From Vulcanimicrobiota bacterium (GTDB lineage: Bacteria > Vulcanimicrobiota > Vulcanimicrobiia > Vulcanimicrobiales > Vulcanimicrobiaceae), in assembly GCA_019232905.1 (NCBI GenBank), contig JAFANA010000057.1, positions 1 through 64,000 of the forward strand: a stretch of 64,000 bases of DNA, written 5' to 3'. Under the pieces are notes generated by a model that was not told the DNA's origin, made no database searches, and was given only the letters and a program-made list of their open reading frames with translations. Shown piece by piece: positions 1 through 64,000 of the stretch. Within the stretch, counting starts at the first letter, position 1, and each line of letters opens with the position of its first letter. Made by a program: the position numbers and the translations under genes.

Positions 1-646
1 GCGCGAGATCTAATGCGGCCGAGAATTCCGACGATGCCGCGTCAAAATGACCGAGGCGCTCTTCGGTAAGGCCGAGGTCGTAATGCGCGACTGCATACTT
101 CGGATCCGATTTCAGCAACTGTGAAAAGTCGTCGCGCGCGGTGGCAAGGTCGTTTGCCGCAAGTGCTGCTAGTCCACGCGAATAGTGTGCGCGCGCCGAA
201 TCAGGTGCGAGCGCGACGAAGCGGTTCGCGACGTTTCGCGCTTCGGCTATGTCGTTGCGCCGGAGATCCACGGCGACGAGATTTGCCATCGCTGCAAGAA
301 AGCCCGAATCGCGCGCGACGGCGTCACGAAAATTCTTCGCCGCATCGTCGTAGCGTCCGAGGTTTGCATCGGCAATGCCGGCATCGTACGCCGCCGTCGA
401 GGCTTGCGGCTCGGGTGGATCGAGTTGCGATGCAGCCGTGAATTCATCCCGCGCGCGCGTCCAATCGCGTGCGTCCATCGCCGTCAATCCGCGATGAAAA
501 TGTTCGGTGACCGCGCGCATTACGGCTTGCGCATGAAGCGCGGGTACCGACGTCGTCATTGGTACGGGCGCTGGAGCGTACGTCTGCGCTTGCGCGGATG
601 CGACTCCGCTCAGCGCTGCGATCAGTGCGAGTGGAGCTGCACGCAT
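1..646 (-). CDS. Secreted TPR-repeat protein, 3' part missing
   Basis: The reading frame is open from an ATG at 646 to the left edge of the window, so the C-terminus is outside. The first 20 residues (MRAAPLALIAALSGVASAQA) look like a cleavable signal peptide. From about residue 45 the protein is a run of helical TPR-type repeats with the usual small/large pattern, for example YDAGIADANLGRYDDAAKNF and later HYDLGLTEERLGHFDAASSE. This predicts a periplasmic or envelope protein-protein interaction scaffold. The start lies 7 nt after the stop of the small ORF at 654-905, so the two are probably one transcript. No enzymatic domain is visible in the 215 codons present, and the binding partner is unknown. 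Confidence 0.75.
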   Translation of the reverse strand, partial: MRAAPLALIAALSGVASAQAQTYAPAPVPMTTSVPALHAQAVMRAVTEHFHRGLTAMDARDWTRARDEFTAASQLDPPEPQASTAAYDAGIADANLGRYDDAAKNFRDAVARDSGFLAAMANLVAVDLRRNDIAEARNVANRFVALAPDSARAHYSRGLAALAANDLATARDDFSQLLKSDPKYAVAHYDLGLTEERLGHFDAASSEFSAALDLA

Positions 647-653
647 GATATGG

Positions 654-905
654 CTACTGCGACGCCTGTGGCAGTTCGCCCATCGATGCATTCGAACTCG
701 CTGCGGCTTTCTCGGGCTTACATTCCCACCCGGTGCGTCCGTGTTCGTCAATCGGGCCGAGGAGCGCGGGAGTGTCCGAAGGTGCAAGGACATCGCCGCG
801 TAACGCGGTGAGCGCATCCCCATTCGCGAGCGCGAACGACGCGCTGCCCGTTGCTATGAGCAGCAGGCTTGCGAGGACGATGCGCGATACGAGACGGTTG
901 GACAC
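654..905 (-). CDS. Small exported protein of unknown function
   Basis: An 83-residue protein with a hydrophobic N-terminus (residues about 7-28, IVLASLLLIATGSASFALA) that looks like a signal peptide or anchor, followed by a polar tail with a single Cys. I do not recognise the family. A longer version from a TTG at 923 is possible. I prefer GTG at 905 because a perfect TATAAT on the minus strand (917 to 912) sits exactly 6 nt upstream, so the longer start would lie inside or before the promoter. The mRNA would then be leaderless. It is followed closely by the TPR gene and probably shares its operon. It runs divergently from the TonB-receptor-like gene at 938. Confidence 0.55.
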   Translation of the reverse strand: MSNRLVSRIVLASLLLIATGSASFALANGDALTALRGDVLAPSDTPALLGPIDEHGRTGWECKPEKAAASSNASMGELPQASQ

Positions 906-911
906 AGCTCG

Positions 912-919
912 ATTATAGT
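912..919. promoter_or_regulatory. Overlapping divergent -10 elements
   Basis: The plus strand reads TATAGT at 914-919 and the minus strand reads TATAAT at 917-912, so two -10 hexamers share the same bases. They would serve the genes starting at 938 (plus) and 905 (minus), which are only 32 bp apart. No good -35 hexamer is seen on either side. This arrangement matches the symmetric bidirectional promoters described for bacteria. Confidence 0.5.
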
Positions 920-937
920 CCAACTTCTGAATATTGC

Positions 938-2716
938 ATGAACTACGTCTCCACCGGCGTTCTAGCCGCTAGCCTCCTTGCTGCTGCGCCGCAAAGCACG
1001 GCGCTGGTGGCAGGCAGCGTGCGCGACCAGCACGGCGCCCCGGTAGACGGCGCGACGGTCGCCGTCTACGCAGGAACTAGGGAGGTCGGCACGGTTCGAA
1101 CGGCCGCCGACGGAACGTTCATTTTCGACGGAGCCGGGACGCGGGTGCGCATTCGGTGCGCGTACTGCCGGGCAACCGACGCGACCGTGAGTCCGGATGG
1201 AATTGCCACGGCAATCGTCGAGCGCTACGACGCGGTCCGCTCCGAAGGTCCCACGCCGGATGACGTCGCGAATTTGCCGTCCGACGACGTCCCCACGCTG
1301 CTGCAACGTATCCCGTTTGTCGTCGTGAACCAAACGTCGGGCACAATCCCCGGCGCTTCAGCGACCGATCGCAATGCAACGCCGTACGGCGGTCTGTTCG
1401 TCTTGGATTCGGTGCCGGACTACGACGTGACGGCTAACGTCACACCGTTCGACACCGTGCCGCAGGGCGGCGCGGCGTCGGTTTCCGTCCTGCGCGTCGA
1501 TCGCGCGTATCTGTACGGTAACGACGCGCAGGGTGGAACGTTCGTCGTGCAAACTCCCGGCGGTACGACACGCGCGGGAACGGGAGATGATTCGCTTTTG
1601 CGCGGCGCTTTGAACGCGAGCAACCTTTCGGCGACCGCTGCGTTTTCGAATGCGCAGGTTGGGGATCGCGCGCAACGCGTCTCACTAGCCGATGCGTTCA
1701 CGACACCGGGCACCGCCGGCTCGGTCATACTGTCGTCCGGTTCGGGCTACGTTTCGCCGGACGGTTCCAATGCGTTGTTTTCGTCGTTTTCGTCCGCGGA
1801 TGCAGAGGTTCATTCGCGCGGACCGCTCGATGCATTCGTGACCGCGATCGTCGATCACGGAACGTACGCCTACACGGCACCGAACTATCCGATCTCATCC
1901 GCTTGGTCGGATACTGATGTTGAAGCCGGCGTGGATTCCCACGCGGTCATTGCCCCGTTCGTGCACGTTGACGTACGCGAAAGCAGCGGGTGGTATCTTT
2001 CGAACCCAACCGGTCCCGGCACTATATCCGGGTGGCTCGGTCAAGCTCGTACAAGCGGCGGCGTTACGTTTCATTCGACCGCGCTCGACGTGTTGCTCGC
2101 GGGCGGCGTCAACCGCGTCGGGTATGCTGACGTCATCGGCGCAAATATGCGCTATTCCCAGAACGCAAACGACGGTGTCTTCTCGTTCACGTTTCGTCCG
2201 GCGGCTGATTGGTCGCTTCACGCCAGTACGAATTCAGGTTACACGTTGCAGAATTACGTCGGCGTATACGCACCGTTCGATGCCGGCTTCGGGTATGGAA
2301 CACCCGTACTCGCCGGTCACACGAACGAAGCGATGATTGAGTTCGGCGATCGATCGCGTACACGGGCCGCCGTCACCGCGCTCGAATGGGGCGGCGCGGA
2401 CGGTTCCGCTACGTCGAGTGCCGGAGCTTCGGTCGCATGGCAAATTGCGCCGAATCTGTCGCTTCGGACGTGGCTGCTTCGCGCACAATCGACGATCTGG
2501 TCGCCCGCAACCATCGGTTCCGCTTGGGTGACGTACGCAAACGGCAACGACTTTCGTATCGACGTCATGTGGGGCCGTTCGCTACTGGATCACGTTCCCT
2601 ACGATCACCTTGACGGCAGCATCTCCGGCCGCATCAACGATCACGTCGACTGGTTTGCGTCGTCCGCGCGCCTGTATAGCGCGCAGCAAACCGCCGTCGG
2701 TCTTCGTATCCGCTAG
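938..2716 (+). CDS. TonB-dependent-receptor-like outer-membrane protein
   Basis: A 592-residue protein with a signal peptide (about residues 1-22). A carboxypeptidase-regulatory-like beta-sandwich follows (about 25-85, with GSVRDQHGAPVDGATVAVYA), as is common at the N-terminus of SusC/TonB receptors. Residues about 115-215 resemble a TonB plug: LPSDDVPTLLQRIP, then VLDSVPDYD, VSVLRVDRAYLYGNDAQGG. The rest is rich in aromatic, alternating strands typical of a barrel. The barrel is short for a TonB receptor (usually 700-1000 residues in total) and no TonB box was seen, so it may be a reduced or non-TonB porin-like relative. I chose ATG 938 over an upstream in-frame start at 869 because it directly precedes the signal peptide. 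Its stop overlaps the stop of the convergent SDR gene (CTAG). The ligand is unknown. Confidence 0.65.
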   Translation: MNYVSTGVLAASLLAAAPQSTALVAGSVRDQHGAPVDGATVAVYAGTREVGTVRTAADGTFIFDGAGTRVRIRCAYCRATDATVSPDGIATAIVERYDAVRSEGPTPDDVANLPSDDVPTLLQRIPFVVVNQTSGTIPGASATDRNATPYGGLFVLDSVPDYDVTANVTPFDTVPQGGAASVSVLRVDRAYLYGNDAQGGTFVVQTPGGTTRAGTGDDSLLRGALNASNLSATAAFSNAQVGDRAQRVSLADAFTTPGTAGSVILSSGSGYVSPDGSNALFSSFSSADAEVHSRGPLDAFVTAIVDHGTYAYTAPNYPISSAWSDTDVEAGVDSHAVIAPFVHVDVRESSGWYLSNPTGPGTISGWLGQARTSGGVTFHSTALDVLLAGGVNRVGYADVIGANMRYSQNANDGVFSFTFRPAADWSLHASTNSGYTLQNYVGVYAPFDAGFGYGTPVLAGHTNEAMIEFGDRSRTRAAVTALEWGGADGSATSSAGASVAWQIAPNLSLRTWLLRAQSTIWSPATIGSAWVTYANGNDFRIDVMWGRSLLDHVPYDHLDGSISGRINDHVDWFASSARLYSAQQTAVGLRIR

Positions 2717-3546
2717 GGCAATTGCATGACGCGTTTTACCAACGCGTCGCGCGCTCGGGGCGGTAAGAGCGCAGCCATGGCTTGAATGCGTGCCTTTCGC
2801 CCGATGACGTACCGCTCGCGCGGACGCGGCGATTGAATCGCGTCGAGTACCGTATCGGCAATCACGCCGGGTTCCATTCCTTCGTGTTCTTCACGCCGCG
2901 TTTGTCTGACGATTGCATTCACCAGTTCTCCATAGTGGTGCAATGCGTGCGGAGGCATCGATTCGATCAGCCGGTCTTTTCCGTCGCGTCCTTTTTGCCA
3001 GATCGGAGTCTTCACTGACGCAAACTCGAGCAACGAAACCGAGATACCGAACGGCGCAAGTTCTTGGCGCAGCGCGTCGGCAAGGCTTGCGAGCGCGCTC
3101 TTCGACGCACTGTATGGCCCAACGAACGGCGCGGAAAGCCGGCTCGCGATCGACCCGATGAAGACGACACGGCCCGACGTTTCGCGCAAGAGCGGCAGTG
3201 CGGCTTGCGTTAGCGCAATCGGTCCGATGACGTTCACTTCAAACTGATTGCGCAATGCTTCGACCGGTAAAAACTCGAGCGGTCCGGCAACGGCAATACC
3301 GGCGTTATTGACGATCGCGCGCAAGGGCGATCCCGACGCGCGCACGACGTCGACCGCGCGCACGACGTCGGCCCGTACGGTGACGTCGAGAATGATCGGC
3401 CGGATATTCGCGTGTACGGCACTCATCCGTTCGCGATCGGCTTCTTTCCGGACGCCGGCGAAGACGAGCGCGCCGCTCTCCGCTAGGCGCAACGCGGTCG
3501 CGTACCCGATTCCCGTCGAGGCGCCCGTAACGATGATGCTCTCCAT
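2713..3546 (-). CDS. Short-chain dehydrogenase/reductase (SDR)
   Basis: A 277-residue classical SDR. The N-terminal cofactor motif is TGASTGIG, NNAG is present (IVNNAGIAVAG), and the catalytic Ser (FIGSIAS) and YSASK motif are intact, so it should be an active NAD(P)-dependent oxidoreductase. The C-terminal extension of about 50 residues is like that of retinol-dehydrogenase/DltE-type SDRs. The substrate cannot be inferred. An upstream in-frame extension exists, but ATG 3546 is where the Rossmann fold begins and it lies 23 bp after the pyrophosphatase stop. It is the last gene of a minus-strand operon with pyrophosphatase and aquaporin. Confidence 0.85.
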   Translation of the reverse strand: MESIIVTGASTGIGYATALRLAESGALVFAGVRKEADRERMSAVHANIRPIILDVTVRADVVRAVDVVRASGSPLRAIVNNAGIAVAGPLEFLPVEALRNQFEVNVIGPIALTQAALPLLRETSGRVVFIGSIASRLSAPFVGPYSASKSALASLADALRQELAPFGISVSLLEFASVKTPIWQKGRDGKDRLIESMPPHALHHYGELVNAIVRQTRREEHEGMEPGVIADTVLDAIQSPRPRERYVIGRKARIQAMAALLPPRARDALVKRVMQLP

Positions 3547-3569
3547 AGCGCTCGTTTTCGCTATGTTGC

Positions 3570-4133
3570 TTAGCGCTGCTTCTTGTAGGCCTTGCGCGTC
3601 TGTTTCACGAGCTTGAGCGCCTCTTCGGCGCCGACGACGCCCTTCTGCACGATCGTATGACCTTGGCGTTCCGAATACGTTTTGAGGAATCGCAAGATCT
3701 CGTCGAGCATTGCCGGCGGAAGATCGTTCGGTTCGCGCATGCTGTCCGTGATGCGCGGTGCGCCCGGGCTTGGGAGCGGAACGCCGATTATGCGATGGTT
3801 CTTTGTGCCATCCTTGGTTTCGAGTACCGCGCCGATCAGCCGAACTTCGATGAGGCAGCCTGAAAATAAGCCGTCGTCCGTGATAACCAAGACGTCCAAC
3901 GGGTCCCCGTCGGGCGCGATCGTTTGCGGAATGAACCCGTAGTCGTACGGCCATTCCATGGAATCGGGCAAAACCTCGTGAAACGCAATAATGCCGTATT
4001 CATTGTTCAGGGCGTACTTATGCCGGCTGTTCTTCGGCGTTTCGATCACTGCGTTGACGCGCGGCTCCTGGTGGCCGTTCTTAATACGCGTCGGAATTGC
4101 TTCATAGTGCGTTGCATTGACTGGCTGTTTCAT
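3570..4133 (-). CDS. ppa: Inorganic pyrophosphatase, class I
   Basis: A 187-residue soluble family I pyrophosphatase, which hydrolyses PPi to two phosphates in the cytoplasm using Mg2+. The signature DGDPLDVLVI carries the metal-binding aspartates. The upstream EWPYDYGFIPQT and the region around KDGTKNHRIIGVP also fit the family, and the length is normal. The start codon overlaps the stop of the aquaporin gene as ATGA (4130-4133), so translation is probably coupled. A longer in-frame start at 4196 lies inside the aquaporin gene and is not needed. Confidence 0.93.
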   Translation of the reverse strand: MKQPVNATHYEAIPTRIKNGHQEPRVNAVIETPKNSRHKYALNNEYGIIAFHEVLPDSMEWPYDYGFIPQTIAPDGDPLDVLVITDDGLFSGCLIEVRLIGAVLETKDGTKNHRIIGVPLPSPGAPRITDSMREPNDLPPAMLDEILRFLKTYSERQGHTIVQKGVVGAEEALKLVKQTRKAYKKQR

Positions 4134-4852
4134 GCGGCGTGTCCCTGTGCGCTCTCTCGCGATTCTTGTTTCGGAGCTCCGTAGATCAGCCGGCATAATC
4201 CGGCCGCGATTCCTGCGCCGATGAGCGGCGCGAAGATATACGTTAACGCGTGGGTGAAATCAAGCGATGCAATCATCGGGCCAAGCGTACGCGCGGGATT
4301 CATCGACGCGCCGCTCAAGGGGCTGAACGCGAGCCCGCACATCGCGACGACGCCTCCGACCGCGATTGCCGAATTCTTCCCGACGACCGCCTTTTGATCC
4401 GCGGTGCCGAGAATCGTGAAAGCGAGAATTGTCGTCAGTAAAACTTCCGACGCAAATGCTTGCGCTTCCGTGAACGGCTGCAGCGGCTTCGTGATGCCGA
4501 GGGCAATATCGCCCGCAAACACGATGCGTAAAAGGAGCGCCGCAATTGTAGCTCCTGCGAGTTGCACGGCGATATACGGCGCGACGAGCGCGCCCGAGAA
4601 CGCGCGGCGGAAGAAGAACGCAATCGAAATCGCAGGATTGATATGCGCACCGGAAACGCCGCTGAGCGCCCAAATCATCGCCATGACGGCAATACCGGGG
4701 GCAACGTAGCGCGCGACGTGGCCGATACCTTGGGGGTACAGCTGGTCGACGATGTCCGCGCCGGCCGCTACGAACGTGAGGATGAACGTTCCAAGCAATT
4801 CGGCGCCAAGCCGCATGGAAAGCGGCGCTTGCTTTTGTGTTTGGTCTGCCAC
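4130..4852 (-). CDS. Aquaporin / MIP family channel
   Basis: A 240-residue polytopic membrane protein with the two MIP signature loops, HINPAISIAF (first NPA) and SMNPARTLGP (second NPA), and about six transmembrane segments, so it should conduct water or small neutral solutes such as glycerol. Sequence alone does not separate AqpZ-type from GlpF-type here. The start is GTG 4852. No Shine-Dalgarno is seen, but TATGAA lies exactly 6 nt upstream (4864 to 4859), suggesting a leaderless transcript. It is the first gene of an operon with pyrophosphatase and the SDR. Confidence 0.9.
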   Translation of the reverse strand: MADQTQKQAPLSMRLGAELLGTFILTFVAAGADIVDQLYPQGIGHVARYVAPGIAVMAMIWALSGVSGAHINPAISIAFFFRRAFSGALVAPYIAVQLAGATIAALLLRIVFAGDIALGITKPLQPFTEAQAFASEVLLTTILAFTILGTADQKAVVGKNSAIAVGGVVAMCGLAFSPLSGASMNPARTLGPMIASLDFTHALTYIFAPLIGAGIAAGLCRLIYGAPKQESRESAQGHAA

Positions 4853-4882
4853 GCTCGATTCATACCGAGAAGACTGCTATTC

Positions 4883-5356
4883 TTAAACTTCGTTAATGTC
4901 GTAGTAGCGCTCCATGACCTCTGTCGCCCAAGGAGGCTGGCGCACGTCGCCGGCAGGCCCGAACTCGCGTATGTACGGTTTGATGTCGAGGACCGGTGTT
5001 TCATCAATTGCATCTAACCCCCGAACATAGAGCGTGCGGCCTTCGACCCGCAACAACGCACAACGCGAGACGCCGATACGATTCGGCCGTCGGGCGCCAC
5101 GCTGCGCGAAGATGCCGATCTTCGGCCACGCCGGATTGTTGCGAGGATGCCGCGCCTTCGTTTCGATTTCGCTTTCGTCGATGCCGTGCAGCAAAAACAC
5201 AACTTCAAGGTGCGAGAATTCGCCCAACCCGGTCAGCGCCTCCGATGAAAAACGTTCGTCGAGTTCGATTGTCGATTCAACCGCGCCCCAGTACTCGTCG
5301 CTGCGGCCTGTTCGCGCCGAGTGGACGACGCCGATGGGTTCTACCGTGAAGGTCAT
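4883..5356 (-). CDS. trmO: tRNA (N6-threonylcarbamoyl-A37) methyltransferase, TrmO/TsaA type
   Basis: A 157-residue TrmO-fold protein. In characterised members the family uses S-adenosylmethionine to N6-methylate t6A37 of certain tRNAs. Recognisable conserved stretches are the N-terminal VEPIGVVHSA, SHLEVVFLLHG, ARHPRNNPAWPKIGIFAQRG, RPNRIGVSR and LDIKPYIREF. It is about the length of the short, single-domain members and lacks the C-terminal domain of the E. coli enzyme. It starts 15 bp from the divergent Nramp-like gene, so each promoter must reach into the other gene or start region. Confidence 0.82.
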   Translation of the reverse strand: MTFTVEPIGVVHSARTGRSDEYWGAVESTIELDERFSSEALTGLGEFSHLEVVFLLHGIDESEIETKARHPRNNPAWPKIGIFAQRGARRPNRIGVSRCALLRVEGRTLYVRGLDAIDETPVLDIKPYIREFGPAGDVRQPPWATEVMERYYDINEV

Positions 5357-5371
5357 CGTAAGAAGTCACCT

Positions 5372-6622
5372 GTGAAGAGCATTCTGCAACGCCTCGGGCC
5401 GGGATTCGTCACCGGCACCTCGGATGACGATCCGGCCGGGATCGGCACCTACCTTCAAGTGGGCGCGCAATTCCGATTCGGCTTGTTGTGGACGGCATTG
5501 TTCACGACGCCCATTATGTACGCCGTTCAAGAAATGGCCGGCCGTATCGGCATGGTCACGGGGTGCGGTCTTGGTCGAGTGCTGGGACGGACGTACGCGT
5601 GGCCGATCGTGTGGTTCATCATCGTCATTCAGGTCGTCACGAACACGATCAACATCGGCGCCGATCTCGGTGCGATGGCGCAGTCGCTCGGGCTTGTTTG
5701 GCACATCCCGTTCGGCGTTTTACTCGCGCTTGCGGCAATCGTCATGACGTTGCTAATAACGCTCGTGCCGTACAAGCATTACGCGAACGCGTTGAAGTTT
5801 TTCGGTCTCTTATTGTTATCCTATGTCGCCGCCGCGTTCACGGTTCACGTAAACTGGGGAGACGCACTACGCAGCACGGTCATTCCGCACGTCGAGTTGA
5901 CCAAGGACTTTGTTCTGGCGTTCATCGCGGTGCTCGGCGTAACGATTTCGCCGTACGAATTTTTCTGGCAATCGAATGAAGAAGTTGAGGAGCTGCTCGA
6001 AGAAGGGCGGCTCAAAGAAGCCGGAGCTTCGCTTCCAAGCGTCAGCGAGTCGGAAATACGCGACCTCAACTGGGATACGGCGTTTGGAATGTTCTTTTCG
6101 AACGCGATCACGTTCTTCGTGATCATCACTGCGGCGGCAACGCTCTTCGTCGCGCATAAAACGAACATTCAGACTGCGGCAGACGCCGCTGAAGCGCTGA
6201 TGCCTCTTGCAGGACCGCATACTTTCCTACTTTTTATGTTGGGAATCGTCGCGTCGGGCTTGCTCTCCGTCCCGGTGATGGCCGCATCTTCGGGGTACGC
6301 AATCTGCGGCGCGCTCGGAGTGCGGTCAAGCTTGGGATGCGCGTTCCGCGACGCGCCGCATTTTTACGGGATCATCGCGCTCTCGTGTCTTATCGGCGTC
6401 ATCGTCAATCTCTTCCACGTACCGCCGTTCAAATTGCTGTATTACTCGGGCGTGCTCAACGGAATCATCTCGCCGTTTCTTTTGTGCATCATCACGCTAA
6501 CCGGCTCGAATAAAAGCGTCATGGGCCGGTACACGAACAACTGGTGGTCAAACGCGGTCGGCTACGGAATGGCGGCCGTCATGACGGCCGCCCTCGTTGC
6601 GTTCTTCGTGCTCAACAAATAG
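5372..6622 (+). CDS. Nramp-family transporter, atypical metal-site residues
   Basis: A 416-residue membrane protein with about eleven transmembrane segments and clear Nramp-family architecture. The canonical TM1 motif DPGN is replaced by DPAG (about residues 19-22, in TSDDDPAGIGTY). The TM6 motif MPHN is replaced by SPYE (about 193-196, in VTISPYEFFW). The Met that selects transition metals in Mn/Fe Nramps is therefore absent, so Mg2+ or a non-metal substrate is possible by analogy with Nramp-related transporters. GTG 5372 was chosen because family similarity begins there and an earlier in-frame start would overlap trmO. No convincing Shine-Dalgarno is present. It stands alone on the plus strand and converges on the VOC gene. 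Confidence 0.82.
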   Translation: MKSILQRLGPGFVTGTSDDDPAGIGTYLQVGAQFRFGLLWTALFTTPIMYAVQEMAGRIGMVTGCGLGRVLGRTYAWPIVWFIIVIQVVTNTINIGADLGAMAQSLGLVWHIPFGVLLALAAIVMTLLITLVPYKHYANALKFFGLLLLSYVAAAFTVHVNWGDALRSTVIPHVELTKDFVLAFIAVLGVTISPYEFFWQSNEEVEELLEEGRLKEAGASLPSVSESEIRDLNWDTAFGMFFSNAITFFVIITAAATLFVAHKTNIQTAADAAEALMPLAGPHTFLLFMLGIVASGLLSVPVMAASSGYAICGALGVRSSLGCAFRDAPHFYGIIALSCLIGVIVNLFHVPPFKLLYYSGVLNGIISPFLLCIITLTGSNKSVMGRYTNNWWSNAVGYGMAAVMTAALVAFFVLNK

Positions 6623-6628
6623 GCGCAG

Positions 6629-6994
6629 CTATTTCTTACGTTGATGAATGATAAAGCCGTTCCCCTCGGGATCTTGCCCGAACGTCATATGACAAACCGG
6701 CGATTCCATCGGATCGGGCAGCTCGACACCCCGCGAGCGCAGTTCGCCAACCGCTGACGTGATATCATCGACGGCGAACATCACAAACCCGCCGGTTTCG
6801 CCGTCCTCGGGTCGCCAGACGCCAAACGTCGTTCCATCCGCGAGCGTAAATTCCGCGCCGCGTCCTTCTTCGTCGATCTGGGTGGGAACGATGCCCAGCA
6901 CGTCGCGATAGAACGCGATGGCTTTTGCGGGGTCCTTGACGAGAAACCCGGTGAGATCGATGCCTTTGACAAGCGTGCCCGTAGTCGTACTCAT
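6629..6994 (-). CDS. Glyoxalase/bleomycin-resistance (VOC) family protein
   Basis: A 121-residue single-module VOC protein: KGIDLTGFLVKDPAKAIAFY at the start, FGVWRPEDGETGGFVMFAVD in the middle, and FGQDPEGNGFIIHQ at the end with the usual C-terminal Glu/His region. Such proteins bind a metal and act as lyases, dioxygenases or resistance proteins, and the substrate is not predictable here. It has a good ribosome site (GAGAGAGGAATACGCC before ATG 6994). A perfect 9-bp palindrome at 7041-7063 lies upstream and may control it. Confidence 0.8.
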   Translation of the reverse strand: MSTTTGTLVKGIDLTGFLVKDPAKAIAFYRDVLGIVPTQIDEEGRGAEFTLADGTTFGVWRPEDGETGGFVMFAVDDITSAVGELRSRGVELPDPMESPVCHMTFGQDPEGNGFIIHQRKK

Positions 6995-7040
6995 GGCGTA
7001 TTCCTCTCTCTTGTGAAGCTACGCCAAGTCTAGCTGGGCG

Positions 7041-7063
7041 AATATGACACATACTGTCATATT
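7041..7063. promoter_or_regulatory. Perfect palindrome, candidate operator
   Basis: AATATGACA, then five bases, then TGTCATATT: a perfect 9+5+9 inverted repeat in an otherwise GC-rich setting. It lies 46-69 bp before the VOC gene start on the minus strand and overlaps the last bases of the racemase gene. The size and spacing suit a dimeric helix-turn-helix repressor. No cognate regulator is adjacent. Confidence 0.5.
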
Positions 7064-7743
7064 GCTCGAAGCGCCGCGGCTCGAGCATGAACTTCTGCGG
7101 TCCGAAAGAGCGGCACATCGGTATACTGCGGGGTCACGAGCAATTCAAGTTCCGTGCACCCGAGGATAATGCCCTGGGCACCGTTGGCGTTCAGACGTTC
7201 GATGATATCGAGGACATCTTCGCGCGATTCTTGCCGTACGACGTCCTTGATGAGTTCCGCATAGATGATTTTGTGCAATGTTTCGCGGTCCGCGTCGTCC
7301 GGGATCAGCACGTGGATGCCGTGCCGCTCGATACGCTCGCGAATGAACGGCTTTTCCATGGTATAGCGCGTGCCAAGCAATGCTGCGCGCTTAATCCCCG
7401 CCGCAACCAACGCGTCGGCCGTGGCGTCCCCGATGTGAAGCACAGGTAAGCCGCTAATGCGCTCGACGTCGTCCGCAACCAAGTGCATCGTGTTCGCGCC
7501 GATGACGATAAAATTCGCGCCGATGCTTGCAAGCGCTTTCGCCGCGTCTCCGAGCACGTTGCCAGCCGTCGACCACTCACCGCTGCTCTGCAGCGCTTCA
7601 ATTTCATGAAAGTCGAACGAGTAGAGCAAGCATTTTGCCGAATGCGCCCCGCCGAGCCGGCTAGCAATTGTCTTATTGATTTCGCGGTAATACAGCTGCG
7701 TCGACACCCAGCTCATCCCGCCGAGCAACCCGATCGTTTGCAT
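7057..7743 (-). CDS. Aspartate/glutamate racemase family protein (YgeA-like)
   Basis: A 228-residue member of the cofactor-independent Asp/Glu racemase family, starting MQTIGLLGGMSWVST as in YgeA-type proteins. These enzymes use two acid/base residues. The second Cys is present (Cys196, in GCTELELL). The first position, Cys in most members and Thr83 in E. coli YgeA, is Ala83 here (IGANTMH). Racemase activity is therefore uncertain, and it may be one-sided or altered. The start is ATG 7743. There is no Shine-Dalgarno, but TATGCT ends exactly 6 nt upstream (7755 to 7750), directly after the pnp terminator, which suggests an independent leaderless transcript. Confidence 0.8.
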   Translation of the reverse strand: MQTIGLLGGMSWVSTQLYYREINKTIASRLGGAHSAKCLLYSFDFHEIEALQSSGEWSTAGNVLGDAAKALASIGANFIVIGANTMHLVADDVERISGLPVLHIGDATADALVAAGIKRAALLGTRYTMEKPFIRERIERHGIHVLIPDDADRETLHKIIYAELIKDVVRQESREDVLDIIERLNANGAQGIILGCTELELLVTPQYTDVPLFRTAEVHARAAALRAI

Positions 7744-7762
7744 CGTACAAGCATAGCAAGAA

Positions 7763-7790
7763 ACGAGCCCGCACTTTCATGCGGGCTCGT
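7763..7790 (-). terminator. Intrinsic terminator of pnp
   Basis: ACGAGCCCGCA, loop CTTTCA, TGCGGGCTCGT: an 11-bp perfect stem. On the minus strand it is followed by TTTCTT. It lies 24 nt after the pnp stop and just before the racemase promoter. Confidence 0.85.
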
Positions 7791-7813
7791 TATTTCACGC
7801 GTCTTTCAACAAG

Positions 7814-10069
7814 CTACTCGTCGTGACGGCCGGGTGGGCGACGGCGGCGACGCGTCGGCGGTGCGCCGGGTCCACCCGGTGCGGCTGCCGATTCTTCGCG
7901 TTCGCGCGGACGGAAGGCACCGTTGCCGCGTTGTCCTTGACCGTCATCGCTTCCCGGCGCGAGCAGTGCTTTGCGCGAGAGGTTGATGCGGCCTTGGCCG
8001 TCGATTTCCATGACCTTGACTTCGACTTGATCGCCGACTTTGACGACGTCTTCCACTTTATCGACGCGCTGCGGCGCGAGTTGAGAGATGTGGACGAGGC
8101 CTTCTTTACCCGGAAGAATCTGCACGAACGCGCCGATTGCGATCGTGCGTGTGACCGTGCCGAGATATGTTTCGCCGACGACGACGTCTTTGGTGATGTT
8201 CTCGACGATTTGTTTCGCCTTGTCACCGCTCTCGCCGTCAAGCGAAGTGATGAAGACCGTTCCGTCGTCCTCGATGTCGATTTTCTCGACGCCCGTGTCT
8301 TGAATGATCTTGTTGATGATCTTGCCGCCGGGGCCGATGACGTCCTTGATCTTGTCCGGGTTGATCTTGATGACGATCATGCGCGGCGCGTACTTCGAAA
8401 GCGACTCGCGCGGTTCGGCGATCGTTTCAGCGAGCTTGTCGATGATGAAGAAGCGCGATTCCTTCGCGCGCGCCATCGCTTCGCGCATGATGTCGATCGT
8501 GATGCCTTGCACCTTGATGTCCATCTGAATCGCGGTGATGCCCTTCTTGGTGCCCGCGACTTTGAAGTCCATCTCGCCGAGCGCATCTTCCAGGCCTTGA
8601 ATGTCGGTAAGAACCGTGTAGGCCTTACCTTTGAGGATCAAGCCCATCGCAACGCCGGCGACGTGCTCTTTGATCGGCACGCCTGCGTCCATCAGTGCGA
8701 GTGAGGAACCGCAAACCGACGCCATTGACGACGATCCGTTCGATTCGAGCACTTCGCTAATCAAACGAAGCGTGTACGGGAAATCTTCCTTCTTCGGCAG
8801 CACCGGCTCGAGCGCGCGCTCGGCCAGGTGGCCGTGACCGATTTCACGGCGCCCGGGTCCGCGCATCGGACGTGTCTCACCGACCGAGTACGGCGGGAAG
8901 TTGTAGTAGTGCATGTAACGCTTCTCTTCGAGGTCCATGATCCCGTCGAGACGCTGCGCGTCGCTCGTCGAACCGAGCGTCGCCGCGGTGAAGACTTGCG
9001 TCTGTCCACGCGTGAACACGCCTGAACCGTGCACGCGCGGCACGTAATGCACCTTGGTCCAAATCGGACGAATTTCATCCGGCTTGCGGCCGTCGGGACG
9101 AATCTTTTCGTCGACGACCATCGTGCGTAGTTCGTCCTCTTCCATCGCCTTGATGATCTTGCCGAAATCTTTGGCGATTTTTTCGTCTTCAAGAAGGTCG
9201 CGGACGTCTTCGTCTTTTTTGCCTAAACGCGCGATCGCTTCGTCAACGTTGAGTTTGTCGAGTGCTTCTTCGCGTTCGCCTTTATCGACGACGCGCATCG
9301 CTTTGGCGACGTCTTTAGCAAAGTTCTTGCGAACCCACTTCTCGAGATCGCTGTTGACTTTCTTGAGCGGATATTCGCGCTTCTCTTTGCCGTATTTCTT
9401 CGCGAGCTGATCGATCGATTTGACGATCTTCTTGATTTCGTTATGCGCGAACGCGACGGCGCCGAGGAAATCTTCCTCGGAAATTTCGTGGCCGCCGCCT
9501 TCAACCATCATCACTGCATCGGCCGTGCCGGCGATGACGATGTCCATGCCGCCGGTTTCATATTGCGGCAGCGTCGGATTGCAGATGTACTTGCCGTTCT
9601 CATCGCGGCCGACACGCACGGCGGCAACGGTTTTATCGAACGGAATGTCCGAAAGCGCAAGCGCTGCGCCTGCGGCGCAGACACCGAGCACGTCCGCATC
9701 GAGTTCCGGATCGATCGAAAGCACCGTCGCGACGATCTGCACGTCGTTGTGAAAGCCCTCGGGGAACAGCGGACGAATCGGGCGATCGATTTGGCGCGAG
9801 CTGAGCACGGCGTGCTCGGACGGACGTCCTTCGCGCTTGATGTAGCCGCCCGGGATCTTACCGGCCGCGTACATCTTCTCTTCGAAATCGCAGGTGAGTG
9901 GGAAAAAGTCGATGCCTTCACGAGGTTTCTCGGAGGCAGTGACGGCGCAGAGCACGACGTTCTGGTCGCCATAGCGGATCAACGCGGAGCCGTTTGCTTG
10001 CTTCGCGAGTTCGCCGGTTTCAATGACCATCGTGCGCCCGCCGACCTCAAGGGTCACGGATTCGGGCAC
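7814..10069 (-). CDS. pnp: Polyribonucleotide nucleotidyltransferase (PNPase)
   Basis: A 751-residue full-length PNPase, the 3'-5' phosphorolytic exoribonuclease of RNA turnover. It has two RNase PH domains (about 10-230 and 310-540) with the intervening helical domain. Diagnostic segments are DFFPLTCDFEEKMYAAGKIP, KREGRPSEHAVLSSRQIDRP and MRGPGRREIGHGHLAERAL. A KH domain (DKIKDVIGPGGKIINKI) and an S1 domain (VGETYLGTVTRTIAIGAFV) follow, then a basic low-complexity tail. The start is GTG 10069, preceded by CTAGGAGTAATC, a good ribosome site. Unlike in many bacteria it is not next to rpsO, which lies about 16 kb away. It ends at a strong terminator. Confidence 0.97.
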   Translation of the reverse strand: MPESVTLEVGGRTMVIETGELAKQANGSALIRYGDQNVVLCAVTASEKPREGIDFFPLTCDFEEKMYAAGKIPGGYIKREGRPSEHAVLSSRQIDRPIRPLFPEGFHNDVQIVATVLSIDPELDADVLGVCAAGAALALSDIPFDKTVAAVRVGRDENGKYICNPTLPQYETGGMDIVIAGTADAVMMVEGGGHEISEEDFLGAVAFAHNEIKKIVKSIDQLAKKYGKEKREYPLKKVNSDLEKWVRKNFAKDVAKAMRVVDKGEREEALDKLNVDEAIARLGKKDEDVRDLLEDEKIAKDFGKIIKAMEEDELRTMVVDEKIRPDGRKPDEIRPIWTKVHYVPRVHGSGVFTRGQTQVFTAATLGSTSDAQRLDGIMDLEEKRYMHYYNFPPYSVGETRPMRGPGRREIGHGHLAERALEPVLPKKEDFPYTLRLISEVLESNGSSSMASVCGSSLALMDAGVPIKEHVAGVAMGLILKGKAYTVLTDIQGLEDALGEMDFKVAGTKKGITAIQMDIKVQGITIDIMREAMARAKESRFFIIDKLAETIAEPRESLSKYAPRMIVIKINPDKIKDVIGPGGKIINKIIQDTGVEKIDIEDDGTVFITSLDGESGDKAKQIVENITKDVVVGETYLGTVTRTIAIGAFVQILPGKEGLVHISQLAPQRVDKVEDVVKVGDQVEVKVMEIDGQGRINLSRKALLAPGSDDGQGQRGNGAFRPREREESAAAPGGPGAPPTRRRRRPPGRHDE

Positions 10070-10152
10070 GATTACTCCTAGTTTCTTTGTTTTTGCTCTT
10101 TTAAATGAACCGCCCGTGGTTCGAGGCGATCCCCGCGCGTCCCTGGGGACGG

Positions 10153-10398
10153 CTAGGCGGTCGTGTCGATTGACGCGCCGGTGCCGTCGCCGTAGGTGCC
10201 GTTGTGGACGCCGGCTTGCATCGCACCAAGCATGTTCGTCAGCTGGGCGAATGCGTCGACCGATTCGCCACCACTAAACTGCGGGATCGCGGGCGCGCCG
10301 TTTTCGGCCGCCTGCATGAGGTATGACGCCGACCATGTCTCGATCGAGGCGTAGGCCTGTTGGTACGGATTCTGTGCGGCGACGCTTGAAACGCTCAC
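10153..10398 (-). CDS. Small hypothetical protein
   Basis: An 81-residue soluble-looking protein rich in Ala, Gln, Ser and Gly, with an amphipathic stretch around QAYASIETWSASYLMQAAE. I do not recognise a family. The GTG start at 10398 has TAGGAT exactly 6 nt upstream (leaderless pattern), and AGGATGG could also serve as a weak ribosome site, so the two readings cannot be separated. It lies 83 nt upstream of pnp in the same direction. Codon use looks like that of its neighbours. Confidence 0.5.
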   Translation of the reverse strand: MSVSSVAAQNPYQQAYASIETWSASYLMQAAENGAPAIPQFSGGESVDAFAQLTNMLGAMQAGVHNGTYGDGTGASIDTTA

Positions 10399-10851
10399 CT
10401 GCCCATCCTACAGCAACCGGGCGGCGGGCACCTGAGAGTCCTGTTAAGGCTCCGTGCGTCCCATGGGACCATCAGCTACTTACTCACAGGACGGGCGACC
10501 AAAGGCCCGGGAGATTAAGGGGCTTATGAACATGAAGGGCACACCCCTTTTCTAAGGTAGTCGTAATCAAACCATCATGAAACGGCGGGGTTTTATTCAC
10601 GCCTTATCCACATCTTCTTAAAACCAACCCACCTGACCGCTACGGTTATCGCCTGAGGCCGCGCTTGCTGAGCACGAGCCTCTTACAATCATCCCGCGTG
10701 GTGGGCGGATCGGCTGAGGGACTTACGACCTACTCTGAATTTCAGCGTTCCATCCATATCGCGGATTTCTCAATGGGATCCGAGCGAGGGCTCGTACGGG
10801 GGGTTCGGCGCCATACGGGCGGGTCCCAATGAGGTTGGAGGGAGAGAACTC
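10399..10851. other. 453-bp gap with RNA-like hairpins, possible leader or ncRNA
   Basis: No convincing ORF. The region is less GC-rich than its surroundings and contains several inverted repeats. GTCCTGT (10438-10444) pairs with ACAGGAC (10486-10492) and encloses the palindrome GTCCCATGGGAC (10458-10469). AAGGGG (10517-10522) pairs with CCCCTT (10544-10549), followed by TTTTC, which is weakly terminator-like. It could hold a small RNA or the long leader of the regulator gene at 10852, or a leader for the minus-strand gene at 10398. I could not match it to a known riboswitch. Confidence 0.35.
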
Positions 10852-11490
10852 TTGGCTACCGTCGTTCAGGCGACGATCCGCGTGTACATCGTCGAAAAGC
10901 AGCTTCTCTTTGCAAAAGCCGTTGCGCAGGCGCTCTCGTCAGACCCGGAGATAAGAGTCGTCGGCATCTCGGCGAGCCGTGAAACGGCAATCGCTTCCCG
11001 GGAAGCCGCCGACGTGGTTGTGGTAGACATCGATGACGCTGACGATCTCGACGAAGCGATTGAATTCTTCCGGTCGCACAATCCGTCGCTGCGCGTCTGC
11101 GCCCTATCAATGCACCCGCAACCCGACCTCTTGCAGTACTGCTTGTCCGCCGGTGCGGACGCGTACATCGTCAAAGACTCCTCGCTGCAAGAGCTGGTAA
11201 CAGCCATTCATAGCGTCGCACGGGGCACTAGTTACGTAGATCCTCGTGTCGCCGCAACGTACTTCCGCCGCCGCGGTTCCTCGCGCAGAGACGGTGTTGC
11301 GGAACTCTCGCCGCGTGAAATGGAAATCATCCGTTTGATCGCGCAGGGACTCTCGAATCGCGACATCGGCAAACGTCTTGCTCTCTCGGAGAAGACGGTG
11401 AAGAACCACGTGAGTCACATCTTCTCGAAACTTCACATCACGACACGTTCGCAAGCCGCGGTTCACGCCATACGCAGCGGGCTCGCCTAA
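10852..11490 (+). CDS. NarL/FixJ-type response regulator
   Basis: A 212-residue two-domain regulator. The receiver domain (about 8-125) has the acidic phosphoacceptor region VVVVDIDDADD and the conserved Lys in YIVKDSS. The C-terminal LuxR helix-turn-helix (about 148-210) reads LSPREMEIIRLIAQGLSNRD followed by SEKTVKNHVSHIFSKL. It should bind DNA as a phosphorylation-dependent dimer. The start is TTG 10852, set by a strong ribosome site (GGAGGGAGAG) 7-8 nt upstream. No partner kinase is adjacent; the orphan kinase at 14029-15381 is the nearest candidate. A terminator follows directly. Confidence 0.9.
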   Translation: MATVVQATIRVYIVEKQLLFAKAVAQALSSDPEIRVVGISASRETAIASREAADVVVVDIDDADDLDEAIEFFRSHNPSLRVCALSMHPQPDLLQYCLSAGADAYIVKDSSLQELVTAIHSVARGTSYVDPRVAATYFRRRGSSRRDGVAELSPREMEIIRLIAQGLSNRDIGKRLALSEKTVKNHVSHIFSKLHITTRSQAAVHAIRSGLA

Positions 11491-11507
11491 GCCCCACCAC
11501 CGAACGC

Positions 11508-11542
11508 ACGGCCGGCGAGGCATCCGCCGGCCGTCGTGTTTT
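11508..11542 (+). terminator. Intrinsic terminator
   Basis: ACGGCCGGC, 9-nt loop, GCCGGCCGT, then CGTGTTTT. It follows the response regulator and lies between convergent genes. Confidence 0.75.
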
Positions 11543-11551
11543 CCGTGACGG

Positions 11552-12733
11552 TCAGACGAGCTCCATATGTCGCCGGCGCTCGAATGGACGTCCCAGGGTG
11601 TAACAATCGAATCCGGCCTTGCGCCACTGCGCAGTGTCGAAGAAATTTCTCGTGTCGACGAGGCGGCGCGCGCGCATTAGCGGACCGACGCTGCTCGGCG
11701 TAATGCGCGAGAAGACGTGATGCGCCGCCAGCAGCACGAGCGCATGCGCATCAGCGACCGTTTCACGCAACGTATCGCACAGCGGGAGCGAGTGCGTTCG
11801 CACGATGGGATCGTAGATCGCCGCCTCGTATCCTCGTTCGCGAAGCAACGCATCGATGGCCATCGCGGGCGCACCGAGGATCGCGATTTTCTGTCCCGCA
11901 CCGGGTCCGACCAATTCGCCGATTTGCGCGACGAGATGATAGGGCATGCGTTCGTTCACGCGACGCGCCGCCTGAATGACATCCGTGACGATCGGGTTCA
12001 AATCCGAGCGTACGTCCGGAGCGGGAGAAAGAACGTCGACGCAGGGATGCGCGTTTGCAAGCGAGATTGTCTCCCAGACGTCGACGCCGAATTCTTCACA
12101 GAAGATCGCCAGTTCGTTTGCAAAGGCGATGTTGACCTCGCGGTACGCATTCTCGACGTTTTTCACGACTTCGGCAACGATCGTCGTCGTCAATGAGATC
12201 GGCGCCGTGCAAAAGCTCGCATAAAGATCGCGGACGATGAGCGCGTCTTCTCTCGTGCGCCCCCCGATAATGCGCGGATTGGATCGAAGTTCCCGAATGA
12301 ACGCGCCGGGTGTGACACGTTGCGGGCAGTACGCCACATGATAGCCATCGATCGAGCGGTGCGCGCCGCGCAGCGCCGCTTCGAAGATGCGTTCGGTCGT
12401 TCCGGGCGCGACGATCGATTCGAGCGCGAGGATCGAGCCCGGCGGGGCTGCGCGTGCAACCACGCCCGCGGTTTCTTCGAGATGTTCGGCCGGCACACCG
12501 ATGATGTACGCGTCTGCCGCCGGAATCCGTTCGACAAACCGCAGGTCGCCGAGCGCGAGTGCCTGTTCCACGGCGCGATACACGCACGGTTCGCCGCTAA
12601 ACCCTGTCACGGCGCGCAAAGTTCGGCGCACGTTTGAACTCGTATCGTACGCGCACACGGCGTGCCCGCCCGCGGCGAGAAGCGCGGCAGTTGAGAGGCC
12701 GCTGAAGCCGAGACCGACGACGGCGACATTCAT
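11552..12733 (-). CDS. UDP-sugar dehydrogenase homologue lacking the catalytic Cys
   Basis: A 393-residue member of the UDP-glucose/GDP-mannose/UDP-ManNAc dehydrogenase family, closest in style to WecC. It has an N-terminal NAD site (VVGLGFSGLSTAALLA), the central helix segment EVVKNVENAYREVNIAFANE with the conserved Lys191 and Asn195, and a C-terminal UDP-binding domain. In active enzymes HP-x5-QPGPG is followed by GGHCI-x-DP with the catalytic Cys. Here the segment reads HPCVDVLSPAPDVRSDLNPI (about 229-248), so that Cys loop is missing without a frameshift. Oxidation to a uronic acid is therefore doubtful, and a half reaction, binding role or decayed gene are alternatives. The start overlaps the glycosyltransferase stop (ATGA), which suggests exopolysaccharide or glycan work. 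Confidence 0.78.
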   Translation of the reverse strand: MNVAVVGLGFSGLSTAALLAAGGHAVCAYDTSSNVRRTLRAVTGFSGEPCVYRAVEQALALGDLRFVERIPAADAYIIGVPAEHLEETAGVVARAAPPGSILALESIVAPGTTERIFEAALRGAHRSIDGYHVAYCPQRVTPGAFIRELRSNPRIIGGRTREDALIVRDLYASFCTAPISLTTTIVAEVVKNVENAYREVNIAFANELAIFCEEFGVDVWETISLANAHPCVDVLSPAPDVRSDLNPIVTDVIQAARRVNERMPYHLVAQIGELVGPGAGQKIAILGAPAMAIDALLRERGYEAAIYDPIVRTHSLPLCDTLRETVADAHALVLLAAHHVFSRITPSSVGPLMRARRLVDTRNFFDTAQWRKAGFDCYTLGRPFERRRHMELV

Positions 12734-13938
12734 CCAGCACCGCCCGACACGAGAAATGCCGACGCGAGTTTACGCATTTGCGTGTGCACGTCGTGGAGCG
12801 CTTTGACGCGATAATATGCGCGGGTCGCGCGTTGATACGCGGTGCGCGGATCCATGTGCACGCGTGCGAGCGCAACGGCGATCGCTTCCGGCGAATTCGA
12901 ACGGACGAGATAGCCGCATGAATCATCCATCAATTCGCAGATGCTTCCCGAGTCGGTCACGACGGCCGGAACGCCGTACGCCATCGCGTCGATGAGCGCC
13001 GAGGGAAGACCCTCCATCATCATCTCGCCGTCGGCGCGGCTCGCGAGCACGACCGCGTCGACGGTTCCGCTGCGATACCAGCGGTGTAAGACGCGCTGTG
13101 GAACGTGTCCCGCAAATTGCACGACGCCGCCCAGACCCAATTTGCGCGCCCGCGCTTCGAGCATGGGACGTAACGGGCCGCTTCCGGCGAAGATGCAGTG
13201 CACGGTGATACCGCGCGAGCGAAGCAATGTAATTGCCTGCAGCACATCGTCGTGCCCTTTGACGGGGACGAGTGCCGCGGGGCATACGATGCGCAGCACG
13301 ACGCGTGAGGATCGCCATCCGGTCGTTGGGAGCGTCGGCACCCGCGCGCCGAGGCGAATCTCGACGATGCGCGATCCGAGCGAGGGAATGCGCGCGCGAA
13401 GATCGCGCGTCGCGCGGTCGGAAATCGTACGAACGAACGTTGCGGCGCGTGCTTTAACATCGAATGCGTTCTTCTCGTAGATGTCCCAGCGGTGCGCGGT
13501 GGCGCTCCACGGAAGCTCCGCAACGGACCCGGCAATAAATGCGACGCTCGCCGGCGTCGACATCCAATACGCATGCACGTGCGTAACGCGGTGCTCGCAC
13601 GCCCACTGCCCGAGGGCGAGTCCTTTGGCAACGATCGCCGCGTTTTTCGTCTTGCCCGGATCGTGAGAAGCGAACAGTTGCGCAAGCGCGCTGCAGCATC
13701 CGATGGGCCGAAGTACCAGTGCCGCGCTCGCGCGCACGGCGACTTCCGTATCAAAAAGCGGCCATTCGAGAACGTTGATGCCTTCCGGAACGGCATGACG
13801 GCGGATGCCGTCGGGCGCACGAACCGGCACGATCGTGATCTGACCGAAATACTGTTTCAATTCTTGCAGTTCGGTGTTCAGATACGACTCTTGATGACCG
13901 AACGGATAGCGCGACGTAACGGCCAGCAAGTGTGACAT
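12730..13938 (-). CDS. Glycosyltransferase, GT4-like (GT-B fold)
   Basis: A 402-residue GT-B glycosyltransferase. The C-terminal nucleotide-sugar domain carries PAALVPVKGHDDVLQAITLL, then FAGSGPLRPMLEARAR, and EGLPSALIDAMAYGVPAVVT with the family's E-x7-E acidic pair (here EGLPSALIDA). The N-terminal acceptor half starts with MSHLLAVTSRYPFGHQESYL. It transfers a sugar from a nucleotide donor, and neither donor nor acceptor is predictable. It is the first gene of a two-gene operon with the dehydrogenase homologue. TATCAT lies 9 nt before the ATG with no Shine-Dalgarno, so the 5' leader may be only about 2 nt. Confidence 0.87.
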   Translation of the reverse strand: MSHLLAVTSRYPFGHQESYLNTELQELKQYFGQITIVPVRAPDGIRRHAVPEGINVLEWPLFDTEVAVRASAALVLRPIGCCSALAQLFASHDPGKTKNAAIVAKGLALGQWACEHRVTHVHAYWMSTPASVAFIAGSVAELPWSATAHRWDIYEKNAFDVKARAATFVRTISDRATRDLRARIPSLGSRIVEIRLGARVPTLPTTGWRSSRVVLRIVCPAALVPVKGHDDVLQAITLLRSRGITVHCIFAGSGPLRPMLEARARKLGLGGVVQFAGHVPQRVLHRWYRSGTVDAVVLASRADGEMMMEGLPSALIDAMAYGVPAVVTDSGSICELMDDSCGYLVRSNSPEAIAVALARVHMDPRTAYQRATRAYYRVKALHDVHTQMRKLASAFLVSGGAG

Positions 13939-14028
13939 GGTGGAGCAATGATACGCCTGCCGCTTATGCGTAATGCAGAGGCGTTCGTCCCTACATGCGT
14001 GCCGATGCGCATGGTGAAAACGGTCCCC

Positions 14029-15381
14029 TTATTTTGGTGGATCGCTTATTGCGGGGAGCCGGACGTAGAGCGTCGTCCCGATACCCGGAAGACTGATCAC
14101 GTCGATCGATCCGTTGTGCGCGTCGATGATTTTTCGAACGATGAAGAGTCCGACACCCGCGCCGACTGCGCCGGTTGCATGCGGACTTCGCCAGTACTCT
14201 TCGAAGATGTGCGGTAGATCCTCAGGATCGATTCCCTGGCCGCGATCGCGAACGAGGACTTCGATTTCACTGCCGTCGCGTTTCACCTCGATATCGACGG
14301 GTTGAAACGGCGCCGAGTATTTCGTTGCGTTGCTGATGACGTTGTCGAACGCGCGCAGTAAATAGGCTTCGTCCCCTTCGACCGCTTCGTCTTTGGCCTG
14401 CACGCGGATCGGGTGCAGCTGATGGTAGCGCGCGGCGACGCTATGGAGGACCGGCGCGAGTTCGACCCGCTCGTGTTTGATCTTGAGCGCGTCACTTGCG
14501 ATACGCGCCATCAGGAGCGCTTCATCGGTCATCTCGGAGAGTTGCTCGACGGATTCGTGGATGCCGCGATATGGCCCGGGGTCGTCACGCTTTTCCGGAA
14601 ACTCTTGGAGCACGTCGGCGCACGCCGATATGACGGCGAGTGCCGATTTAAAATCATGCGCGAGCATGGCAATGACTTTCATGCGCCATTCGCCGATGCG
14701 CGTTGCCGTGTGGCTCGACTCCGTGATTTCCGCAAATGCCCGCGCTTGGACGTCGACGGACCGTCGCTCGTAAACGAGCGCAAGAACGCCGATGATCGCG
14801 ATTACCGCGATGATCGCTAACGCCTCTAAGTATTGCACGAGGTGCGTGAGTCGGGTATTTTCTTGCGCGTCCTGAGCCGCCATGGCGTCGAGCGCAGCAA
14901 GGTCCGCGCGCATGGAATCCACTAACTCCTTCCCATTCATCTCGAGCCCAACGTCGCGACCTGCGACGGGATCGCGCAGGACCGGTTGGGCGACATTGTT
15001 CTCCCATTGGTTGTGCAGCGCCGTAAAATGCGTAACGGTCGCGGCTTCAGCGCCACGCGCGCGCCGTTCAGTCGCCATCCGGTTAGCGGAGCCTTCGAGT
15101 TGCGCTTTCCCGTCGAAGTACGGCCCCAGGAAACGCCGGTCGCCGGTTACGGCGTACCCGCGGATGGCTGTCTCCTCGTTGATCTGCGCTTCCAACAGGC
15201 GGTTTGCTTCCAGGCGCAGGTTGCCGGCGCGATCGTCGCTGATTTCGAGCACGCGCAGCTCGTAAAAGGCAATGAGGATCGCGGCAATGACTGCCAGGGT
15301 CAAAATGAGGTACCGGGCAACAAGCCGCCACAGGCGCCGCTCGCGGTGCCAGTCGCTCAGCCCGGGGCCGTTAGACTGCAT
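14029..15381 (-). CDS. Membrane histidine kinase with CHASE3-like sensor
   Basis: A 450-residue kinase: TM1 (about 23-45), an extracytoplasmic helical CHASE3-like region (about 50-180, including AIRGYAVTGDRRFLGPYFDG), TM2 (about 186-206), a HisKA-type helix with His in MLAHDFKSALAVIS, and a HATPase domain with N box (NVISNATKYS), G1 (DRGQGID) and G2 (GAGVGLFIV). It should autophosphorylate and signal to a response regulator, but none is adjacent. The start is ATG 15381. TATACT lies 12 nt upstream without a Shine-Dalgarno, giving a very short leader. It is divergent from the gamma-glutamyltransferase leader ORF. Confidence 0.9.
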   Translation of the reverse strand: MQSNGPGLSDWHRERRLWRLVARYLILTLAVIAAILIAFYELRVLEISDDRAGNLRLEANRLLEAQINEETAIRGYAVTGDRRFLGPYFDGKAQLEGSANRMATERRARGAEAATVTHFTALHNQWENNVAQPVLRDPVAGRDVGLEMNGKELVDSMRADLAALDAMAAQDAQENTRLTHLVQYLEALAIIAVIAIIGVLALVYERRSVDVQARAFAEITESSHTATRIGEWRMKVIAMLAHDFKSALAVISACADVLQEFPEKRDDPGPYRGIHESVEQLSEMTDEALLMARIASDALKIKHERVELAPVLHSVAARYHQLHPIRVQAKDEAVEGDEAYLLRAFDNVISNATKYSAPFQPVDIEVKRDGSEIEVLVRDRGQGIDPEDLPHIFEEYWRSPHATGAVGAGVGLFIVRKIIDAHNGSIDVISLPGIGTTLYVRLPAISDPPK

Positions 15382-15417
15382 TGAGATGTTGCCAGTATAT
15401 GTCGATTATTTACACCG

Positions 15418-15459
15418 ATGGTTGCAACCAATCCTGACAGAAGAGCACCAAAACAATGA
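15418..15459 (+). CDS. Possible 13-codon leader peptide coupled to ggt
   Basis: ATG at 15418 opens the 13-residue frame MVATNPDRRAPKQ, whose TGA overlaps the ggt ATG (ATGA, 15456-15459). GATTAT at 15404-15409 lies 8 nt upstream and could be its -10. The ggt start itself has only a distant purine run, so coupling from this ORF may be how ggt is translated. Too short for coding statistics; inferred from position only. Confidence 0.3.
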   Translation: MVATNPDRRAPKQ

Positions 15460-17096
15460 TATTTGCTGCATTACTTCTCGCTGCGGCACTCGCGCCGGCC
15501 GCAGGTACGAACGCGATGGTCGCCACGGAACAGCATCTGGCAACACAAACCGGCGTCGACATCCTAAAAGTTGGAGGTAATGCGGTCGATGCGGCGGTGG
15601 CCGTCGGGTATGCACTTGCAGTCGTAGACCCATGTTGCGGCAACATCGGTGGCGGCGGGTTCATGCTCATCCGAATGCACGACGGACGCGAGCGGTTCAT
15701 TGACTTTCGAGAAAAGGCACCAGAGCGCGCGTCTCGCGACATGTATCTCGACGCGCGCGGCAACGTCGATCCGGAGAAATCGCGCAAGGGCTGGCTCGCT
15801 ATCGGCGTGCCCGGAACCGTGATGGGCTTGGATCGCGCGTTGCGCGAATACGGAACGATGTCGCGATCGCGCGTAATGTCGAGCGCGATCGATCTTGCGC
15901 GAAACGGGTACGTCGTCGAACCCGGCGACATGATCCCGTTCGAAGGCTCGCCCGCGGAAGGCTATAGCGGATGGGCCTTCGGTGAAAAACCGCACGTCGG
16001 CGAACGCATCGTGCAGCGCGATCTCGGTGCTTCGCTTGATTCAATTGCGCGCGACGGCGACGGCGCCTTCTATCGAGGTGCGATCGCGCGCAACATCGTC
16101 GACGCATCGCAGCGCAACGGCGGCCTGCTGACGATGCGTGATTTCGCAGATTACACCGTTGACGAATCGCAGCCAGTGCATTGCACGTATCACGATCTTG
16201 ACGTCGTCTCGGCGCCACCGCCGAGTTCGGGCGGCGTGACGCTCTGCGAAATACTCAACATCATCTCGCCGTATCCGCTCGCGCAGTGGGGCTGGCACAG
16301 CCCGCGAGAGACGCACTACGTCGTGGAAGCGGAACGCCGCGCCTATGCCGACCGCAACGCGTATCTCGGCGATCCGGCGTTCGTTCACGATCCTATCGCG
16401 CAGCTTCTCGATCCGCGCTACGCCGCGTCATTGCGTAAGTCGATCGCTCCCGTTGATCCGACGCCGTCGAAACAAGTGAAGCCCGGTCTTCACATAACCG
16501 TGCACGAAAACGACGATACGACGCACTACTCGATCGTCGACAAAGACGGAAATGCGGTCGCCGTCACGTACACGATCAACGACTGGTTCGGCTCGGGTGT
16601 CGTCGCGCCGCACACGGGATTCTTTCTCAACGACGAGATGGACGATTTCACGTCGAAACCCGGCGTGCCGAACATGTTCGGTCTCGTGCAAGGCGAACGC
16701 AACGACATTCAACCCGGAAAACGTCCGCTCTCGTCGATGACGCCGACGATGGTGTTGCGCGACGGGAAACTTGCGATGGTCACCGGCAGCCCCGGCGGAT
16801 CGCGCATCATCACCATCGCGCTCGAAACAATCCTGAACGTCTTTGACTTCGGAATGAACGTACAACAGGCCGTCGATGCGCCGCGCATGCATATGCAGTG
16901 GCTACCCGATCAAATTCAGTATGAGCCAAATGCCTTTACGGCAACAACGATGAACGCGTTACGCACGGACGGCTACGCATTTTCGGAAGTTCCGTTCTGG
17001 GGTTCCGCGCAAGCGATCGTTATCGATCCAAAAACCGGTATGCGTTATGGCGGGACGGACCGTCGTCATCCCGCAGGAGCCGCGATAGGCTACTGA
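15456..17096 (+). CDS. ggt: Gamma-glutamyltransferase (glutathione hydrolase)
   Basis: A 546-residue periplasmic proenzyme of the N-terminal nucleophile family. It cleaves itself at a Thr and then hydrolyses or transfers gamma-glutamyl groups from glutathione and related peptides. A signal peptide occupies about residues 1-17. The large subunit has GGNAVDAAVAVGYALAVVDP and GNIGGGGFMLIR. The cleavage site and nucleophile are in NDDTTHYSIVD, and the substrate-binding SSM and GSPGGSRI motifs follow (RPLSSMTPTMV, VTGSPGGSRIIT). The length is normal. It begins inside an ATGA overlap with a 13-codon ORF and is divergent from the kinase gene. Confidence 0.94.
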   Translation: MIFAALLLAAALAPAAGTNAMVATEQHLATQTGVDILKVGGNAVDAAVAVGYALAVVDPCCGNIGGGGFMLIRMHDGRERFIDFREKAPERASRDMYLDARGNVDPEKSRKGWLAIGVPGTVMGLDRALREYGTMSRSRVMSSAIDLARNGYVVEPGDMIPFEGSPAEGYSGWAFGEKPHVGERIVQRDLGASLDSIARDGDGAFYRGAIARNIVDASQRNGGLLTMRDFADYTVDESQPVHCTYHDLDVVSAPPPSSGGVTLCEILNIISPYPLAQWGWHSPRETHYVVEAERRAYADRNAYLGDPAFVHDPIAQLLDPRYAASLRKSIAPVDPTPSKQVKPGLHITVHENDDTTHYSIVDKDGNAVAVTYTINDWFGSGVVAPHTGFFLNDEMDDFTSKPGVPNMFGLVQGERNDIQPGKRPLSSMTPTMVLRDGKLAMVTGSPGGSRIITIALETILNVFDFGMNVQQAVDAPRMHMQWLPDQIQYEPNAFTATTMNALRTDGYAFSEVPFWGSAQAIVIDPKTGMRYGGTDRRHPAGAAIGY

Positions 17097-17175
17097 TAAA
17101 CCGGGCAGGCAGAGGGAGGCAGATGCGGGTCCCTGCCATCCTGCCGCTTGCTGTGGCGAAGGGAGAGCTCCGGCG

Positions 17176-19140
17176 ATGCCGCCAGAGCGACAACCGCTGC
17201 CGGCCGTCGTGCTGGTGACGGATCGCATGTTGCGCCTTGCGACCGCGTTTGGTCCGCCGGGCATGAGCGAAGAATTAGACGCGCTTCGCTCCTCCGCGCA
17301 ACCGCTTGATTCGGCGTGGCCGAAAGCCGGTCGATTATTGCGCGCATTGCGCGCAGCGTTACGCGGAAAACGCATGAATTTTTCCGTGGATCTCGGTTCC
17401 GCGCATATCGATGGACAAGCGATGCCGCTGCATTCTACGGATGGTGAGATAGACGGCGCAATTGCCGTCGGAATCGATACGACCGACCACGCGCGGCTAC
17501 GACACGAGATCGATGAGTTGCGCGAAGCCTTGCGTCACGCGCAGAGCGTATCGAGCTTCGCATATTACGTCGTCGATATTCCAAATCAAAAAGTCAACGT
17601 GTCACCGCCGTTTGCGCAGATTTGGGGGCTTCCCGAAGGAACCACGGAACTGCGCTACGCGGAATTGCTCGAACGCGTCCATCCTGAGGATCGCACTTCA
17701 TTCGACGTCTTCGGGCGCGAATCGCTGCAATGCCGCATCGTGCGCCCGAGCGGCGAGGTGCGCCACATTCGGACCTTTGGGACCTATTTTCCGAGCTCGA
17801 ACGGAACGGCAGCGCGCAGCGTCGGCAGCGTCTTTGACTTCACGGAGTTCGCGCAAGCGCAAAACGCCGTCCAGTTCCTCAGCACGCACGATCCTTTGAC
17901 GGGTCTGCTCAACCGGCACCAATTGATCGAAGCGCTCAACGCGTACCTGGATCAGGCGCGAACCGGCGCACTCGTCGTCTTCGACATCGACCGGTTTGCG
18001 CAAGTGAACGAGCTTGCCGGCCACGCCGTCGGCGATCAACTTTTGCGCGCGATCGCGGAGCGCATGCGTTTTCTCGAAGATGAGGGCCACTACATCGCGC
18101 GCTTGGGATCCGACGAATTCGCGTGTTTTCTGATCGAACCGGCGGATCGACCCGTCGTCGATCGCGACGTGGAGCGCCTGCGCGACGCACTCGACGCACC
18201 GTTTACGGCAGGGCATACGGAGATCGTGGTACGCGCGACGATGGGTCTCGCGCGTCATCCCGATCACGGCACCGGCGAAACGCTGCTGCAAAATGCCGGC
18301 ATCGCGTTGTACACCGCAAAAGCGACGATGCGCGGCGGCACGATGTCGTACGATCCCGCGCTCGACCGAAAGATGAGCGTGCGCAGCCGGCTCGAGCGCG
18401 ATCTTGCAAATGCGGTGCGCCGTAATGAATTTGCGATGTACTATCAGCCGCTCATAGATGCAGCGAGCGGTGAGGTCATAGCAACCGAAGCACTGCTGCG
18501 GTGGCAGCATCCGGATCTTGGACTGCTGACGCCGGACGTGTTTCTCAATATCGCCGAAGAAAGCGACGCCGTCGTCGACATCGGCCGTTGGGCGATCGAT
18601 CGCGCGTGCCGCGACGCGCGCGCCATTCGCAAAGAAATGCAGTCGAAGTTGCGGCTCAACGTCAATGTCTCGCCGCGTCACGTGCAATCGAACAAGTTGG
18701 TCGGCCACGTCAACGACGCGCTCGACGAAACGGGTTGGGAGCCCGACGCGCTGCAGCTCGAGGTTACGGAACAACTCCTGATCGAGGACATTCCGAGTGC
18801 CGTTGCCACGCTGCAGCGGTTGCGCGATTCCGGCATTTCGATCGCGATCGACGATTTCGGCACGGGCTACAATACGTTGTCGTATTTAAAATCGTACCCG
18901 GTGACGTGTTTGAAAATCGACCGCGCGTTTGTGAAAGACGCCGAGAGCGATAACTACAGTCGTGCCATCTGCCGATCGGTGGCGGCACTCGCGGATTCGC
19001 TCGAAATGAACGTAATCGGCGAAGGCGTCGAGACCGACGGACAGGCCGATTTTCTACGCGGGATCGGGTGCCGCGAGCTTCAGGGGTATAAGTTTGGGCG
19101 TCCCGTCACGGCATGGGACTTTATGACTGCCTATACATGA
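17176..19140 (+). CDS. PAS-GGDEF-EAL protein, probable c-di-GMP phosphodiesterase
   Basis: A 654-residue cytoplasmic protein: an N-terminal region of unknown fold (1-110), a PAS-like domain (about 120-230), GGDEF (about 235-395) and EAL (about 405-650). The cyclase motif is GSDEF (about 311-315, in IARLGSDEFAC), so cyclase activity is doubtful. The EAL domain keeps the catalytic set: TEALLRW, NVNVSPRH, LEVTE, IDDFGTGYN, KIDRAF, GEGVET and LQGYKFGRP. I therefore infer it degrades c-di-GMP. A purine-rich ribosome site (AAGGGAGAG) precedes the ATG. The stop overlaps the next start (ATGA), coupling it to a protein with the opposite pattern of degeneration. Confidence 0.9.
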   Translation: MPPERQPLPAVVLVTDRMLRLATAFGPPGMSEELDALRSSAQPLDSAWPKAGRLLRALRAALRGKRMNFSVDLGSAHIDGQAMPLHSTDGEIDGAIAVGIDTTDHARLRHEIDELREALRHAQSVSSFAYYVVDIPNQKVNVSPPFAQIWGLPEGTTELRYAELLERVHPEDRTSFDVFGRESLQCRIVRPSGEVRHIRTFGTYFPSSNGTAARSVGSVFDFTEFAQAQNAVQFLSTHDPLTGLLNRHQLIEALNAYLDQARTGALVVFDIDRFAQVNELAGHAVGDQLLRAIAERMRFLEDEGHYIARLGSDEFACFLIEPADRPVVDRDVERLRDALDAPFTAGHTEIVVRATMGLARHPDHGTGETLLQNAGIALYTAKATMRGGTMSYDPALDRKMSVRSRLERDLANAVRRNEFAMYYQPLIDAASGEVIATEALLRWQHPDLGLLTPDVFLNIAEESDAVVDIGRWAIDRACRDARAIRKEMQSKLRLNVNVSPRHVQSNKLVGHVNDALDETGWEPDALQLEVTEQLLIEDIPSAVATLQRLRDSGISIAIDDFGTGYNTLSYLKSYPVTCLKIDRAFVKDAESDNYSRAICRSVAALADSLEMNVIGEGVETDGQADFLRGIGCRELQGYKFGRPVTAWDFMTAYT

Positions 19141-20945
19141 AGTTCGCCTTGAGCGGCGAAACAGGCGGAGCGGTGTTTGACGATATCTTCGGACTCGTTC
19201 AGTCTATACTGGGCGACGCTGGTAGCGTTGTACCATCGGAAGATCGCGCCCTCGCATTCGCGCGGATTGCTGCAATGCGGGCATTTCTCGCGCGCCTTGA
19301 AACAGAATTGCCACAGGTTATTGCCGAAGCGTTATTAGAAGCTGCTCGCGTGACCGGCGCCGACGTGGCTGCGATTCTCGAAATGCAGACGTCCGGGATG
19401 AGATTCGTCTGCTCTACCGATCCGACGCTGCTCGATGAAACCGTGGAATGGGAGAACGACCGCAAAGAGCTCGGCGACCGCGGATCTGGTGTCCTGCGCA
19501 AGGCTGCGGCCGTGAAAGACGCGCTCTGCTCGACCTTCACCGCCGACGACCGGCGTTGGGCGTTGCTCCTGGGTGAACGGACGGGCCGCCTGCAGCGCGA
19601 TGCCTTTGAAGCGCAGGCGCAAGTCATCCTCGACGTGCTTACGCACCTGCTGCGCTTCCGCTCTGCGCGAGCCGAAGGGCGTGCGATGTTGGACCATCTG
19701 ACGGGCCTTCCGGATCGCTGGTCGACGATGAGCCGCCTGACGGAGACCGTCATCGCCGCCAACCGCAACGAAACGCGTTCGGCGCTACTCTTCATCGATT
19801 TGAACGGTTTCAAGAACGTCAACGATCGCTACGGTCACGCGCACGGCGACGCGGCGCTGAAGTCCATTGCAACGAAGATGCGCGACGCACTGCGTTCCAA
19901 CGAATTCGTCGGCCGCATCGGCGGCGATGAATTCGCTGTCGTGCTGCCGATGGTGCGTAGTTACGAGGAAGCCACTGCGGCGGCAGCGCGTTTGGCCGAG
20001 GGCGTGCGCGATTTACATATCAGCTACGGCGAGGAAAGCGTGTCGGTGAGCATCGGCATCGCGTTCTTCCCCGAACACGCGTCGAACGAAGACGAGTGGC
20101 TGCATCACGCCGATCTCGCGATGTATCAAGCCAAGCGCCAGCGGCAAAGCTACTGCGTTTTCGTGCCGGGCGCCACGCCGAGCGACGTCCGTGCAATGAG
20201 CATCGATGTCGAAGAAGCGTACGACCGCGAGTTTCTGCTGTGCTTCCAGCCGATCTTCGACGTGCAATCCGGAGAAGTCGTTGCGGCCGAAGCGCTGTTA
20301 CGGTCGCTTCATCCCCGAAGCGGCGTGCAATCCGCGCTCACGACCATGGAAGCGGCGCGCGCGCGCAAGTCACTCGAGCACCTCGATGCGTGGGTGACGC
20401 GTCGCGCGTTACGCTACGCGAACGAGTGGCGCGATCAAGGCGTCATGCGCATTCACGTGAACATCGGCGTTGCGAGTGAGGAGATACTCAACGGCGTGTT
20501 GCGAGCGATCGATGCAAGCGGAACCGACGCATCAATGCTCGCCGTGGAACTGGACTGGAGGCGATTCAGCGACGACCTGGACGCGCACCGTTCGTTTGCA
20601 GAGGCGGCTGAACGCTGCGGTTTATATGTCGGACTCGATGGGTTCGGCGATAGCCCGCTCGATCTCGCGATGCTCGAAACGCTCGCCGTTCGTTTCGTGA
20701 AACCGTCGAAAGTGCTTCTACCATCCGGCGGTGCGACCGGACGCGGTATGGAAGCGATCGTTGCGATTTCGCAGGTCTATGGGTGGGACGTCATCGCGAC
20801 GCGTGTCGCAACTGCTGACGACCGTGCAGCGATCCGAACGGCCGGCGTCAAATACATGCAAGGATTCGCGGCCGCACAGCCCATGACCGCAATCGATTTC
20901 GAACAATGGATAGAAAGCAGCCCGCGTATCGCTCTCGTGAGTTGA
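19137..20945 (+). CDS. GAF-GGDEF-EAL protein, probable diguanylate cyclase
   Basis: A 602-residue protein: a GAF-like N-terminal sensor (about 20-175), GGDEF (about 180-345) and EAL-like domain (about 355-595). The cyclase half is intact, with FIDLNGFKNVNDRYGHAHGD and IGGDEFAVV. In the EAL half the EAL triplet remains (AAEALLRS), but other metal and catalytic residues are gone: DDFG has become LDGFGD, the E-x-T-E strand reads AVELDW, and GEGVET has become ATRVAT. The half is therefore probably a non-catalytic binding or regulatory domain. ATG 19137 overlaps the upstream TGA. An earlier in-frame start at 19113 lies inside the upstream gene. Confidence 0.88.
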   Translation: MKFALSGETGGAVFDDIFGLVQSILGDAGSVVPSEDRALAFARIAAMRAFLARLETELPQVIAEALLEAARVTGADVAAILEMQTSGMRFVCSTDPTLLDETVEWENDRKELGDRGSGVLRKAAAVKDALCSTFTADDRRWALLLGERTGRLQRDAFEAQAQVILDVLTHLLRFRSARAEGRAMLDHLTGLPDRWSTMSRLTETVIAANRNETRSALLFIDLNGFKNVNDRYGHAHGDAALKSIATKMRDALRSNEFVGRIGGDEFAVVLPMVRSYEEATAAAARLAEGVRDLHISYGEESVSVSIGIAFFPEHASNEDEWLHHADLAMYQAKRQRQSYCVFVPGATPSDVRAMSIDVEEAYDREFLLCFQPIFDVQSGEVVAAEALLRSLHPRSGVQSALTTMEAARARKSLEHLDAWVTRRALRYANEWRDQGVMRIHVNIGVASEEILNGVLRAIDASGTDASMLAVELDWRRFSDDLDAHRSFAEAAERCGLYVGLDGFGDSPLDLAMLETLAVRFVKPSKVLLPSGGATGRGMEAIVAISQVYGWDVIATRVATADDRAAIRTAGVKYMQGFAAAQPMTAIDFEQWIESSPRIALVS

Positions 20946-21334
20946 TGGAGACCTGTTCGCTCGTGCAACTCGCGAGCGACGGTTGCAAGTGGTGCGCATC
21001 CGAGCTGCCGAAACGGCGGCGAACGTGGTGCAGCGACAAATGTGCAAACGCCTTCTGGAACAATCATTGGTGGACACTCGCGCGCCGCGCCGCAAAACGC
21101 CGCGACAAATATCGCTGTAAACGCTGCGGCGAACGCGCACCCAAACGCGGCACGCCGAACTATAGCGCGCTACGCAAGACCCACCGCGTCGAAGTCAATC
21201 ACATCGAACAAGCCCGCGGCGCGCACGTCCGACTCAGCTGCTTGCACCACCTGAGCAATCTCGAGACTCTATGCCTGTCGTGCCATAAAGCACACACAGC
21301 CGCAATGAGAAAAGCTAACCGACCTAGCCGCTAG
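20945..21334 (+). CDS. Small HNH-type endonuclease-like protein
   Basis: A 129-residue basic protein. It has several CxxC-type zinc pairs (CKWCAS, CSDKC, CKRCGER, CLSCHK) and an HNH-like core, RVEVNHIEQARG, then CLHHLSNLETLCLSCHKAHT, in which His-Asn-His-like metal ligands are visible. This suggests a DNA-cleaving or DNA-binding beta-beta-alpha metal protein. ATG 20945 shares a base with the stop of the upstream GGDEF-EAL gene (TGATG), so it is probably cotranslated with it. No phage or intein context is present. The role could be repair, restriction or an accessory function, and none is proven. Confidence 0.72.
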   Translation: METCSLVQLASDGCKWCASELPKRRRTWCSDKCANAFWNNHWWTLARRAAKRRDKYRCKRCGERAPKRGTPNYSALRKTHRVEVNHIEQARGAHVRLSCLHHLSNLETLCLSCHKAHTAAMRKANRPSR

Positions 21335-21370
21335 GTCCGGGCACGCGTGCTCTGGTATAACAGGGGCCGT

Positions 21371-22228
21371 ATGCAATCCGTCACTGCCGAGCGCCTCAAG
21401 GAGCTCAAACTCAAGGCGAATGACGTCCGACAGGGGATCATTCGCTCGCTTTTGTCGGCGGGCTCCGGGCATTCAGCCGGGTCGCTGGACATGGCCGACA
21501 TTTTTACCGCGCTGTACGGCGCCGTGATGAACCACGACCCGAAGCGTCCGGAGTGGGAAGACCGCGACCGGCTGCTGCTCTCTTGCGGACACATCGCACC
21601 GGTTCGCTACTCGGCGATGGCCAATTTCGGATACTTTCCGGTCGAAGAATTGCTGACGCTTCGGAAGTTTGGTTCGCGTTTGCAAGGCCATCCGGAGCGG
21701 GTGAAGTTGCCGGCGCTGGAAACGACCTCCGGTCCGCTCGGTGAAGGGCTCGCGCAAGGCGTCGGGATGGCGGTCGGTGCGAAGCTCGACAAAAAGAACT
21801 GGCGCGTCTTCGTCGTCACCTCCGATGCGGAACATCAGTGTGGATTGCACTGGGAAGCAATGATGACGGCCGGCAAGTTCAAACTCGACAACCTGACCTG
21901 CATCATCGATCGCAACTTCATTCAAATCGACGGCAGCACCGAAGACGTGATGCCGCTCGAGCCGCTCGCGGATAAGTATCGCGCGTTCAATTGGGAAGTG
22001 TTCGAATGCGACGGGAACGATATCGAAGCGTTCATCGACACGGTCGAACGAGCGAAGCGCGTCGAAGGCAAACCGCAAATCATCATTGCGAACACGGTTC
22101 CGGGCAAGGGCGTGAGTTATATGGAAGGCGATTACACGTGGCACGGAAAGCCGCCGAATAAGGCGCAAGCCGACGAAGCACTTGCCGAACTGGAATCGCA
22201 ACGCGAAAGGATTCTCGCCAATGTCTAG
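21371..22228 (+). CDS. Transketolase, N-terminal subunit
   Basis: A 285-residue thiamine-diphosphate-binding half of a split transketolase. It has GHSAGSLDMADIFTALYG, the HIAPVRYSAMANFGYFPVEE region, then SDAEHQCGLHWEAMMTA and CIIDRNFIQIDG, which together hold the metal-diphosphate site. With the partner at 22221 it should transfer two-carbon ketol units in the pentose phosphate pathway. ATG 21371 is preceded by an extended -10 (TGGTATAAC, 21353-21361) ending 9 nt upstream, so the leader is very short. A GTG start at 21347 would lie upstream of that transcript start and is rejected. Confidence 0.9.
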   Translation: MQSVTAERLKELKLKANDVRQGIIRSLLSAGSGHSAGSLDMADIFTALYGAVMNHDPKRPEWEDRDRLLLSCGHIAPVRYSAMANFGYFPVEELLTLRKFGSRLQGHPERVKLPALETTSGPLGEGLAQGVGMAVGAKLDKKNWRVFVVTSDAEHQCGLHWEAMMTAGKFKLDNLTCIIDRNFIQIDGSTEDVMPLEPLADKYRAFNWEVFECDGNDIEAFIDTVERAKRVEGKPQIIIANTVPGKGVSYMEGDYTWHGKPPNKAQADEALAELESQRERILANV

Positions 22229-23237
22229 CACCGATGTGATGGATGCGGCGGCTCGCGCGATGCATCTGGTCGACTACCGCAACACTGCGGAAGTCAAGCA
22301 ACTGCCGACGCGCAACGGCTTCGGCGAAGGCTTGATCGAGGCGGGAAACCGCAACAAGAACGTGCTCGCGATTTGCGCCGATCTCGCGGAATCGACGCGC
22401 ATGGAAGGGTTCAAAAAAGCGCATCCGGCGCAATATCTCGAGATCGGTGTTGCCGAGCAGATGCTCGTCGCGATGGCGGGCGGTCTCGCCGCGGCCGGAA
22501 AAATTCCGTGGATTGCTTCGTACGCGATGTTCAATCCGGGACGCTCGTGGGAGCAAGTGCGCACGATCATGGCGCTCAACGAAACGAACGTGAAGATCGC
22601 GGGCGCGCACGCCGGCGTTTCGGTCGGACCGGACGGCGCGACGCACCAGGCGATCGAAGATATCGCGATCATGCGCGTGATTCCGCACATGTTCGTCGTC
22701 GTGCCGTGCGATTCGGTACAAACGAAGAAAGCAACGCTCGCGCTCTCGGAAACGTTCGGCCCGACGTACTTACGCTTTGCGCGTGAGAAATCGCCGATCG
22801 TGACGACGGAAGAGACGCCGTTCGAAATCGGCAAGGCGCAGACGTTCCGCGAGGGCAGCGACGTCGCCATCGTTGCGTGCGGAATTCTCGTCTATAATGC
22901 GCTCATCGCAGCGGACGAACTCGCGCGCGAAGACGGCATCGAGTGCCGCGTGGTGAACAACCATACGATCAAGCCGATGGACGAGCCGGCGATTGTCGAT
23001 GCAGCAAAGCACTGCAGTGCGGTCGTTACGGTGGAGGAACACCAAGTGCACGGCGGCATGGGGTCGCGCGTTTCGGAGATCCTCGCGGAACGTCAGCCTG
23101 TCCCGATCGAGTTCATCGGCGTGCGCGATCAATTCGGTCAATCGGGCGATCCGGTTGAATTGATCGAGTACTACGGCATGGGAACGGCCGCCATCAAAGA
23201 AGCCGCGAGGCGCGCGTATGCGCGTAAACGCTCGTAA
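22221..23237 (+). CDS. Transketolase, C-terminal subunit
   Basis: A 338-residue protein with the pyrimidine-binding domain of transketolase (RNKNVLAICADLAESTRMEG, IGVAEQMLVAMAGGLAAAGK with the catalytic Glu of the GVAEQ motif) and the C-terminal regulatory-type domain (VTVEEHQVHGGMGSRVSEIL). It overlaps the N-terminal subunit gene by 8 bp, with AAAGGA before ATG 22221. The two form one functional enzyme, as in other bacteria and archaea with split transketolase. Confidence 0.92.
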   Translation: MSSTDVMDAAARAMHLVDYRNTAEVKQLPTRNGFGEGLIEAGNRNKNVLAICADLAESTRMEGFKKAHPAQYLEIGVAEQMLVAMAGGLAAAGKIPWIASYAMFNPGRSWEQVRTIMALNETNVKIAGAHAGVSVGPDGATHQAIEDIAIMRVIPHMFVVVPCDSVQTKKATLALSETFGPTYLRFAREKSPIVTTEETPFEIGKAQTFREGSDVAIVACGILVYNALIAADELAREDGIECRVVNNHTIKPMDEPAIVDAAKHCSAVVTVEEHQVHGGMGSRVSEILAERQPVPIEFIGVRDQFGQSGDPVELIEYYGMGTAAIKEAARRAYARKRS

Positions 23238-23261
23238 CAGGAAACTAGCAGCCGGTTTTGA

Positions 23262-23290
23262 GAAGGGATCATCGTGGCGGTGATCCCTTC
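23262..23290 (+). repeat. 10-bp inverted repeat abutting a start codon
   Basis: GAAGGGATCA, loop TCGTGGCGG, TGATCCCTTC, directly followed by GTG 23291. It has no T-tract, so it is a weak terminator candidate. It could be an operator, or an RNA hairpin that controls translation of the SpoIIE-type protein. Confidence 0.5.
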
Positions 23291-26197
23291 GTGATTCCCA
23301 AGTTCCGCGATGAATTCGACCTCGACGCGATTGCGGCATTCGCCGACGGCTTGCGTCAGATCGTCTGGGTCGTCGGAGACGGCCTTTCATGCGAATATTT
23401 TAATCCCGCGTGGACCGCGTTTACGGGGCTCACCCTCGAACAGTCCGTGGGTTTGGGGTGGCAACTCGCGCTGCATCCGGCGGAGTTGCACCTCGTAGAA
23501 AACCGGTTTAAGGAAAACACCGCGCACGGACTGCCGTACCTCGTCAGTTACCGTTTGCGCTCGGTCGACGACCGCTACCGCCTCTTTACGGGTGCAATGT
23601 TTCCGGTGCGCGATACGAGCGGTGCCGTTCGGAAATGGATCGGCATCGTCGACGAGCCCGATCCGATGGAACGCGCAAACGACCGCTTCAAAGTGCTCGC
23701 CGACGCGCTGCCCATGCTCGTCTGGACCACCGATCGCGAAGACCGGCTCACCTTTGTCAATCACGCTTGGTATGAATACACGGGTCTCGGCGTGGGGTCG
23801 CTGATCGAAGAGCGCAACGCGCTCGTACATCCCGAAGACCTCGGGCGTTTGATGCATGCACTGCGCAGCGGTGCGGTGGAAGTGGAGTTTCGGTTCCGGC
23901 GCCGCAGCGACGGTACGTATCGTTGGCATTTGCTGCGATGGGTGCGCACGGAAATGGGCGATGAAATGCCGTTTTCACGAATCGGTACCGCGGTCGACAT
24001 TCAAGACCGGCATGTCGCGCAGATCGAGCGCGAACGGCAGTTGCGCGTTATTGCCGAAGCCGTTCCCAACATCGTCTGGTCGACGCGTGCGGACGGCGTA
24101 CAAGATTACGTCAACAGCGCGATGGCCGAGTACGTCGGGAGAAAACCCGAAGAGACGATGGATCAGTCGTTCACGACCTTCGTCCACCCCGACGATCTCG
24201 CAGCGACGGTAGAACGCTGGAAGCGGTCGTTCGAAACCGGCGAGGCGTACGAGCACCGTTACCGCTTGCGTCGTCACGACGGCGCCTATCGATGGTTTCT
24301 CGCACGCGGGTCCGCATTACGCGATGCATCCGGGCAGATCACGCGTTGGTTCGGTACGGCGACCGATATCGACGACGAGATGCGGAGTAACGCGATTCTC
24401 GCGGCGAGCGAATCGCACTATCGCATGCTCGCCGAAGCAATGCCGAATATCGCCTGGTCCGTGCGAGGCGACGGCGTTCAAGATTACGTGAACGACGCGT
24501 GGTACCGTTATACAGGTCTGCGCACCTTCAGTTCCGATGCGTACGCACCCGAGGATCGCGAGGCGATTCGCGTAGATTGGGAGCGTTCGTTTCAAAGCGG
24601 CGAACCGTTCGAGCGCGAGATGCGCATCCGCCGCAGAGACGGCGTCTTCCGATGGTTTCTTTCGCGTGCGCTTCCGCTGCGCGATCAGCAAGGCCGCGTC
24701 GTCCGGTGGTTTGGGACGGCAACGGATATCGACGATCAAAAACGCGCCGAACTTCAACAGTCGTATCTCGCTTCGCTCGGAAACATCATCAACGAGACGT
24801 GGTCGGTGGACGTTATGATCGAACGCATTACAAAGTCCGCCGTGCCGCAAATGGCGCAGTGGTGCGCGATCGAACTGAACGAAGGCAAACGCACGGCGCA
24901 ATCGAGCGCCGGCGCGGTCGATCTTGACGCGGCGCAGCGTTTCCGCGCCCCGCTTTCCGTCCGCGGCGAAACGATCGGCACGCTTTTGGTTGCGCGCACC
25001 GCGGAGTTCGGCACATTCGACGAAGGGGACGCCGCATTTTTCGCCGAGGTGGCGCATCGAACGGCGTTGGCCATCAAGAACGCCGAGTTGTACGAACGCG
25101 AACACCGCGTTTCACAGGCGCTTCAATCGGCGTCGCTTCCGAAGACATTGCCGGCCGTGCCGTGGATGGAGACCGATGCAGTCTACGTCCCCGGCAGTGG
25201 TGAAGCGCAAATCGGCGGCGATTGGTACGACGCATTCCGGTTACCCGACGGGCGTCTGGTCTTCTCGATCGGTGACGTCGCGGGAAGCGGTCTCGATGCG
25301 GCGGTCACGATGAGCAATATGCGTCAAATTATTCGGGGCACGGCGCAAGTGCATGCCGACCCCGTCTTGATGCTCAATGCTGCCGATCGGGCGCTGCGCA
25401 TCGAAGATCCCGAGCGATTCGTCACTGCGTTCGTCGCCGTATTGAGCCCGGTGACCGGCATCATGACCTACGCGAGCGCCGGGCATCCGCCGCCGTATAT
25501 TCGTCACGCATCCGGTGAGATCGATGAACTCATCTTCAGCGATCTCCCGCTCGGCTTGCGCGAGCGACATTATCTCGACGCGGGACAGATCCAAGTGCGT
25601 GCTGATGACGTCATCGTCTTTTACACCGACGGGTTGACGGAATCGACGCGCGATTTAGAAGCCGGCGTTGCGGCATTGCGCGAGGCGATCGCCGATCCGG
25701 ACTTTGCGCGCGCCGCACGTCCCGCCGAGTATTTGCAGGCACGTTTGCTTCCGCAAGGCGCGCGAGACGACGTCGCGATTATGACGGTTCGAATGTTGAG
25801 CGACGATCTGCGGGCGCGGGGACTGCGCCGATGGATATTCCCGAATCTCGATTCCAGTGCGGCGCAACGGCTCCGTCGCGAATTTCGCGAGGCGTTGCAT
25901 TCACGCGGCGCGACGAGCGAGCGAATAGAATTCGCGGAACTCGTCCTCGGAGAATTGGTCGGCAATGCTGCTCGCCATGCGCCGGGATCGCTCGAAGTCA
26001 TTCTCGATTTCAGCAACCGGCGCCCAGTGCTGCACGTGATCGACGAAGGGCCCGGTTTCGAACGTGCGCCGATGTTGCCGCTGGACTTGATGAGCGAATC
26101 CGGCCGGGGCCTCTACATCGTCGCGCAAGCTACGATGGAGTTCAGCGTAATGCGACGCCGCCCGCACGGTAGTCACGCCCGGGCAGTACTGCTGTAA
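23291..26197 (+). CDS. Multi-PAS PP2C (SpoIIE) phosphatase with HATPase anti-sigma-like domain
   Basis: A 968-residue cytoplasmic signalling protein. Four PAS domains run to about residue 500, each with a similar core such as LPMLVWTTDREDRLTFVNHA, VPNIVWSTRADGVQDYVNSA and MPNIAWSVRGDGVQDYVNDA. A short GAF-like segment follows (about 505-620). The SpoIIE-type phosphatase domain (about 625-840) has the metal-binding IGGDWYDAFRLPDG, GDVAGSGLDAA and RDDVAIMTVR. A C-terminal HATPase domain (about 850-968, with ELVGNAARHAPG and DEGPGFE) resembles RsbW-type kinases. Such proteins control partner-switching networks for general stress responses. No anti-sigma-antagonist or sigma gene is adjacent. GTG 23291 was chosen over TTG 23258, which lies before the hairpin. 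Confidence 0.88.
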   Translation: MIPKFRDEFDLDAIAAFADGLRQIVWVVGDGLSCEYFNPAWTAFTGLTLEQSVGLGWQLALHPAELHLVENRFKENTAHGLPYLVSYRLRSVDDRYRLFTGAMFPVRDTSGAVRKWIGIVDEPDPMERANDRFKVLADALPMLVWTTDREDRLTFVNHAWYEYTGLGVGSLIEERNALVHPEDLGRLMHALRSGAVEVEFRFRRRSDGTYRWHLLRWVRTEMGDEMPFSRIGTAVDIQDRHVAQIERERQLRVIAEAVPNIVWSTRADGVQDYVNSAMAEYVGRKPEETMDQSFTTFVHPDDLAATVERWKRSFETGEAYEHRYRLRRHDGAYRWFLARGSALRDASGQITRWFGTATDIDDEMRSNAILAASESHYRMLAEAMPNIAWSVRGDGVQDYVNDAWYRYTGLRTFSSDAYAPEDREAIRVDWERSFQSGEPFEREMRIRRRDGVFRWFLSRALPLRDQQGRVVRWFGTATDIDDQKRAELQQSYLASLGNIINETWSVDVMIERITKSAVPQMAQWCAIELNEGKRTAQSSAGAVDLDAAQRFRAPLSVRGETIGTLLVARTAEFGTFDEGDAAFFAEVAHRTALAIKNAELYEREHRVSQALQSASLPKTLPAVPWMETDAVYVPGSGEAQIGGDWYDAFRLPDGRLVFSIGDVAGSGLDAAVTMSNMRQIIRGTAQVHADPVLMLNAADRALRIEDPERFVTAFVAVLSPVTGIMTYASAGHPPPYIRHASGEIDELIFSDLPLGLRERHYLDAGQIQVRADDVIVFYTDGLTESTRDLEAGVAALREAIADPDFARAARPAEYLQARLLPQGARDDVAIMTVRMLSDDLRARGLRRWIFPNLDSSAAQRLRREFREALHSRGATSERIEFAELVLGELVGNAARHAPGSLEVILDFSNRRPVLHVIDEGPGFERAPMLPLDLMSESGRGLYIVAQATMEFSVMRRRPHGSHARAVLL

Positions 26198-26302
26198 AAA
26201 AAGCGCTGATTTTGTGCATCTCGTCGTCGCCTCGGGCCTCATTTACCGCAGTAAACTTCGGCCCTCGGCTCCTAGAGCTGCACGAAAATCAGAGCTTTTT
26301 TA
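26196..26302. terminator. Bidirectional terminator, long hairpin
   Basis: AAAAAAGCGCTGATTTTGTGCA at the left pairs with TGCACGAAAATCAGAGCTTTTTT at the right, with a 60-nt middle that is itself repetitive. A-tract on one side and T-tract on the other mean it can end both the SpoIIE-type gene (plus) and rpsO (minus). Confidence 0.8.
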
Positions 26303-26315
26303 GGTTGATCTTTTG

Positions 26316-26585
26316 TTAGCGGCGCAGACCGAGGTCTGAGATCAGTGCGCGGTAGCGCTCGAGGTCCTTCGCTTGCAAGTAGTTGAGCAAACGGCGACGC
26401 TGGCCGACCTGGAGCAAGAGGCCCCGGCGGCTGTGGTGGTCTTTCTTATGGACCTTGAGATGATCGGTGAGCTGGTTGATCGACGCGGTGAGGATCGCGA
26501 TCTGGACTTCGGCCGAACCGGTGTCGTTCGATCCGCGGCCGTACTTGGCGGCGATTTCCGCCTTTTGTTCCTTGGTGAGAGGCAC
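26316..26585 (-). CDS. rpsO: 30S ribosomal protein S15
   Basis: An 89-residue complete S15, which binds the central domain of 16S rRNA. The family signature is clear: [40 protein letters not shown] and [17 protein letters not shown]. The start is GTG 26585 with a strong ribosome site (TTAAGGAGCAATTC). A leader of about 70 nt lies between the promoter and the start, enough for the autoregulatory structure known in other species, but I did not identify one. Confidence 0.97.
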
Positions 26586-26660
26586 GAATTGCTCCTTAAG
26601 CAGGATGGCCTCGCTCGAATGCAGGGCCCGCTCCGCAAGCTCCGCCTCGGCGACCGGGAG

Positions 26661-26689
26661 AGTGTATCAGAGACTCTCCCCCGTCGCAA
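26661..26689 (-). promoter_or_regulatory. Probable sigma-70 promoter of rpsO
   Basis: On the minus strand TTGCGA (26689-26684), 17 bp, then TACACT (26666-26661). Each hexamer matches consensus at four of six bases. The start of transcription would be near 26654. Confidence 0.5.
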
Positions 26690-26722
26690 GCCTCTTTTAC
26701 GCCTTGCCCATGCCTTGCCGTC

Positions 26723-27106
26723 CTAGCCCCTGACGGGGGTCGGCTTGCCCTCCGGCGTCACGGCCACGTAGATGAACTTCCCTACGGTCGCAAGGCGTCG
26801 CTCGCCGCTGGTCGGATGCTCGCCCCATAGCTCAACCTCGACAGTAATCGACGTACGGCCGATCTTTACGACGTGCGCCACCGTTTCGACAAACTCGCCG
26901 GCGCGGATCGGCTCTTTGAAGTCGATCCGGTCGATGGAAACGGTCACGACCGGTTTGCGGCAAGCGCGCATGGCAGCAATGCCTCCGACTACGTCCATCA
27001 TGGAGACGGCCTTGCCGCCGAAGAGGTTCCCGTAAGCGTTCGTGTCCTGAGGGAAGACAATCTCGGTACGGCGTTCGGTAATGATGTGGGAATCGCTCTG
27101 GGTCAT
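26723..27106 (-). CDS. Acyl-CoA thioesterase, hotdog fold (YciA-like)
   Basis: A 127-residue single-hotdog thioesterase that hydrolyses acyl-CoA to free acid and CoA. The core has FPQDTNAYGNLFGGKAVSMM with the catalytic Asp/Asn region typical of YciA/BACH enzymes, then VSIDRIDFKEPIRAGEFVET and TSITVEVELWGEHPTSGERR. Chain-length preference cannot be read. The ATG start has no clear ribosome site. It lies divergent from the membrane sensor at 27177. Confidence 0.88.
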   Translation of the reverse strand: MTQSDSHIITERRTEIVFPQDTNAYGNLFGGKAVSMMDVVGGIAAMRACRKPVVTVSIDRIDFKEPIRAGEFVETVAHVVKIGRTSITVEVELWGEHPTSGERRLATVGKFIYVAVTPEGKPTPVRG

Positions 27107-27176
27107 GGCGGCAAGGGATTCTTGATCCGGGGCAAAGCTCCGCCGCCGGCATCGCGATCATTGTATTATGAAGGCG

Positions 27177-28949
27177 ATGAACCCGTTGCGCGCGTTCGTA
27201 GCCATCGGATTCGCAGCGATTTGTTTTGCATGCGTTGCGCCGCCGATGTTTATGACGCCGCCGCGAATTTATAGCGGCGTTCATCTAGTCGCAACCGGAA
27301 AGCTCGTTGAACCAAATCGCGTCAGCATCGACGCGGACTCGCCGGCGTTTCGCGCCGGCCTGCGAACCGGCGACGTGCTGCGATGCCTCAACGTGCGCGA
27401 TCACGCACTCCTAATTCGCGACAGCTTACGGTTGCACTACGGCTACCAACCCGGAACCGCGCTATCAACGTGCGCGGAGCGAAATGACGGCATGCATATC
27501 GTTACGTTCGTGGCCGGCACGCGTGGAATCGTTCCGCTCGCACACGGTTCGGTCGGACTTGCGATCGTACGGCTCGCGGTCGTCCTCGTGTTTTTGACCG
27601 CAGGTATTGCGCTCGTTATCGTTCGTCCGTCCCCGATGACGTGGGCTTTTTACTGCTACTGTCTGGGAAGCATGCCGTCGAGTGCCCCGCTCGAAGTCTG
27701 GACGATCCTTGCGCCGCGGCAATATGAGCTCGCGTCCGGAATACCGTTCACGCTCGCGTGGACAGCCTCACCGTGTTTGCTGTTGTTTTCCGTCCTCGTA
27801 CCCGACTTCGGCGTACCGAACGGTTGGCGCCGGATCGCCTTCATCGTAACTACGGCACTCACCGGCTTGTGGTCGGCGGCTGTTGTTTTTCGTTTTCTCT
27901 TCACAAGTGCCGTCATCGATCCGCGTCTGCTCAATGCCGGCGACACAGCCTTTAGCAGCTTGGCACTAATCGTCATCGTCACGCGATTGGTGTTGATGGA
28001 GCGCGAGGGCCGCGCGCGTTTCGCTTGGGCGGCTGCTGCGATCATCTTCGGCATCGTGGCAAACGACGCGCGAAACATCCTCTCGCAGATTCCGATGCTG
28101 CAGCAACTGAGTACGGCGGTCGCAATCTCAACGGTATTCATGCCGCTCGCGCTCGCATACGCAATTCTAAAAGTGCACGTGATCGACGTCCGCTTTGTCA
28201 TCAGCCGCACCCTTGTGTACGGTGCCTTGACCACCGCCCTCGTAGCTGCAATCGGACTGATCGATTGGATAAGTTCATCCTTTCTGAAACAGGTTCGCGC
28301 TGCAGTTCTCGTTGACGCGGTACTAACGATCGCGTTGGCGTTCGCGCTGCATCGAATCTACGGCTGGCTCGAGCACGCAGTTGACTTTATCGTGTACCGG
28401 CGCAAGCACGACGCGGAGTCGTCTCTCTCGCGACTAGCACGCACGCTTCAGAACGCCGAACGCGAAGAGATGATTGATAACGCTGTGGTTTATGCACCGT
28501 ACGAGAAGCTGGATCTCACGATGGCGGCTTTGTTTCGGGCGCACGGGCCTGTATTTCCGGTAAGCGTCGCCGCGGGAGTGAATCTCCTCGGCTCTCAGCT
28601 GCTCGACCCCGCTGACGAACTGCTGCGCGTACTTGCCGCCGAGCGCCGAACGAAAAACGTTCGAGACTTGAGCGTACATATACCGGCCGAGTTTCAGGCC
28701 TTTGGGGCAGCGCCTGGCGTCGCCGTCCCGATCGTAGACGGCAGCGACGTTATAGCGATTGCCGTCTACGGTATCCATCGCGACGGCACGAAGCTCGATC
28801 CCGATGAGGTTGAAACACTAGAAGACCTCTGCGAAAAAGCCGGACATGCCTATCTCCGGAGAGAGCTACTGAATTACCGCCGGCGCTCCCAGGCTCAAGG
28901 TCGCCGTAGCGACCGGGGTGACGTGGCCGCCGACTTCGATACCGTTTGA
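27177..28949 (+). CDS. Multi-pass membrane sensor with PDZ-like and GAF-like domains
   Basis: A 590-residue protein: a signal or first membrane segment (about 5-22), a PDZ-like extracytoplasmic domain (about 30-110, with DSPAFRAGLRTGDVLRCLNV), about eight transmembrane segments (about 120-385), then a cytoplasmic GAF-like domain (about 400-565). No histidine kinase, GGDEF or phosphatase output is present, so it may modulate a partner or be an incomplete relative of such sensors. ATG 27177 is preferred over ATG 27168 because TATTAT (27164-27169) overlaps the earlier ATG and lies 7 nt before the later one. The 3' end overlaps the convergent PhzF gene by 84 nt. Confidence 0.7.
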   Translation: MNPLRAFVAIGFAAICFACVAPPMFMTPPRIYSGVHLVATGKLVEPNRVSIDADSPAFRAGLRTGDVLRCLNVRDHALLIRDSLRLHYGYQPGTALSTCAERNDGMHIVTFVAGTRGIVPLAHGSVGLAIVRLAVVLVFLTAGIALVIVRPSPMTWAFYCYCLGSMPSSAPLEVWTILAPRQYELASGIPFTLAWTASPCLLLFSVLVPDFGVPNGWRRIAFIVTTALTGLWSAAVVFRFLFTSAVIDPRLLNAGDTAFSSLALIVIVTRLVLMEREGRARFAWAAAAIIFGIVANDARNILSQIPMLQQLSTAVAISTVFMPLALAYAILKVHVIDVRFVISRTLVYGALTTALVAAIGLIDWISSSFLKQVRAAVLVDAVLTIALAFALHRIYGWLEHAVDFIVYRRKHDAESSLSRLARTLQNAEREEMIDNAVVYAPYEKLDLTMAALFRAHGPVFPVSVAAGVNLLGSQLLDPADELLRVLAAERRTKNVRDLSVHIPAEFQAFGAAPGVAVPIVDGSDVIAIAVYGIHRDGTKLDPDEVETLEDLCEKAGHAYLRRELLNYRRRSQAQGRRSDRGDVAADFDTV

Positions 28950-29765
28950 TCCGTTCTCGCCGTGAACGAGCACGTGCAGCAGACTGCGCCGCTTCATCTT
29001 CGTTCCTTGTTCGCTGACGAACGCGGTGCCGTCGCTCTTCGAAACGAGGTTGTTGCGCATCATGAATGCCGCGAGCGGACCGGTAGCGCTTCCCGTTGCA
29101 GGATCTTCCACGATGCCGTATTCGGGAGCGAACATGCGTGAATAGGCGCCCTCCGATGTCGGCGTAAAGACGAAAACGCACGCGAGTTCATTGCGTCCGC
29201 GAATGAGGCCGTAGAACGCGGTTGTGTCGATGGCCGCACGGTCGACGGTCGCTTTATCGCGCAGCGCTACGTAGATGCACGGATTCCCCGCAGAGAGTAA
29301 GTCGCACGGAACGCCGGGTATAAGATCGTCTTCCTGAAGTGAGATGGCCGCCGCGCATTGCTTTCGATCGAACCGGCCGAGATCGTGAATCGGCGGCGTC
29401 GTGAGCCAAATCAACGGCTCGTCGCCGCCATCGACGCGCACGGGAACGATACCGACGTTTTCTTGCAGCGCGAAACTGCGCGCCGTGCGCGGAACGATGC
29501 CGGTTGCGCGCATAACGAACGCCGTACCGATGGTAGGATGACCGGCGAACTCCATCTCGGATGCGGGCGTGAAGATGCGAACGCGCGTGGAGCCCTCGCG
29601 TGATTCACTCGGGAAGATAAAGGATGTCTCGGAGAGATTCAGTTCGCGCGCAATGGTTTGCATCGCTTCCGTATCGAGGCCGCTTGCGTCGGGGAAGACT
29701 GCGAGCGCGTTGCCTTCGAACGGTACTTGCGTGAACACGTCGACGACATGATAAGAATACGCCAC
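28866..29765 (-). CDS. PhzF family isomerase/epimerase-like protein
   Basis: A 299-residue PhzF-fold protein made of two diaminopimelate-epimerase-like halves. Conserved segments are FTQVPFEGNALAVF, LNLSETSFIF with the catalytic Glu, FTPASEMEFAGHPTIGTAFV and VEDPATGSATGPLAAFM. The family acts by acid/base shifts on diverse small substrates, usually without a known physiological role. The start is GTG 29765, set by GAGGTG 6 nt upstream and only 2 nt after the RidA-like stop. It is the last gene of an ArsR-like/RidA/PhzF operon. The C-terminal end overlaps the convergent sensor gene. Confidence 0.88.
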   Translation of the reverse strand: MAYSYHVVDVFTQVPFEGNALAVFPDASGLDTEAMQTIARELNLSETSFIFPSESREGSTRVRIFTPASEMEFAGHPTIGTAFVMRATGIVPRTARSFALQENVGIVPVRVDGGDEPLIWLTTPPIHDLGRFDRKQCAAAISLQEDDLIPGVPCDLLSAGNPCIYVALRDKATVDRAAIDTTAFYGLIRGRNELACVFVFTPTSEGAYSRMFAPEYGIVEDPATGSATGPLAAFMMRNNLVSKSDGTAFVSEQGTKMKRRSLLHVLVHGENGSNGIEVGGHVTPVATATLSLGAPAVIQ

Positions 29766-29767
29766 GA

Positions 29768-30178
29768 TTACACCTCGCGAAGTTCTGCGATCAACTCGGC
29801 TTCCACGGTCGATCCGAGCGGCAGCGACGCAACCCCGACCGCGCTGCGCGCGTGCTCGCCGCGTGCGCCGAGCACCTCGATCAAACGCTCCGAGACGCCG
29901 TTGATCACGGCGGGCATCTCGGTAAAGTCGGGGGCGGCATTGACGAAGCCGAGCACCTTCACGATGCGCGCGATGCGGTCGAGCGATTCGAGTTCGCGCT
30001 CGAGCGTCGCCAGCAGCGCATCGGCAACGTAGCGCCCGCCTTCGTAGGCGCGTTCGATCGTTTGATCGGCGCCCGCTTTGCCGCACACCGGATCGTCGCC
30101 GGTTCCTGATACATGGCCGCTGACAAAGACGAGATTCCCCGTCCGTACTACCGGCACGAACCTGCCTGCCGCTTTCAC
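29768..30178 (-). CDS. RidA-family enamine/imine deaminase-like protein
   Basis: A 136-residue YjgF/YER057c/UK114 fold protein. Family stretches include VRTGNLVFVSGHVSGTGDD, VVKVLGFVNAAPDFTEMPAV and a C-terminal ARSAVGVASLPLGSTVEAEL with the substrate-binding Arg and terminal Glu. RidA proteins hydrolyse reactive 2-aminoacrylate/2-iminobutyrate made by threonine/serine dehydratases, and such a dehydratase lies divergently at 31680. The start is GTG 30178, with AAGGAG in the 3' end of the upstream regulator gene. Confidence 0.87.
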   Translation of the reverse strand: MKAAGRFVPVVRTGNLVFVSGHVSGTGDDPVCGKAGADQTIERAYEGGRYVADALLATLERELESLDRIARIVKVLGFVNAAPDFTEMPAVINGVSERLIEVLGARGEHARSAVGVASLPLGSTVEAELIAELREV

Positions 30179-30182
30179 GATG

Positions 30183-30482
30183 CTAAATCTCCTTGAGTGC
30201 GCGCTTGATTTCTGCGATCTTCGGCTCGTCGCGCTTGTAGAACGTCCACTGCTTGATGCGCTTTCCGCGAATGAGTCCCGCTTGCGCGAGCACGCGCAGG
30301 TGCTCGCTTGCCGTCGGCTGACTGATGCCGAGCTTCTCTGCGATGAAAACGCCGCAGACGCCGTCTTTGACGAGATCGCCGTCGACTTGCGGCGGAAAAT
30401 GTGCGCGCGGATCTTTCAACCACTCCAGAATCGCCAGGCGCTTATCATTCGAGAGCGCGCGAAGCGCATCTGGTAAAGGCAT
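30183..30482 (-). CDS. ArsR-like winged-helix regulator
   Basis: A 99-residue winged helix-turn-helix protein: ALRALSNDKRLAILEWLKDP, then the recognition region EKLGISQPTASEHLRVLAQA and a basic wing (KRIKQWTFYKRDE). It is ArsR-like. The metal-binding CVC motif is absent and a single Cys is visible (VCGVF), so it may sense a small molecule rather than a metal. It heads the RidA/PhzF operon and faces the aminotransferase operon across an AT-rich 46-bp gap, so it probably controls both. Confidence 0.85.
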   Translation of the reverse strand: MPLPDALRALSNDKRLAILEWLKDPRAHFPPQVDGDLVKDGVCGVFIAEKLGISQPTASEHLRVLAQAGLIRGKRIKQWTFYKRDEPKIAEIKRALKEI

Positions 30483-30528
30483 ATTGCAATTTTGCTAATT
30501 ATCGAATTAAATGTCAAGGGGAGCACAA
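30483..30528. promoter_or_regulatory. AT-rich divergent promoter region with candidate operator
   Basis: Unusually AT-rich 46 bp between divergent operons. It holds the inverted repeat TAATT-ATCG-AATTA (30496-30509) and the palindrome ATTGCAAT (30484-30491), both possible sites for the ArsR-like regulator. On the plus strand AAGGGGAG (30516-30523) is the ribosome site for the TTG at 30529. Confidence 0.45.
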
Positions 30529-31683
30529 TTGCCCACGAGGGTGACGCGGATGTCTCGATTTACTCCAAACGGTATTATCTCGCTCGTCGGCGAGACGCCG
30601 AGGTTCGATCTCGGCGGAAGTTACGGTCCAAATCTTCGTGTTGACGAGGTACTCGGTGAGGTTGCGGGCGCGCTGCGCGACGTCGTCCTAGGATACGGTT
30701 CCGCGCAGGGCGACCGTGAGCTGCGCGAAGCGATCGCCGCGATGAACGATGCGCGAGCCGACGACGTCGTCGTAACGATCGGCGGCGTCCATGCACTCTT
30801 CCTTACTGCGTTTACTTTGTGCGCTCCGGGCGACGATGTCGTCCTCACAACACCGGTGTTTCCACCGGCACGCAGCACGCTCGAAGCGATCGGTGCGACG
30901 ATTCGCGAAGTGCGTTTGGCATTCGAGCGCGGATATACGCTCGACATTAATGAGTTTGCGAACGCGCTCACAAAAGAAACAAAATTGGTGAGCCTCGCCT
31001 CTCCGCAAAACCCGTCGGGGGTCGCGATTCCGCTCGCAACGCTGCAAGCGGCGGTCGAAGCGATGAACCGGATCTGCCCCCGGGCCTATATGCTCCTCGA
31101 CGACACCTATCGCTTTGCAACGTACGGCGACGAGCCCGTCGCGCCGAGTGCCGGTACGCTCGGTCCGCGCGTCGTGACCGTTGCATCGCTTTCGAAATGT
31201 CACGGCGCACCCGGCGTTCGTACCGGTTGGGCGATCGTGCGCGACCCTTCCCTTCGCGAGCAGCTCGTGCTTGGCAAGTTCAACACCGCCATTTCCAACT
31301 CGCCGGTCGAGGAGTTTCTCGCCCTTCGCATCTTGAGCGCGCAAGAACAAATTCTGCAGGAGCGGCGTGCGTTTCTCGCAGCAAGTCTCGCTCGCACGCA
31401 GGCATGGATCGATGCGAACGCATTTGCGTTGCAATGGGTGCGTCCCGACGCCGGCGCAATCTGTTGCGTGCGTTTGAGACCGGAAGTTTTTGACGACGGC
31501 GCCGTACTGAGGTTCTACGAGCTTTTGGCGAACGCGGGAATTCTGGTTTCGCGCGGATCGTGGTTTGGAGAATCGGATCGCGTGTTTCGCGTCGGCTTCG
31601 GACATCTCGCGCCCTCCGAATTGGACTCGGCCTACGAATCGTTTACCGGCGTATTGACGCAGCTCGCAGGAGAGACGGCGTGA
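30529..31683 (+). CDS. PLP-dependent aminotransferase, class I/II
   Basis: A 384-residue fold-type I aminotransferase. Recognisable are the phosphate-binding and substrate loops (GYGSAQGDRELREAIAAMN), PQNPSGVAIPL, LLDDTYR with the PLP-contacting Asp/Tyr, and VASLSKCHGAPGVRTGW with the Schiff-base Lys. The C-terminal FRVGFGHL supplies the Arg for the substrate carboxylate. The amino-acid substrate is unknown. TTG 30529 was chosen because AAGGGGAG lies 5-6 nt upstream; an ATG at 30511 precedes that ribosome site and another ATG at 30550 lies further in. It is the first gene of a plus-strand operon. Confidence 0.88.
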   Translation: MPTRVTRMSRFTPNGIISLVGETPRFDLGGSYGPNLRVDEVLGEVAGALRDVVLGYGSAQGDRELREAIAAMNDARADDVVVTIGGVHALFLTAFTLCAPGDDVVLTTPVFPPARSTLEAIGATIREVRLAFERGYTLDINEFANALTKETKLVSLASPQNPSGVAIPLATLQAAVEAMNRICPRAYMLLDDTYRFATYGDEPVAPSAGTLGPRVVTVASLSKCHGAPGVRTGWAIVRDPSLREQLVLGKFNTAISNSPVEEFLALRILSAQEQILQERRAFLAASLARTQAWIDANAFALQWVRPDAGAICCVRLRPEVFDDGAVLRFYELLANAGILVSRGSWFGESDRVFRVGFGHLAPSELDSAYESFTGVLTQLAGETA

Positions 31684-32600
31684 CCGCGCATGCGCAAATG
31701 TCGACGGTAGACCGGACCGGAATCGAAGCCGTCGAGCCGTTGATTCGCCCATATATCCGGCGCACGCCCATACTCGACGCGGATGGCGTGACGCTGAAGC
31801 TTGAGTTTCTGCAGCACTCGGGATCGTTCAAAGCGCGCGGCGCGTTCACGAACCTGTTGACGCACGAGGTACCGGCATCCGGCGTCGTTGCAGCATCGGG
31901 CGGAAACCACGGCGCTGCCGTCGCGTATGCGGCAATGCGCTTGGGTTTGCCGTGTACGATCTTCGTTCCGACGGTCACGTCGCCCGCGAAACTCGCGCGC
32001 ATCGAAGCCTACGGCGCGAAACTGGTGATCGGCGGCGATCGCTATCAGGATGCGTACGAAGCGAGCCTCCTTTTTCAGAAATCGACCGGTGCACTTGCGG
32101 TGCAAGCGTTTGATTCGGTCGAGACGTTGCTCGGACAAGGGACGGTCGGGTTGGAACTCGAGCAGCAATCGTCGCTCGATACGCTTCTGGTTTCCGTCGG
32201 CGGCGGCGGATTGATCGGCGGGATCGCGTCATGGTACGAAGGGCGCATTCGTATCGTCGCGGTTGAACCGGAAGGTGCGCCGACGCTGCGTGACGCGCTT
32301 GCCGCCGGTCACCCGGTTGATGCGCCGGCAGGAAGCGTCGCGAGTGATTCGCTCGCACCGCGCCGCGTCGGTGAATTGAATTACCGGATCGCGGAACGCT
32401 ACGTCGAGCGAGTGGTGCTGGTGAACGACGAAGAGATTCTCGCATCGCGCGACGCGCTCTGGGAACGGGCTCGCATCGCGTCCGAACCCGGTGGCGCTGC
32501 GGCATACGCTGCGCTGCTTTCGGGAAAGTATCGCCCGTCGGACGGAGAACGCGTGGGCGTCGTGATTTGCGGAGCAAACACCGTGCTCCAGTGGAGTTAG
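31680..32600 (+). CDS. Threonine/serine dehydratase-like PLP enzyme (no ACT domain)
   Basis: A 306-residue fold-type II PLP enzyme. It has the Schiff-base motif GSFKARGAFTNLL, SGGNHGAAVAYAA and the phosphate loop SVGGGGLIGGI. The absence of the C-terminal ACT regulatory domain makes it like catabolic threonine deaminases or serine racemases rather than feedback-controlled IlvA. GTG 31680 overlaps the aminotransferase stop (GTGA), and AGGAGAG lies just upstream. A deaminating enzyme here fits with the divergent RidA-like gene, which removes the reactive enamine product. Confidence 0.87.
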   Translation: MTAHAQMSTVDRTGIEAVEPLIRPYIRRTPILDADGVTLKLEFLQHSGSFKARGAFTNLLTHEVPASGVVAASGGNHGAAVAYAAMRLGLPCTIFVPTVTSPAKLARIEAYGAKLVIGGDRYQDAYEASLLFQKSTGALAVQAFDSVETLLGQGTVGLELEQQSSLDTLLVSVGGGGLIGGIASWYEGRIRIVAVEPEGAPTLRDALAAGHPVDAPAGSVASDSLAPRRVGELNYRIAERYVERVVLVNDEEILASRDALWERARIASEPGGAAAYAALLSGKYRPSDGERVGVVICGANTVLQWS

Positions 32601-32604
32601 CGCA

Positions 32605-33372
32605 GTGGATCTAGGTATTCGCGGCAAGGTTGCGCTCGTAACCGGCGGAAGTTCCGGCATCGGTAAAGCCGTTGCGCTGGCCCTTGCTGCGGAAGGCGTT
32701 TCACTTGCCGTCGCGGCGCGCCGCGATGATGAATTGAGTGCCGTTGCAGCAGAAGCACTGGCTCTCGGCGCAACGGACGCGCGCGGATTCAAAGTTGACC
32801 TGACCGATTCGAAATCCGTGCGTGCAATGCTCGAACGCGTCAATGATGCGTACGGCGGGATCGACATTCTCGTTGCGAACAGCGGCGGACCCAAACCCGG
32901 CACGTTCTCACAGATGGCCTTGGCCGATTGGGATACAGGCTATCACGGCGTGCTTCGCAACATGGTCGAACTCGTGCAGGCCGTTGTACCTGCGATGACC
33001 GCGCGCCAATGGGGACGAATCGTCGCGTTGACCTCGTCGTCGGTCAAACAGCCGATTCCGAACCTCGTACTCTCGAACGCGTTTCGCACTGCACTCGTCT
33101 CCGCATTGAAAACACTCTCCATCGAGCTCGGCCCGAACGGTATCACCGTCAATTCGATCGCGACGGGACGCATCTTAACCGATCGTTTGCGCGCGCTCTA
33201 CGACGATGCGGAGCAGATGGACGCTGCGGCAAAAGCGGACATTCCGCTGCAGCGCGTCGCAACGCCGGAGGAATTTGCGCCGATGGTTGCGTTCTTATGC
33301 GGCGAACCCGCGCGGTATATCACCGGACAAACGATTGCGATCGACGGAGGAATGATCAAGTCGCTGTTCTGA
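32605..33372 (+). CDS. SDR-family protein with altered catalytic motif
   Basis: A 255-residue Rossmann SDR. It has the cofactor motif TGGSSGIG, the region VANSGG (instead of NNAG) and a normal C-terminal IDGGM. The catalytic YxxxK is replaced: after TSSSVKQPIP the chain reads NLVLSNAFRTALVSALK, with Ser/Asn and Arg where Tyr and Lys are usually found. From memory a small SDR subfamily shares this KQPIP...SN..R pattern, so it may be conserved rather than decayed. GTG 32605 has a GGAG site upstream and is 4 bp from the dehydratase stop. Confidence 0.82.
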   Translation: MDLGIRGKVALVTGGSSGIGKAVALALAAEGVSLAVAARRDDELSAVAAEALALGATDARGFKVDLTDSKSVRAMLERVNDAYGGIDILVANSGGPKPGTFSQMALADWDTGYHGVLRNMVELVQAVVPAMTARQWGRIVALTSSSVKQPIPNLVLSNAFRTALVSALKTLSIELGPNGITVNSIATGRILTDRLRALYDDAEQMDAAAKADIPLQRVATPEEFAPMVAFLCGEPARYITGQTIAIDGGMIKSLF

Positions 33373-33386
33373 ATTTCGCCGACTCG

Positions 33387-33707
33387 ATGTCAGAATTCGT
33401 CCGCGTCGCAGCCCGGGATGCGCTGCCGCCGGGAAGCGCGCATGCCTTTCCCGTCGGCCGGTATGAAGTTGCGCTCTTCAACATCGACGGTAAATTCTAC
33501 GCGCTTGAAAATTCGTGCCCACATCAGGGCGGTCCGATCGCGGACGGTTGGATTGAAGGGCGGACGGTCACGTGTCCGTGGCACGCCTGGTGCTTCGATC
33601 TGCAGACGGGAAAAATGACGCTCGGCGACTTTGCTTGGATTCCGCGCTTCGAAGTGCGTGTCGAAGGAGACGGCATCTACATTGCAACAGAGCCGCTCGC
33701 ATCATGA
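33387..33707 (+). CDS. Rieske-type [2Fe-2S] ferredoxin
   Basis: A 106-residue soluble Rieske protein. The two cluster motifs are CPHQGG (C-x-H) and CPWHAWCFD (C-x2-H), with normal spacing of about 18 residues, as in NirD-like or dioxygenase ferredoxins. It carries electrons to an unidentified partner; no oxygenase large subunit is present in the window. It lies in the aminotransferase/dehydratase/SDR operon, 14 bp after the SDR. Confidence 0.9.
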   Translation: MSEFVRVAARDALPPGSAHAFPVGRYEVALFNIDGKFYALENSCPHQGGPIADGWIEGRTVTCPWHAWCFDLQTGKMTLGDFAWIPRFEVRVEGDGIYIATEPLAS

Positions 33708-34210
33708 ACGATCAACAACCGGCATGGAATGGAGTCGACGGAACCGCGGGAGGTGCCGCCTTCGGCGCAGCGCTTGCCGAACTCGCGCGCGAGCGCGACG
33801 TGACCATCGAGCGTCTTGCTGAGGCGACGGGTCTCGGTGATGAGCTCACGCGCGCGATCGTCGACGGATCACATCGGATCGGTGTCTCCGCGTTGGCCGC
33901 ATTGGCAACGGCGCTCCGTACGCGTCCGATAGAATTTTTGCAGCGTACGGGGATTCTCGGCCTGGAGGCGTTCGCGTTCGGTCTCGACCCGCTCTACTTT
34001 TTGCCGGAAGGCCCCGTCCGCTATGAGGCGCGCATCTACATGCGCGAGATCAATCCGCGCCACGCCGTGCCCGAAGGGGACATGACGCGCCGCAACCCGA
34101 CGCTCGATGCGGTCGCGCGCGACGAGGTGCTCGACGCGCAAGGAAAAGTCGAACTGGAGCTCGCCTACCTGCTTCGTGCAGCGGTCCAACAGACCGGCGG
34201 AGCACTGTAG
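33704..34210 (+). CDS. XRE-like helix-turn-helix protein
   Basis: A 168-residue protein with an N-terminal XRE-type helix-turn-helix (about 20-82: ELARERDVTIERLAEATGLG, then ALAALATALRTRPIEFL) and a C-terminal region of unknown fold (YEARIYMREINPRHAVPEGD). It may be a regulator of the operon, or the helix-turn-helix may serve a chaperone-like role. ATG 33704 overlaps the Rieske stop (ATGA). The function of the C-terminal half is not recognised. Confidence 0.7.
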   Translation: MNDQQPAWNGVDGTAGGAAFGAALAELARERDVTIERLAEATGLGDELTRAIVDGSHRIGVSALAALATALRTRPIEFLQRTGILGLEAFAFGLDPLYFLPEGPVRYEARIYMREINPRHAVPEGDMTRRNPTLDAVARDEVLDAQGKVELELAYLLRAAVQQTGGAL

Positions 34211-34245
34211 GTGGAGACGAGGCCGGGGCGAAACATCGGCCCACG

Positions 34246-34809
34246 ATGCAAGGAGTAGATGGCAAGCGAATCGCCGCGCTCATCGGCGATGGATTCGAAG
34301 AAGCGGACCTCATGGAGCCCCGCCGGGCGCTCGAAGACGCCGGTGCGGTGGTTACCATCGTCGGAATCGACGAGAAGTCGCGTCAGAAGATTCGCGGCAA
34401 ACGCGGACTCGACGACGGCCAATCGGTGCGCGCTGAGGAACTCGTGACCGACTGCACGGCCGAGGACTTCGATGCCCTGCTCATTCCCGGCGGCACCTCG
34501 CCGGATCGCCTTCGCACGAGCAAGGAAGTGCAGCGCTTTACGCGCGAACTCGACGGCGCGAAGAAACCGATTTTCTCCGTCGGCCACGGTGCGCAAGTTC
34601 TCATCTCGTCGCAACTCGTCCGGAGCCGACAGGTCACGGGCGCGCATTCGATTGCCGATGACATCCGCAACGCAGGCGGCCTCTATCGCGATCAGCCGAC
34701 GGTGCAAGATTCGAATTGGGTCACCACCCGCGGCGGCGAAGACATGCCCCAATTCAACCGCGCAATGCTCGAAAAGTTAGCGTCGTCAGGAGCCGCCCAG
34801 ACGGTCTGA
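34246..34809 (+). CDS. DJ-1/PfpI family protein lacking the nucleophilic Cys
   Basis: A 187-residue DJ-1/PfpI-fold protein like YhbO/PfpI, with IGDGFEEADLMEPRRALEDA holding the conserved Glu and LLIPGGTSPDRLR. In active members the nucleophile elbow reads xxCHG. Here it is SVGHGAQVLIS, with Gly113 in place of Cys, so glyoxalase or deglycase chemistry is not expected. It may be a stress-linked binding protein. The protein ends inside the inverted-repeat element that carries its terminator. Confidence 0.83.
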   Translation: MQGVDGKRIAALIGDGFEEADLMEPRRALEDAGAVVTIVGIDEKSRQKIRGKRGLDDGQSVRAEELVTDCTAEDFDALLIPGGTSPDRLRTSKEVQRFTRELDGAKKPIFSVGHGAQVLISSQLVRSRQVTGAHSIADDIRNAGGLYRDQPTVQDSNWVTTRGGEDMPQFNRAMLEKLASSGAAQTV

Positions 34810-34934
34810 GCGACCTCGTGTCATCCTGAACGAAGTTGAAGGATCGCCTCAACTCAACAGCCCGCCGAAACATCTTGGCGGGCTTTTCGTTCGTAGCGAT
34901 CCTTCAACTTCGTTCAGGATGACACGACGTCGCT
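34809..34934. repeat. MITE-like element, long inverted repeat with internal terminator
   Basis: A perfect 31-bp inverted repeat (34817-34847 against 34896-34926) extends to 39 bp with a 2-bp mismatch (AGCGAC at 34809 against GTCGCT at 34934). It encloses a terminator hairpin. The core TGTCATCCTGAACGAAG is a variant of the dispersed repeat seen at 45216, 61618 and 63386. Both convergent genes end inside it: the DJ-1 stop is at its left edge and the permease stop TGA is made by its right arm. No target duplication was found. Confidence 0.7.
34859..34887 (+). terminator. Intrinsic terminator within the inverted repeat
   Basis: AGCCCGCC, 10-nt loop, GGCGGGCT, TTTT. It ends the plus-strand amino-acid operon. 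Confidence 0.8.
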
Positions 34935-35579
34935 GCGTGCCAAGGCTTCACCGTATTGGCGAAGTGCAATGAATCCGACGATTGCGCAAAAGACAAGTTC
35001 CGTCGCGACCCCGAGAACGTCGCCAGCCCGGCTCGCGGCCGAATCGGCGTAGACGGCCAGGACGTACGCAATCGCGCTCGTTACAAAGGCTAGCAACACA
35101 TAGAGCAATCTCCGGCCGCCCGATCGCAATGTTGCGTTGAGTGCGACGAGTGTCGATGCGAGAACCGAAGCGAGTGCCAAAATGAAGAACGTCGGCGGGG
35201 CCGCAAATCCGCTCAAGAACTGTGCGAACCAATAAAAGAGCGCAGCGACCGTTGCCGTCAGCGTAGGCGCAATCGCTTTTGCGCGAGCGAGTTCGCGGCC
35301 GAAGAGCGGCGCACTGCGTTCACCGATATCGAGATATGGATGCCGTCCAGGGCCTTGCGCGAGAGCAAGAGCGATGCCGATTGCCGTGCAAAAGAAGATC
35401 GGTCCCGCGAGCCAGACGCTTCGCGTGGCAACGTCCGCCGTCAACGGATCGGCGACGGCAGTGACCCCGTGCGGTTGAATGAACCCGACGATAGCCGCGG
35501 TCACGCAGGCAAACGCCGTCGTTCGGCGTTCGCCGTGCAGACGCGACGTGACGATTGCGGCCAAAGCCCGCCCTGTCAT
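34914..35579 (-). CDS. Six-helix membrane protein, ABC-permease-like
   Basis: A 221-residue membrane protein with about six hydrophobic segments (for example TTAFACVTAAIVGFI, LAGPIFFCTAIGIALALAQ, PTFFILALASVLASTLVAL). It has no soluble catalytic domain. The start overlaps the stop of the ABC-ATPase-like gene (ATGA), so it is probably its membrane partner, but no transporter family was recognised with certainty. The last residues (VVSS and stop) are encoded by the right arm of the MITE-like element, so the natural C-terminus may have been altered by its insertion. Confidence 0.6.
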   Translation of the reverse strand: MTGRALAAIVTSRLHGERRTTAFACVTAAIVGFIQPHGVTAVADPLTADVATRSVWLAGPIFFCTAIGIALALAQGPGRHPYLDIGERSAPLFGRELARAKAIAPTLTATVAALFYWFAQFLSGFAAPPTFFILALASVLASTLVALNATLRSGGRRLLYVLLAFVTSAIAYVLAVYADSAASRAGDVLGVATELVFCAIVGFIALRQYGEALARSDVVSS

Positions 35580-36142
35580 ACTCGAACCTCTTCACGCAGC
35601 GCGCTGAATTCCGTCGCCGCCGATGCGTCGAGATGCGTAGAGAAAATAGCGCACGGACCGGCCGCAGCGAGGATCTGTTTTGCGAAGAGCGGCTGCGGCC
35701 GGTCGAGCACGAGCAATGGCGGAGACGCGAGCAGCGAGGCGACGATCGGATACGCGAACGATTCGTGCAATCCGGCAAGGCGGTCAAGTAAAAGCTGCGC
35801 GTGTGCGTGCGCGCGTTCGGTGTCGATGTCCCACAACGCGGCACGATAGCCGATGAAGTGCTCGACGCTCATCTCCGTAAACGGAAGTGGATCATGCGGA
35901 ACGAATGCGGCGATGCGTTTGCAGTGCACGGGTTGCACGCGCGGGTCGTATTCGCCGATAAGCACGATGCCGCTCGTTGGTTTCACGAGCGCAGCCGCCA
36001 TCATCGCGAGCGCCTGCGCTTCACCAGCTGTGGCACAAACGCGCGCAACGCGCGCGCCCGGCGCAACGTCGAATGTCGCCGGAGCCACGATCGTTTCGCC
36101 GCGGCGTACATATTGTGCATCGCGCATCCGCAAAACGTACAT
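35576..36142 (-). CDS. Degenerate ABC-transporter ATPase-like protein
   Basis: A 188-residue protein with ABC-ATPase layout but eroded catalytic motifs. The Walker A position reads CATAGEAQALAMM (about 36-48) with no GKS/T. The signature LSGGQ is absent. Walker B (PPLLVLDRPQ, about 141-150) has Arg where the catalytic Glu stands. A switch-like His remains (IFSTHLD, about 167-172). ATP hydrolysis is unlikely, so it may be a structural partner or a decaying gene kept in frame. ATG 36142 is 2 nt after the nicotinate phosphoribosyltransferase stop, and the 3' end overlaps the permease-like gene. Confidence 0.65.
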   Translation of the reverse strand: MYVLRMRDAQYVRRGETIVAPATFDVAPGARVARVCATAGEAQALAMMAAALVKPTSGIVLIGEYDPRVQPVHCKRIAAFVPHDPLPFTEMSVEHFIGYRAALWDIDTERAHAHAQLLLDRLAGLHESFAYPIVASLLASPPLLVLDRPQPLFAKQILAAAGPCAIFSTHLDASAATEFSALREEVRV

Positions 36143-36144
36143 GT

Positions 36145-37248
36145 TTAAATGACATCCTCGAGCCGCGGATTCGGACGTTCCGGGCGTCCGACTTTGTGGC
36201 ACTCGGTCCACACGCCGTCACGTTTGAGCGCAACAATATCTGCGGTATAGTCGAAACGGCCGGCGCCGTCGAAGAACGCACTTCCGACTGCATATGCATC
36301 GACAGGAACGCCGGCCCGTTCGAACGCCGAGATGCGCGCCGGCGTGAACCCGCCGCTGACGACGATGCGCACGAAGTCGAAGCCTTCGGCATCGAGCGCG
36401 CGGCGCACGTTCCATACGAGTTGCGGGTTGACGCCGGTCGGCGTAAACGTGCCCATCTGATTCCAAATCGAACGGTCGACGAGCGTACCCGACGTATCGA
36501 GGCGCACGCCCCACAGGCGTGTTTTTAATGAGCGCGCAACCTCGAGGCTCGTGCGCACGCAATCGTTATCGAAATCGACGAGCGCAATCACGCTCACGCT
36601 CGGGTCGGAATACTCTGCGAACTTCTTCGTTGCGAGCACCGTGTCGCCGCCGTAGGCCGCGATCAAGGCATGCGGAACGGTTCCCATGCCGCGCGCGCCC
36701 CACCATTCCGCGTTCGCATCGGTCGACACGCCGAGCGCACCGGAAACATACGCGGCATAGCCGTCACCGGTTTGCACCAAATGATGGTCGAAGCGGGCCG
36801 GAAAGAACAACACCGTCTTTCCCTGCGCAGCCGAGACGATCTCGCGCGCGTTCGTCGCGATGCGCGTGCGGCGCGAAAGGACGCCGAGATACGGCGTTTC
36901 GAGGTGCGCGAAGAGCGCGTAATCGCCTTCGACCGTAAGCGCGGTTTCGTACGGTTCGATGTGATCGCCGTCGTAGAGCGCGCGGACGCGCAAGCGGTCC
37001 CAGCCCGGCTCCCAGGTTCCGTCCGCGCTCGTGCGTCCACTGCAGAGCTTGAGGATCGCGACGGCTTCGTCGATCCCGCCCACGACGGCGTCGTTTCGCT
37101 GGAAAACCTGCATGCGTACCACCGGATCGTAGCCGTCGCGCGCCAGAATATCGCGCGCGCGGTTAAAATACGTATCCGAGTAGTACCCGGCGCGCATCTT
37201 ATCGACTGGAAGGTTGAAAATCGCCGGGTCTAGCCGCTTTCTCGCCAT
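36145..37248 (-). CDS. pncB: Nicotinate phosphoribosyltransferase
   Basis: A 367-residue NAPRTase-family protein, which makes nicotinate mononucleotide from nicotinate and PRPP (NAD salvage, Preiss-Handler route). Family stretches are FNLPVDKMRAGYYSDTYFNR at the start, FFPARFDHHLVQTGDG with the His region, and IWNQMGTFTPTGVNPQLVWN followed by the PRPP-site glycine segment FVRIVVSGGFTP. It is slightly shorter than E. coli PncB (400 residues). It starts 29 bp from the divergent PolX gene. The gene is followed by the degenerate ABC pair, which raises a link to vitamin transport but proves none. Confidence 0.88.
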   Translation of the reverse strand: MARKRLDPAIFNLPVDKMRAGYYSDTYFNRARDILARDGYDPVVRMQVFQRNDAVVGGIDEAVAILKLCSGRTSADGTWEPGWDRLRVRALYDGDHIEPYETALTVEGDYALFAHLETPYLGVLSRRTRIATNAREIVSAAQGKTVLFFPARFDHHLVQTGDGYAAYVSGALGVSTDANAEWWGARGMGTVPHALIAAYGGDTVLATKKFAEYSDPSVSVIALVDFDNDCVRTSLEVARSLKTRLWGVRLDTSGTLVDRSIWNQMGTFTPTGVNPQLVWNVRRALDAEGFDFVRIVVSGGFTPARISAFERAGVPVDAYAVGSAFFDGAGRFDYTADIVALKRDGVWTECHKVGRPERPNPRLEDVI

Positions 37249-37277
37249 CGCGGGCGTTTTCGCCGCGGACGCCGAAG

Positions 37278-39017
37278 ATGCATCGCCCCATGCTTTCGAA
37301 TGCCGAGATCGCGAAAAAACTGATCGAGATCCGCACGCTTATGGAGATGGCGGGCGAGACGTTCTACAAATACACGGCCTTCGAAAAGGCCGCAGCTTCG
37401 GTCGAAAACGCTCCGCCGTTGCGCGACGTCATTGCTGCGGGTGAGTTGACGAAGATTCCGGGAATCGGGAAATCGATCGGAGTCGTCATCGAGCAATTGC
37501 ACGAGCGCGGCACGTGCGATGCGTTGGAAGCGCTCTACGTCACGTTTCCGCCGACCATCGTCGAGGTGCTCGGCGTCAGCGGCATCGGTGCGAAAACGGC
37601 TGCAATGTTGTGGCGCGACTATTCGATCGGATCGCTTGCCGATCTCGAAGTCGCGGTCGCGAACGGAAGTTTAGCCGGCGTTCCCAGGCTGGGCGAGAAA
37701 ACGATCGATAATTGGCGGCGCGGCATTCTTGCTTACAAAGGCCGGCAGCACCGGACGCCGCTCGCTCGTGCACGCGCGATCGCGCGCGAGGCGATGGCGT
37801 TCTTACGTGACGGACCGCCGCACGATCGTCTGACGTACGCGGGTTCGACGCGCCGTCAAGAAGTGACGGTAGGCGATGTCGATCTGATTTGCACCTCTGC
37901 TGACGCGGCCGCCGTGACGTCGTATTTCGCAACTTGGGACCGGGCCGAAGCCGTGCTCGCCGAAGGACCGACGAAGACCAGCATTTGGCTGCAAAACGGC
38001 TTGCAAATCGACCTGCGCGTGCTGCCCGATCATCTCTACGGAAATTTGCTGCAGCATTTCACCGGTTCGCGCGAGCACAACATCAAGTTGCGAGAATACG
38101 CCGTGCGCAACTCTTTGCGCGTTAGCGAAAACGGGATATTAAATCTCGAGACCGGCGACGTCATCACCTGTTCCGAGGAAGAGGGCGTGTACGAGGCGCT
38201 CGGCATGCAATTCATTCCGCCGGAATTGCGCCTCGGTCTCGACGAAGTCGATCTGGCGCGCGCGCGCGCGTTGCCGGCGTTGATCGAGGACTCCGACGTA
38301 CGCGGCGACTTCCATATGCATTGCACGTGGAGCGACGGCCGCAACTCACTCGAAGAGATGATCGCGGCGGCGAAGGCGCGCGGCTACGAGTATCACGCGA
38401 TCAGCGATCACTCGTGGGGACGCGGCCCGAAATACGGTCTCGATCCCGACGAGCTCCGCAAACAGTGCCAGGAGGCGACTGCGCTCGGTGCGCGGCACGG
38501 CATCCGCACGCTCTGCGCGAGCGAGGTCGACTTGCTGCCGGACGGGACGCTCGACTACAGCAACGACGTTCTCGCCGGCTTGGACATTGTGATCGCGAGC
38601 GTCCATTCCGCCATGAATATCGGACGCGAAGCGATGACGCGGCGGCTGATCAGCGCTTGCGAAAATCCATACGTGTCGATCATCGGTCATCCCACAGGAC
38701 GGATGCTCGACGGGTTTGCGGGCTACGATTTCGACTACGATGCCGTCTTTGCGGCTGCGGCCCGCACGGGAACGGCGTTAGAAATCGACGGCCAGGCATT
38801 GCGCCTGGATCTGCCGGCCCAACTTGTCCGCCGCGCAAAGACCTTCGGGGTGACCTTTACGGTTGATTCCGATGCACATGGTGCCGAAGACCTGAGTAAC
38901 GTCGATCTGGCGGTCGGCCAGGCGCGCCGCGCCGGGCTGACTAAAGACGACGTGCTCAACGCGCGTCCTTTAGAAGACGTGCTCGGCTTCGTTGCCCGCA
39001 AGAGGAATGGCGCGTGA
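37278..39017 (+). CDS. polX: DNA polymerase X with PHP exonuclease domain
   Basis: A 579-residue family X polymerase/3'-5' exonuclease of base-excision repair type. Two helix-hairpin-helix segments (LTKIPGIGKSIG, VLGVSGIGAKTAAML) come first, then the nucleotidyltransferase core YAGSTRRQEVTVGDVDLIC with the catalytic Asp pair. A complete PHP metal-dependent domain ends the chain (DFHMHCTWSDG, HAISDHS, IASVHSAM, IIGHPTGRM, VDSDAH). The length matches Bacillus PolX. ATG 37278 and ATG 37290 are both possible starts; neither has a clear ribosome site. Its stop overlaps the next start (GTGA). Confidence 0.93.
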   Translation: MHRPMLSNAEIAKKLIEIRTLMEMAGETFYKYTAFEKAAASVENAPPLRDVIAAGELTKIPGIGKSIGVVIEQLHERGTCDALEALYVTFPPTIVEVLGVSGIGAKTAAMLWRDYSIGSLADLEVAVANGSLAGVPRLGEKTIDNWRRGILAYKGRQHRTPLARARAIAREAMAFLRDGPPHDRLTYAGSTRRQEVTVGDVDLICTSADAAAVTSYFATWDRAEAVLAEGPTKTSIWLQNGLQIDLRVLPDHLYGNLLQHFTGSREHNIKLREYAVRNSLRVSENGILNLETGDVITCSEEEGVYEALGMQFIPPELRLGLDEVDLARARALPALIEDSDVRGDFHMHCTWSDGRNSLEEMIAAAKARGYEYHAISDHSWGRGPKYGLDPDELRKQCQEATALGARHGIRTLCASEVDLLPDGTLDYSNDVLAGLDIVIASVHSAMNIGREAMTRRLISACENPYVSIIGHPTGRMLDGFAGYDFDYDAVFAAAARTGTALEIDGQALRLDLPAQLVRRAKTFGVTFTVDSDAHGAEDLSNVDLAVGQARRAGLTKDDVLNARPLEDVLGFVARKRNGA

Positions 39018-39814
39018 TCGAAACGTTCTTTTGCTCCGCTCCGGACGGTGCCGCTACGGGCGCGCGCTTATCGGGTACGCGCGGGCCCGCGCTCGTATTC
39101 GTGCACGGCGTCGGCTCGACGGCAGCCATTTGGGACTATCAGTTGCGCGCGTTCGGCGATCGTGCGCGTTGCATGGCGATGGAACTCCGCGGCAACGGTG
39201 TTCCGAAGCCGGAACCAGACCCTGCCCTCATCAGCCGCAAGGGCTTTGCCGACGACGTGCTTGCGGTCGCGGACGCCCAGGGCGCTCCGACATTTACGAT
39301 TGTCGGCTGCAGTTTGGGCGGGGTGGTCGCATTCGAACTCTGGAAACGCGCGCCCGAACGCATCGAAGCGATGGTCATTGTCGGAAGCTTTGCGGCGTAT
39401 CCGAATGCGCGCGCCTATGCCGACGGCATCAAGGCAGCCGTCGAGGAAGCAAATGGAATGGCGGCGTTCGCGCAGTTGCGTGCAGCGAGGCTCGGATTGC
39501 CGCCCGATCGCTTGCGCGAAACCATCGATCAGATGGGCAGCAAGACCGTTCCGTCGTATCTCGCTTCGACGGATGCGACGTGGACGGGGGATTACACGAA
39601 CATGCTCCCCACCATCGACGTTCCCGTTCTCGTTGCCGCTGGAGAACGCGATACGATCGCGCCGCTTGCACTCTCGCAGGTCATTGCGTCGTCGATTCCC
39701 GGCGCCGAACTGGCCGTGATTCCGGACGCGGGTCATGTTGCGAACGCAGACAACCCGGCGTTTTTCAACGGCATGCTCGAGCGCTTTCTCGGTCGCGCGG
39801 TTGCAGCACGCTGA
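39014..39814 (+). CDS. Alpha/beta hydrolase
   Basis: A 266-residue alpha/beta hydrolase. The oxyanion motif is VFVHGVGSTAAIWD, the nucleophile elbow GCSLGG, the acid in AGERDTIAP and the His in IPDAGHVANADNP, so the catalytic triad is complete. The substrate is unknown; the size resembles 3-oxoadipate enol-lactonase-type hydrolases. GTG 39014 overlaps the polX stop, and the sensor-kinase gene follows after 1 nt, so the three are probably cotranscribed. Confidence 0.87.
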   Translation: MIETFFCSAPDGAATGARLSGTRGPALVFVHGVGSTAAIWDYQLRAFGDRARCMAMELRGNGVPKPEPDPALISRKGFADDVLAVADAQGAPTFTIVGCSLGGVVAFELWKRAPERIEAMVIVGSFAAYPNARAYADGIKAAVEEANGMAAFAQLRAARLGLPPDRLRETIDQMGSKTVPSYLASTDATWTGDYTNMLPTIDVPVLVAAGERDTIAPLALSQVIASSIPGAELAVIPDAGHVANADNPAFFNGMLERFLGRAVAAR

Positions 39815-39815
39815 C

Positions 39816-42515
39816 ATGAGAGCTCCGGGATTGCCCGCGAACGAGCGCGAGCGCCTGCAGGCACTTGCGGAGTATGAAATTCTCGATACCTCCGAAGAGC
39901 CGCTCTACGATGCATTCACACAACTCGCGCGTGAAGCGACCGGGACGAGCATATCCGTCATAACGCTCGTCGATAGCGATCGCGCGTGGGCGAAGTCGCA
40001 TCTCGGAATCAGCGGCCGCGAGGGCTCACGCGAAGAGTCGTTCTGCGGACATGTCGTTGAAAGCGGCACGGCCATGGTGGTCGGCGACGCGCGCGACGAC
40101 GGCCGCTTCTCCGACAATCCCAACGTGACGGGCGAGCCGTTCATCCGCTTCTACGCGGGCGTTCCGCTGACGAATCCCGAGGGTTGCACGATCGGCACGC
40201 TGTGCGTGATCGATACGATCCCGAAAACGCTGAGCGCGTCGCAACTGCACGTTCTCGAACGTCTCGCGAACACCGTCATGAGTGTGCTCGAAGCCCGTCG
40301 CCATTACATGTCTCTCTTTGACGCCGCGCACATCGACGTGTTCACCATCGAACCGCGTGAGGGAACCGTTGCATTCGCATCGCGCGGAGCGTGCCGGCGC
40401 CTCGGATACTCGCGCAATGAACTCGAAGGCATGCCCATGTACGACATCGTTCCCGGGGCCGATGCCGCGGAGGTTCGCGATATCCTCAAGCGGTTGCGGC
40501 GCGGCGAGGAGTTTGTTCGAGAAACGGAGCTGACGCGAAGCGACGGCACGACCTATCCGGTCGAATTGCACTTGGACGTAACGCGCGAACACGGCGAGGA
40601 GCGCGTGCTCGCGATTGCAAACGACCTCACGCAGCGGCGTTTACAGCAACACGAAATCGAGCTATTACTGGGCGCGATCAACGTTGCGGGCGACGTCATT
40701 CTCTTTTACGACGTGACCGACGCCGGCGAACTGCGCCTGACCTACATGAACGAAGCGTTCGCGGAACAGAGCGGTTATACGCGCGAAGAGGCCATCGGCC
40801 GCACACTCGATGAATTCCGGCAATCGATGCCGGACGACGAAGGCATGCGCGTCCTCCGCGCGTCGATTGCGGCGGGGACGGCGACGCAGTCGGAGGTCGT
40901 CAGTTACCGCAAAGACGGCACGACGTATTGGAATCAGGTCACGATGCATCCGGTGCGCAACGCGGAACGCGACGTGACCCACTGGATTTCGATTCAGCGC
41001 GACATCACCGAAGAAGTTGCGCGCACGTCCGCACTCGCCGAAGAGCACGACCGGCTGTTGGCGCTTACGCGCGCGGCGCGACGTCTGTTTACGGCGCTCG
41101 ACGCTCGGACAATCGTTACAACGGTTCGCGACGTTATCGAACAGTTGATCGGCGCAGACGGACGCGTACTTGCCGTGCGTGCCGACGGCTACGTTACGTA
41201 CGTCGAGGAGTTGGGCGCCGTCGACTGGTCGTCGGCCGAGCGCGATACGCTCGCGCAACGCGCCGTCGCGGCGCGGACGCGCATCGTCGACGAGCAAAAT
41301 ACTCGAGCCGTCGCGTCCGCAGGACAGTTCGCCGATGCGAGGTACGGCCTGGAGCTTCGCGTGCGCGGCGCGCGATCGCTGCGCAACACCGATCTCTTCG
41401 TCTTTGATTTAATTGCGGAATACTTTGCCGTTGCTGCGCGTAACGTTTCGCTCTATCAGGAACTGGACGAGCGCCGCAGCGCAGTGCTCGAGCTCAATCA
41501 AACGAAGAGCGACCTCATCGCGATGCTCGCGCACGATTTTCGCGGGCCGCTTACCTCGATTGTCGGCTTCTCGGAACTGACGGGTGAAGTCGGTGACGTC
41601 AACGAGGAGCAGGTCGAGTTTCTCGATACGATCAAGCGGTCCGCGCTGCAACTCTCGGAACTCGCGACCGACACACTCACACTTTCGCGGCTCGAACGCA
41701 ACGAAGTCACGCTGCATCTTGGCGAGGTCGATTTGGAGGTGTTGATTGCTTCCATCGTCGCGCAAGTTTGCGACCGCCGCGCGATCGCCGTCGACGTGCA
41801 AGGCGACGCGCGCGTAACCGCCGACGACGAACGTTTGCGTCAAGTCTTCGCGAACCTCATCGATAACGCAATCAAATATTCACCGGATGGCTCGGAGCCT
41901 GACGTGCGCATCGAAGGCCGGGAGCGTGACGTGGTCGTCACGGTGCGCGACCACGGTATCGGTATTCCGTCCGGGGAAATCTCGCGGATCTTCGACCGTT
42001 TTTCGCGCGCGTCGAACGCCCGCCGCATGCGCATCTCGGGGACCGGTTTCGGACTCTTCATGACCAAGCAGCTCGTGCAGCTTCACGGCGGAACGATCGC
42101 GGTTACGAGCGAGGAAGCCAAAGGTTCGCGCTTCGTCGTGACGCTACCGCGGCGGGTCGACCGGCGCGCCGCACCGCGAACGGTCGTCGTGGTCGATCCG
42201 CAGCGCGAGCATCTTTTTCTCGGCTACGGGCTCCAGGAAGCGGGATACCGGATCCTCGCGGCGTCGCAAGTCGACGAAGTGCTCGCCATCGCCGACGCCC
42301 AGACCGTCGATGCGCTCATCCTTGCTGCACCGGACCTCTTGAACGGAACCGACGCCGTGCAATTTCGCGCGTTTAGCAGTGAATACGGCATTCCGATCGT
42401 CGCCATCGGCGGCGAAAAACATGCGGCGCGTCTCGCACCGTCGCTCACGTTTGCGCGTCCCGTCTTAATCGGTGACGTCGTTGCGGGGCTCGAACGGCAG
42501 CTCGCTAAGGAATAA
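39816..42515 (+). CDS. Soluble hybrid-like sensor kinase, GAF-PAS-PAS-kinase-pseudoreceiver
   Basis: An 899-residue cytoplasmic kinase: GAF (about 5-165, starting PGLPANERERLQALAEYEIL), PAS (about 170-290), PAS (about 295-425), a weak sensor segment (about 430-555), HisKA (His about 572 in MLAHDFRGPLTSIVGFSEL) and HATPase (N box FANLIDNAIKYS, G1 DHGIGIP, G2 GTGFGLFM). A C-terminal receiver-like domain (about 785-899, TVVVVDPQREHLFLGYGLQE) lacks the phospho-acceptor Asp, since the strand ends DALILAAPDLL. ATG 39816 was chosen because it starts the family sequence 1 nt after the hydrolase stop; an earlier in-frame start lies inside that gene. No cognate regulator is adjacent. Confidence 0.88.
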   Translation: MRAPGLPANERERLQALAEYEILDTSEEPLYDAFTQLAREATGTSISVITLVDSDRAWAKSHLGISGREGSREESFCGHVVESGTAMVVGDARDDGRFSDNPNVTGEPFIRFYAGVPLTNPEGCTIGTLCVIDTIPKTLSASQLHVLERLANTVMSVLEARRHYMSLFDAAHIDVFTIEPREGTVAFASRGACRRLGYSRNELEGMPMYDIVPGADAAEVRDILKRLRRGEEFVRETELTRSDGTTYPVELHLDVTREHGEERVLAIANDLTQRRLQQHEIELLLGAINVAGDVILFYDVTDAGELRLTYMNEAFAEQSGYTREEAIGRTLDEFRQSMPDDEGMRVLRASIAAGTATQSEVVSYRKDGTTYWNQVTMHPVRNAERDVTHWISIQRDITEEVARTSALAEEHDRLLALTRAARRLFTALDARTIVTTVRDVIEQLIGADGRVLAVRADGYVTYVEELGAVDWSSAERDTLAQRAVAARTRIVDEQNTRAVASAGQFADARYGLELRVRGARSLRNTDLFVFDLIAEYFAVAARNVSLYQELDERRSAVLELNQTKSDLIAMLAHDFRGPLTSIVGFSELTGEVGDVNEEQVEFLDTIKRSALQLSELATDTLTLSRLERNEVTLHLGEVDLEVLIASIVAQVCDRRAIAVDVQGDARVTADDERLRQVFANLIDNAIKYSPDGSEPDVRIEGRERDVVVTVRDHGIGIPSGEISRIFDRFSRASNARRMRISGTGFGLFMTKQLVQLHGGTIAVTSEEAKGSRFVVTLPRRVDRRAAPRTVVVVDPQREHLFLGYGLQEAGYRILAASQVDEVLAIADAQTVDALILAAPDLLNGTDAVQFRAFSSEYGIPIVAIGGEKHAARLAPSLTFARPVLIGDVVAGLERQLAKE

Positions 42516-43356
42516 TGCGCTCCGGCGCGCTGTATGCGTTCGCGCGCGTGCCGCGGACGAATCCGGCGAGCGTGATGTTGAACGTGCGCGCAAGATCGAC
42601 GGCTAAGCTGCTCGGTGCAGAGACGGCGAGAACGATCGGAATGCGGGCGACCGCCGCTTTTTGAAGGATCTCGAAACTCGCGCGCCCGCTGACTACCATG
42701 ACGGCTCCGCGCAGCGGAAACGTATTCTCGAGCAGCGCCGATCCGGTCAATTTATCGACCGCGTTGTGCCGCCCGATATCTTCGCGCAGCGCGACGAACG
42801 TGCCGTCGGTACGGAAGAGCGCTGCCGCGTGCAGTCCGCCGGTAGCTGCAAAGACGCGTTGCGCCTCGCGCATGCGTTCCGGCAGCTCATAGAGCGTCGT
42901 ACGCGAGATCTGCGCGTCGTCGTCAAGCGGCTCGATGCCCGCATCACGCAAGGAGTCGAGATTTGCGCGTCCGCACACACCACAAGAGCTGTTCATCGTG
43001 AAGTGGCGCTCGAAACGCGACGTATCGGGAAGCGACGGCGCGGCGAGTTCGATGTTGACGATGTTGTAGCGCTGTTCGGCATCGACCGCCGGGTCGATGC
43101 AGTAACTGACGCCTGCGAGGTCTCTGCGCGAACGAATGATGCTTTCGCTCAGCGCAAAGCCTGCCGCCAACTCGAAATCATTTCCCGGCGTTCGCATCGT
43201 CACGGCAAGCGTCTGCGTCGCGCCGCCGGCGATCAAGCGCAGTTCGAGCGGTTCTTCGGTGACGACGTGGTCGTAATCGCGTTTTGCCGAGTCGCCCTCG
43301 AGGCGATCGATTGCGGTTTCAACCGTGCGCCCCGGACGCGCGGTCAGATCGCTCAT
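42505..43356 (-). CDS. fdhD: FdhD, formate dehydrogenase sulfurtransferase
   Basis: A 283-residue FdhD protein. FdhD moves sulfur from a cysteine desulfurase to the molybdenum centre of formate dehydrogenase, and the enzyme is inactive without it. The CxxC motif is seen in SSCGVCGRANLDSL, and the family's C-terminal motifs EDIGRHNAVDKL and VSGRASFEILQK are intact. Its start overlaps the nrfD stop (ATGA), so it is the last gene of the formate dehydrogenase operon. The 3' end overlaps the convergent sensor-kinase gene by 11 bp. Confidence 0.95.
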   Translation of the reverse strand: MSDLTARPGRTVETAIDRLEGDSAKRDYDHVVTEEPLELRLIAGGATQTLAVTMRTPGNDFELAAGFALSESIIRSRRDLAGVSYCIDPAVDAEQRYNIVNIELAAPSLPDTSRFERHFTMNSSCGVCGRANLDSLRDAGIEPLDDDAQISRTTLYELPERMREAQRVFAATGGLHAAALFRTDGTFVALREDIGRHNAVDKLTGSALLENTFPLRGAVMVVSGRASFEILQKAAVARIPIVLAVSAPSSLAVDLARTFNITLAGFVRGTRANAYSAPERIIP

Positions 43357-44342
43357 TTCGGCTGACGGAACGCCGCTTGCGGATCGCGTGCCGAGGCTTT
43401 CCCCGCTGCGATGAGCGATTCGCGCAACACGTATCCGCCGGCAAGTGTGAGAATAGACGCGGCGGTCACGCGCAATGCATCGACCGGTTTGGGCAGGTTG
43501 AACATGCTGCCGAGTACGTTCAAGGCGATCGGTCCGAGCGTTCCCGCGGCCATCGTGTACGTGCGCAGTTTCTCTCCGCGCTTGCCTTTAAAGAACGGCT
43601 TCGTATAGTCCGGATGTCGCCGCTCGAAATCGGTGAGAATAAACAGCTCCGCGGCGCCGGCGACCATCTCGAGCCGTTCGAGGCGCTGCAGCGGTTCGGT
43701 GTTCCCCTCGAGCGTACAGAGGAGACTCGAAAGCGCACACGCCGAGGCAAGACCCGAACAGACCGACATCGCGGGAATGTGTCGTTTTCCCGAACCCCAA
43801 AACGGGTTGGCTGTGGAACTGAGAAGCACGCCGGTATATCCGGCGGTGAACGCACCGAGCAGCGCTTGCACCGGCGTCATCAAACCCGGCGCGAAAAAGC
43901 GCATCCATCGCGGCAGCGTGCCTCCAACGGCGAGTTCGCGTATGACGTTTGCGCCCGCCGCCCCGGAGTAGAACACGAGTCCCCACGTACCGAGCGACAT
44001 CGGTGATTTAAATTTCATGATGCGCAGCATGTTGAGGAACCGCTCGGGACGGCCAAGGTGAGTGACCAGAACGGCCGGATTCGCCGCTGCAAGTACAAAC
44101 GACGTCACCCGCACCGTACGTTTGAGTTTGCGCTCGGACTCGAGTTCCGGTCGCGCGAGCATTTGAATCAGACCGAGTCCGCCCATGATTCCGCCGAGAA
44201 ACAGGTAGGTAACGACGTTCCAGTCCCAATCCGGCCACTTGAGCATCGGGTGGTCGTAATAGGTTGGAATCGTTGCGCGTTGCTCGCCGTTGCGTGAAGC
44301 GGCGCCGATAAACGCGTCGTCGGGACTTGGGATGCTACGCAT
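43353..44342 (-). CDS. NrfD/PsrC-type membrane anchor of formate dehydrogenase
   Basis: A 329-residue NrfD-family membrane protein with about eight transmembrane segments. It probably transfers electrons from the ferredoxin subunit to the quinone pool. Recognisable are PMLKWPDWDWNVVTYLFLGG at the N-terminus, HLGRPERFLNMLRI and KSPMSLGTWGL. NrfD proteins lack haem, unlike the FdnI anchor of E. coli. It overlaps the ferredoxin-subunit gene by 8 bp on one side and fdhD by 4 bp on the other. Confidence 0.88.
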   Translation of the reverse strand: MRSIPSPDDAFIGAASRNGEQRATIPTYYDHPMLKWPDWDWNVVTYLFLGGIMGGLGLIQMLARPELESERKLKRTVRVTSFVLAAANPAVLVTHLGRPERFLNMLRIMKFKSPMSLGTWGLVFYSGAAGANVIRELAVGGTLPRWMRFFAPGLMTPVQALLGAFTAGYTGVLLSSTANPFWGSGKRHIPAMSVCSGLASACALSSLLCTLEGNTEPLQRLERLEMVAGAAELFILTDFERRHPDYTKPFFKGKRGEKLRTYTMAAGTLGPIALNVLGSMFNLPKPVDALRVTAASILTLAGGYVLRESLIAAGKASARDPQAAFRQPK

Positions 44343-45180
44343 TACGGAAAATCATCCATCCGGCGATTGCTAAGCCGAGTGCGGTAACGGCAGCCGCGGT
44401 GTACCCCGCAGGCTGTCGCGTCGACGGCAGCACGGGTTCAGCGGGGAGATTGTATGCTTCGGGACGGTCCGTCAGCAAGAAGAACGCATTGAGCGGACCG
44501 ACGCCGCCACCGGCATCGTCGGCGCCGTAGAGTTCAGCGTGTATGCCGCGCTTGGTGAGCGTTTCGACACGCGCACGCGCGCGTTCGCGAAGCTCGTCGA
44601 TGTTGCCGAATTGAATCGACTCCGTCGGACACGCTTTTGCGCATGCCGGCACAAACCCGAGTTTCTGCCGGTCGTAACAGAGCGTGCATTTTCCGGCGAC
44701 CCCGCCGTGACCTTGCAAAGCTGTTTTTTGTTCTTCGACGCGTTCTTCGCTGAGCGACGCAAGATTATAGTGCGTGCCTTCAGGGTCGAAGCGCTCGATG
44801 AGATCGACGACGCCGAACGGGCACGACACGACGCAGTATCCACATCCGTTGCATACGTCAGGCTGGATGAATACTGAATCGTACTCATTACGAATGATCG
44901 CACCGGTCGGACACGCTTCCATACATCCGGCGTTCGTGCAGTGTTTGCAGACATCACTGCTCATCAACCAACGATTGGCGACGCCGTCCTCCGTGGGCAT
45001 CGTCTGCTCGACGAACGCAACGTGCCGCCACGTCGTCCCCGACAGTTCCACCGTATTGTCATAGGAATTGCCGCTGAAGGCAAACCCATCCGACGGCAAC
45101 TCATTCCACTGCTTACACGCAACCTCACACGCCTTACACCCGATGCAAAGCGTCGTGTCCGTAAAAAACCCTGTAGCCAT
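44335..45180 (-). CDS. Formate dehydrogenase iron-sulfur subunit
   Basis: A 281-residue beta subunit with four [4Fe-4S] motifs: CIGCKACEVAC, CKHCTNAGCMEAC, CNGCGYCVVSC and CTLCYDRQKLGFVPACAKAC. A C-terminal hydrophobic helix (about 262-279, AAVTALGLAIAGWMIF) resembles the anchor helix of FdnH. It relays electrons from the alpha subunit to the membrane subunit. ATG 45180 has AGAGGTTC upstream. A longer in-frame extension to 45486 reads through the intergenic repeat and the alpha-subunit gene and is rejected. Confidence 0.93.
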   Translation of the reverse strand: MATGFFTDTTLCIGCKACEVACKQWNELPSDGFAFSGNSYDNTVELSGTTWRHVAFVEQTMPTEDGVANRWLMSSDVCKHCTNAGCMEACPTGAIIRNEYDSVFIQPDVCNGCGYCVVSCPFGVVDLIERFDPEGTHYNLASLSEERVEEQKTALQGHGGVAGKCTLCYDRQKLGFVPACAKACPTESIQFGNIDELRERARARVETLTKRGIHAELYGADDAGGGVGPLNAFFLLTDRPEAYNLPAEPVLPSTRQPAGYTAAAVTALGLAIAGWMIFRNA

Positions 45181-45215
45181 TAGCGAACCTCTAACGTCAT
45201 GCCAGGTTCCTCTAT

Positions 45216-45258
45216 TGTCATCCTGAGCGAAGGTGCGAAGCACCGTAGTCGAAGGGCA
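45216..45258 (+). repeat. Dispersed palindromic repeat, copy in the fdh operon
   Basis: TGTCATCCTGAGCGAAG, then hairpin GGTGC-GAA-GCACC, then GTAGTCGAAGG. It lies in the 85-bp gap between the alpha and beta subunit genes, just after the alpha stop, so the operon mRNA would carry a hairpin there. Same family as 61618-61661 and 63386-63428, and related to 34809-34934. Confidence 0.7.
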
Positions 45259-45265
45259 GTAGCCA

Positions 45266-48200
45266 TCAGACCTCCGATCCGCCGTGTTCGTCGCCTTGCA
45301 TGTGCTGATAGCCGTGGCCGTGGTGCGCTTTGGCCCAGTCGCCGATCGGTTGTCCGAGCGGATCGCGTTCTTGCGCGGGAACCGGTGCGTCGATGCGGTC
45401 GCGATGACGCGGCGGACGGCGTCCCGCCCGGATGTTGCACGTGAGCGTCTTCGATTCGTGAATCGACACGTTCGGATCGAGCGCAATCGGAATTAGGTTG
45501 CCGACGCTGTCTCCGCGTGCAAGCCCGGTCATCTCGCCAAAGTTATACGGAACGCCGATTTGATGCACGCGTTTGCGCTGTCCTTTTGACGTGACGCGCA
45601 GCGGTTGCATGCGGCCGCTCACGAGCGCGCGTGCTTCCATGTCGCCCGTTGCGGTCGAGATCGTCACCCAGCCGCCGTTTTTGATGCCCTTCTCAACGGC
45701 GAGTTCCGGATCGATCTCGGCAAACGCTGCCGGCTGCAATTCTGCGAGCCACGGCACGTATTTCGTCATGATGCCCGAGTACTCGGTGATCCGATACGTG
45801 GTGAGCACGTACGGATAATCGTCCGATACTTCACCGTTATACGGATTGTCGTCGCGTCTGTACTCGCCGTAGGCCGGATTACTCTGTTGCCCGTAGAGTT
45901 CGTTCCGCACGACCGACTGCACCGGTTCGTAGTGCGCCGGAAGCGGACCGTCTTTCAGTCCGCTTGCGACGAAGAGCTGTCCGCGTCCGTCCATCATCAT
46001 GATGAACGGATCGGCGCCCGAGTGCGCATCCATTCCTTTGCCGTCCGGATCGGCCGGCGTATTCGGCGCTTTCGTTGCGATGAAATCAGGAACGTCGATG
46101 CCGGTCCATTTGCCTTGACTCTCGTCCCACCAGACGTATTTCTTGCGTTCGCTCCACGGCTTTCCGTCGGGATCGGCGGATGCGCGATTGTAGAGCGTCC
46201 GACGGTTCGCCGGCCACGCAAAACCCCAGTTCAGCGCCGTGTACGGTCCGCTTCCGTCGCGATTACGGGCGCGATTGTTCTGCTTATCGGGGCAGACGCC
46301 GCTGTAAATCCATCCGCCGCAGGCGGTCGATCCGTCGTCTTTAAGCTCCGTGAAACTCGCGACTTGCTCGCCGTCGGCCACGCGATAGCCGTTGATTTCT
46401 TGCAGCACTTTGAGAACCGACGGTTCTCCTTTTGCGCGCTCACTCGGATCGTCGTGATCGTAGTCCCACGTCATGTGCTGGATCGGACGATCTTTCGGAT
46501 CGGTCGAATCCGCATACAACTCTTTCAGACGCTTTGCAAACCACGTGAAATACCACGCATCGCTCTTGGAGTCGCCGAGCGGCTTGATGGCTCGATCGTG
46601 CCATTGCAGCATACGGCTCGTCTGCGTCATCGTGCCTTCTTTTTCGAGCACGGTCGCGGCGGGCAGAAAAAAGACTTCCGTACCGATCTTGCTCGGATCG
46701 GCACCCTCACGACGCCAGAACGAGACGGTTTCGTTGTCGTAGCTGTCGATATTGACGAACCATTCCAGCTGCTCCATCGCCGCTCGCGTGAGCCCGGCAT
46801 TCTGATTCGATGCGCCCGGATTTTGTCCGATCGCGAAGTAGCCTTTGACGGTCCCGTCCTTCATCGCAAAGACAAGCGGAAGCATCGAGTGATCGCCGAT
46901 CAACTGCGGCAGATAATCGAAGCAGTAATCGTTTTCCGCTTTGGCGTGTTCACCGTAGAACGCTTTGAGCAGCGAGACCATATATTTCGGTGTGTTTGCC
47001 CACCAGCCGGTCGGCTTCGTATTCGTTTTCAGCCAAGCGGCGAGTGTTTGTTCGTCGCGCAATGCGGACGGCGTCGGCAGATACCCCGGCAGCAGATCGT
47101 AGAGTGTCGCGATATCGGTTGCACCTTGAATATCGGCGTGGCCGCGTAACGCCATGATGCCGCCGCCCGGACGTCCGATATTTCCGAGGAGCAGTTGCAG
47201 CACGGCGGCCGTGCGAATCATTTGCACACCGTCGGTGTGCTGCGTCCATCCGAGCGCATAGGCGAACGCCGTCGTTTTCTCGCGGCCGCTGTTCGAGGCG
47301 AGCAAATCGGCGATTTTCGTGAACGTCGCCGGCGGTATTCCGCACACGCGTTCTACCATTTCGGCCGTATAGCGCGAATAATGCCGCCGAAGAAGGTTGA
47401 GCACACAGCGCGGGTGCTGGAACGACGGGTCGCGTTTGACGTGTCCCCGTTCATCCTTCTCGTACGCCCACGTGCTCGTATCGTAGACGCGGCCTTCTTT
47501 GTCGTAGCCCGAGAAGACGCCGTCGAGATCTTCGGTATCCTGGAATTTCTCGCTGACGATGTTCGAGGCGTTGGTATACGCGTAGACGTATTCTTTGAAA
47601 TACCGTTCGTTCGTCAGCACATAGTTGATGATGCCGCCGAGGAACGCGATATCGGTGCCGCTGCGAATCGGTGCGTAGATATCCGCCATCGCCGACGTGC
47701 GCGTGAAGCGTGGATCGACGTGAATGATCGTCGCGCCGCGTTCCTTCGCTTCCATGACGAAACGGAATCCGACCGGATGCGCTTCAGCGAAATTCGATCC
47801 CTCGATGAGGATGCAGTCCGCGTTCGCGATATCGGGTAGCCAAACGGTGGCGCCGCCGCGCCCGAACGAGGTGCCCAAACTGGGCACCGTCGAGGAGTGT
47901 CATATTCGCGCCTGGTTTTCGATCGATACGACGCCGAGCGAATGCATCAACTTGCCCAGCATGTAGTTCTCTTCGATGCCGAACGTTGCGCCGCCGAGCG
48001 ATGCGATGCCGAGCGTGTGATTGACGCGGCGCTTCTCGCCGGTATCCGGATTCGTCCATTCGCGTGCGAACGTCTTTTCGCGTGTCTCTTTTACGAGTTG
48101 CGCGATCCGTTCGAGCGCCCACTCCAACGGACGCTCTTCGTAACGGTCCGAGTACGGCGCGCGATACTTTACCGTCGTCCAGCGCTGATCGTTCATCGTG

Positions 48201-48484
48201 AACCCGAAGATCGCAGAGCCCTTCGGACACAAATGTCCGCGGTTGATCGGGCTTTCGGGATTGCCTTCGACGTCGAGCAGCGTTCCGTCATCGCTCACAT
48301 ACGCAAGCAAACTGCAGCCGACCGCGCAGTAACAGCAGAGACTCGTGACGGCCTTTGCGTTTGCGATTCGTCCTTTGAGTTCTCTCGTTCGCTGCGATAG
48401 AACGTTCGGCAAACTTCCGACGCGTTCGTGCAGATCGAGCTCTTGAGACGGCGCGAATTGCGTAAGATCGATCGTGGTTTTCAC
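45266..48484 (-). CDS. Formate dehydrogenase alpha subunit, selenoprotein (in-frame TGA = Sec)
   Basis: A 1072-residue molybdopterin formate dehydrogenase catalytic subunit read through one TGA. Codons 1-194 (48484-47903) hold the [4Fe-4S] site CCYCAVGC...CPKG and end VVSIENQARI. The TGA at 47902-47900 is codon 195. The frame continues HSSTVPSLGTSFGRGGATVW, and IEGSNFAEAHPVGF follows. In E. coli FdnG the matching place is NQARV-Sec-HGPTVASL, so the TGA stands at the Sec that binds molybdenum. A SECIS-like hairpin lies 11 nt downstream. No twin-arginine signal is present, so unlike FdnG it appears cytoplasmic. GTG 48484 has GAGG upstream. Automated calling would split this into two false genes (47900-48484 and 45266-47887). 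Confidence 0.92.
47870..47888 (-). promoter_or_regulatory. Bacterial SECIS-like hairpin
   Basis: On the minus strand, 11 nt after the TGA: GGTGCCC, loop AGTTT, GGGCACC, a perfect 7-bp stem with G and U in the small loop. The spacing equals that of the E. coli fdhF SECIS (also 11 nt), whose apical loop is contacted by SelB. It sits within the coding sequence (codons HSSTVPSLGT). Confidence 0.85.
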
Positions 48485-48512
48485 TCTAGTTGCCTCTTCG
48501 GTCGGAAGGGAA

Positions 48513-48541
48513 CGGGGGCCGCGCTCAGCCCCCGCATTGTA
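48513..48541 (-). promoter_or_regulatory. Extended -10 and GC hairpin between the transporter gene and fdhA
   Basis: On the minus strand TGATACAAT (extended -10; TACAAT at 48541-48536) is followed by the hairpin CGGGGGC, 8-nt loop, GCCCCCG (48534-48513). The first could give the fdh genes their own start. The second could be a weak terminator or attenuator after the transporter gene. There is no long T-tract. Confidence 0.4.
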
Positions 48542-48550
48542 TCAGAAGAA

Positions 48551-49888
48551 TTACGCGGTCGCGGGTTTTGGTTGTCCTGTTGGTTTCTTCACGAAGAACG
48601 GGATAATCGCCGCGATGATCAGCATCACCGCAATCCAGTCGAGCGCAGTCGAGTACGAACCAGTGCGATCCTTCACGAAGCCGGCGACAGACGGACCGAC
48701 GACACCACCAACGCCCCATGCGGTCAGAATGTACCCGTAGATCTGACCCAAGTAGCGCGTCCCGAAGTAGTCTGCCGTGAAAGACGGCATTACGCCGAAC
48801 CCGCCGCCGTAGCAGAGCAGAACGATTGCAAAGCAGGTGAGCACGCCGCCAAGCCCGTTCAAATGCCCCACAATGAAGAAGATGACCACTTGAATGAGGT
48901 ACATGACCGTGTAGGTCATGCCACGGCCGATGCGGTCTGAAACCGAGCCCCAGAAGAAGCGTCCAAGACCGTTGAAGACGGCGATGAAGCCATACCAGAG
49001 CGCGGCGGTTGCGGCACCGGCACCGCTGAACTCACTGATCATGGGGACGGCATTCGAGATGATGAAAATTCCGGCCGTGACGTTCAGGAAGAGCAAAACC
49101 CACAAGCCGTAGAGCTGCGGCATGGCGAGCGCCTCGCCCGGCGTGTAGCTCGGGCCTGTTGCAGCAGCGGCGGTCGCACCGGTGACGGTGTAACCCTGCG
49201 GCGGATTGCGCAGCAGCGTGGCACATAGTCCCCCTAAGATGATGAAGACGATGCCCGAGTACACGAAGAGCATCATCGCACCGTGAACGGCGTCAGGGGA
49301 CAATGTATACGCGGTTGGATCGAACGTCGTCCCAGCCTTAATCGCATCCGCGCGCGCAGTAACGTATTTGAGTGCGGGTTTGGCAGCAGCGGCGTACGGG
49401 GCAAGCCGCGTAACGATTTGATTGTAGAAGAACGCACCGAGTCCGAAACCCATCACGACCATGCCGCTGCCAAGACCGCGGCGGTCGGGAAACCACTTGG
49501 TGACCATCGCTACCGGCGTAACGTACGCCATGCCGTTGCCGAAGCCACCGATGATTCCGTAGGTCAGATCGAGCCACCATTTTCCGAGCGATTGCGTGCC
49601 TAATCCGGCGAGCAATACGCCGACGCCCCACAAAACGGCACCGACGATCGTAACCGTCCGTGGACCGACACGATCTTGCCAGCGTCCGCCGAAAACGGCG
49701 CCGAGCCCAAGGAAAAAGATAGCGAGTTCAAATGGAATCGTTGCGTCTTGTGTTGACCAATTGAAACCGGCAATCAGCGTGTTCGTGAAGATGCTCCAGG
49801 AATACACTGTGCCCAGGCACATCATCACAATGATGCCGGCCAGCGCAATCCCCCAACGATTGCCTGAAGACGCGGGAGTGGAAGTCAT
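48551..49888 (-). CDS. Oxalate/formate antiporter (OFA) family MFS transporter
   Basis: A 445-residue, 12-helix major facilitator of the OFA type: GIIVMMCLGTVYSWSIFTN at the N-terminus, the loop GGRWQDRVGPRTVTIVGA, the mid-section GIIGGFGNGMAYVTPVAMVT and TKWFPDRRGLGSGMVVMGFG. It lies 66 bp upstream of the formate dehydrogenase alpha gene in the same direction, so formate is the likely cargo. No oxalyl-CoA decarboxylase or formyl-CoA transferase gene is in the window to support oxalate. A good ribosome site (AAGGGAGAACACT) precedes ATG 49888. Confidence 0.88.
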   Translation of the reverse strand: MTSTPASSGNRWGIALAGIIVMMCLGTVYSWSIFTNTLIAGFNWSTQDATIPFELAIFFLGLGAVFGGRWQDRVGPRTVTIVGAVLWGVGVLLAGLGTQSLGKWWLDLTYGIIGGFGNGMAYVTPVAMVTKWFPDRRGLGSGMVVMGFGLGAFFYNQIVTRLAPYAAAAKPALKYVTARADAIKAGTTFDPTAYTLSPDAVHGAMMLFVYSGIVFIILGGLCATLLRNPPQGYTVTGATAAAATGPSYTPGEALAMPQLYGLWVLLFLNVTAGIFIISNAVPMISEFSGAGAATAALWYGFIAVFNGLGRFFWGSVSDRIGRGMTYTVMYLIQVVIFFIVGHLNGLGGVLTCFAIVLLCYGGGFGVMPSFTADYFGTRYLGQIYGYILTAWGVGGVVGPSVAGFVKDRTGSYSTALDWIAVMLIIAAIIPFFVKKPTGQPKPATA

Positions 49889-50016
49889 AGTGTTCTCCCT
49901 TACGTAGATGCAGCAAGTGGTAAGTAGAGGCCTGATTGGATGCTTAGACTTATTTAACGTAGGCCCTATTTGATTGCGCTGATGCGGAGAAATCCCACTG
50001 CTTGACGCACTACGCG
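49889..50016. other. Intergenic region, no gene seen
   Basis: 128 bp, less GC-rich, between the OFA transporter start and the small membrane ORF end. It probably contains the promoter of the formate operon (minus strand). AT-rich candidates such as TAAATAAGTC (minus strand, near 49950-49960) are visible but no confident hexamer pair. Confidence 0.4.
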
Positions 50017-50190
50017 CTAATTTGGCGCTTCGAAAGTCGATGCAACAAACGTCAATGCTACGATCCCTACAAACGTTTCCGCGCGGAATGCGGGCATCAA
50101 GAACGCGGCTGCAATAGCGCAGGCAACGCCGACCGGCGTCACCACCGACCCGCCCGTGATAAAGTCATAGATTTCATTGACTACGCGCAT
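50017..50190 (-). CDS. 57-residue membrane peptide, overlapping gene
   Basis: A short ORF starting MRVVNEIYDFITGGSVVTPV in a different frame from the upstream membrane-protein gene. It overlaps that gene's last 17 nt and ends 127 bp before the OFA gene start. Residues about 13-50 form one or two hydrophobic helices (VVTPVGVACAIAAAFLMPAF, then VGIVALTFVASTF). The overlap and the same-strand order suggest translation by coupling. No ribosome site is clear. I do not recognise the family. Chance ORF remains possible. Confidence 0.45.
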   Translation of the reverse strand: MRVVNEIYDFITGGSVVTPVGVACAIAAAFLMPAFRAETFVGIVALTFVASTFEAPN

Positions 50191-50899
50191 AAAATACTTT
50201 TCGTTGGACGGCGACGAGCACGAGGCTGAGAATCGTATAGCCGGCGATGAACGCGAAGAGCGTCGCGTCTTCGAGCGGCCAGGCGATGCGGGCGCCTTCC
50301 CCGGTCCAGAATGTCCCGAGCGAAAGCAACATCACGCCGACGACTCCTTTGAGTAAATTTTCGGGCACGCGCGAAAACGGTGTGCGCAACGCAATCGTGG
50401 CAACGACGACGACCACGAGCGCAAGAATCGCGCCGCCGGTCGACCATGCGACGAGTGCCGGCGTCGAAGCAGCAAATGTCACGACGATTACCGCCACCTC
50501 GAGCCCCTCGACGAAAACACCTTGAAACGCAACGGCGAAACCGTAGCGCTCTTCGCGCCGCGCGCTTAAATGTTCGACTTGACGGCGATAGATGGCATCC
50601 TCGTCATGCAGCGCTTTCCGCCCGGCGTAACGCCAGACGGCTTTGCGCAGCCAACCGATCCCGAAGAGAATCAAGAACGGTCCGACGATTAACTCCAGCC
50701 GTTGAAGATCGACGGCGTTCATTAAAATCGGCGTACCGACCGCCACGAGCGCGATCAGAACAACGGTTGCTGCGATCGTCCCGCCGATTGCGGCACGCCA
50801 GCCTTGCGTTACCGCTACTGCTAAAACGATCGTCGCTGCTTCGATAAACTCTACGGCGGAGGCAAAAAACGTCGTGCCGGCGAGTACCCACGGGTTCAT
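50174..50899 (-). CDS. Integral membrane protein with paired E-x-x-E motifs
   Basis: A 241-residue protein with about seven transmembrane helices. Two helices, one in each half, carry acidic motifs: VEFIEAATIVLAVAV (about 16-30) and VEGLEVAVIVVTFAA (about 129-143). This repeated E-x-x-E in a membrane helix recalls the REGLE motif of FTR1-type iron permeases and cation transporters of internal-repeat type. I think it belongs to the uncharacterised COG4280-like group, from memory only. Metal-ion transport is an inference. It overlaps the phosphoesterase gene (ATGA) upstream and the 57-residue ORF downstream. Confidence 0.7.
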   Translation of the reverse strand: MNPWVLAGTTFFASAVEFIEAATIVLAVAVTQGWRAAIGGTIAATVVLIALVAVGTPILMNAVDLQRLELIVGPFLILFGIGWLRKAVWRYAGRKALHDEDAIYRRQVEHLSARREERYGFAVAFQGVFVEGLEVAVIVVTFAASTPALVAWSTGGAILALVVVVVATIALRTPFSRVPENLLKGVVGVMLLSLGTFWTGEGARIAWPLEDATLFAFIAGYTILSLVLVAVQRKVFYARSQ

Positions 50900-53139
50900 A
50901 GTCTCGGCTTACCCGCCGCGTGACGAAGAATATCGTTCAGTTCCGCGTCGTCGACGTCGTCCGCGCGCGTAAAATCCATTCGAGCACTTTCCGCCGCGCC
51001 ATATGCGGTCTGCGCGTTCTTTGCGTTGACGTCGATGCGCGGGGAAAGCACATCGAATGGCGCGAGCGACGGCTGCGCTGCGAACGCGTCATAAAGCGGC
51101 GGCGCGACGGCGTCGTAGATCGACATCGGCGGAAGGCCAAGGAGCAGTTCAATCGTTCGAACGACGGCGGAGGTGCTGTAGTGCGCGTTATGCACGCCTT
51201 GCGCCGCATACGGTGAGATCAGGTAGAACGTCGTGCGTTGATCATCGACGTGATCGGGACCGTTTTGCGAATCGTCCTCGATTGCAAAGATCGCGGTGCT
51301 CGCCCAGTACTTCGAATGTGAAACGATGTCGACGAGTCGTCCGAGCGCGTGATCGTTCTGCGCAACAAATGCTTGCGGCGTCAGCGTTCCCGGCTTCGTA
51401 CCGGATGTGTGGTCGTTGGGCAGACGCACGATTTCGAGCGCCGGAAGATCGCCGCGCTGCACGTAGCCGTCGAACTCGCGCTTCCATTCGTCGATGCGTG
51501 CTTCGTCGCTCTTTTGCAAGTCGAACGGCGGATAGTGCTCGTCGAATTTACCTGTGAGACCGGACATGCTCGTTGTGACGAAACCGCCGCCGATTACCGC
51601 ATAGGACACGAATTCACCGTAGTCGCGCAGTGAAACGCCGTGTTTGTTCGCGTCGTCCCACAGGTATCCGTTGTGCGGCGTGCTCGCGACGGCGCCGTCT
51701 TCGAAGTCGTAGAGTTCGCGACGGTGGCCGTAGTTCGGCGGCCAGAAGCGCTCCAGGTAGTCGTTCGCAAACGCCGCCGTCGACCAGTTGTGGCCGTTTG
51801 CGCTCACTTGCGCGTCCGTGTAGGTGTTGTCGAAGATGCCGAAGCGCTCGGTCAAGGCGTGTTGATTCGGTGTGACGTTTTCGCCGAACCAGGTGAGTTT
51901 CGGATCGCCGTTCGCACCCGGTACGTCGCCGAGCACTTGATCGTACGTACGATTTTCTTTGATGATGTAGATGACGTGTTTGATCGGTCCGTCCGGCCGC
52001 ACCACGGTTTGCGGCGGCGTCGGCTGTGGGGAAGGAATGTTCGCGAGCACCGCTGCCGTGCTTTGCGCGCTAAAGGCGCCGCGCGGAATCGTTCGCACAG
52101 ATCCGAAGAGCATTGCGGCTACGTATCCCGAGCCGTGCTTTGCCGTCGGATCGAATTCGGGATTCGCGCGCGAACGTTCCCCTTTACCGTCGATGACGTA
52201 GACATTCTTCGCATCGACCGCGACGCCGGCAGGATACCAGCCGGCCGGGGCGCGCGCGATGAGTTTGCCGTCGCGAATTTCGGCAACCGCATTTTCTGCG
52301 CCGAGCGACACGTAGAGTGTCCCGTCGGGCGCGAGCGCAAGCCCGTTCGGCGATGCGCCGACTCCCTGCGGTAGTCCGACGCTTATGCGTTGCGTGACGC
52401 GGTCGGTTGCCGTATCGACCACATCGATCGCATCGTCGTCCGCGCATGCGACGTACAGCCGGCTTTGATCTTTTGAGAGCGCGAACGCCGCAGGGTGGAG
52501 ATCGACGGCGATCGTGACGGGCGGTTCGATCGTCGCATGTAATCGCAAACGCGCTTTCGTGACGGTAGCGCCGCCTTTATCGGCGACATAGACGGCATCT
52601 CGCGTTATCGCGACGGCCGCAGGGTGCAGACCGGTACGCACCGTACGCAGCGGAGTCGTCTGCGTGGACCCCGTCAATCGGAACGCGTCCAGCTCGTTTC
52701 GTGTATCGCTCACGCTAGCCAGCGTCGTACCGGAAACTGCGATGGCGCTGACGTACGGCCCGGCGTTTTGCAAGGTTGTAACGGTGCCGCTTCCGATATC
52801 GGCCGAAAGGATCGCGTTGGTCGAGCCGCCCGCGGCGAGTATCGTATGATTGTCGATCCAAACGGGTGATCCGAATGCGTCTTTGAGCGCGATGTCGCGG
52901 ATCGTGTGAAGATCCGTTGTCGCGAGAATGCGAAGCGCAGCCGGATTGAACCCGCCTTCGATCACCGCGAGTTTCGTGCCGTCGGGTGAGAGCGCGATGC
53001 CTTGCGGCATCGTTCCGGTCGTCGCGAAGTTCGCAACGGGCGCAGAAATGCGCCATCCTGTTGGAATGATCGTCGCTTGCATCACGGTTGCCGCTAGCGT
53101 AACGAGCGCGAGCCCACTAAGAATTACGAGACGACGCAT
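50896..53139 (-). CDS. Exported beta-propeller plus phosphoesterase (phospholipase C/acid phosphatase-like)
   Basis: A 747-residue exported protein: signal peptide (about 1-22), a YVTN/YncE-type propeller (about 35-340, repeats such as MPQGIALSPDGTKLAVIEGG and ASPNGLALAPDGTLYVSLGA), then a phosphoesterase domain (about 385-700). The latter begins IKHVIYIIKENRTYDQVLGD, where the metal-binding Glu-Asn-Arg-Thr and the catalytic region lie, and later has IEDDSQNGPDHVDDQRTTF. It should release phosphate from an organic phosphoester in the periplasm. ATG 53139 overlaps the ChrA stop (TAATG). It ends in an ATGA overlap with the E-x-x-E membrane protein. Confidence 0.87.
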   Translation of the reverse strand: MRRLVILSGLALVTLAATVMQATIIPTGWRISAPVANFATTGTMPQGIALSPDGTKLAVIEGGFNPAALRILATTDLHTIRDIALKDAFGSPVWIDNHTILAAGGSTNAILSADIGSGTVTTLQNAGPYVSAIAVSGTTLASVSDTRNELDAFRLTGSTQTTPLRTVRTGLHPAAVAITRDAVYVADKGGATVTKARLRLHATIEPPVTIAVDLHPAAFALSKDQSRLYVACADDDAIDVVDTATDRVTQRISVGLPQGVGASPNGLALAPDGTLYVSLGAENAVAEIRDGKLIARAPAGWYPAGVAVDAKNVYVIDGKGERSRANPEFDPTAKHGSGYVAAMLFGSVRTIPRGAFSAQSTAAVLANIPSPQPTPPQTVVRPDGPIKHVIYIIKENRTYDQVLGDVPGANGDPKLTWFGENVTPNQHALTERFGIFDNTYTDAQVSANGHNWSTAAFANDYLERFWPPNYGHRRELYDFEDGAVASTPHNGYLWDDANKHGVSLRDYGEFVSYAVIGGGFVTTSMSGLTGKFDEHYPPFDLQKSDEARIDEWKREFDGYVQRGDLPALEIVRLPNDHTSGTKPGTLTPQAFVAQNDHALGRLVDIVSHSKYWASTAIFAIEDDSQNGPDHVDDQRTTFYLISPYAAQGVHNAHYSTSAVVRTIELLLGLPPMSIYDAVAPPLYDAFAAQPSLAPFDVLSPRIDVNAKNAQTAYGAAESARMDFTRADDVDDAELNDILRHAAGKPRL

Positions 53140-54308
53140 TAGCTCTCCAGTATGAATCCCGCGAATGCACCGAGGATCACGACGATCCACGCGGGCACGC
53201 GCGCGTAGTGAATAATAACAAAGGCAACCAGCGCGACGGCGCCATCGGTCCACGATCGTACGGCCGATGCGAAGATAGGATTTACGAAGGCGGCCGCGAG
53301 CAGACCGATGACGCCGGCGTTTGTGCCCGCGAGCGCAGCACGAAATCGTTCGTTCGCCGCGAGCCGCCGGTAGAACGGCGCGATACCCGTCAACAAAAAG
53401 AACGATGGTGCAAAGATGGCAACGGTACCCAGCACCGCCCCCGGCACGCCGAGCGATCCGGCGAATGCGGACGCGCCGACGTACGATGAAATGCTAAAGA
53501 GCGGACCGGGCATTGCTTGCGCCGCCGCATATCCGGCAAGAATCGTCTCGGGCGAGACGATTCCGGTTGCCGCGACTTGCGATTCTAGAAGCGGCAAAAC
53601 GACGTGACCGCCTCCGAACACAAGGCTTCCGATTCGAAAGAGCGTGCCGGTGAGGACACCGGCATGCGAACCGTTCGCCGCCCACGCCCCGAGTGCGGCG
53701 AACGTCAGCACGAATGCGATCCATGCCGCGATACCGGCGCGCGTGCGAACGTGGAGGTCGAGTTTCGGCTCGCTCGTTTTCACACGCCGGTAGAGCACGA
53801 CGGCGCCGAACGCGGCTGCGAGCGCAATCGCGGTGGGAGTGATAATCGGAACCGGCACGAGCAGCACGAGCGCCGCAACGCCAACCGCAAGCGCCACGCG
53901 CAGTAAGTCGGGCGCGAGCGACGTGCGCATCGTGGCGATCGCCGACGCCACGACCGCGGCCGCTACGAGGAGCAGACCGTGAAGCCATCCGGCGTGCGTG
54001 TCGGCATGTGGCAAAGCGAGCGCAAAGGCCGTCATGAGGGCCGCCGACGGTAGCGTGAATCCGATCCACGCGGCGACGGCACCCGGCGCGCCCGCGCGCA
54101 GCCAGCCGATCAGCATGCCGGTTTGCGAACTTCCGGGACCGGGAAGCAATTGCGAGACGGCGATACACTCGGCAAACGTCGCATGGTCGAGCCATTTGCG
54201 GTGCGCGACGAACTCGCGCTCGAAATAGCCCAAGTGTGCGACGGGGCCGCCGAACGACGTGCACCCGAGGCGTAAAAATGTCATGAAAACCTCGACAAGG
54301 CGCACCAT
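53139..54308 (-). CDS. chrA: Chromate-transporter (ChrA) family protein
   Basis: A 389-residue bidomain ChrA protein with two homologous halves of about six helices. Each half has the family motif: LGCTSFGGPVAHLGYFEREF with QLLPGPGSSQTGMLIG in the first, and IGSLVFGGGHVVLPLLESQV with AQAMPGPLFSISSYVG in the second. Characterised members export chromate, and others have unknown anion substrates. It heads the operon with the phosphoesterase and the two membrane proteins. No chrB regulator is present. The ATG has no convincing ribosome site. Confidence 0.88.
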   Translation of the reverse strand: MVRLVEVFMTFLRLGCTSFGGPVAHLGYFEREFVAHRKWLDHATFAECIAVSQLLPGPGSSQTGMLIGWLRAGAPGAVAAWIGFTLPSAALMTAFALALPHADTHAGWLHGLLLVAAAVVASAIATMRTSLAPDLLRVALAVGVAALVLLVPVPIITPTAIALAAAFGAVVLYRRVKTSEPKLDLHVRTRAGIAAWIAFVLTFAALGAWAANGSHAGVLTGTLFRIGSLVFGGGHVVLPLLESQVAATGIVSPETILAGYAAAQAMPGPLFSISSYVGASAFAGSLGVPGAVLGTVAIFAPSFFLLTGIAPFYRRLAANERFRAALAGTNAGVIGLLAAAFVNPIFASAVRSWTDGAVALVAFVIIHYARVPAWIVVILGAFAGFILES

Positions 54309-54397
54309 GCGAAGCTAGAGGTGCGCCGCGGTCAGAGCGGCAACCTTCGAGCGGTTTGCGCCGTTCTGGGGAACGGCAAGTGATTAAGGAGATTAAC

Positions 54398-55345
54398 GTG
54401 GATCTTTCATCGATTACCGTGTTCGCGAACGGCGATTTTCGCCGTTACGAAGACGCGAAAGTCGGTCTGCTCACGCACGGACTGCAATACGGCACCGGGT
54501 GTTTCGAAGGGATCCGCGGTTATTGGGAGGCGGACGATCAGGAACTTTACCTGGTGTTGTTGCGCGACCACTACGAGCGGCTGAAGCTCTCCGCGAAAAT
54601 TCTGACGATGGAATTGCCGTACACCGTCGACGAGTTAATCGCGATCACGGTCGATCTCGCGCAGCGCAACAATTTCCGTACCGACATCTACATGCGTCCG
54701 TGCATCTTTAAATCGGCGGAAGATATCGGCGTGCGCCTGCACGGCGTGCCCGATTATTTCGCGATCATTCCCGTGCCGTTTACGAGCTATCTCGATACCT
54801 CGAAGGGACTCAACGTCTGTGTGAGTTCTTGGCGCCGCGCAGACGACACGTCGGCGCCGCCGCGCGCGAAGATCACGGGACTGTACGTGAATTCTGCGCT
54901 TGCAAAGAGCGAAGCAATCGGCAACGGGTATGACGAGGCGATTTTACTTTCGCACGACGGCCACGTCTCCGAAGGATCTGCGGAGAACGTCTTTCTCGTC
55001 CGCAACGGCGCGCTCTACACGCCCGATCCATCGCAGAACGTCCTCGAAGGATGCACGCGCCGCGCGATTATGCAGATCGCGCAGGAACAGTTCGAGATTC
55101 CGATCGTCGAGCGTTCGATCGATCGCGGCGAACTGTACACGGCCGACGAAGCCTTCTTCACCGGCACCGCCGCCGGTATCGCCTACATTCGTTCCGTCGA
55201 TAAGCGCCTCGTCGGCGACGGCGCGATGGGGCCGATTTCACGGAAACTGTCGGAGTTCTATCAACGCGCGGTTCGCAACAAAGAAGCCGACTATGCCACG
55301 TGGCTGACATCCACATACAGGAACCGGCAAAAAGCAGCGGTATAG
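54398..55345 (+). CDS. ilvE: Branched-chain amino acid aminotransferase (class IV)
   Basis: A 315-residue class IV PLP aminotransferase that interconverts valine, leucine or isoleucine and their 2-oxo acids. Segments: THGLQYGTGCFEGIRGYW, PRAKITGLYVNSALAKSEA with the Schiff-base Lys, EGSAENVFLVRNG and TGTAAGIAYIRSVDKR. GTG 54398 is fixed by a perfect ribosome site (TTAAGGAGATTAAC); an earlier in-frame start at 54356 has none. The large propeller gene starts 7 bp after its stop. Confidence 0.92.
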   Translation: MDLSSITVFANGDFRRYEDAKVGLLTHGLQYGTGCFEGIRGYWEADDQELYLVLLRDHYERLKLSAKILTMELPYTVDELIAITVDLAQRNNFRTDIYMRPCIFKSAEDIGVRLHGVPDYFAIIPVPFTSYLDTSKGLNVCVSSWRRADDTSAPPRAKITGLYVNSALAKSEAIGNGYDEAILLSHDGHVSEGSAENVFLVRNGALYTPDPSQNVLEGCTRRAIMQIAQEQFEIPIVERSIDRGELYTADEAFFTGTAAGIAYIRSVDKRLVGDGAMGPISRKLSEFYQRAVRNKEADYATWLTSTYRNRQKAAV

Positions 55346-55352
55346 CGCTTGG

Positions 55353-58300
55353 ATGAAGCGCATTGTTGCTACTCTGCTAGCCGCGGCTTTTGCCGTGGCT
55401 CCAAGTGCTGTTCCCGCTGCTTCCGGCTCGGCATCAGAAAAGTTGCTGAGCAAGATGGAGTGGCGTCAAGTCGGTCCGTATATCGGCGGTCGCGTGGTGG
55501 CGGTCGCCGGCGTACCCGGCCAACCAAATCTCTTCTACATGGGCGGCGTTCAGGGCGGCGTCTGGAAGAGCGAAAATTACGGCAATTCCTGGGATAACAT
55601 TACTGACGGTAAAATGGGCAATGTATCGCACAGCATCGGTGCGATCGCCGTGGCGCCGTCAAATTCGAAGATCATCTACGTCGGCACGGGCGAAAGCGAC
55701 ATCCGCGGCGACTGGGCCAACGGCGAAGGCATCTATAAGTCGACCGACGCCGGCAACTCGTGGAAGTATGCCGGTTTGAGCGAAACGCGTCAAACCAGTT
55801 CGATCGTCATCGATCCCCGCAATCCCGACATCGTGTACGCGACGTCGATGGGCCACGTCTTCAAGCCGAATCCCGATCGCGGCGTCTATAAGACGACCGA
55901 CGGCGGCAAGACGTGGAGCAAAATTCTTTTCGTCGACGACAACACCGGTGCGAACAACATCGTCATGGATGCGAAGAATCCGAACGTGTTGTACGTCACG
56001 ATGTGGCAGGCGCAGCGCATGCCGTGGGCATTGAGCAGCGGCGGCCCGGGAAGCGCGATCTACAAGACGACCGACGCGGGTAAGACGTGGAAGAAGATTT
56101 CCACCAATCCGGGCTTCGCAAAGGGACTGCTCGGGAAGATGGGTGTCGCCGTAGCGCCCAATAACTCCAACGTCGTATACGCCATTGCGCAAGCGCAAGA
56201 CGGCGGCGTCTTTCGTTCCGATAACGGCGGCGCAACGTGGTCACGCGTGAACGACGAGTGGAAACTTCGTCAGCGCGCCTTCTACTATATGGCGATTTAC
56301 GTCGACCCGACGAATTGGAAGGTTGCCTACGCGCCCAATGTCGACAGTGTGTTCAGAACGACGGACGGCGGCCGCACGTGGAAGCCGCTCGGCCCGGGTC
56401 TGGGCGACAACCATATCATCTGGATCAATCCACGCAATCCGAAGATCTTGATCATCGGTGACGACGGCGGTGCGAACGTGTCCGTCGACTACGGCAAAAC
56501 GTTCAGCACGACGCAGAATCAGCCGCTTTCGCAGTTCTATCACATCGTGCTGGACGGACAATTTCCGTACCACATGTACGGCGCGATGCAAGATGCGGGC
56601 GCGTTCGAGATGCCGAGCGCGTCAAACGAGGGCTTGGGCGACGGCGTCGTGCACGGTGTCGCGCTCGGGGAAAGCACCTACGTTGCCGTCGATCCGAACA
56701 ATCCGAAGGTAACGTACGGCGGCGCGTATTACAGCGTGCTCGCGCGGCTCGATACGTCGACGGGTGACGAAAAGAACGTCACGCCGTGGGCCGTCTATCT
56801 TCCGGGTAATCAGGCGAGTGCCCAAAAATATCGTTTCGGGTGGACGCATCCGATCATGTTCTCATCGGCCGAACCGCATACGCTCTTCGAAGCGGCGCAA
56901 GTCGTGTTCCGCAGCGACGATTATGGCCGCACCTGGAAAGTGATCAGCCCCGACTTAACGCGCAACGATAAGTCGACCGAAGGTCCAAGCGGCGGCAACG
57001 TCTACTGGGACCAAACCGGCGCCGAAACGTTCCCCGACATTGCGTCGCTCGGATTTTCGCCGGTCAATAAAGAGGTCATGTGGGCCGGTTCGGCCGACGG
57101 ACTCGTGCACGTCACGCAAGACGGCGGCACCAGCTGGAAAAACGTCACGCCGAAACAACTCGGTTCGGACTGGTCGCAAATCAGCAGCTTCGAACCGTCG
57201 CCGAGCGAGGCGTGCACGGCGTGGGTTACCGCGTCGCGCTATATGTGGGACGACATGCGTCCCTACATCTTCAAGACGACGGATTGCGGCGCGAACTGGA
57301 CGCAGATGAATAACGGCATCCCGTCCGATCAAAGCGTGTACGCCGTGCGCATCGATCCGCGCGAGCCGCGCGTGATGTTTGCCGGAACGCGCAGCCGCGT
57401 CTACGTCAGCCTCAACGGCGGCGCGTCGTGGCAATCGCTTGCGTTGAATCTTCCTCCCGTCGAGGTGCGCGACATCGCAATCAACGCGCGTGAAGGTGAA
57501 GTCGCGATCGCAACCCACGGCCGCTCGTTCTGGGCGCTCGATCATTTGCAACAGGTCGAGGACATCGCGCGCGAGTCGTCGCCTTCGACGTCGTCGGCGC
57601 AGGTGTTCGCGCCGGAAACCGCATGGCTCACGCACGCCTACGGCGGCGGCGGCGGTGGTCCGGCGGGTGGTGACAATCCCGACTACGGCGCAAGCGTCTT
57701 CTTCAATCTTCCGTCCAACTACAATGGGCGCACGCCTGTGACGCTGTCATTCCAAGATGCAAGCGGAAAGACGATTCGTACGTTCAACCTGCACTTGAAG
57801 AACAAGAAAGCGAAGCATTACGAAGCTTGGGAGCTGACCGCGATGGACGCGATCAGCGTTGCGAACTATCATCTCTCGCAAGATACGGCCGTGGAACCGG
57901 GGATGAACAAGTTCGTTTGGGACATGCGCTACAGCGGCGCTGCGGAAATCGTGGGCCAACATATCGTGCCGACGGATGACTTCCGCGACACGCTGGACGG
58001 TCCGACGACACTTCCCGGTGACTACACGGCCGTGTTGAATTACGGCGGCAGCGTCAGCAAGGCGCCGTTCAAGATTCAGCTCGATCCGCGGTTCAGTCCG
58101 GGTCCGGACGAACTTCCGTCGCGCCTGGCGCTTGCGACGGAGCTCTCGAATAAACTCAACGAACTCGATACGGCGGTTAACGCCGCACAGAACAAATCGG
58201 CGTCGTTATCGGCGGCGAAGCGTACCGCGGTTGAAGACGCCGTGACGTCGGTGTACGAACCACGGTATCGCTCGAGTGAGGCGGACATCATGTTCCCGTC

Positions 58301-58448
58301 GAAACTTCGCGACCACCTCGCCTTCCTGATGAACTCGCTCGATCTCTCGTACTCGGCGCCGACCGCCGCAGAACAAGACGCAGCAAAACAACTCGAAGGC
58401 CAGGCCGACGCTGCAATCGCAAGAATCAAAGCAGCAGCCGGAATGTAG
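55353..58448 (+). CDS. Sortilin/VPS10-type BNR beta-propeller protein, copy 1
   Basis: A 1031-residue exported protein. A signal peptide covers about 1-22 (MKRIVATLLAAAFAVAPSAV). The rest to about residue 730 is a large propeller with Asp-box (S-x-D-x-G-x-T-W) repeats: KSENYGNSWDNI, KSTDAGNSWKYA, KTTDGGKTWSKI, KTTDAGKTWKKI, RSDNGGATWSRV, RTTDGGRTWKPL, RSDDYGRTWKVI, TQDGGTSWKNV and others. A beta-rich module and a helical C-terminal tail follow. Bacterial proteins of this type are secreted or surface-bound, and their ligand is unknown. ATG 55353 has TATAGC exactly 6 nt upstream and no ribosome site. Confidence 0.85.
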   Translation: MKRIVATLLAAAFAVAPSAVPAASGSASEKLLSKMEWRQVGPYIGGRVVAVAGVPGQPNLFYMGGVQGGVWKSENYGNSWDNITDGKMGNVSHSIGAIAVAPSNSKIIYVGTGESDIRGDWANGEGIYKSTDAGNSWKYAGLSETRQTSSIVIDPRNPDIVYATSMGHVFKPNPDRGVYKTTDGGKTWSKILFVDDNTGANNIVMDAKNPNVLYVTMWQAQRMPWALSSGGPGSAIYKTTDAGKTWKKISTNPGFAKGLLGKMGVAVAPNNSNVVYAIAQAQDGGVFRSDNGGATWSRVNDEWKLRQRAFYYMAIYVDPTNWKVAYAPNVDSVFRTTDGGRTWKPLGPGLGDNHIIWINPRNPKILIIGDDGGANVSVDYGKTFSTTQNQPLSQFYHIVLDGQFPYHMYGAMQDAGAFEMPSASNEGLGDGVVHGVALGESTYVAVDPNNPKVTYGGAYYSVLARLDTSTGDEKNVTPWAVYLPGNQASAQKYRFGWTHPIMFSSAEPHTLFEAAQVVFRSDDYGRTWKVISPDLTRNDKSTEGPSGGNVYWDQTGAETFPDIASLGFSPVNKEVMWAGSADGLVHVTQDGGTSWKNVTPKQLGSDWSQISSFEPSPSEACTAWVTASRYMWDDMRPYIFKTTDCGANWTQMNNGIPSDQSVYAVRIDPREPRVMFAGTRSRVYVSLNGGASWQSLALNLPPVEVRDIAINAREGEVAIATHGRSFWALDHLQQVEDIARESSPSTSSAQVFAPETAWLTHAYGGGGGGPAGGDNPDYGASVFFNLPSNYNGRTPVTLSFQDASGKTIRTFNLHLKNKKAKHYEAWELTAMDAISVANYHLSQDTAVEPGMNKFVWDMRYSGAAEIVGQHIVPTDDFRDTLDGPTTLPGDYTAVLNYGGSVSKAPFKIQLDPRFSPGPDELPSRLALATELSNKLNELDTAVNAAQNKSASLSAAKRTAVEDAVTSVYEPRYRSSEADIMFPSKLRDHLAFLMNSLDLSYSAPTAAEQDAAKQLEGQADAAIARIKAAAGM

Positions 58449-58464
58449 ACCGCTGTCATCACGG

Positions 58465-58497
58465 AAAAAAGCTCGCCGAAATCCGGCGGGCTTTTTT
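58465..58497 (+). terminator. Intrinsic terminator between the propeller genes
   Basis: AAAAAAGCTCGCCG, loop AAATC, CGGCGGGCTTTTTT: 14-bp stem with one G-T pair and T-tract. A strong terminator 17 nt after copy 1. Confidence 0.9.
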
Positions 58498-58521
58498 CTT
58501 TGCTAAAGGAACCTGGAGAAA

Positions 58522-61500
58522 ATGAAGCGCCTTGTTGCAAGTGTTATCGTCGCGGCATTTGCCGTAGCGCCTGGTGCCGCAATTCCGGCACCGTCGAATT
58601 CCGCCGCGCAGAGTTTGTTGAGTAAACTCCAGTGGCGCAGCATCGGTCCGTACATCGGCGGACGGGTCGTTGCGGTTGCGGGTGTGCCCGATCAACCGAA
58701 TCTCTTTTACATGGGCGCCGTTCAAGGCGGTGTCTGGAAGAGCGAAAATGCCGGTACGACCTGGGACAACATCTCCGACGGACAGATGGGCTCGCTTGCA
58801 AACGGCATCGGCGCGATCGCGGTTGCTCCGTCGAACTCGAAGATTCTGTATGCCGGAACCGGCGAGAGCGATATCCGTCAAGATTTTGCGAGCGGCGACG
58901 GCATCTATACATCGACGGATGCCGGCAAGACGTGGCATTACGCCGGCTTGCGTGAAACGCGGCAAACGAGTTCGCTCGTCATCGATCCGCGCAATCCCGA
59001 CGTTGTGTACGCGACGTCGATGGGACACGTTTTCAGGCCGAATCCCGATCGCGGTGTCTATAAAACGACGGACGGCGGCAAGACATGGAAGAAGATTCTT
59101 TTTGTCGACGACAACACGGGCGCAAACAACATCGTGATGGACGGACGCAATCCGAACGTACTGTACGCCACGACGTGGGAAGCGCAGCGGACGGCGTGGG
59201 GGCTTACGAGCGGCGGCCCCGGAAGCGCGATTTATAAGTCGACCGACGCCGGTGCGCACTGGACGAAGATCTCGACGAATCCGGGATTCGCGCATGGGAC
59301 GCTCGGCAAATTGGGTGTCGCCGTTGCGCCGAACAATTCGCGCGTCGTCTACGCAATGGTGCAGGCGGACGACGGCGGGGTGTTTCGATCGGATGATGCC
59401 GGAGCGACTTGGAAACGCGTGAACGATGAATGGAAACTTCGCCAGCGCGCGTTTTATTATATGTCGATTTACGTCGATCCGACGAATTGGAGAGTGGCGT
59501 ACGCGCCCAATGTCGACAGCGTCTTCAAAACGGCGGACGGCGGAAGGACATGGCAACCACTCGGACCGGGTCTTGGTGACAACCATATTGTGTGGATCAA
59601 CCCGCGTAATCCGAAGATCATGATCATCGGTGACGACGGCGGCGCCAACGTCTCACTCGATGGTGGAAAGACGTTTAGTACGACGCTCAATCAGCCGACG
59701 GGACAGTTCTATCACATCGCGCTCGACGATCAATTTCCGTATCACGTCTACGGCGCGCAACAAGACGAAGGCGCGTACGAACTTCCCAGTGCATCGAATG
59801 AAGGGCTCGGCCCAAACGTCGTTCACACGGTCGCGCTCGGCGAAAGCACGTATGTTGCCGTCGACCCTCGTAATCCGACGGTGACGTATGGTGCGGGATA
59901 CTTCAGTGCGCTCGCACAACTCGATTATGCGACTGGCGAAGAACAGAACGTCTCGCCGTGGGCGGTCTATAAATCGGGTCTCGATCCGAAGGATGTAAAA
60001 TACCGCTTCGGCTGGACGCACCCGGTCACGTTCTCGCCTGCGGAGCCGCATTCGCTTTTCGAAACAGCGCAAGTTGTTTTTCGCAGCGATGACTTCGGTC
60101 AAACGTGGAAGGCAATCAGCCCGGATCTTACGCGCAACGATAAATCGACCGAAGGCACGAGCGGCGGACCAGTCTACCCCGACCAAACCGGCGCGGAGAC
60201 GTTCCCCGACATTGCGTCGCTCGGACTCTCGCCCGCCAATAAAGACGTTATATGGGCGGGTTCGGCGGACGGACTCGTACACGTGACGACCGATGGCGGC
60301 GCATCATGGAAAGACGTCACACCGAAGAATCTTCCCGAGTGGACGCAGATCAGCAGCATCGAGCCGTCGCGAACCGATGCCGCAACCGCCTTTATCAGCG
60401 CATCGCGCTATATGTGGGACGATATGCGTCCGTATATTTACAAGACGACGGATTACGGCGCGCATTGGACGCCGACGGCGAACGGGATTCCGCAAGATCA
60501 ATCGGTCTTTGCGGTGCGCGTCGATCCACGCGAACCGCGCGTCATGTTCGCGGGAACGCGTAGTACGGTCTACGTCAGTTTGAACGGCGGTCTCTCGTGG
60601 CAAGCGCTCTCGCTCAATCTGCCCGTCACGGAAGTTCGTGACATACAGATCGATGCGCGTCAGGGGCAGGTCGCGATTGCTACCCACGGACGCGCCTTCT
60701 GGATACTCGACAATCTCGCGTTTATTGAAGATCTCGCCCGTGCATCGTCGCTTCAAACGTCAAGCGCGCAATTGTTCCAACCCGAAACCGCATGGATCAC
60801 CCACGCGTATGGCGGTGGCGGTGGCGGCGCAAACGCGGGCGATAATCCGGAGTACGGTGCGACCATTTACTACAACTTACCGGCCAACTACAACGGACGC
60901 ACGCCGGCGACGCTCGCGTTCGTCGATGCAAGTGGAAAGACCGTTCATTCGTTCTCGCTGCATCTCAAGCAAAAGAAAGAAAAAGAGCTCTCGAACGATC
61001 GACTCGTCGCGATGGATGCACTCAGCGTGGCGAACTACCGCCTCGCACAAGCGACGGCGGCAGAGCCGGGCATGAATAACTTCCAGTGGGACCTCAGCTA
61101 CGCGCCGCCTACGGAGATCCGTGGAGCGCATCTCGTTCCGACCGACGATTTCCACGACGACCTGGAAGGCGCAACCGTTCTCCCGGGCGACTACACGGTC
61201 GTCTTGAACTACGGCGGAACAACGATAAAGCAGCCGTTAAAGGTTCAACTCGACCCGCGTTTCACGCCCTCCACAGGCGCACTGGAGGCGCGATTGGCGC
61301 TCGCCACCCAGTATGCGGATGAACTCAACACGTTGAATTCAACAACGAACGCTGCACTCGCAAAACGTGGCGCGCTGTCTACGGCGAAACGAACGGAACT
61401 CGATCGCGTGATTGCGCAAGTGGTTGACTTCCGCTTTCACTCAAGCGAAGGCGACGCCGTGTACCCAACTGAAATGCGCGACTATCTCGCATTCCAAATG

Positions 61501-61617
61501 AACTCCCTGGACCTCACGTACCGCGCACCCACCCCGGCGCAGCAAGAAGCCTACAACATCCTCAAATCCCAAACCGACGAACTCATCTCCCAGATGAAGA
61601 GCATCGCCGGCCTTTAG
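58522..61617 (+). CDS. Sortilin/VPS10-type BNR beta-propeller protein, copy 2
   Basis: A 1031-residue protein of exactly the same length as copy 1 and closely similar over its whole length, with the same signal peptide, Asp-box repeats (KSTDAGAHWTKI, KTTDGGKTWKKI, RSDDFGQTWKAI) and glycine-rich linker THAYGGGGGGANAGDNPEYG. It arose by tandem duplication. Divergence is highest in the C-terminal helical tail. It has its own ribosome site (CCTGGAGAAA before ATG 58522), so it can be expressed separately from copy 1. The stop is directly followed by a copy of the dispersed repeat. Confidence 0.86.
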   Translation: MKRLVASVIVAAFAVAPGAAIPAPSNSAAQSLLSKLQWRSIGPYIGGRVVAVAGVPDQPNLFYMGAVQGGVWKSENAGTTWDNISDGQMGSLANGIGAIAVAPSNSKILYAGTGESDIRQDFASGDGIYTSTDAGKTWHYAGLRETRQTSSLVIDPRNPDVVYATSMGHVFRPNPDRGVYKTTDGGKTWKKILFVDDNTGANNIVMDGRNPNVLYATTWEAQRTAWGLTSGGPGSAIYKSTDAGAHWTKISTNPGFAHGTLGKLGVAVAPNNSRVVYAMVQADDGGVFRSDDAGATWKRVNDEWKLRQRAFYYMSIYVDPTNWRVAYAPNVDSVFKTADGGRTWQPLGPGLGDNHIVWINPRNPKIMIIGDDGGANVSLDGGKTFSTTLNQPTGQFYHIALDDQFPYHVYGAQQDEGAYELPSASNEGLGPNVVHTVALGESTYVAVDPRNPTVTYGAGYFSALAQLDYATGEEQNVSPWAVYKSGLDPKDVKYRFGWTHPVTFSPAEPHSLFETAQVVFRSDDFGQTWKAISPDLTRNDKSTEGTSGGPVYPDQTGAETFPDIASLGLSPANKDVIWAGSADGLVHVTTDGGASWKDVTPKNLPEWTQISSIEPSRTDAATAFISASRYMWDDMRPYIYKTTDYGAHWTPTANGIPQDQSVFAVRVDPREPRVMFAGTRSTVYVSLNGGLSWQALSLNLPVTEVRDIQIDARQGQVAIATHGRAFWILDNLAFIEDLARASSLQTSSAQLFQPETAWITHAYGGGGGGANAGDNPEYGATIYYNLPANYNGRTPATLAFVDASGKTVHSFSLHLKQKKEKELSNDRLVAMDALSVANYRLAQATAAEPGMNNFQWDLSYAPPTEIRGAHLVPTDDFHDDLEGATVLPGDYTVVLNYGGTTIKQPLKVQLDPRFTPSTGALEARLALATQYADELNTLNSTTNAALAKRGALSTAKRTELDRVIAQVVDFRFHSSEGDAVYPTEMRDYLAFQMNSLDLTYRAPTPAQQEAYNILKSQTDELISQMKSIAGL

Positions 61618-61661
61618 TGTCATCCTGAGCGAAGGCGCGGAGCGCCGCAGTCGAAGGATCG
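61618..61661 (+). repeat. Dispersed palindromic repeat
   Basis: TGTCATCCTGAGCGAAG, hairpin GGCGC-GGA-GCGCC, GCAGTCGAAGGATCG, starting at the base after the propeller stop codon. Same family as 45216-45258. Confidence 0.75.
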
Positions 61662-61671
61662 CAACGAACAA

Positions 61672-61698
61672 AAAGCCCGCCGAAACCCAGCGGGCTTT
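61672..61698 (+). terminator. Intrinsic terminator
   Basis: AAAGCCCGC, loop CGAAACCCA, GCGGGCTTT, followed by CCTGTTT. It ends propeller copy 2. Confidence 0.75.
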
Positions 61699-61741
61699 CC
61701 TGTTTCACGGAGTCCACACCGTCAAGACGAATAATCGCCCA

Positions 61742-62278
61742 ATGAAGCGCCTTCTCTCGCTACTCATGGCAGTGGCTGTTTTTGCTTTATTTCAATCCTC
61801 CGCGCGAGCAGATCCGATCGCAGTTTGGGGCTTCCCATTAGGCGGGACCGCTGAGCAGCTTCGCGCAACCGCCGGCGCTCCTACGAAAGTGCAAGAACTT
61901 CGGGTTCCACCACCTCGAGATTCGACGCCGAGGCCGCCCGTTGGAGAGATCTGGGAATACGATCGCGACGACATGCGGTACTCGATCCTGGTCTCCGGTG
62001 GAAAAACACAGGCGATTACTGCAACCGGTCCATTCAGCCGTAGCGAGGTCATCGTGCCGAAGAATCCGCTCGCAGACCCGATGGGCGTCAAGATCGGAGA
62101 CCCGGTAGGAGACGCACTCGTAAAAATCGGCATGGTGAAGGCGGTCGATCCAAACAGCACCGCTATGATCGGGCTTGCAGAAATAACGATCCGTCGCGAT
62201 GGCGTTGCCTATATGTTCAAGGCCTTCAACGGACGTATCACCTGGGAGAACGCCGCGCTCTTGATGCCGCGGTTTTGA
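61742..62278 (+). CDS. Small exported protein, paralogue A
   Basis: A 178-residue protein with a signal peptide (about 1-23, MKRLLSLLMAVAVFALFQSS). It opens its mature part with WGFPLGGTAEQLRATAGAPT and ends with a two-strand motif, MFKAFNGRITWENA. I do not recognise the family; the N-terminal helix-turn pattern recalls bacterial SmpA/BamE-like small domains, a weak impression. ATG 61742 has AATAAT exactly 6 nt upstream and no ribosome site. The next gene is a paralogue. Confidence 0.65.
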   Translation: MKRLLSLLMAVAVFALFQSSARADPIAVWGFPLGGTAEQLRATAGAPTKVQELRVPPPRDSTPRPPVGEIWEYDRDDMRYSILVSGGKTQAITATGPFSRSEVIVPKNPLADPMGVKIGDPVGDALVKIGMVKAVDPNSTAMIGLAEITIRRDGVAYMFKAFNGRITWENAALLMPRF

Positions 62279-62328
62279 TCGAGCGATGCGCACGCGGATT
62301 TCGCAGCTCGGTCGAGAATTGGAACGCA

Positions 62329-62871
62329 ATGAACCGCTTTCTTGCATTACTAATGAGCTGTGGTTTGTTCATCGGCGCGCAGTGTATTGGGATCGCCGAC
62401 ACGACGTCAGCGTGGGGATTCCCGCTTGGGGTGACCGCGGACGAACTACGGGCATCGAAGGGCGCGCCGACGACCGTTCGCAAAATTGAGGCGCACGCTC
62501 CGCTTTTTCCGGGGCTACCGACGCCGAAACCAACGAATGACGAATCGTGGGAGTACGACCGTAGCGGTGCGCGCTTTTGGGTCTCGTTTTCGAACGGACG
62601 CACGCAGACTGTCGAACTGTCTCAACCGTTCACGGCGGACCTCTCGACTGAATCCGCTCCCTCGTTAACCGACGGCATGGGTTTGAAGATCGGCGACACG
62701 CTCGGCGCGATACTCGTAAAGAGCGGTGCCGTCAAAGAGATTGCGCCGAACAGCGGCATCCAAGTAGAAATGGCAATGATCGATGTGACGCGTGCAGGTA
62801 TCCGATACCACTTTCAGCTCACGAACGGACGAATTCAAACGGAGTGGATGACGCTGTTGACGTCACAATAG
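62329..62871 (+). CDS. Small exported protein, paralogue B
   Basis: A 180-residue signal-peptide protein similar over its length to paralogue A, with WGFPLGVTADELRASKGAPT, WEYDRSGARFWVSFSNGRTQ and a final YHFQLTNGRIQTEW. It lies 50 bp downstream of paralogue A. ATG 62329 directly precedes the signal peptide and was preferred to an in-frame ATG at 62275. The function is unknown. Confidence 0.65.
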   Translation: MNRFLALLMSCGLFIGAQCIGIADTTSAWGFPLGVTADELRASKGAPTTVRKIEAHAPLFPGLPTPKPTNDESWEYDRSGARFWVSFSNGRTQTVELSQPFTADLSTESAPSLTDGMGLKIGDTLGAILVKSGAVKEIAPNSGIQVEMAMIDVTRAGIRYHFQLTNGRIQTEWMTLLTSQ

Positions 62872-62927
62872 CGCCGTTCACCGCTCCTTCTCGCCACTGC
62901 GTTACGGTCTTATGGGAGGGACCAGTA

Positions 62928-63383
62928 ATGCGGTGGATTCTTGCGTTCGTCATCCTCGGCTCAGCGTTTGTAGCGTCTCCCCGACGCGTCGACGCGAACG
63001 TGCATTTCTGTAACGCGACACCCGCACCGGTATCGTATGCTGTCGCGATGCGTTGGACGAATCCGGCGGGTGCGCAGTATCAAGCGGTGCAAGGATGGTT
63101 TACCCTTGAAGGCGGCTCGTGTGATACGCCGCTTCCGTTCGATCCTTCGATGGAGTCGCTTGCGTTTTACTACGCGCCCGAGTCGCAGGACGGTTCGTGG
63201 AAGCGTGATGCCGACTCAAGATTCTATTGCGTCAACGCGCTCGACAATTTCACTTACTGGAATTCGTTTGAAGAGACGCCGTGCGTTGCGCCCGCGCAGA
63301 AACGGACATTCCGCCACGTACAAACGCAGCGGAATGATATGACGGTGGTGTTTTTAGCTTCGGATGTGAGCTTGAGTTTGTAG
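62928..63383 (+). CDS. DUF1036-like exported protein
   Basis: A 151-residue protein with a signal peptide (about 1-25) and a compact domain that begins ANVHFCNATPAPVSYAVA. Later Cys residues at CDTPLP, YCVNALDNF and ETPC suggest disulfides. The VHFCN..P start resembles DUF1036 proteins, small secreted proteins of unknown function. ATG 62928 has GGGAGGG 7 nt upstream. An in-frame start at 62844 lies inside the preceding gene. Confidence 0.65.
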   Translation: MRWILAFVILGSAFVASPRRVDANVHFCNATPAPVSYAVAMRWTNPAGAQYQAVQGWFTLEGGSCDTPLPFDPSMESLAFYYAPESQDGSWKRDADSRFYCVNALDNFTYWNSFEETPCVAPAQKRTFRHVQTQRNDMTVVFLASDVSLSL

Positions 63384-63385
63384 GC

Positions 63386-63428
63386 GGTCCTTCGACTGCG
63401 CGCCTGCGGCGCTCCGCTGCGGATGACA
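63386..63428 (-). repeat. Dispersed palindromic repeat, inverted copy
   Basis: Read on the minus strand: TGTCATCC, GCAGCGGAGCGCCGCAGGCG, CGCAGTCGAAGGACC. It begins 3 bp after the DUF1036-like stop and lies before the end of the beta-lactamase-like gene, with its arms longer than in the other copies. Confidence 0.65.
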
Positions 63429-63439
63429 CGTTGCGTAGG

Positions 63440-64000
63440 CTAGAGGCCGCCGCCCGAGCTGTTGTTTACGTTGGCGGGGTTTGACCAGTAGCGCACGTCG
63501 GGAGCTGGGATCGTCGTTGCGCCTGCGGCGATCGGCTGGAAGCCGGCGACGGTGCGCCAGCGCGCGAGTTGCGCTTCTTCTTGGAAGGCCATGCGCGAAA
63601 GCGAATGGATAAAGTTGCGCCCGGTCGAGAGCGACGGCAGATGCGTCGTCATGACCGCGATTACATACGGCGCGTCTTCCTCGAAGACGATGCCGACATC
63701 GTTGAGGGTGTCGAAGAAACTGCCCGTTTTATGGGCGATCGGCACGTCGACGGGAAGCGGTTCGGGGAGCAGCGTGTTGATCTGATCTTCTTCGAGGATC
63801 GAGATCATTTCGTTGGATGACCACTCGTCAACAAGTTGACGTCGCGCCATCATCGCAAGCAGACGCACCATGTCGGCTGGTGACGATCGTAGCGCCGAAC
63901 GAACCGACCAGTTGTCGGTGCGCACGTCAGTCGAGAGATGCGTGCGCTGCAGCCCGAGGTCGCTCATCGTCAGATTGATGTGACGACGTCCGACGAGGCG
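63440..64000 (-). CDS. Class A beta-lactamase-like serine hydrolase, 5' part missing
   Basis: The frame is open to the right edge, so the N-terminus with the S-x-x-K motif is outside the window. 186 residues are visible. The KTG motif is clear (IAHKTGSFFDTLNDVGIVFE), preceded by a region like class A enzymes (MVRLLAMMARRQLVD, then MISILEEDQINTLLPEPLP). It may be a penicillin-inactivating enzyme or a peptidase of the same fold. The C-terminal extension of about 60 residues after KTG is longer than in typical beta-lactamases. Gene strength beyond the window cannot be judged. Confidence 0.75.
   Translation of the reverse strand, partial: RLVGRRHINLTMSDLGLQRTHLSTDVRTDNWSVRSALRSSPADMVRLLAMMARRQLVDEWSSNEMISILEEDQINTLLPEPLPVDVPIAHKTGSFFDTLNDVGIVFEEDAPYVIAVMTTHLPSLSTGRNFIHSLSRMAFQEEAQLARWRTVAGFQPIAAGATTIPAPDVRYWSNPANVNNSSGGGL

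Follow-up and report, generated by a model that had tools for sequence, protein, structure and literature searches.

By sequence and predicted fold, the gene at 11552-12733 encodes a nucleotide-sugar dehydrogenase pseudoenzyme, in which the fold of the enzyme family is retained but the catalytic residues are gone. Its product (hereafter q) is thus a dehydrogenase by descent and by modelled structure, and not by its catalytic residues. The gene lies in the window, the first 64,000 nucleotides of contig JAFANA010000057.1 from the MAG-like assembly GCA_019232905.1 of a Vulcanimicrobiaceae bacterium (3.29 Mb, 144 contigs, 83% complete). We give about an even chance to the reading that q has been retained for a non-catalytic role, in which it would either partner the glycosyltransferase encoded next to it or form the inactive subunit of a live dehydrogenase.

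Locus and family assignment

The features of the locus are listed in Table 1. The open frame of q spans 393 codons and contains neither a stop nor a frameshift. The protein matches PF03721, PF00984 and PF03720 in Pfam and scores 200.8 bits against TIGR03026, the NDP-sugar dehydrogenase family of NCBIfam, which is above the curated cutoff of 189.8; its score against NF008286, the equivalog for the UDP-ManNAc dehydrogenase WecC, is 164.1 bits and far below the cutoff of 459. Among PDB sequences, q matched 4r16, a UDP-ManNAc dehydrogenase, with an E-value of 7.4e-51. A scan of the genome collection with the q sequence alone returned no relative, while a scan with the alignment did. Within the phylum, 33 of 149 genomes (source genome included) had a match to q at E <= 1e-50; the matches without a usable locus (G064 and G080:C158) were left out.

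Table 1. Features of the q locus, in window coordinates.
Feature	Position	Strand	Basis and remarks
LuxR-type response regulator	10852..11490	(+)	PF00072, PF00196; convergent with q
Terminator-like hairpin, 10 pairs	11508..11534	(+)	Pattern search; between response regulator and end of q
q, NDP-sugar dehydrogenase homologue, 393 aa	11552..12733	(-)	Predicted catalytically dead from sequence
Deletion 3 junction, 12 residues (AYKADVDDARES)	11869..11870	(-)	Alignments; between A288 and P289
Deletion 2 junction, 11 residues (GGHCIPVDPHF)	12010..12011	(-)	Alignments; between V241 and R242
Lys191 to Asn195 of the long helix, kept	12149..12163	(-)	Alignments; helix 184-215 in model
Deletion 1 junction, 9 residues (PTP..GKPDL loop)	12487..12488	(-)	Alignments; between A82 and E83
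GT4-type glycosyltransferase (GT), 402 aa	12730..13938	(-)	PF00534; ATGA overlap with q
CHASE3 sensor histidine kinase	14029..15381	(-)	PF05227, PF00512, PF02518; upstream of GT-q, same strand, 90 bp gap

The best NCBIfam match of the GT was EpsE (NF041876; 128.8 bits, below the cutoff of 400). As the original prediction had noted, the stop and start codons of GT and q overlap in an ATGA (12730-12733). q closes its run of same-strand genes, and the gene that follows is convergent. Terminator-like hairpins were not above chance (5 found, against 5.5 in shuffles), and promoter-like patterns were also at chance level. The GC content across GT and q (0.61-0.64) is at most slightly raised relative to the flanks (0.57-0.62), and this comparison gave no clear sign of a foreign island.

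Loss of catalytic loops and residues

Compared with 30 full-length orthologues, q has three deletions (9, 11 and 12 residues), all of them in frame. The original prediction had described a UDP-sugar dehydrogenase homologue in which the catalytic-cysteine loop was replaced by VRSDLNPI. The family and the absence of the loop were borne out, but the description of the loop was not: 11 residues have been deleted, and RSDLNPI is the flanking segment, which reads LSDANPF or LADLNPF in intact enzymes (LSDANPF in the nearest relative). Similarly, the family can be aligned on both sides of this loop, as had been proposed, but the alignment is interrupted by the 9- and 12-residue deletions and carries five point losses. 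In the numbering of q these are Y10F, T82A, T107I, E138Q and R231C, which correspond to Y10F, T83A, T118I, E141Q and R244C in that of SpUDPGDH, with A82 aligned at the position of Thr83. In the latter numbering the deleted functional residues are G257, G258, C260, D264, K320 and R327. Deletion 2 takes the catalytic Cys and the general-base Asp, while deletion 3 takes the UDP-diphosphate Lys and the NAD-pyrophosphate Arg. A frameshift or sequencing error in q was considered and rejected in view of the three in-frame deletions and the coding-like codon use (see below), in agreement with the earlier proposal of an in-frame loss.

The roles of these residues are described in PMC4794789. There, 18 residues are invariant across 229 family sequences, and four sequences vary at other critical residues, none of them with proven activity. 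Asp264 is given as the general base of the first oxidation and Cys260 as the nucleophile of the second, Tyr10 is assigned to thioester hydrolysis and Lys320 to binding of the substrate diphosphate; together, Asp264, Thr118, Thr83 and Lys320 act in the first oxidation, in placing NAD and in binding the substrate. Of the 18 invariant residues q keeps 10 and lacks 8. The equivalents of Cys260, Asp264 and Lys320 are deleted.

We scored 22 sites, namely these 18 plus four further functional residues from PMC4794789, mapped by motif. Of the 80 genome-collection genes, 77 entered the scoring, with L097 (taken as the same gene as L039 of G088) and two short genes omitted. L014 and L040, both partial, were excluded from this scoring, from the invariant-column count and from the dehydrogenase tree. 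Eleven of the 22 sites are lost in q, so that by sequence neither half-reaction looks possible, which strongly supports the earlier suggestion that the protein is non-oxidising. Such losses are rare: among 108 aligned homologues, 105 lose 0 or 1 site (91 lose none and 14 lose one, T83S in 12 cases), and more than one site is lost only by q (11), L051 (3) and L050 (2). In addition, GGxC was held by 80/80 homologues, the best 80 of 590 in the genome-collection scan, and the alignments placed no substitute Cys in the predicted active site of q.

Other parts of the protein are kept. q retains the GXGXXG motif, the adenosine-ribose Asp and the equivalents of Lys204 and Asn208; the latter are the Lys191 and Asn195 of the original prediction, whose presence was confirmed in alignments. 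They lie in a long helix which also retains the invariant Glu and, in total, the invariant Lys and two Asn. According to PMC4794789, this helix contributes dimer contacts in the family. A second suggestion, that q is a binding protein, is possible but weakened: the UDP-diphosphate loop is deleted and the nicotinamide-ribose Thr is changed to Ala, while GXGXXG and the adenosine-ribose Asp are retained. For a new activity of q we found no support.

Predicted fold

The AlphaFold2 model of q, built with 63 relatives, is confident (pLDDT 92.8, pTM 0.88; 95.0 and 0.90 for the model of an intact relative). The lowest block means were at 241-250 (66), 381-393 (69 and 45) and 41-50 (72). The model has the Rossmann - helical - UDP-binding Rossmann fold, and its top PDB structure match was again 4r16 (TM 0.85, Z 41.3 over 378 residues), a UDP-ManNAc dehydrogenase like WecC, with which a structural comparison had been proposed as a check. 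When the deletions were mapped on the model of the intact relative, one of the three fell wholly within a loop; another removes two 2-residue strands and the end of a helix, and another the short catalytic helices (254-265 of the intact relative), which have no counterpart in the q model. The argument that the deletions spare the core was therefore dropped, and the confident model itself stands in its place.

Relative to the UDP-ManNAc dehydrogenase group (WecC, Cap5O and the Pyrococcus enzyme 4r16), q is thus alike in sequence, in predicted fold, in the GXGXXG motif and in the long helix with the Lys204 and Asn208 equivalents, but differs in lacking the equivalents of the catalytic Cys and Asp, the diphosphate Lys, Thr83, Thr118, Glu141 and Tyr10.

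Branch lengths and constraint

The end branch of q measures 0.73, against 0.28-0.42 for four sisters from the same node (1.7-2.6x). The branch of the GT at this locus is 0.52, and those of its sisters are 0.55-0.88 (GT tree and column set of 19 sequences, with L067 omitted as a near-duplicate). Since the q branch is long and the GT branch is not, the lengthening is confined to the dehydrogenase. The 30 orthologues share 76 invariant columns; of these, q keeps 58, while 11 are changed and 7 are lost by deletion. Intact long-branch relatives (L057, L012, L042 and L011) change 0-1 invariant columns, the outgroup L015 changes 12/88 and the Cys-less L051 8/84. In the GT, 3/49 invariant columns are changed at this locus, and 0-2 in other GTs. 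As a side observation, position 317 of the GT is Asp instead of the Glu seen in all 18 other relatives of the alignment (E317D), and a mild effect on activity is possible; we take this column to be the second Glu of the EX7E motif.

The codon score of q (0.250) is close to that of the GT (0.255) and lies within the range of nine other window genes (0.11-0.30), which also set the reference for this score, while q read in its five other frames gives -0.08 to 0.13. Coding-like codon use makes it plausible that q is still expressed, as had been suggested. The ATGA overlap by itself is no evidence of expression, because it is ancestral: a 4-base stop-start overlap between GT and dehydrogenase was found in 22/25 scorable loci of relatives (32 loci, of which 7 offered no long upstream frame within range).

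In simulations of neutral drift, 60 missense changes left the frame without a stop with a probability of 0.13-0.21; for 100 changes this probability was 0.05-0.11, and for 150 it was at most 0.01. The changes in q at undeleted invariant columns (11/69) correspond to ∼0.17 changes per site, or ∼66 residues, so that a recent neutral phase remains compatible with its open frame. That three of three deletions are in frame has a probability of ∼1/27 if frames are random. We also examined whether changes concentrate at functional sites. Overall, 11/22 functional sites are changed versus 25/99 sites elsewhere (p=0.023), but away from the deletions the difference (4/15 versus 13/81) is not significant (p=0.26), and the same comparisons at 30/30 conservation gave p=0.081 and p=0.33, respectively. 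The excess at functional sites is modest, and these tests weaken the idea that changes concentrate there. Taken together, the sequence and model data point, short of proof, to relaxed constraint on q with some residual selection for a folded product.

Genomic context in relatives

GT and dehydrogenase are adjacent in the loci of relatives. The nearest rows, the intact Eremiobacterota orthologues of G082, G085, G112 and G076, form one clade with q and share its GT partner; they differ from q in keeping the motifs and in sitting in a larger cluster. In G085 this cluster includes a Bac_transf sugar transferase, further GTs and a Wzy_C protein, with a D-glucuronyl C5-epimerase domain protein directly after the dehydrogenase. 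The G119 cluster has Bac_transf and Wzy_C proteins as well, and similar genes recur in the stretches of other relatives. A PF06662 domain protein after the dehydrogenase was seen in near relatives (L063:7082-8140, minus strand, 1.5e-39); the group concerned (L052, L053, L062-L066, L068 and L070) was assembled by similarity only, and the PF06662 scan was that of L063. The C5-epimerase domain gene suggests, from sequence, that iduronate-containing polysaccharides may be made in Eremiobacterota.

At the locus studied here, the GT-q pair stands without the polysaccharide cluster of its relatives, and its neighbours are the histidine kinase and the response regulator. The sugar transferase, C5-epimerase, Wzy-like protein and further GTs of the relatives had no relative in window positions 1-40000, and PF06662 had no match in the 83% complete source genome. 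Elsewhere, this genome has a single match to a relative's sugar transferase (on contig C46), two Wzy_C matches (C12 and C46) and two other dehydrogenases (C46 and C139), both Cys-containing. The histidine kinase had no relative in the fetched loci of q's relatives (E 1e-5), and a relative of the response regulator was present in 5/23 stretches examined. In G001, the one other genome of the genus that was searched, no orthologue of q was found; there, the genes for PNPase, a small protein and GGT lie near one another without the block of response regulator, dehydrogenase, GT and histidine kinase. The absent block spans about 10400-15440 of the window, between the small gene beside the PNPase gene and the GGT gene.

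Other dehydrogenases without the cysteine

The original prediction had called for a search for the same loop in relatives. Other Cys-less members were found, but their loops are not deleted (one residue is missing in that of G119) and fewer sites are lost than in q. Seven of 77 distinct dehydrogenase frames lack GGxC: q, L050, L051, L054, L179, L180 and L194; the frames come from loci of the phylum chosen by similarity and are not a random sample. Two further lineages of Eremiobacterota have thus lost the Cys. As in q, the Cys-less proteins of G115, G119 and G045/G048/G050 have lost Cys and Tyr10 and kept the frame; they are separated from q by intact enzymes on the tree or belong to another subfamily. 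The seventh, L194:1132-2649 (plus strand, on G020:C72), scores 246 bits against TIGR03026 and has GGTLARD in place of GGxC.

In genus g19 the loop reads GGNCIPVDA in L049, GGSAIPFDS in L050 and GG-AVPAAAR in L051. L050 (G115) thus has Cys changed to Ala, while L051 (G119) has lost both Cys and Asp. In both proteins Tyr10 is replaced by Arg, and at both loci the upstream gene still overlaps by 4 bases. They belong to the same orthologue group as q but lie away from it on the tree. The dN/dS of pairs with L050 or L051 is 0.13-0.23 and that of all g19 pairs 0.06-0.23; these values are rough, since only one pair has a dS below ∼1 and the intact past of the branches is included. Two g19 stretches end with another dehydrogenase gene ∼7-8 kb further on, which in G119 keeps its Cys.

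The second lineage comprises a paralogue with the loop GGHWIPLDP (GGHW) in the three g42 genomes examined, G045, G048 and G050 (L054:1188-2594 on the minus strand, L179 and L180). These proteins share the changes of Cys to Trp, Glu141 to Val and Tyr10 to Phe, and by our reading of the alignment keep the equivalents of Asp264, Thr118, Lys204, Asn208 and Lys320. Because the losses are common to all three, their divergence most likely came afterwards, and the dN/dS among them (0.063-0.146) then indicates that a Cys-less member is under purifying selection there. The contigs with the GGHW gene also carry an intact dehydrogenase ∼7-8 kb away, and the positional counterpart of the GGHW gene in G047 still has the Cys.

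Discussion

q descends from the dehydrogenase that, in related Eremiobacterota, is encoded after the GT in a translationally coupled pair within a polysaccharide cluster. The rest of the cluster is missing at this locus. Three loops in or next to the active site of q are gone, together with five functional side chains, while the GXGXXG motif, the dimer-contact helix and, in the model, the Rossmann - long helix - Rossmann fold are retained. We infer that a folded, inactive subunit has been retained for a non-catalytic function. Most likely it would be translated together with the adjacent GT and act as its structural partner, or it would pair, as the inactive subunit, with the dehydrogenase encoded on C46 or C139; NAD(H) would perhaps be a structural ligand. 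Retention is favoured by the open frame, the in-frame deletions, the coding-like codons, the confident predicted fold and the restriction of change to the dehydrogenase, and the Cys-to-Trp paralogue of three species, with its low dN/dS, provides a precedent within the phylum. Against it stands that the conserved non-catalytic columns of q are relaxed too. All evidence on q itself comes from one sequence in one MAG.

The main competitor is that q is a relic, a recently inactivated gene that outlasted the loss of the polysaccharide cluster and now drifts unselected but not yet broken. The absence of the cluster at the locus and of a C5-epimerase match in the 83% complete genome makes this reasonable, as do the sugar transferase match elsewhere, on C46, the long end branch, the 18/76 invariant columns changed or lost and the lack of the whole block in G001; moreover, a neutral phase of ∼60 missense changes would leave no stop with a probability of 0.13-0.21. 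A relic would, however, have had to escape stops over 393 codons and keep three of three deletions in frame with no downstream gene that requires the q frame to stay open, and its coding-like codon use, its confident model and the normal branch of the partner GT argue against it. We consider decay a serious possibility with a little over one chance in three, and retention somewhat likelier. A changed reaction, such as a two-electron oxidation of alcohol to aldehyde without the Cys thioester step, could draw on the retained Lys204 and Asn208 equivalents, GXGXXG and adenosine-ribose Asp, but q also lacks Asp264, Thr118, Thr83 and Lys320, to which PMC4794789 assigns roles in the first oxidation and in the handling of NAD and substrate; this is improbable for q and fits the Cys-to-Trp trio better. 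Least probable is an artefact of assembly or sequencing. The gene does come from a single MAG in 144 contigs, but three separate in-frame deletions and scattered substitutions in one gene, with undamaged frames in the neighbours and no more than 52-59% identity to the closest relatives found, are unlike the pattern expected from collapse or base-calling errors.

In a broader and, in our judgement, rather unlikely scenario, Eremiobacterota polysaccharide loci would repeatedly make selected Cys-less dehydrogenases beside a live one, some of them aldehyde-forming, with a scaffold such as q as the end state. The aldehyde-forming reading of the Cys-to-Trp trio follows from the loss of Tyr10, Glu141 and Cys260 with the first-step residues kept. 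If this were true, q would be a pure scaffold for the coupled GT or for a live dehydrogenase subunit.

We found no paper on a pseudoenzyme or inactive paralogue of the NDP-sugar dehydrogenase family in the open-licence PMC library. A q that is frame-intact and predicted to fold while lacking 8 of the 18 invariant residues, together with Cys-less members in three lineages of one phylum, one of which is under clear purifying selection, suggests that genes for inactive or altered NDP-sugar dehydrogenases do yield products. Such proteins would allow one to study how enzymes of glycan pathways turn into scaffolds or acquire a different reaction, and they warn that a match to TIGR03026 or Pfam is no guarantee of uronic-acid synthesis.

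Follow-up and report, generated by a model that had tools for sequence, protein, structure and literature searches.

A likely antagonistic c-di-GMP gene pair in a Vulcanimicrobiota bacterium, assembled from two separate GGDEF-EAL lineages

Organization of the gene pair

We analysed a stretch of 64,000 nucleotides (hereafter the window) from contig JAFANA010000057.1 of a Vulcanimicrobiota bacterium. Two adjacent genes on its forward strand encode the proteins P1 and P2, each of which carries a GGDEF domain followed by an EAL domain (Table 1). Their coordinates, open reading frames and motifs match those of a preliminary description of this DNA, made from the sequence alone. Pfam searches identified PAS_3, GGDEF and EAL domains in P1 (EAL at 232 bits), and GGDEF (137 bits) and EAL (117 bits) domains in P2. 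The N-terminal 160–180 residues or so of P2 had no Pfam match, and the structure model of this region was of low confidence; we therefore assign no sensor to P2. On the right border of the pair, the ATG of the HNH-like gene overlaps the stop codon of P2 (TGATG). Promoter and terminator scans at the P1-P2 junction found no pattern, with matches at chance level only.

Table 1. Features of the P1-P2 locus (window coordinates)
Feature	Coordinates	Strand	Description
Gamma-glutamyltranspeptidase (GGT) gene	15456–17096	+	Left border of the pair in the window and G031
P1	17176–19140	+	PAS-GGDEF(altered)-EAL(complete), 654 aa; predicted c-di-GMP phosphodiesterase
P1 PAS_3 sensor domain, aa 140–218	17593–17829	+	Pfam PF08447, E=2e-7
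P1 GGDEF domain, altered	17884–18333	+	GSDEF 18106–18120; FAQVNE in place of FKxxND; no I-site
P1 EAL domain, catalytically complete	18397–19104	+	EAL 18487–18495; DDFG 18850–18861
ATGA, P1 stop/P2 start overlap	19137–19140	+	Absent from G031 and G060
P2	19137–20945	+	N-terminal region-GGDEF(complete)-EAL(degenerate), 602 aa; predicted diguanylate cyclase; alternative start GTG 19173
P2 GGDEF domain, complete	19683–20147	+	GGDEF 19920–19934; half I-site RSNE
P2 EAL domain, degenerate	20223–20882	+	EALxR kept (EAL 20289–20297); LDGFGD 20634–20651; ATRVAT 20796–20813
HNH-like gene	20945–21334	+	Right border of the pair; Pfam HNH slightly below cut-off

Upstream of P1, an ATG at 17123 with a strong Shine-Dalgarno sequence (GGGAGGcagATG) opens a short frame (17123–17216) that is -1 relative to P1. 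A conserved GTGGCGAAGGGAGAG (GTG 17153) lies in the P1 frame in two related genomes (G031 and G060, see below) and out of frame in the window. The difference is of 1 nt and may reflect either an indel in the assembly or a genuine shift of the start. About 7 kb upstream of the pair, the reverse strand of the window encodes a polynucleotide phosphorylase (7814–10069). In E. coli, PNPase is a c-di-GMP-linked partner of DosC and DosP; no evidence ties the PNPase of the window to the pair. Downstream of the transketolase genes lies a large regulator (23258–26197) with four PAS domains, a GAF domain, a SpoIIE phosphatase domain and an anti-sigma-like ATPase domain.

Catalytic residues and predicted activities

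The catalytic residues were read against MorA (4rnh), PA0575 (5m3c) and the family alignment. All of those of the EAL domain are present in P1. Meanwhile, its GGDEF domain reads DANED and RxGSDEF (RLGSDEF), has no RxxD I-site, and displays Ala and Glu in place of the Lys and Asp of FKxxND. The metal Asp is retained, as are the Asn and Asp that contact guanine and the C-terminal Lys and Arg. The GGDEF domain of P2 has a complete A-site (DKNDD, RIGGDEF and the Lys), with the metal and guanine contacts present. The RxxD inhibitory site, an optional feature, is replaced by RSNE in P2 and by RxxE in its G031 orthologue.

Five of the ten catalytic residues are substituted in the EAL domain of P2: the Glu of (T)E by Trp, the second Asp of DDFG by Gly, the Asp of KID by Ser, and the two Glu of AEGVE by Thr and Ala. 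EALxR, the Asn, the first Asp, the Lys and the Gln are retained, so that the domain reads EALR N W / D G / K S / T A / Q, compared with EALR N E / D D / K D / E E / Q in an active domain. It is nevertheless predicted to fold as an EAL barrel, and its model matched EAL structures with TM scores of 0.8–0.9 per target domain. Judged by these residues, P1 is predicted to be a c-di-GMP phosphodiesterase only and P2 a diguanylate cyclase only. This agrees with the preliminary description, which had read GSDEF and a complete EAL site in the first protein, an intact GGDEF and a broken EAL site (LDGFGD, ATRVAT) in the second, and a cyclase/phosphodiesterase pair in the two together.

Pfam searches of the same genome returned 13 EAL and 19 GGDEF matches, which include about ten tandem GGDEF-EAL proteins. 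Since five of these combine an altered GGDEF with an intact EAL domain, a single active domain per tandem protein is ordinary in this genome. P2 is the only one of them with a clearly broken EAL domain.

Conservation of the pair

A genome from another genus of the same family (G031) carries both genes with the same motifs and order, between the same GGT and HNH/transketolase genes. Identity to the window is 74% over the matched part of P1 and 67% for P2. In G060, a P1 gene with GSDEF is followed by the first codons of a P2-like frame, at which point the contig ends; the pair, its motifs and its synteny very probably recur there too. The pair is known from these three genomes only, one of them cut by the contig end. 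Loss of the motif pattern in close relatives was looked for, and the motifs were found kept in the full pair of G031 and in the P1 half of G060. Meanwhile, G001, which belongs to the genus of the window, displayed an empty site in which the GGT stop codon overlaps the HNH start and both P1 and P2 are missing, and G007 has unrelated sequence where the pair would sit. Wherever the locus is visible, the module is kept or missing as one unit. The HNH gene beside the empty site (L187, G001:C32:108801-109172) has an internal TAG in the matched stretch.

The spacing between the two genes is -4 nt in the window, +7 nt in G060 and +45 nt in G031. The preliminary description had taken the ATGA overlap as a sign that the two proteins are made together. 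The overlap is present and the adjacent genes are probably co-expressed, but it is specific to the genome of the window, and we rejected a conserved ATGA coupling. The ATG of G031 is out of frame, and P2 translation there probably starts at a GTG, with which the in-frame GTG of the window aligns. The sensor region of P1 also varies among orthologues: G031 keeps the second PAS and has no first region, and G060 displays the reverse, with PAS_3 missing. Set beside window 17176–17860, L131 4136–5782 and L130 7743–9506 show that this region is exchanged among orthologues.

Two further arrangements of such genes were observed. G118 (L183 2246–9493) has a run of four adjacent GGDEF-EAL genes that share a strand, and two of these genes overlap by 4 nt. 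In G019 (L148 3643–7294), a GGDEF-only gene (RYGGEEF plus I-site) lies 49 nt downstream of a phosphodiesterase of the P1 clade, an independent pairing of a P1-type phosphodiesterase with a cyclase.

Origin from separate lineages

P1 and P2 share 28% identity. They fell into different clades of a tree built from 82 tandem GGDEF-EAL proteins; this tree and those below were inferred by a quick method with SH-aLRT support, and some of their branches are long. The P1 clade comprises 9 rows (support 99, starred), all with altered GGDEF and intact EAL domains, and the P2 clade 23 rows (support 99, starred), 22 of which have an intact GGDEF and a broken EAL domain and one of which has both broken; rows were collected by similarity to P1 and P2, and the clade sizes are no census. 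The 23 rows span 15 genera of one family. A topology that forced the P1 and P2 orthologues together was rejected (p-AU 0.0004). After removal of the catalytic columns and those next to them, the GGDEF part alone (support 85) and the EAL part alone (99) again gave the 23-row P2 set, and P1 remained in its 9-row set in both.

Around twelve P2-like genes (regions of at most 14 kb, several on short contigs), no second GGDEF or EAL gene was found except in G031. Solo relatives of P1 in genus g19 show the P1-type degeneration, and the P2 type is seen in solo relatives of P2 from 14 further genera groups. Because the solo relatives of each half are already degenerate in the same manner, both degenerations are older than the pairing. 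Relatives in other phyla and on plasmids were only generic GGDEF-EAL proteins of about 25–40% identity.

These results bear on the proposal, made in the preliminary description, that the two proteins were left with one activity apiece after a duplication. On this view a bifunctional GGDEF-EAL gene was duplicated in tandem, its copies lost different activities and the degenerate domains became mutual regulators, which fits with the shared domain order of P1 and P2, their adjacency and their complementary active sites. Yet the low identity, the separate starred clades, the rejection of a joint clade, the agreement of the two domain trees and the solo relatives of both types all argue against it. 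P1 and P2 are not each other's closest relatives, and duplication with subfunctionalisation is refuted by the trees under the models used, which makes this origin extremely unlikely. Instead, the locus indicates that an antagonistic c-di-GMP pair can arise when two older lineages, each mono-functional beforehand, are brought together, with no duplication and division of labour. A natural comparison for what pairing adds is offered by the solo relatives of each half, together with one orthologous pair and the empty site of a congener.

A proposed c-di-GMP turnover module

Both degenerate domains are under purifying selection much like that on the intact ones. Between the window and G031, the GGDEF and EAL domains of P1 are 74% and 80% identical (dN/dS 0.16 and 0.14), and the EAL and GGDEF domains of P2 are 75% and 69% identical (0.14 and 0.19); dS is near or above 1 and the ratios are rough. 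In this comparison the N-terminal regions are less constrained than the GGDEF and EAL domains. Between the P1 of the window and that of G060, the GGDEF domain (65% identity, dN/dS 0.27) is diverging faster than the EAL domain (81%, 0.09). Conservation of the degenerate domains is close to that of the active ones, so that both degenerate domains are probably still functional. In 13 P2-like proteins, E385, R389, N442, D501, K522 and Q575 are invariant, and DDFG is lost in all 13.

Based on these findings, we consider it likely that the pair constitutes a two-gene antagonistic module of c-di-GMP turnover, in which the EAL domain of P1 would hydrolyse c-di-GMP, the GGDEF domain of P2 would synthesise it, and the inactive domains would be kept as regulatory parts. 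In favour of this reading, P1 has all EAL catalytic residues and P2 all residues of the GGDEF A-site, each clade is mono-functional by residues (for P2, nearly all members), G031 keeps the pair with its flanks, G001 lacks both genes together, and the degenerate domains are constrained. Against it stand the unconserved overlap, the faster divergence of the P1 GGDEF domain in the comparison with G060, the small number of genomes with the pair (three, one of them truncated) and the fact that GSDEF does not strictly exclude cyclase activity. The two genes, head to tail between the GGT and HNH genes, are probably translated from one message, and a single message would hold local synthesis and breakdown of c-di-GMP in proportion to each other.

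As to the inactive domains, GTP sensing by the P1 GGDEF domain is our leading idea because its metal- and guanine-binding residues are retained. GTP binding by this domain most likely adjusts the activity of the neighbouring EAL domain, as reported for Caulobacter CC3396, whose altered GGDEF domain (GEDEF) binds GTP and activates its own EAL phosphodiesterase (PMC4823724). FimX is another GTP-responsive case (PMC8846402). The EAL domain of P2 most likely provides a surface either for docking or for binding a ligand. Ligand binding would go through ExLxR, which has been named as the determinant of whether inactive EAL domains bind c-di-GMP (PMC10333796). Physical contacts between GGDEF and EAL domains are known to regulate activity (PMC5635695), and mutual regulation by the degenerate domains, possibly within a P1-P2 complex, may occur here.

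Other readings of the locus have to be weighed. The two genes might be neighbours by chance, with no joint function, since adjacent GGDEF-EAL genes are simply common in the family: pairs or runs occur in G001, G003, G008, G037, G038 and G118, some overlapping by 4 nt. However, no complementary pair was seen among the other adjacent ones examined, and the P1-P2 pair is retained across two genera with the same flanks and is present or absent as a unit, so that a chance association seems improbable. P1 might also be bifunctional, its GSDEF being a weak but working cyclase site. The metal, guanine-contacting and C-terminal residues and the DEF are retained, and GSDEF alone is insufficient proof of lost cyclase activity: relatives with an otherwise complete GGDEF site have it too (L061 and L114), and mutation can activate a Pseudomonas fluorescens protein described as having an 'imperfect GSDEF site' (PMC4395868). 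For both reasons we dropped GSDEF as proof of inactivity. Against a bifunctional P1, all three P1 orthologues share both FKxxND substitutions, the whole 9-member clade lacks the Lys, and related proteins have GADEF or GGDDF at the GSDEF position; we regard a working cyclase site in P1 as quite improbable.

The degenerate EAL domain of P2 could be a c-di-GMP receptor, like those of LapD, FimX and Filp, through which P2 would sense its own product or the pool. The presence of ExLxR and the invariance of the six residues in P2-like proteins are consistent with this. In known EAL domains, however, both Glu of AEGVE and the Asp of KID contact the ligand or the metal, and P2 has none of the three; a receptor role is conceivable, if doubtful. 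More speculatively, P2-type proteins might represent a conserved cyclase lineage, found across 15 genera of one family, whose inactive EAL domain (EALxR, N, D, K and Q invariant, second metal site lost) turned into a dedicated receptor or docking module and became wired to a specific phosphodiesterase in the lineage of the window, yielding a heteromeric synthase-hydrolase switch. We put this forward as an unlikely scenario. The antagonistic turnover module remains our preferred reading, and it has parallels in other bacteria.

Comparison with known systems

A close working likeness is with the classic arrangement of Komagataeibacter (Acetobacter) xylinus, which has three cdg operons in which pdeA precedes dgc and both products are GGDEF-EAL proteins (Tal et al. 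1998, reviewed in PMC6559022), the cyclase having an inactive EAL domain with no phosphodiesterase activity (PMC10333796). Both systems are tandem GGDEF-EAL pairs with N-terminal sensor domains. The cdg-type layout (adjacent genes on the same strand, phosphodiesterase first, cyclase second, both GGDEF-EAL) is found in P1-P2 and retained in G031; this likeness is drawn from published descriptions of the K. xylinus operons. The systems also differ. The products of dgc and pdeA closely resemble each other, whereas P1 and P2, at 28% identity, belong to separate clades. Most catalytic motifs are kept in K. xylinus, the inactivation of one cyclase having been traced to loop 6, whereas the P2 EAL domain lost several catalytic residues. 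In addition, P2 has no recognised PAS.

In E. coli, the antagonistic cyclase and phosphodiesterase DosC and DosP (DgcO/PdeO) are coupled in transcription by their operon and assemble into a complex (PMC8846402). DosP has a PAS-GGDEF(degenerate)-EAL architecture and is among the best structural-database matches of P1. Unlike in P1-P2, the cyclase gene comes first, and DosC has a globin and no EAL domain. P1 (279.8 bits) and P2 (136 bits) scored below the cut-off of the DosP equivalog (NCBIfam NF008467, 857). Caulobacter CC3396/PdeA resembles P1 in combining an altered GGDEF and an active EAL domain in one protein, with GEDEF instead of GSDEF, and no coupled cyclase is described in the available portion of its report (PMC4823724). 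E. coli DgcM/PdeR and LapD/GcbC, in which physical GGDEF-EAL contacts regulate activity (PMC5635695), offer a possible working likeness, although these partners are not co-encoded as P1 and P2 are. The effect of our findings on the field would be modest, since operons of this kind were already known. By layout and residues, the arrangement is one already known from other bacteria, and the pair would work like these operons.

Follow-up and report, generated by a model that had tools for sequence, protein, structure and literature searches.

Gene content of the locus

The window analyzed here, a stretch of 64,000 nucleotides from a Candidatus Eremiobacterota (Vulcanimicrobiota) bacterium, carries a cluster in the order MFS-fdhA-fdhB-NrfD-fdhD (Table 1). 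Reading of the fdhA frame (48484-45266, minus strand) revealed a single interruption, TGA 47902-47900 at codon 195, within the context SIENQARI-TGA-HSSTVPSLGTSFG. The open reading frames 48484-47900 and 47887-45266, which a preliminary description had treated as one frame joined at this TGA, do form a single frame. The GTG start of fdhA agrees with the ATG of the homolog in a genome of the same genus (G088), which also has the MFS transporter gene immediately upstream of fdhA. For fdhB, a listed TTG start at 45486 lies too far upstream.

Table 1. Features of the fdhA cluster (positions in the window) and selenocysteine genes of the same assembly (contig:positions).
Feature	Coordinates	Strand	Remarks
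MFS transporter, lactate / oxalate-formate antiporter kind	48551..49888	minus	NF049980 over cut-off; TIGR00890 below
fdhA, formate dehydrogenase alpha subunit	45266..48484	minus	1072 aa with UGA readthrough; GTG start 48484, terminal TGA 45268-45266
In-frame TGA, codon 195, putative selenocysteine	47900..47902	minus	TGA codons of homologs and alignment with solved formate dehydrogenases
SECIS hairpin GGTGCCC-AGTTT-GGGCACC	47870..47888	minus	stem 47888-47882 with 47876-47870; loop 47881-47877
fdhB, iron-sulfur electron-transfer subunit, 281 aa	44335..45180	minus	start matches same-genus homolog
NrfD-type membrane subunit	43353..44342	minus	PF03916, 74 bits
fdhD, formate dehydrogenase accessory sulfurtransferase	42505..43356	minus	NF001943 over cut-off
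selB	C71:45008-46846	same as selA, adjacent	EF-Tu domains and C-terminal SelB winged helix
selA	C71:46870-48177	same as selB, adjacent	expected domains present
tRNA-Sec, UCA anticodon	C71:25615-25704		71 bits; next-best tRNA matches below 45
selD	C18:5390-6313		expected domains present

The readthrough product matches TIGR01553 (FDH-N alpha) over residues 32-1019 with 1022.9 bits (curated cut-off 814.2) and the actinobacterial formate dehydrogenase model NF041513 (formate_DH_Act) with 1413 bits (cut-off 1400), and all three Pfam domains of the family are present (PF04879, PF00384 and PF01568, which are Fe4S4-binding, molybdopterin and dinucleotide-binding). Its residues 39 to about 1020 align at 780-817 bits with the solved structures of Desulfovibrio FdhAB (8cm4, 6sdr) and E. 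coli FdnG (1kqf), which have the Fe4S4 and molybdopterin domains in common with it. As the preliminary description had expected from the flanking residues, the solved selenocysteine-containing enzymes have selenocysteine at the position of residue 195, with flanks EHQARI-U-HSPTVP. In a comparison with the Protein Data Bank, residue 195 stands opposite the modified residue of D. vulgaris FdhA (8cm4); the predicted U195-H196, a metal-ligand position followed by His, falls on the Sec site of that enzyme, and the in-frame UGA aligns with the redox-active Cys/Sec of homologs.

The label of an FdnG-type enzyme holds for the selenocysteine site and needs a minor correction elsewhere. Unlike the solved enzymes, the protein here has an NrfD-type partner in place of the cytochrome b FdnI and no twin-arginine signal, and thus lacks both marks of the E. 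coli FdnGHI-type periplasmic complex. A search for that signal in the FdhA N-terminus (MKTTIDLTQFAPSQELDLHERV...) found no RR, and the upstream gene is just 66 nt away. The absence of the signal suggests an enzyme facing the cytoplasm, and the gene order points to a formate dehydrogenase that is associated with the membrane and accompanied by a transporter and its sulfurtransferase. FdhA proteins of Eremiobacterota also differ from the solved enzymes by a lineage-specific C-terminal tail of about 50 residues.

Conservation of the UGA codon and its hairpin

The hairpin had been described as a perfect 7-bp stem with loop AGTTT starting 11 nt past the TGA, and this is what the sequence contains; the loop begins 18 nt past the TGA. 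The proposed fold was supported by the energy of the 29-nt hairpin segment (-16.2 kcal/mol, z = -4.5, better than 200 of 200 shuffles). The element also agrees with the published constraints on bacterial SECIS elements, namely a 5-nt loop, a 7-bp stem, G in the first two loop positions, a loop 18 nt from the UGA and an energy below -7.5 kcal/mol (PMC13188914). By itself the hairpin is weak proof, because comparable stems follow about 8% of the TGA triplets in this GC-rich window (122 of 1592, 7.7%, under loose criteria of at least 7 bp, GU allowed, G in the first two loop positions and a loop 16-37 nt away). The exact geometry of seven Watson-Crick pairs, a 5-nt loop and 11-nt spacing follows 2 of 1593. 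Since loose hairpins are so common after TGA, the case is decided by conservation and covariation.

At the gathering threshold, Rfam gave no match in the whole window. SECIS_3 (RF01989) was found in the right place with 36.8 bits (E = 5.6e-7), below its gathering score of 63; the hairpin works like SECIS_3 but is not filed as a member of it. When the genome was scanned with a covariance model of the formate dehydrogenase SECIS, one strong site was obtained (65.3 bits, the next 17.9); this model misses the selD site described below, and other selenoproteins in the genome are possible.

Relatives of fdhA were found at 58 loci in the collection of named genomes, the nearest two being Candidatus Eremiobacterota (84 and 67% identical). 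Codon 195 is TGA in 47, TGC in seven and TAG in one of the 55 named homologs that cover it, and TGA stands at exactly this codon in 30 of 30 loci fetched from genomes of the phylum. We combined the stop-bearing named homologs with the 30 phylum loci into a set of 78 sequences (77 TGA and one TAG), which includes our own genome and in which two genomes are shared with the named loci. The hairpin is kept in all 78, with 6-7 of 7 pairs. Aligning 67 of these sequences (51 distinct) gave 95.2% paired cells and a covariation score of 0.346 against 0.126 for shuffles; none of 500 shuffles scored as high, and sliding of the strands destroyed the signal. One stem pair occurs as G-C, C-G, U-A, G-U and U-G. 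The loop-closing pair is C-G, G-C or U-A, as a Pro codon and a Leu codon change together while the amino acids stay the same (CCC with CTG or TTG in 63, CCG with CTC in nine and CCT with CTA in six), with no exception among the 78. This covariation of synonymous codons is a clean case of an RNA structure maintained within coding sequence. Our genome has the loop AGUUU, and the rest of the stop-bearing sequences seen all have GGUCU or AGUCU; at the fourth loop position U thus stands here and C in all others, and this C-to-U change is synonymous in Leu (CTG to TTG).

Could the TGA be a nonsense mutation in a broken gene, or a misread Cys codon? A single-base change would yield Cys, and homologs with Cys exist. 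However, the same TGA occurs in the same-genus genome as well as in the phylum loci and named homologs counted above, and its presence in independent assemblies contradicts this reading. Purifying selection against the same-genus homolog is equal on the two sides of the TGA (omega 0.12 before, 0.10 after), and therefore fdhA is not a pseudogene; the hairpin moreover covaries. We consider a damaged gene or sequence highly improbable.

It is similarly very unlikely that two polypeptides are made, one terminating at the TGA and the other initiated at GTG 47887. That GTG is a possible start and would be called by annotation software, but no clear ribosome-binding sequence precedes it, and the resulting enzyme would be without its metal-ligating residue. 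The corresponding codon is GTG in 38 homologs, GTT in 21 and GTC in 19, and the latter two never start genes. The GTG is thus not kept as a start codon, and fdhA is therefore not a split gene.

In the seven TGC homologs the hairpin is largely lost: they retain 4.3 of 7 pairs on average, and the GGUCU loop is absent. The six of these that are long enough form a single clade within Actinomycetota in a quick tree, which is consistent with one replacement of selenocysteine by Cys. The selenocysteine-containing enzymes of Streptomyces, Mycolicibacterium and Nocardioides are about 50% identical to ours and have the UGA and hairpin in the same place; in the same tree, FdhA of Eremiobacterota stands apart from Actinomycetota and groups with one Thermomicrobiota sequence. 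The single TAG is in fdhA of Blastococcus sp. TBT05-19 (L032:6478-6522), where the hairpin is retained. Insertion of selenocysteine at UAG by a tRNA-Sec with CUA anticodon has already been described in Blastococcus and relatives (PMC5330540).

Selenocysteine machinery and predicted decoding

The preliminary description had predicted that the organism encodes SelA, SelB, SelC and SelD outside the window, and selA, selB, tRNA-Sec and selD were all found elsewhere in the same assembly (Table 1). The assembly is fragmented (3.29 Mb in 144 contigs), with a completeness of 83% and a contamination of 4%. The TGA and hairpin, the MFS-fdhA-fdhB order and every selenocysteine gene tested are also present in the same-genus genome G088 (96% complete), and because it carries the same set, contamination is an unlikely source of these genes.

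A genome-wide reassignment of UGA, to Trp or Gly for instance, would also leave the frame open, which is the sole observation in its favor. However, UGA terminates fdhA, the NrfD gene and the OFeT neighbor, and with UGA terminators in the same operon the code is therefore not reassigned; tRNA-Sec and the hairpin are present as well. We regard reassignment as extremely improbable.

Comparative evidence thus points, with a probability of roughly 0.97, to fdhA of this Candidatus Eremiobacterota bacterium as a genuine selenoprotein gene, encoding a catalytic subunit of the FDH-N kind in which UGA codon 195 is read as selenocysteine. Actual insertion at residue 195 is predicted from sequence. SelA would make Sec-tRNA-Sec using selenophosphate supplied by SelD, and SelB would bind the stem-loop that starts 11 nt downstream of the UGA and deliver the charged tRNA. 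No bacterial selenoprotein is distributed more widely than FdhA (PMC13188914), so the mechanism proposed here is the textbook one. Sec195 would ligate the active-site Mo (or W), and formate would be oxidized with electrons passing to FdhB, then to the NrfD-type membrane subunit and presumably to quinone. Formate oxidation toward quinone is the likely catalytic direction, direction and acceptor both being deduced.

The selD gene (within L020:1480-2517) itself has an in-frame TGA at codon 18, the active-site position, in the motif CAG-U-ASKLG, and is predicted to be a selenoprotein gene too; annotation would likely miss its N-terminus. About 32 nt past this TGA comes a hairpin (UGGCGCA-GGUCU-UGCGUCA) whose loop is identical to that of the formate dehydrogenase element. 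Among 20 selD relatives examined, 15 have TGA and five TGC, and that hairpin is absent from most TGC copies.

Selenocysteine across Eremiobacterota

Among 149 genomes of the phylum, selA is over the cut-off in 121, tRNA-Sec matches with at least 60 bits in 100, and a TGA lies within an FDH-N-like segment that covers codon 195 in 73 (at the exact codon in the 30 fetched loci, the remainder being read from the search table). Of these 73 genomes, 71 have selA; the exceptions, both incomplete assemblies, are G086, where tRNA-Sec is present, and G120, with neither gene. Copies of selA with an internal TGA in genomes of family f14 were rejected as candidates, the TGA being the ordinary selA stop preceding the next reading frame.

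Beyond the enzyme described here, the phylum (G017, G015, G016, G128 and others) has one or more additional FDH-N-like branches, with an in-frame TGA and about 44% identity to our protein, as well as shorter FdhF-like proteins that also contain TGA; several genomes may therefore encode more than one selenocysteine-containing formate dehydrogenase each. The search table gives two in-frame TGA codons for one FdhA homolog (G105:C4:462803-465748), the second of which may be a selenocysteine codon, an error or the terminal stop. In genus g35, all eight genomes (G109-G116) are without selA, a strong tRNA-Sec match or a close formate dehydrogenase homolog, and the whole trait looks like it was lost together in this lineage.

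A literature search, with most subscription papers and preprints outside its coverage, found no report of selenocysteine in Eremiobacterota. The phylum-wide extent of its use may thus be unreported, and we offer it as a lead with no claim to priority. We give about even odds to selenocysteine use being an old, widely kept and previously undescribed trait of Eremiobacterota, maintained largely by selenocysteine-containing formate dehydrogenases and SelD. The data show in any case that dependence on selenium is common in this little-studied phylum. Automatic annotation tends to cut fdhA at the UGA, with loss of the active site, and because the gene is split in this way, the formate metabolism of such uncultured bacteria is readily overlooked.
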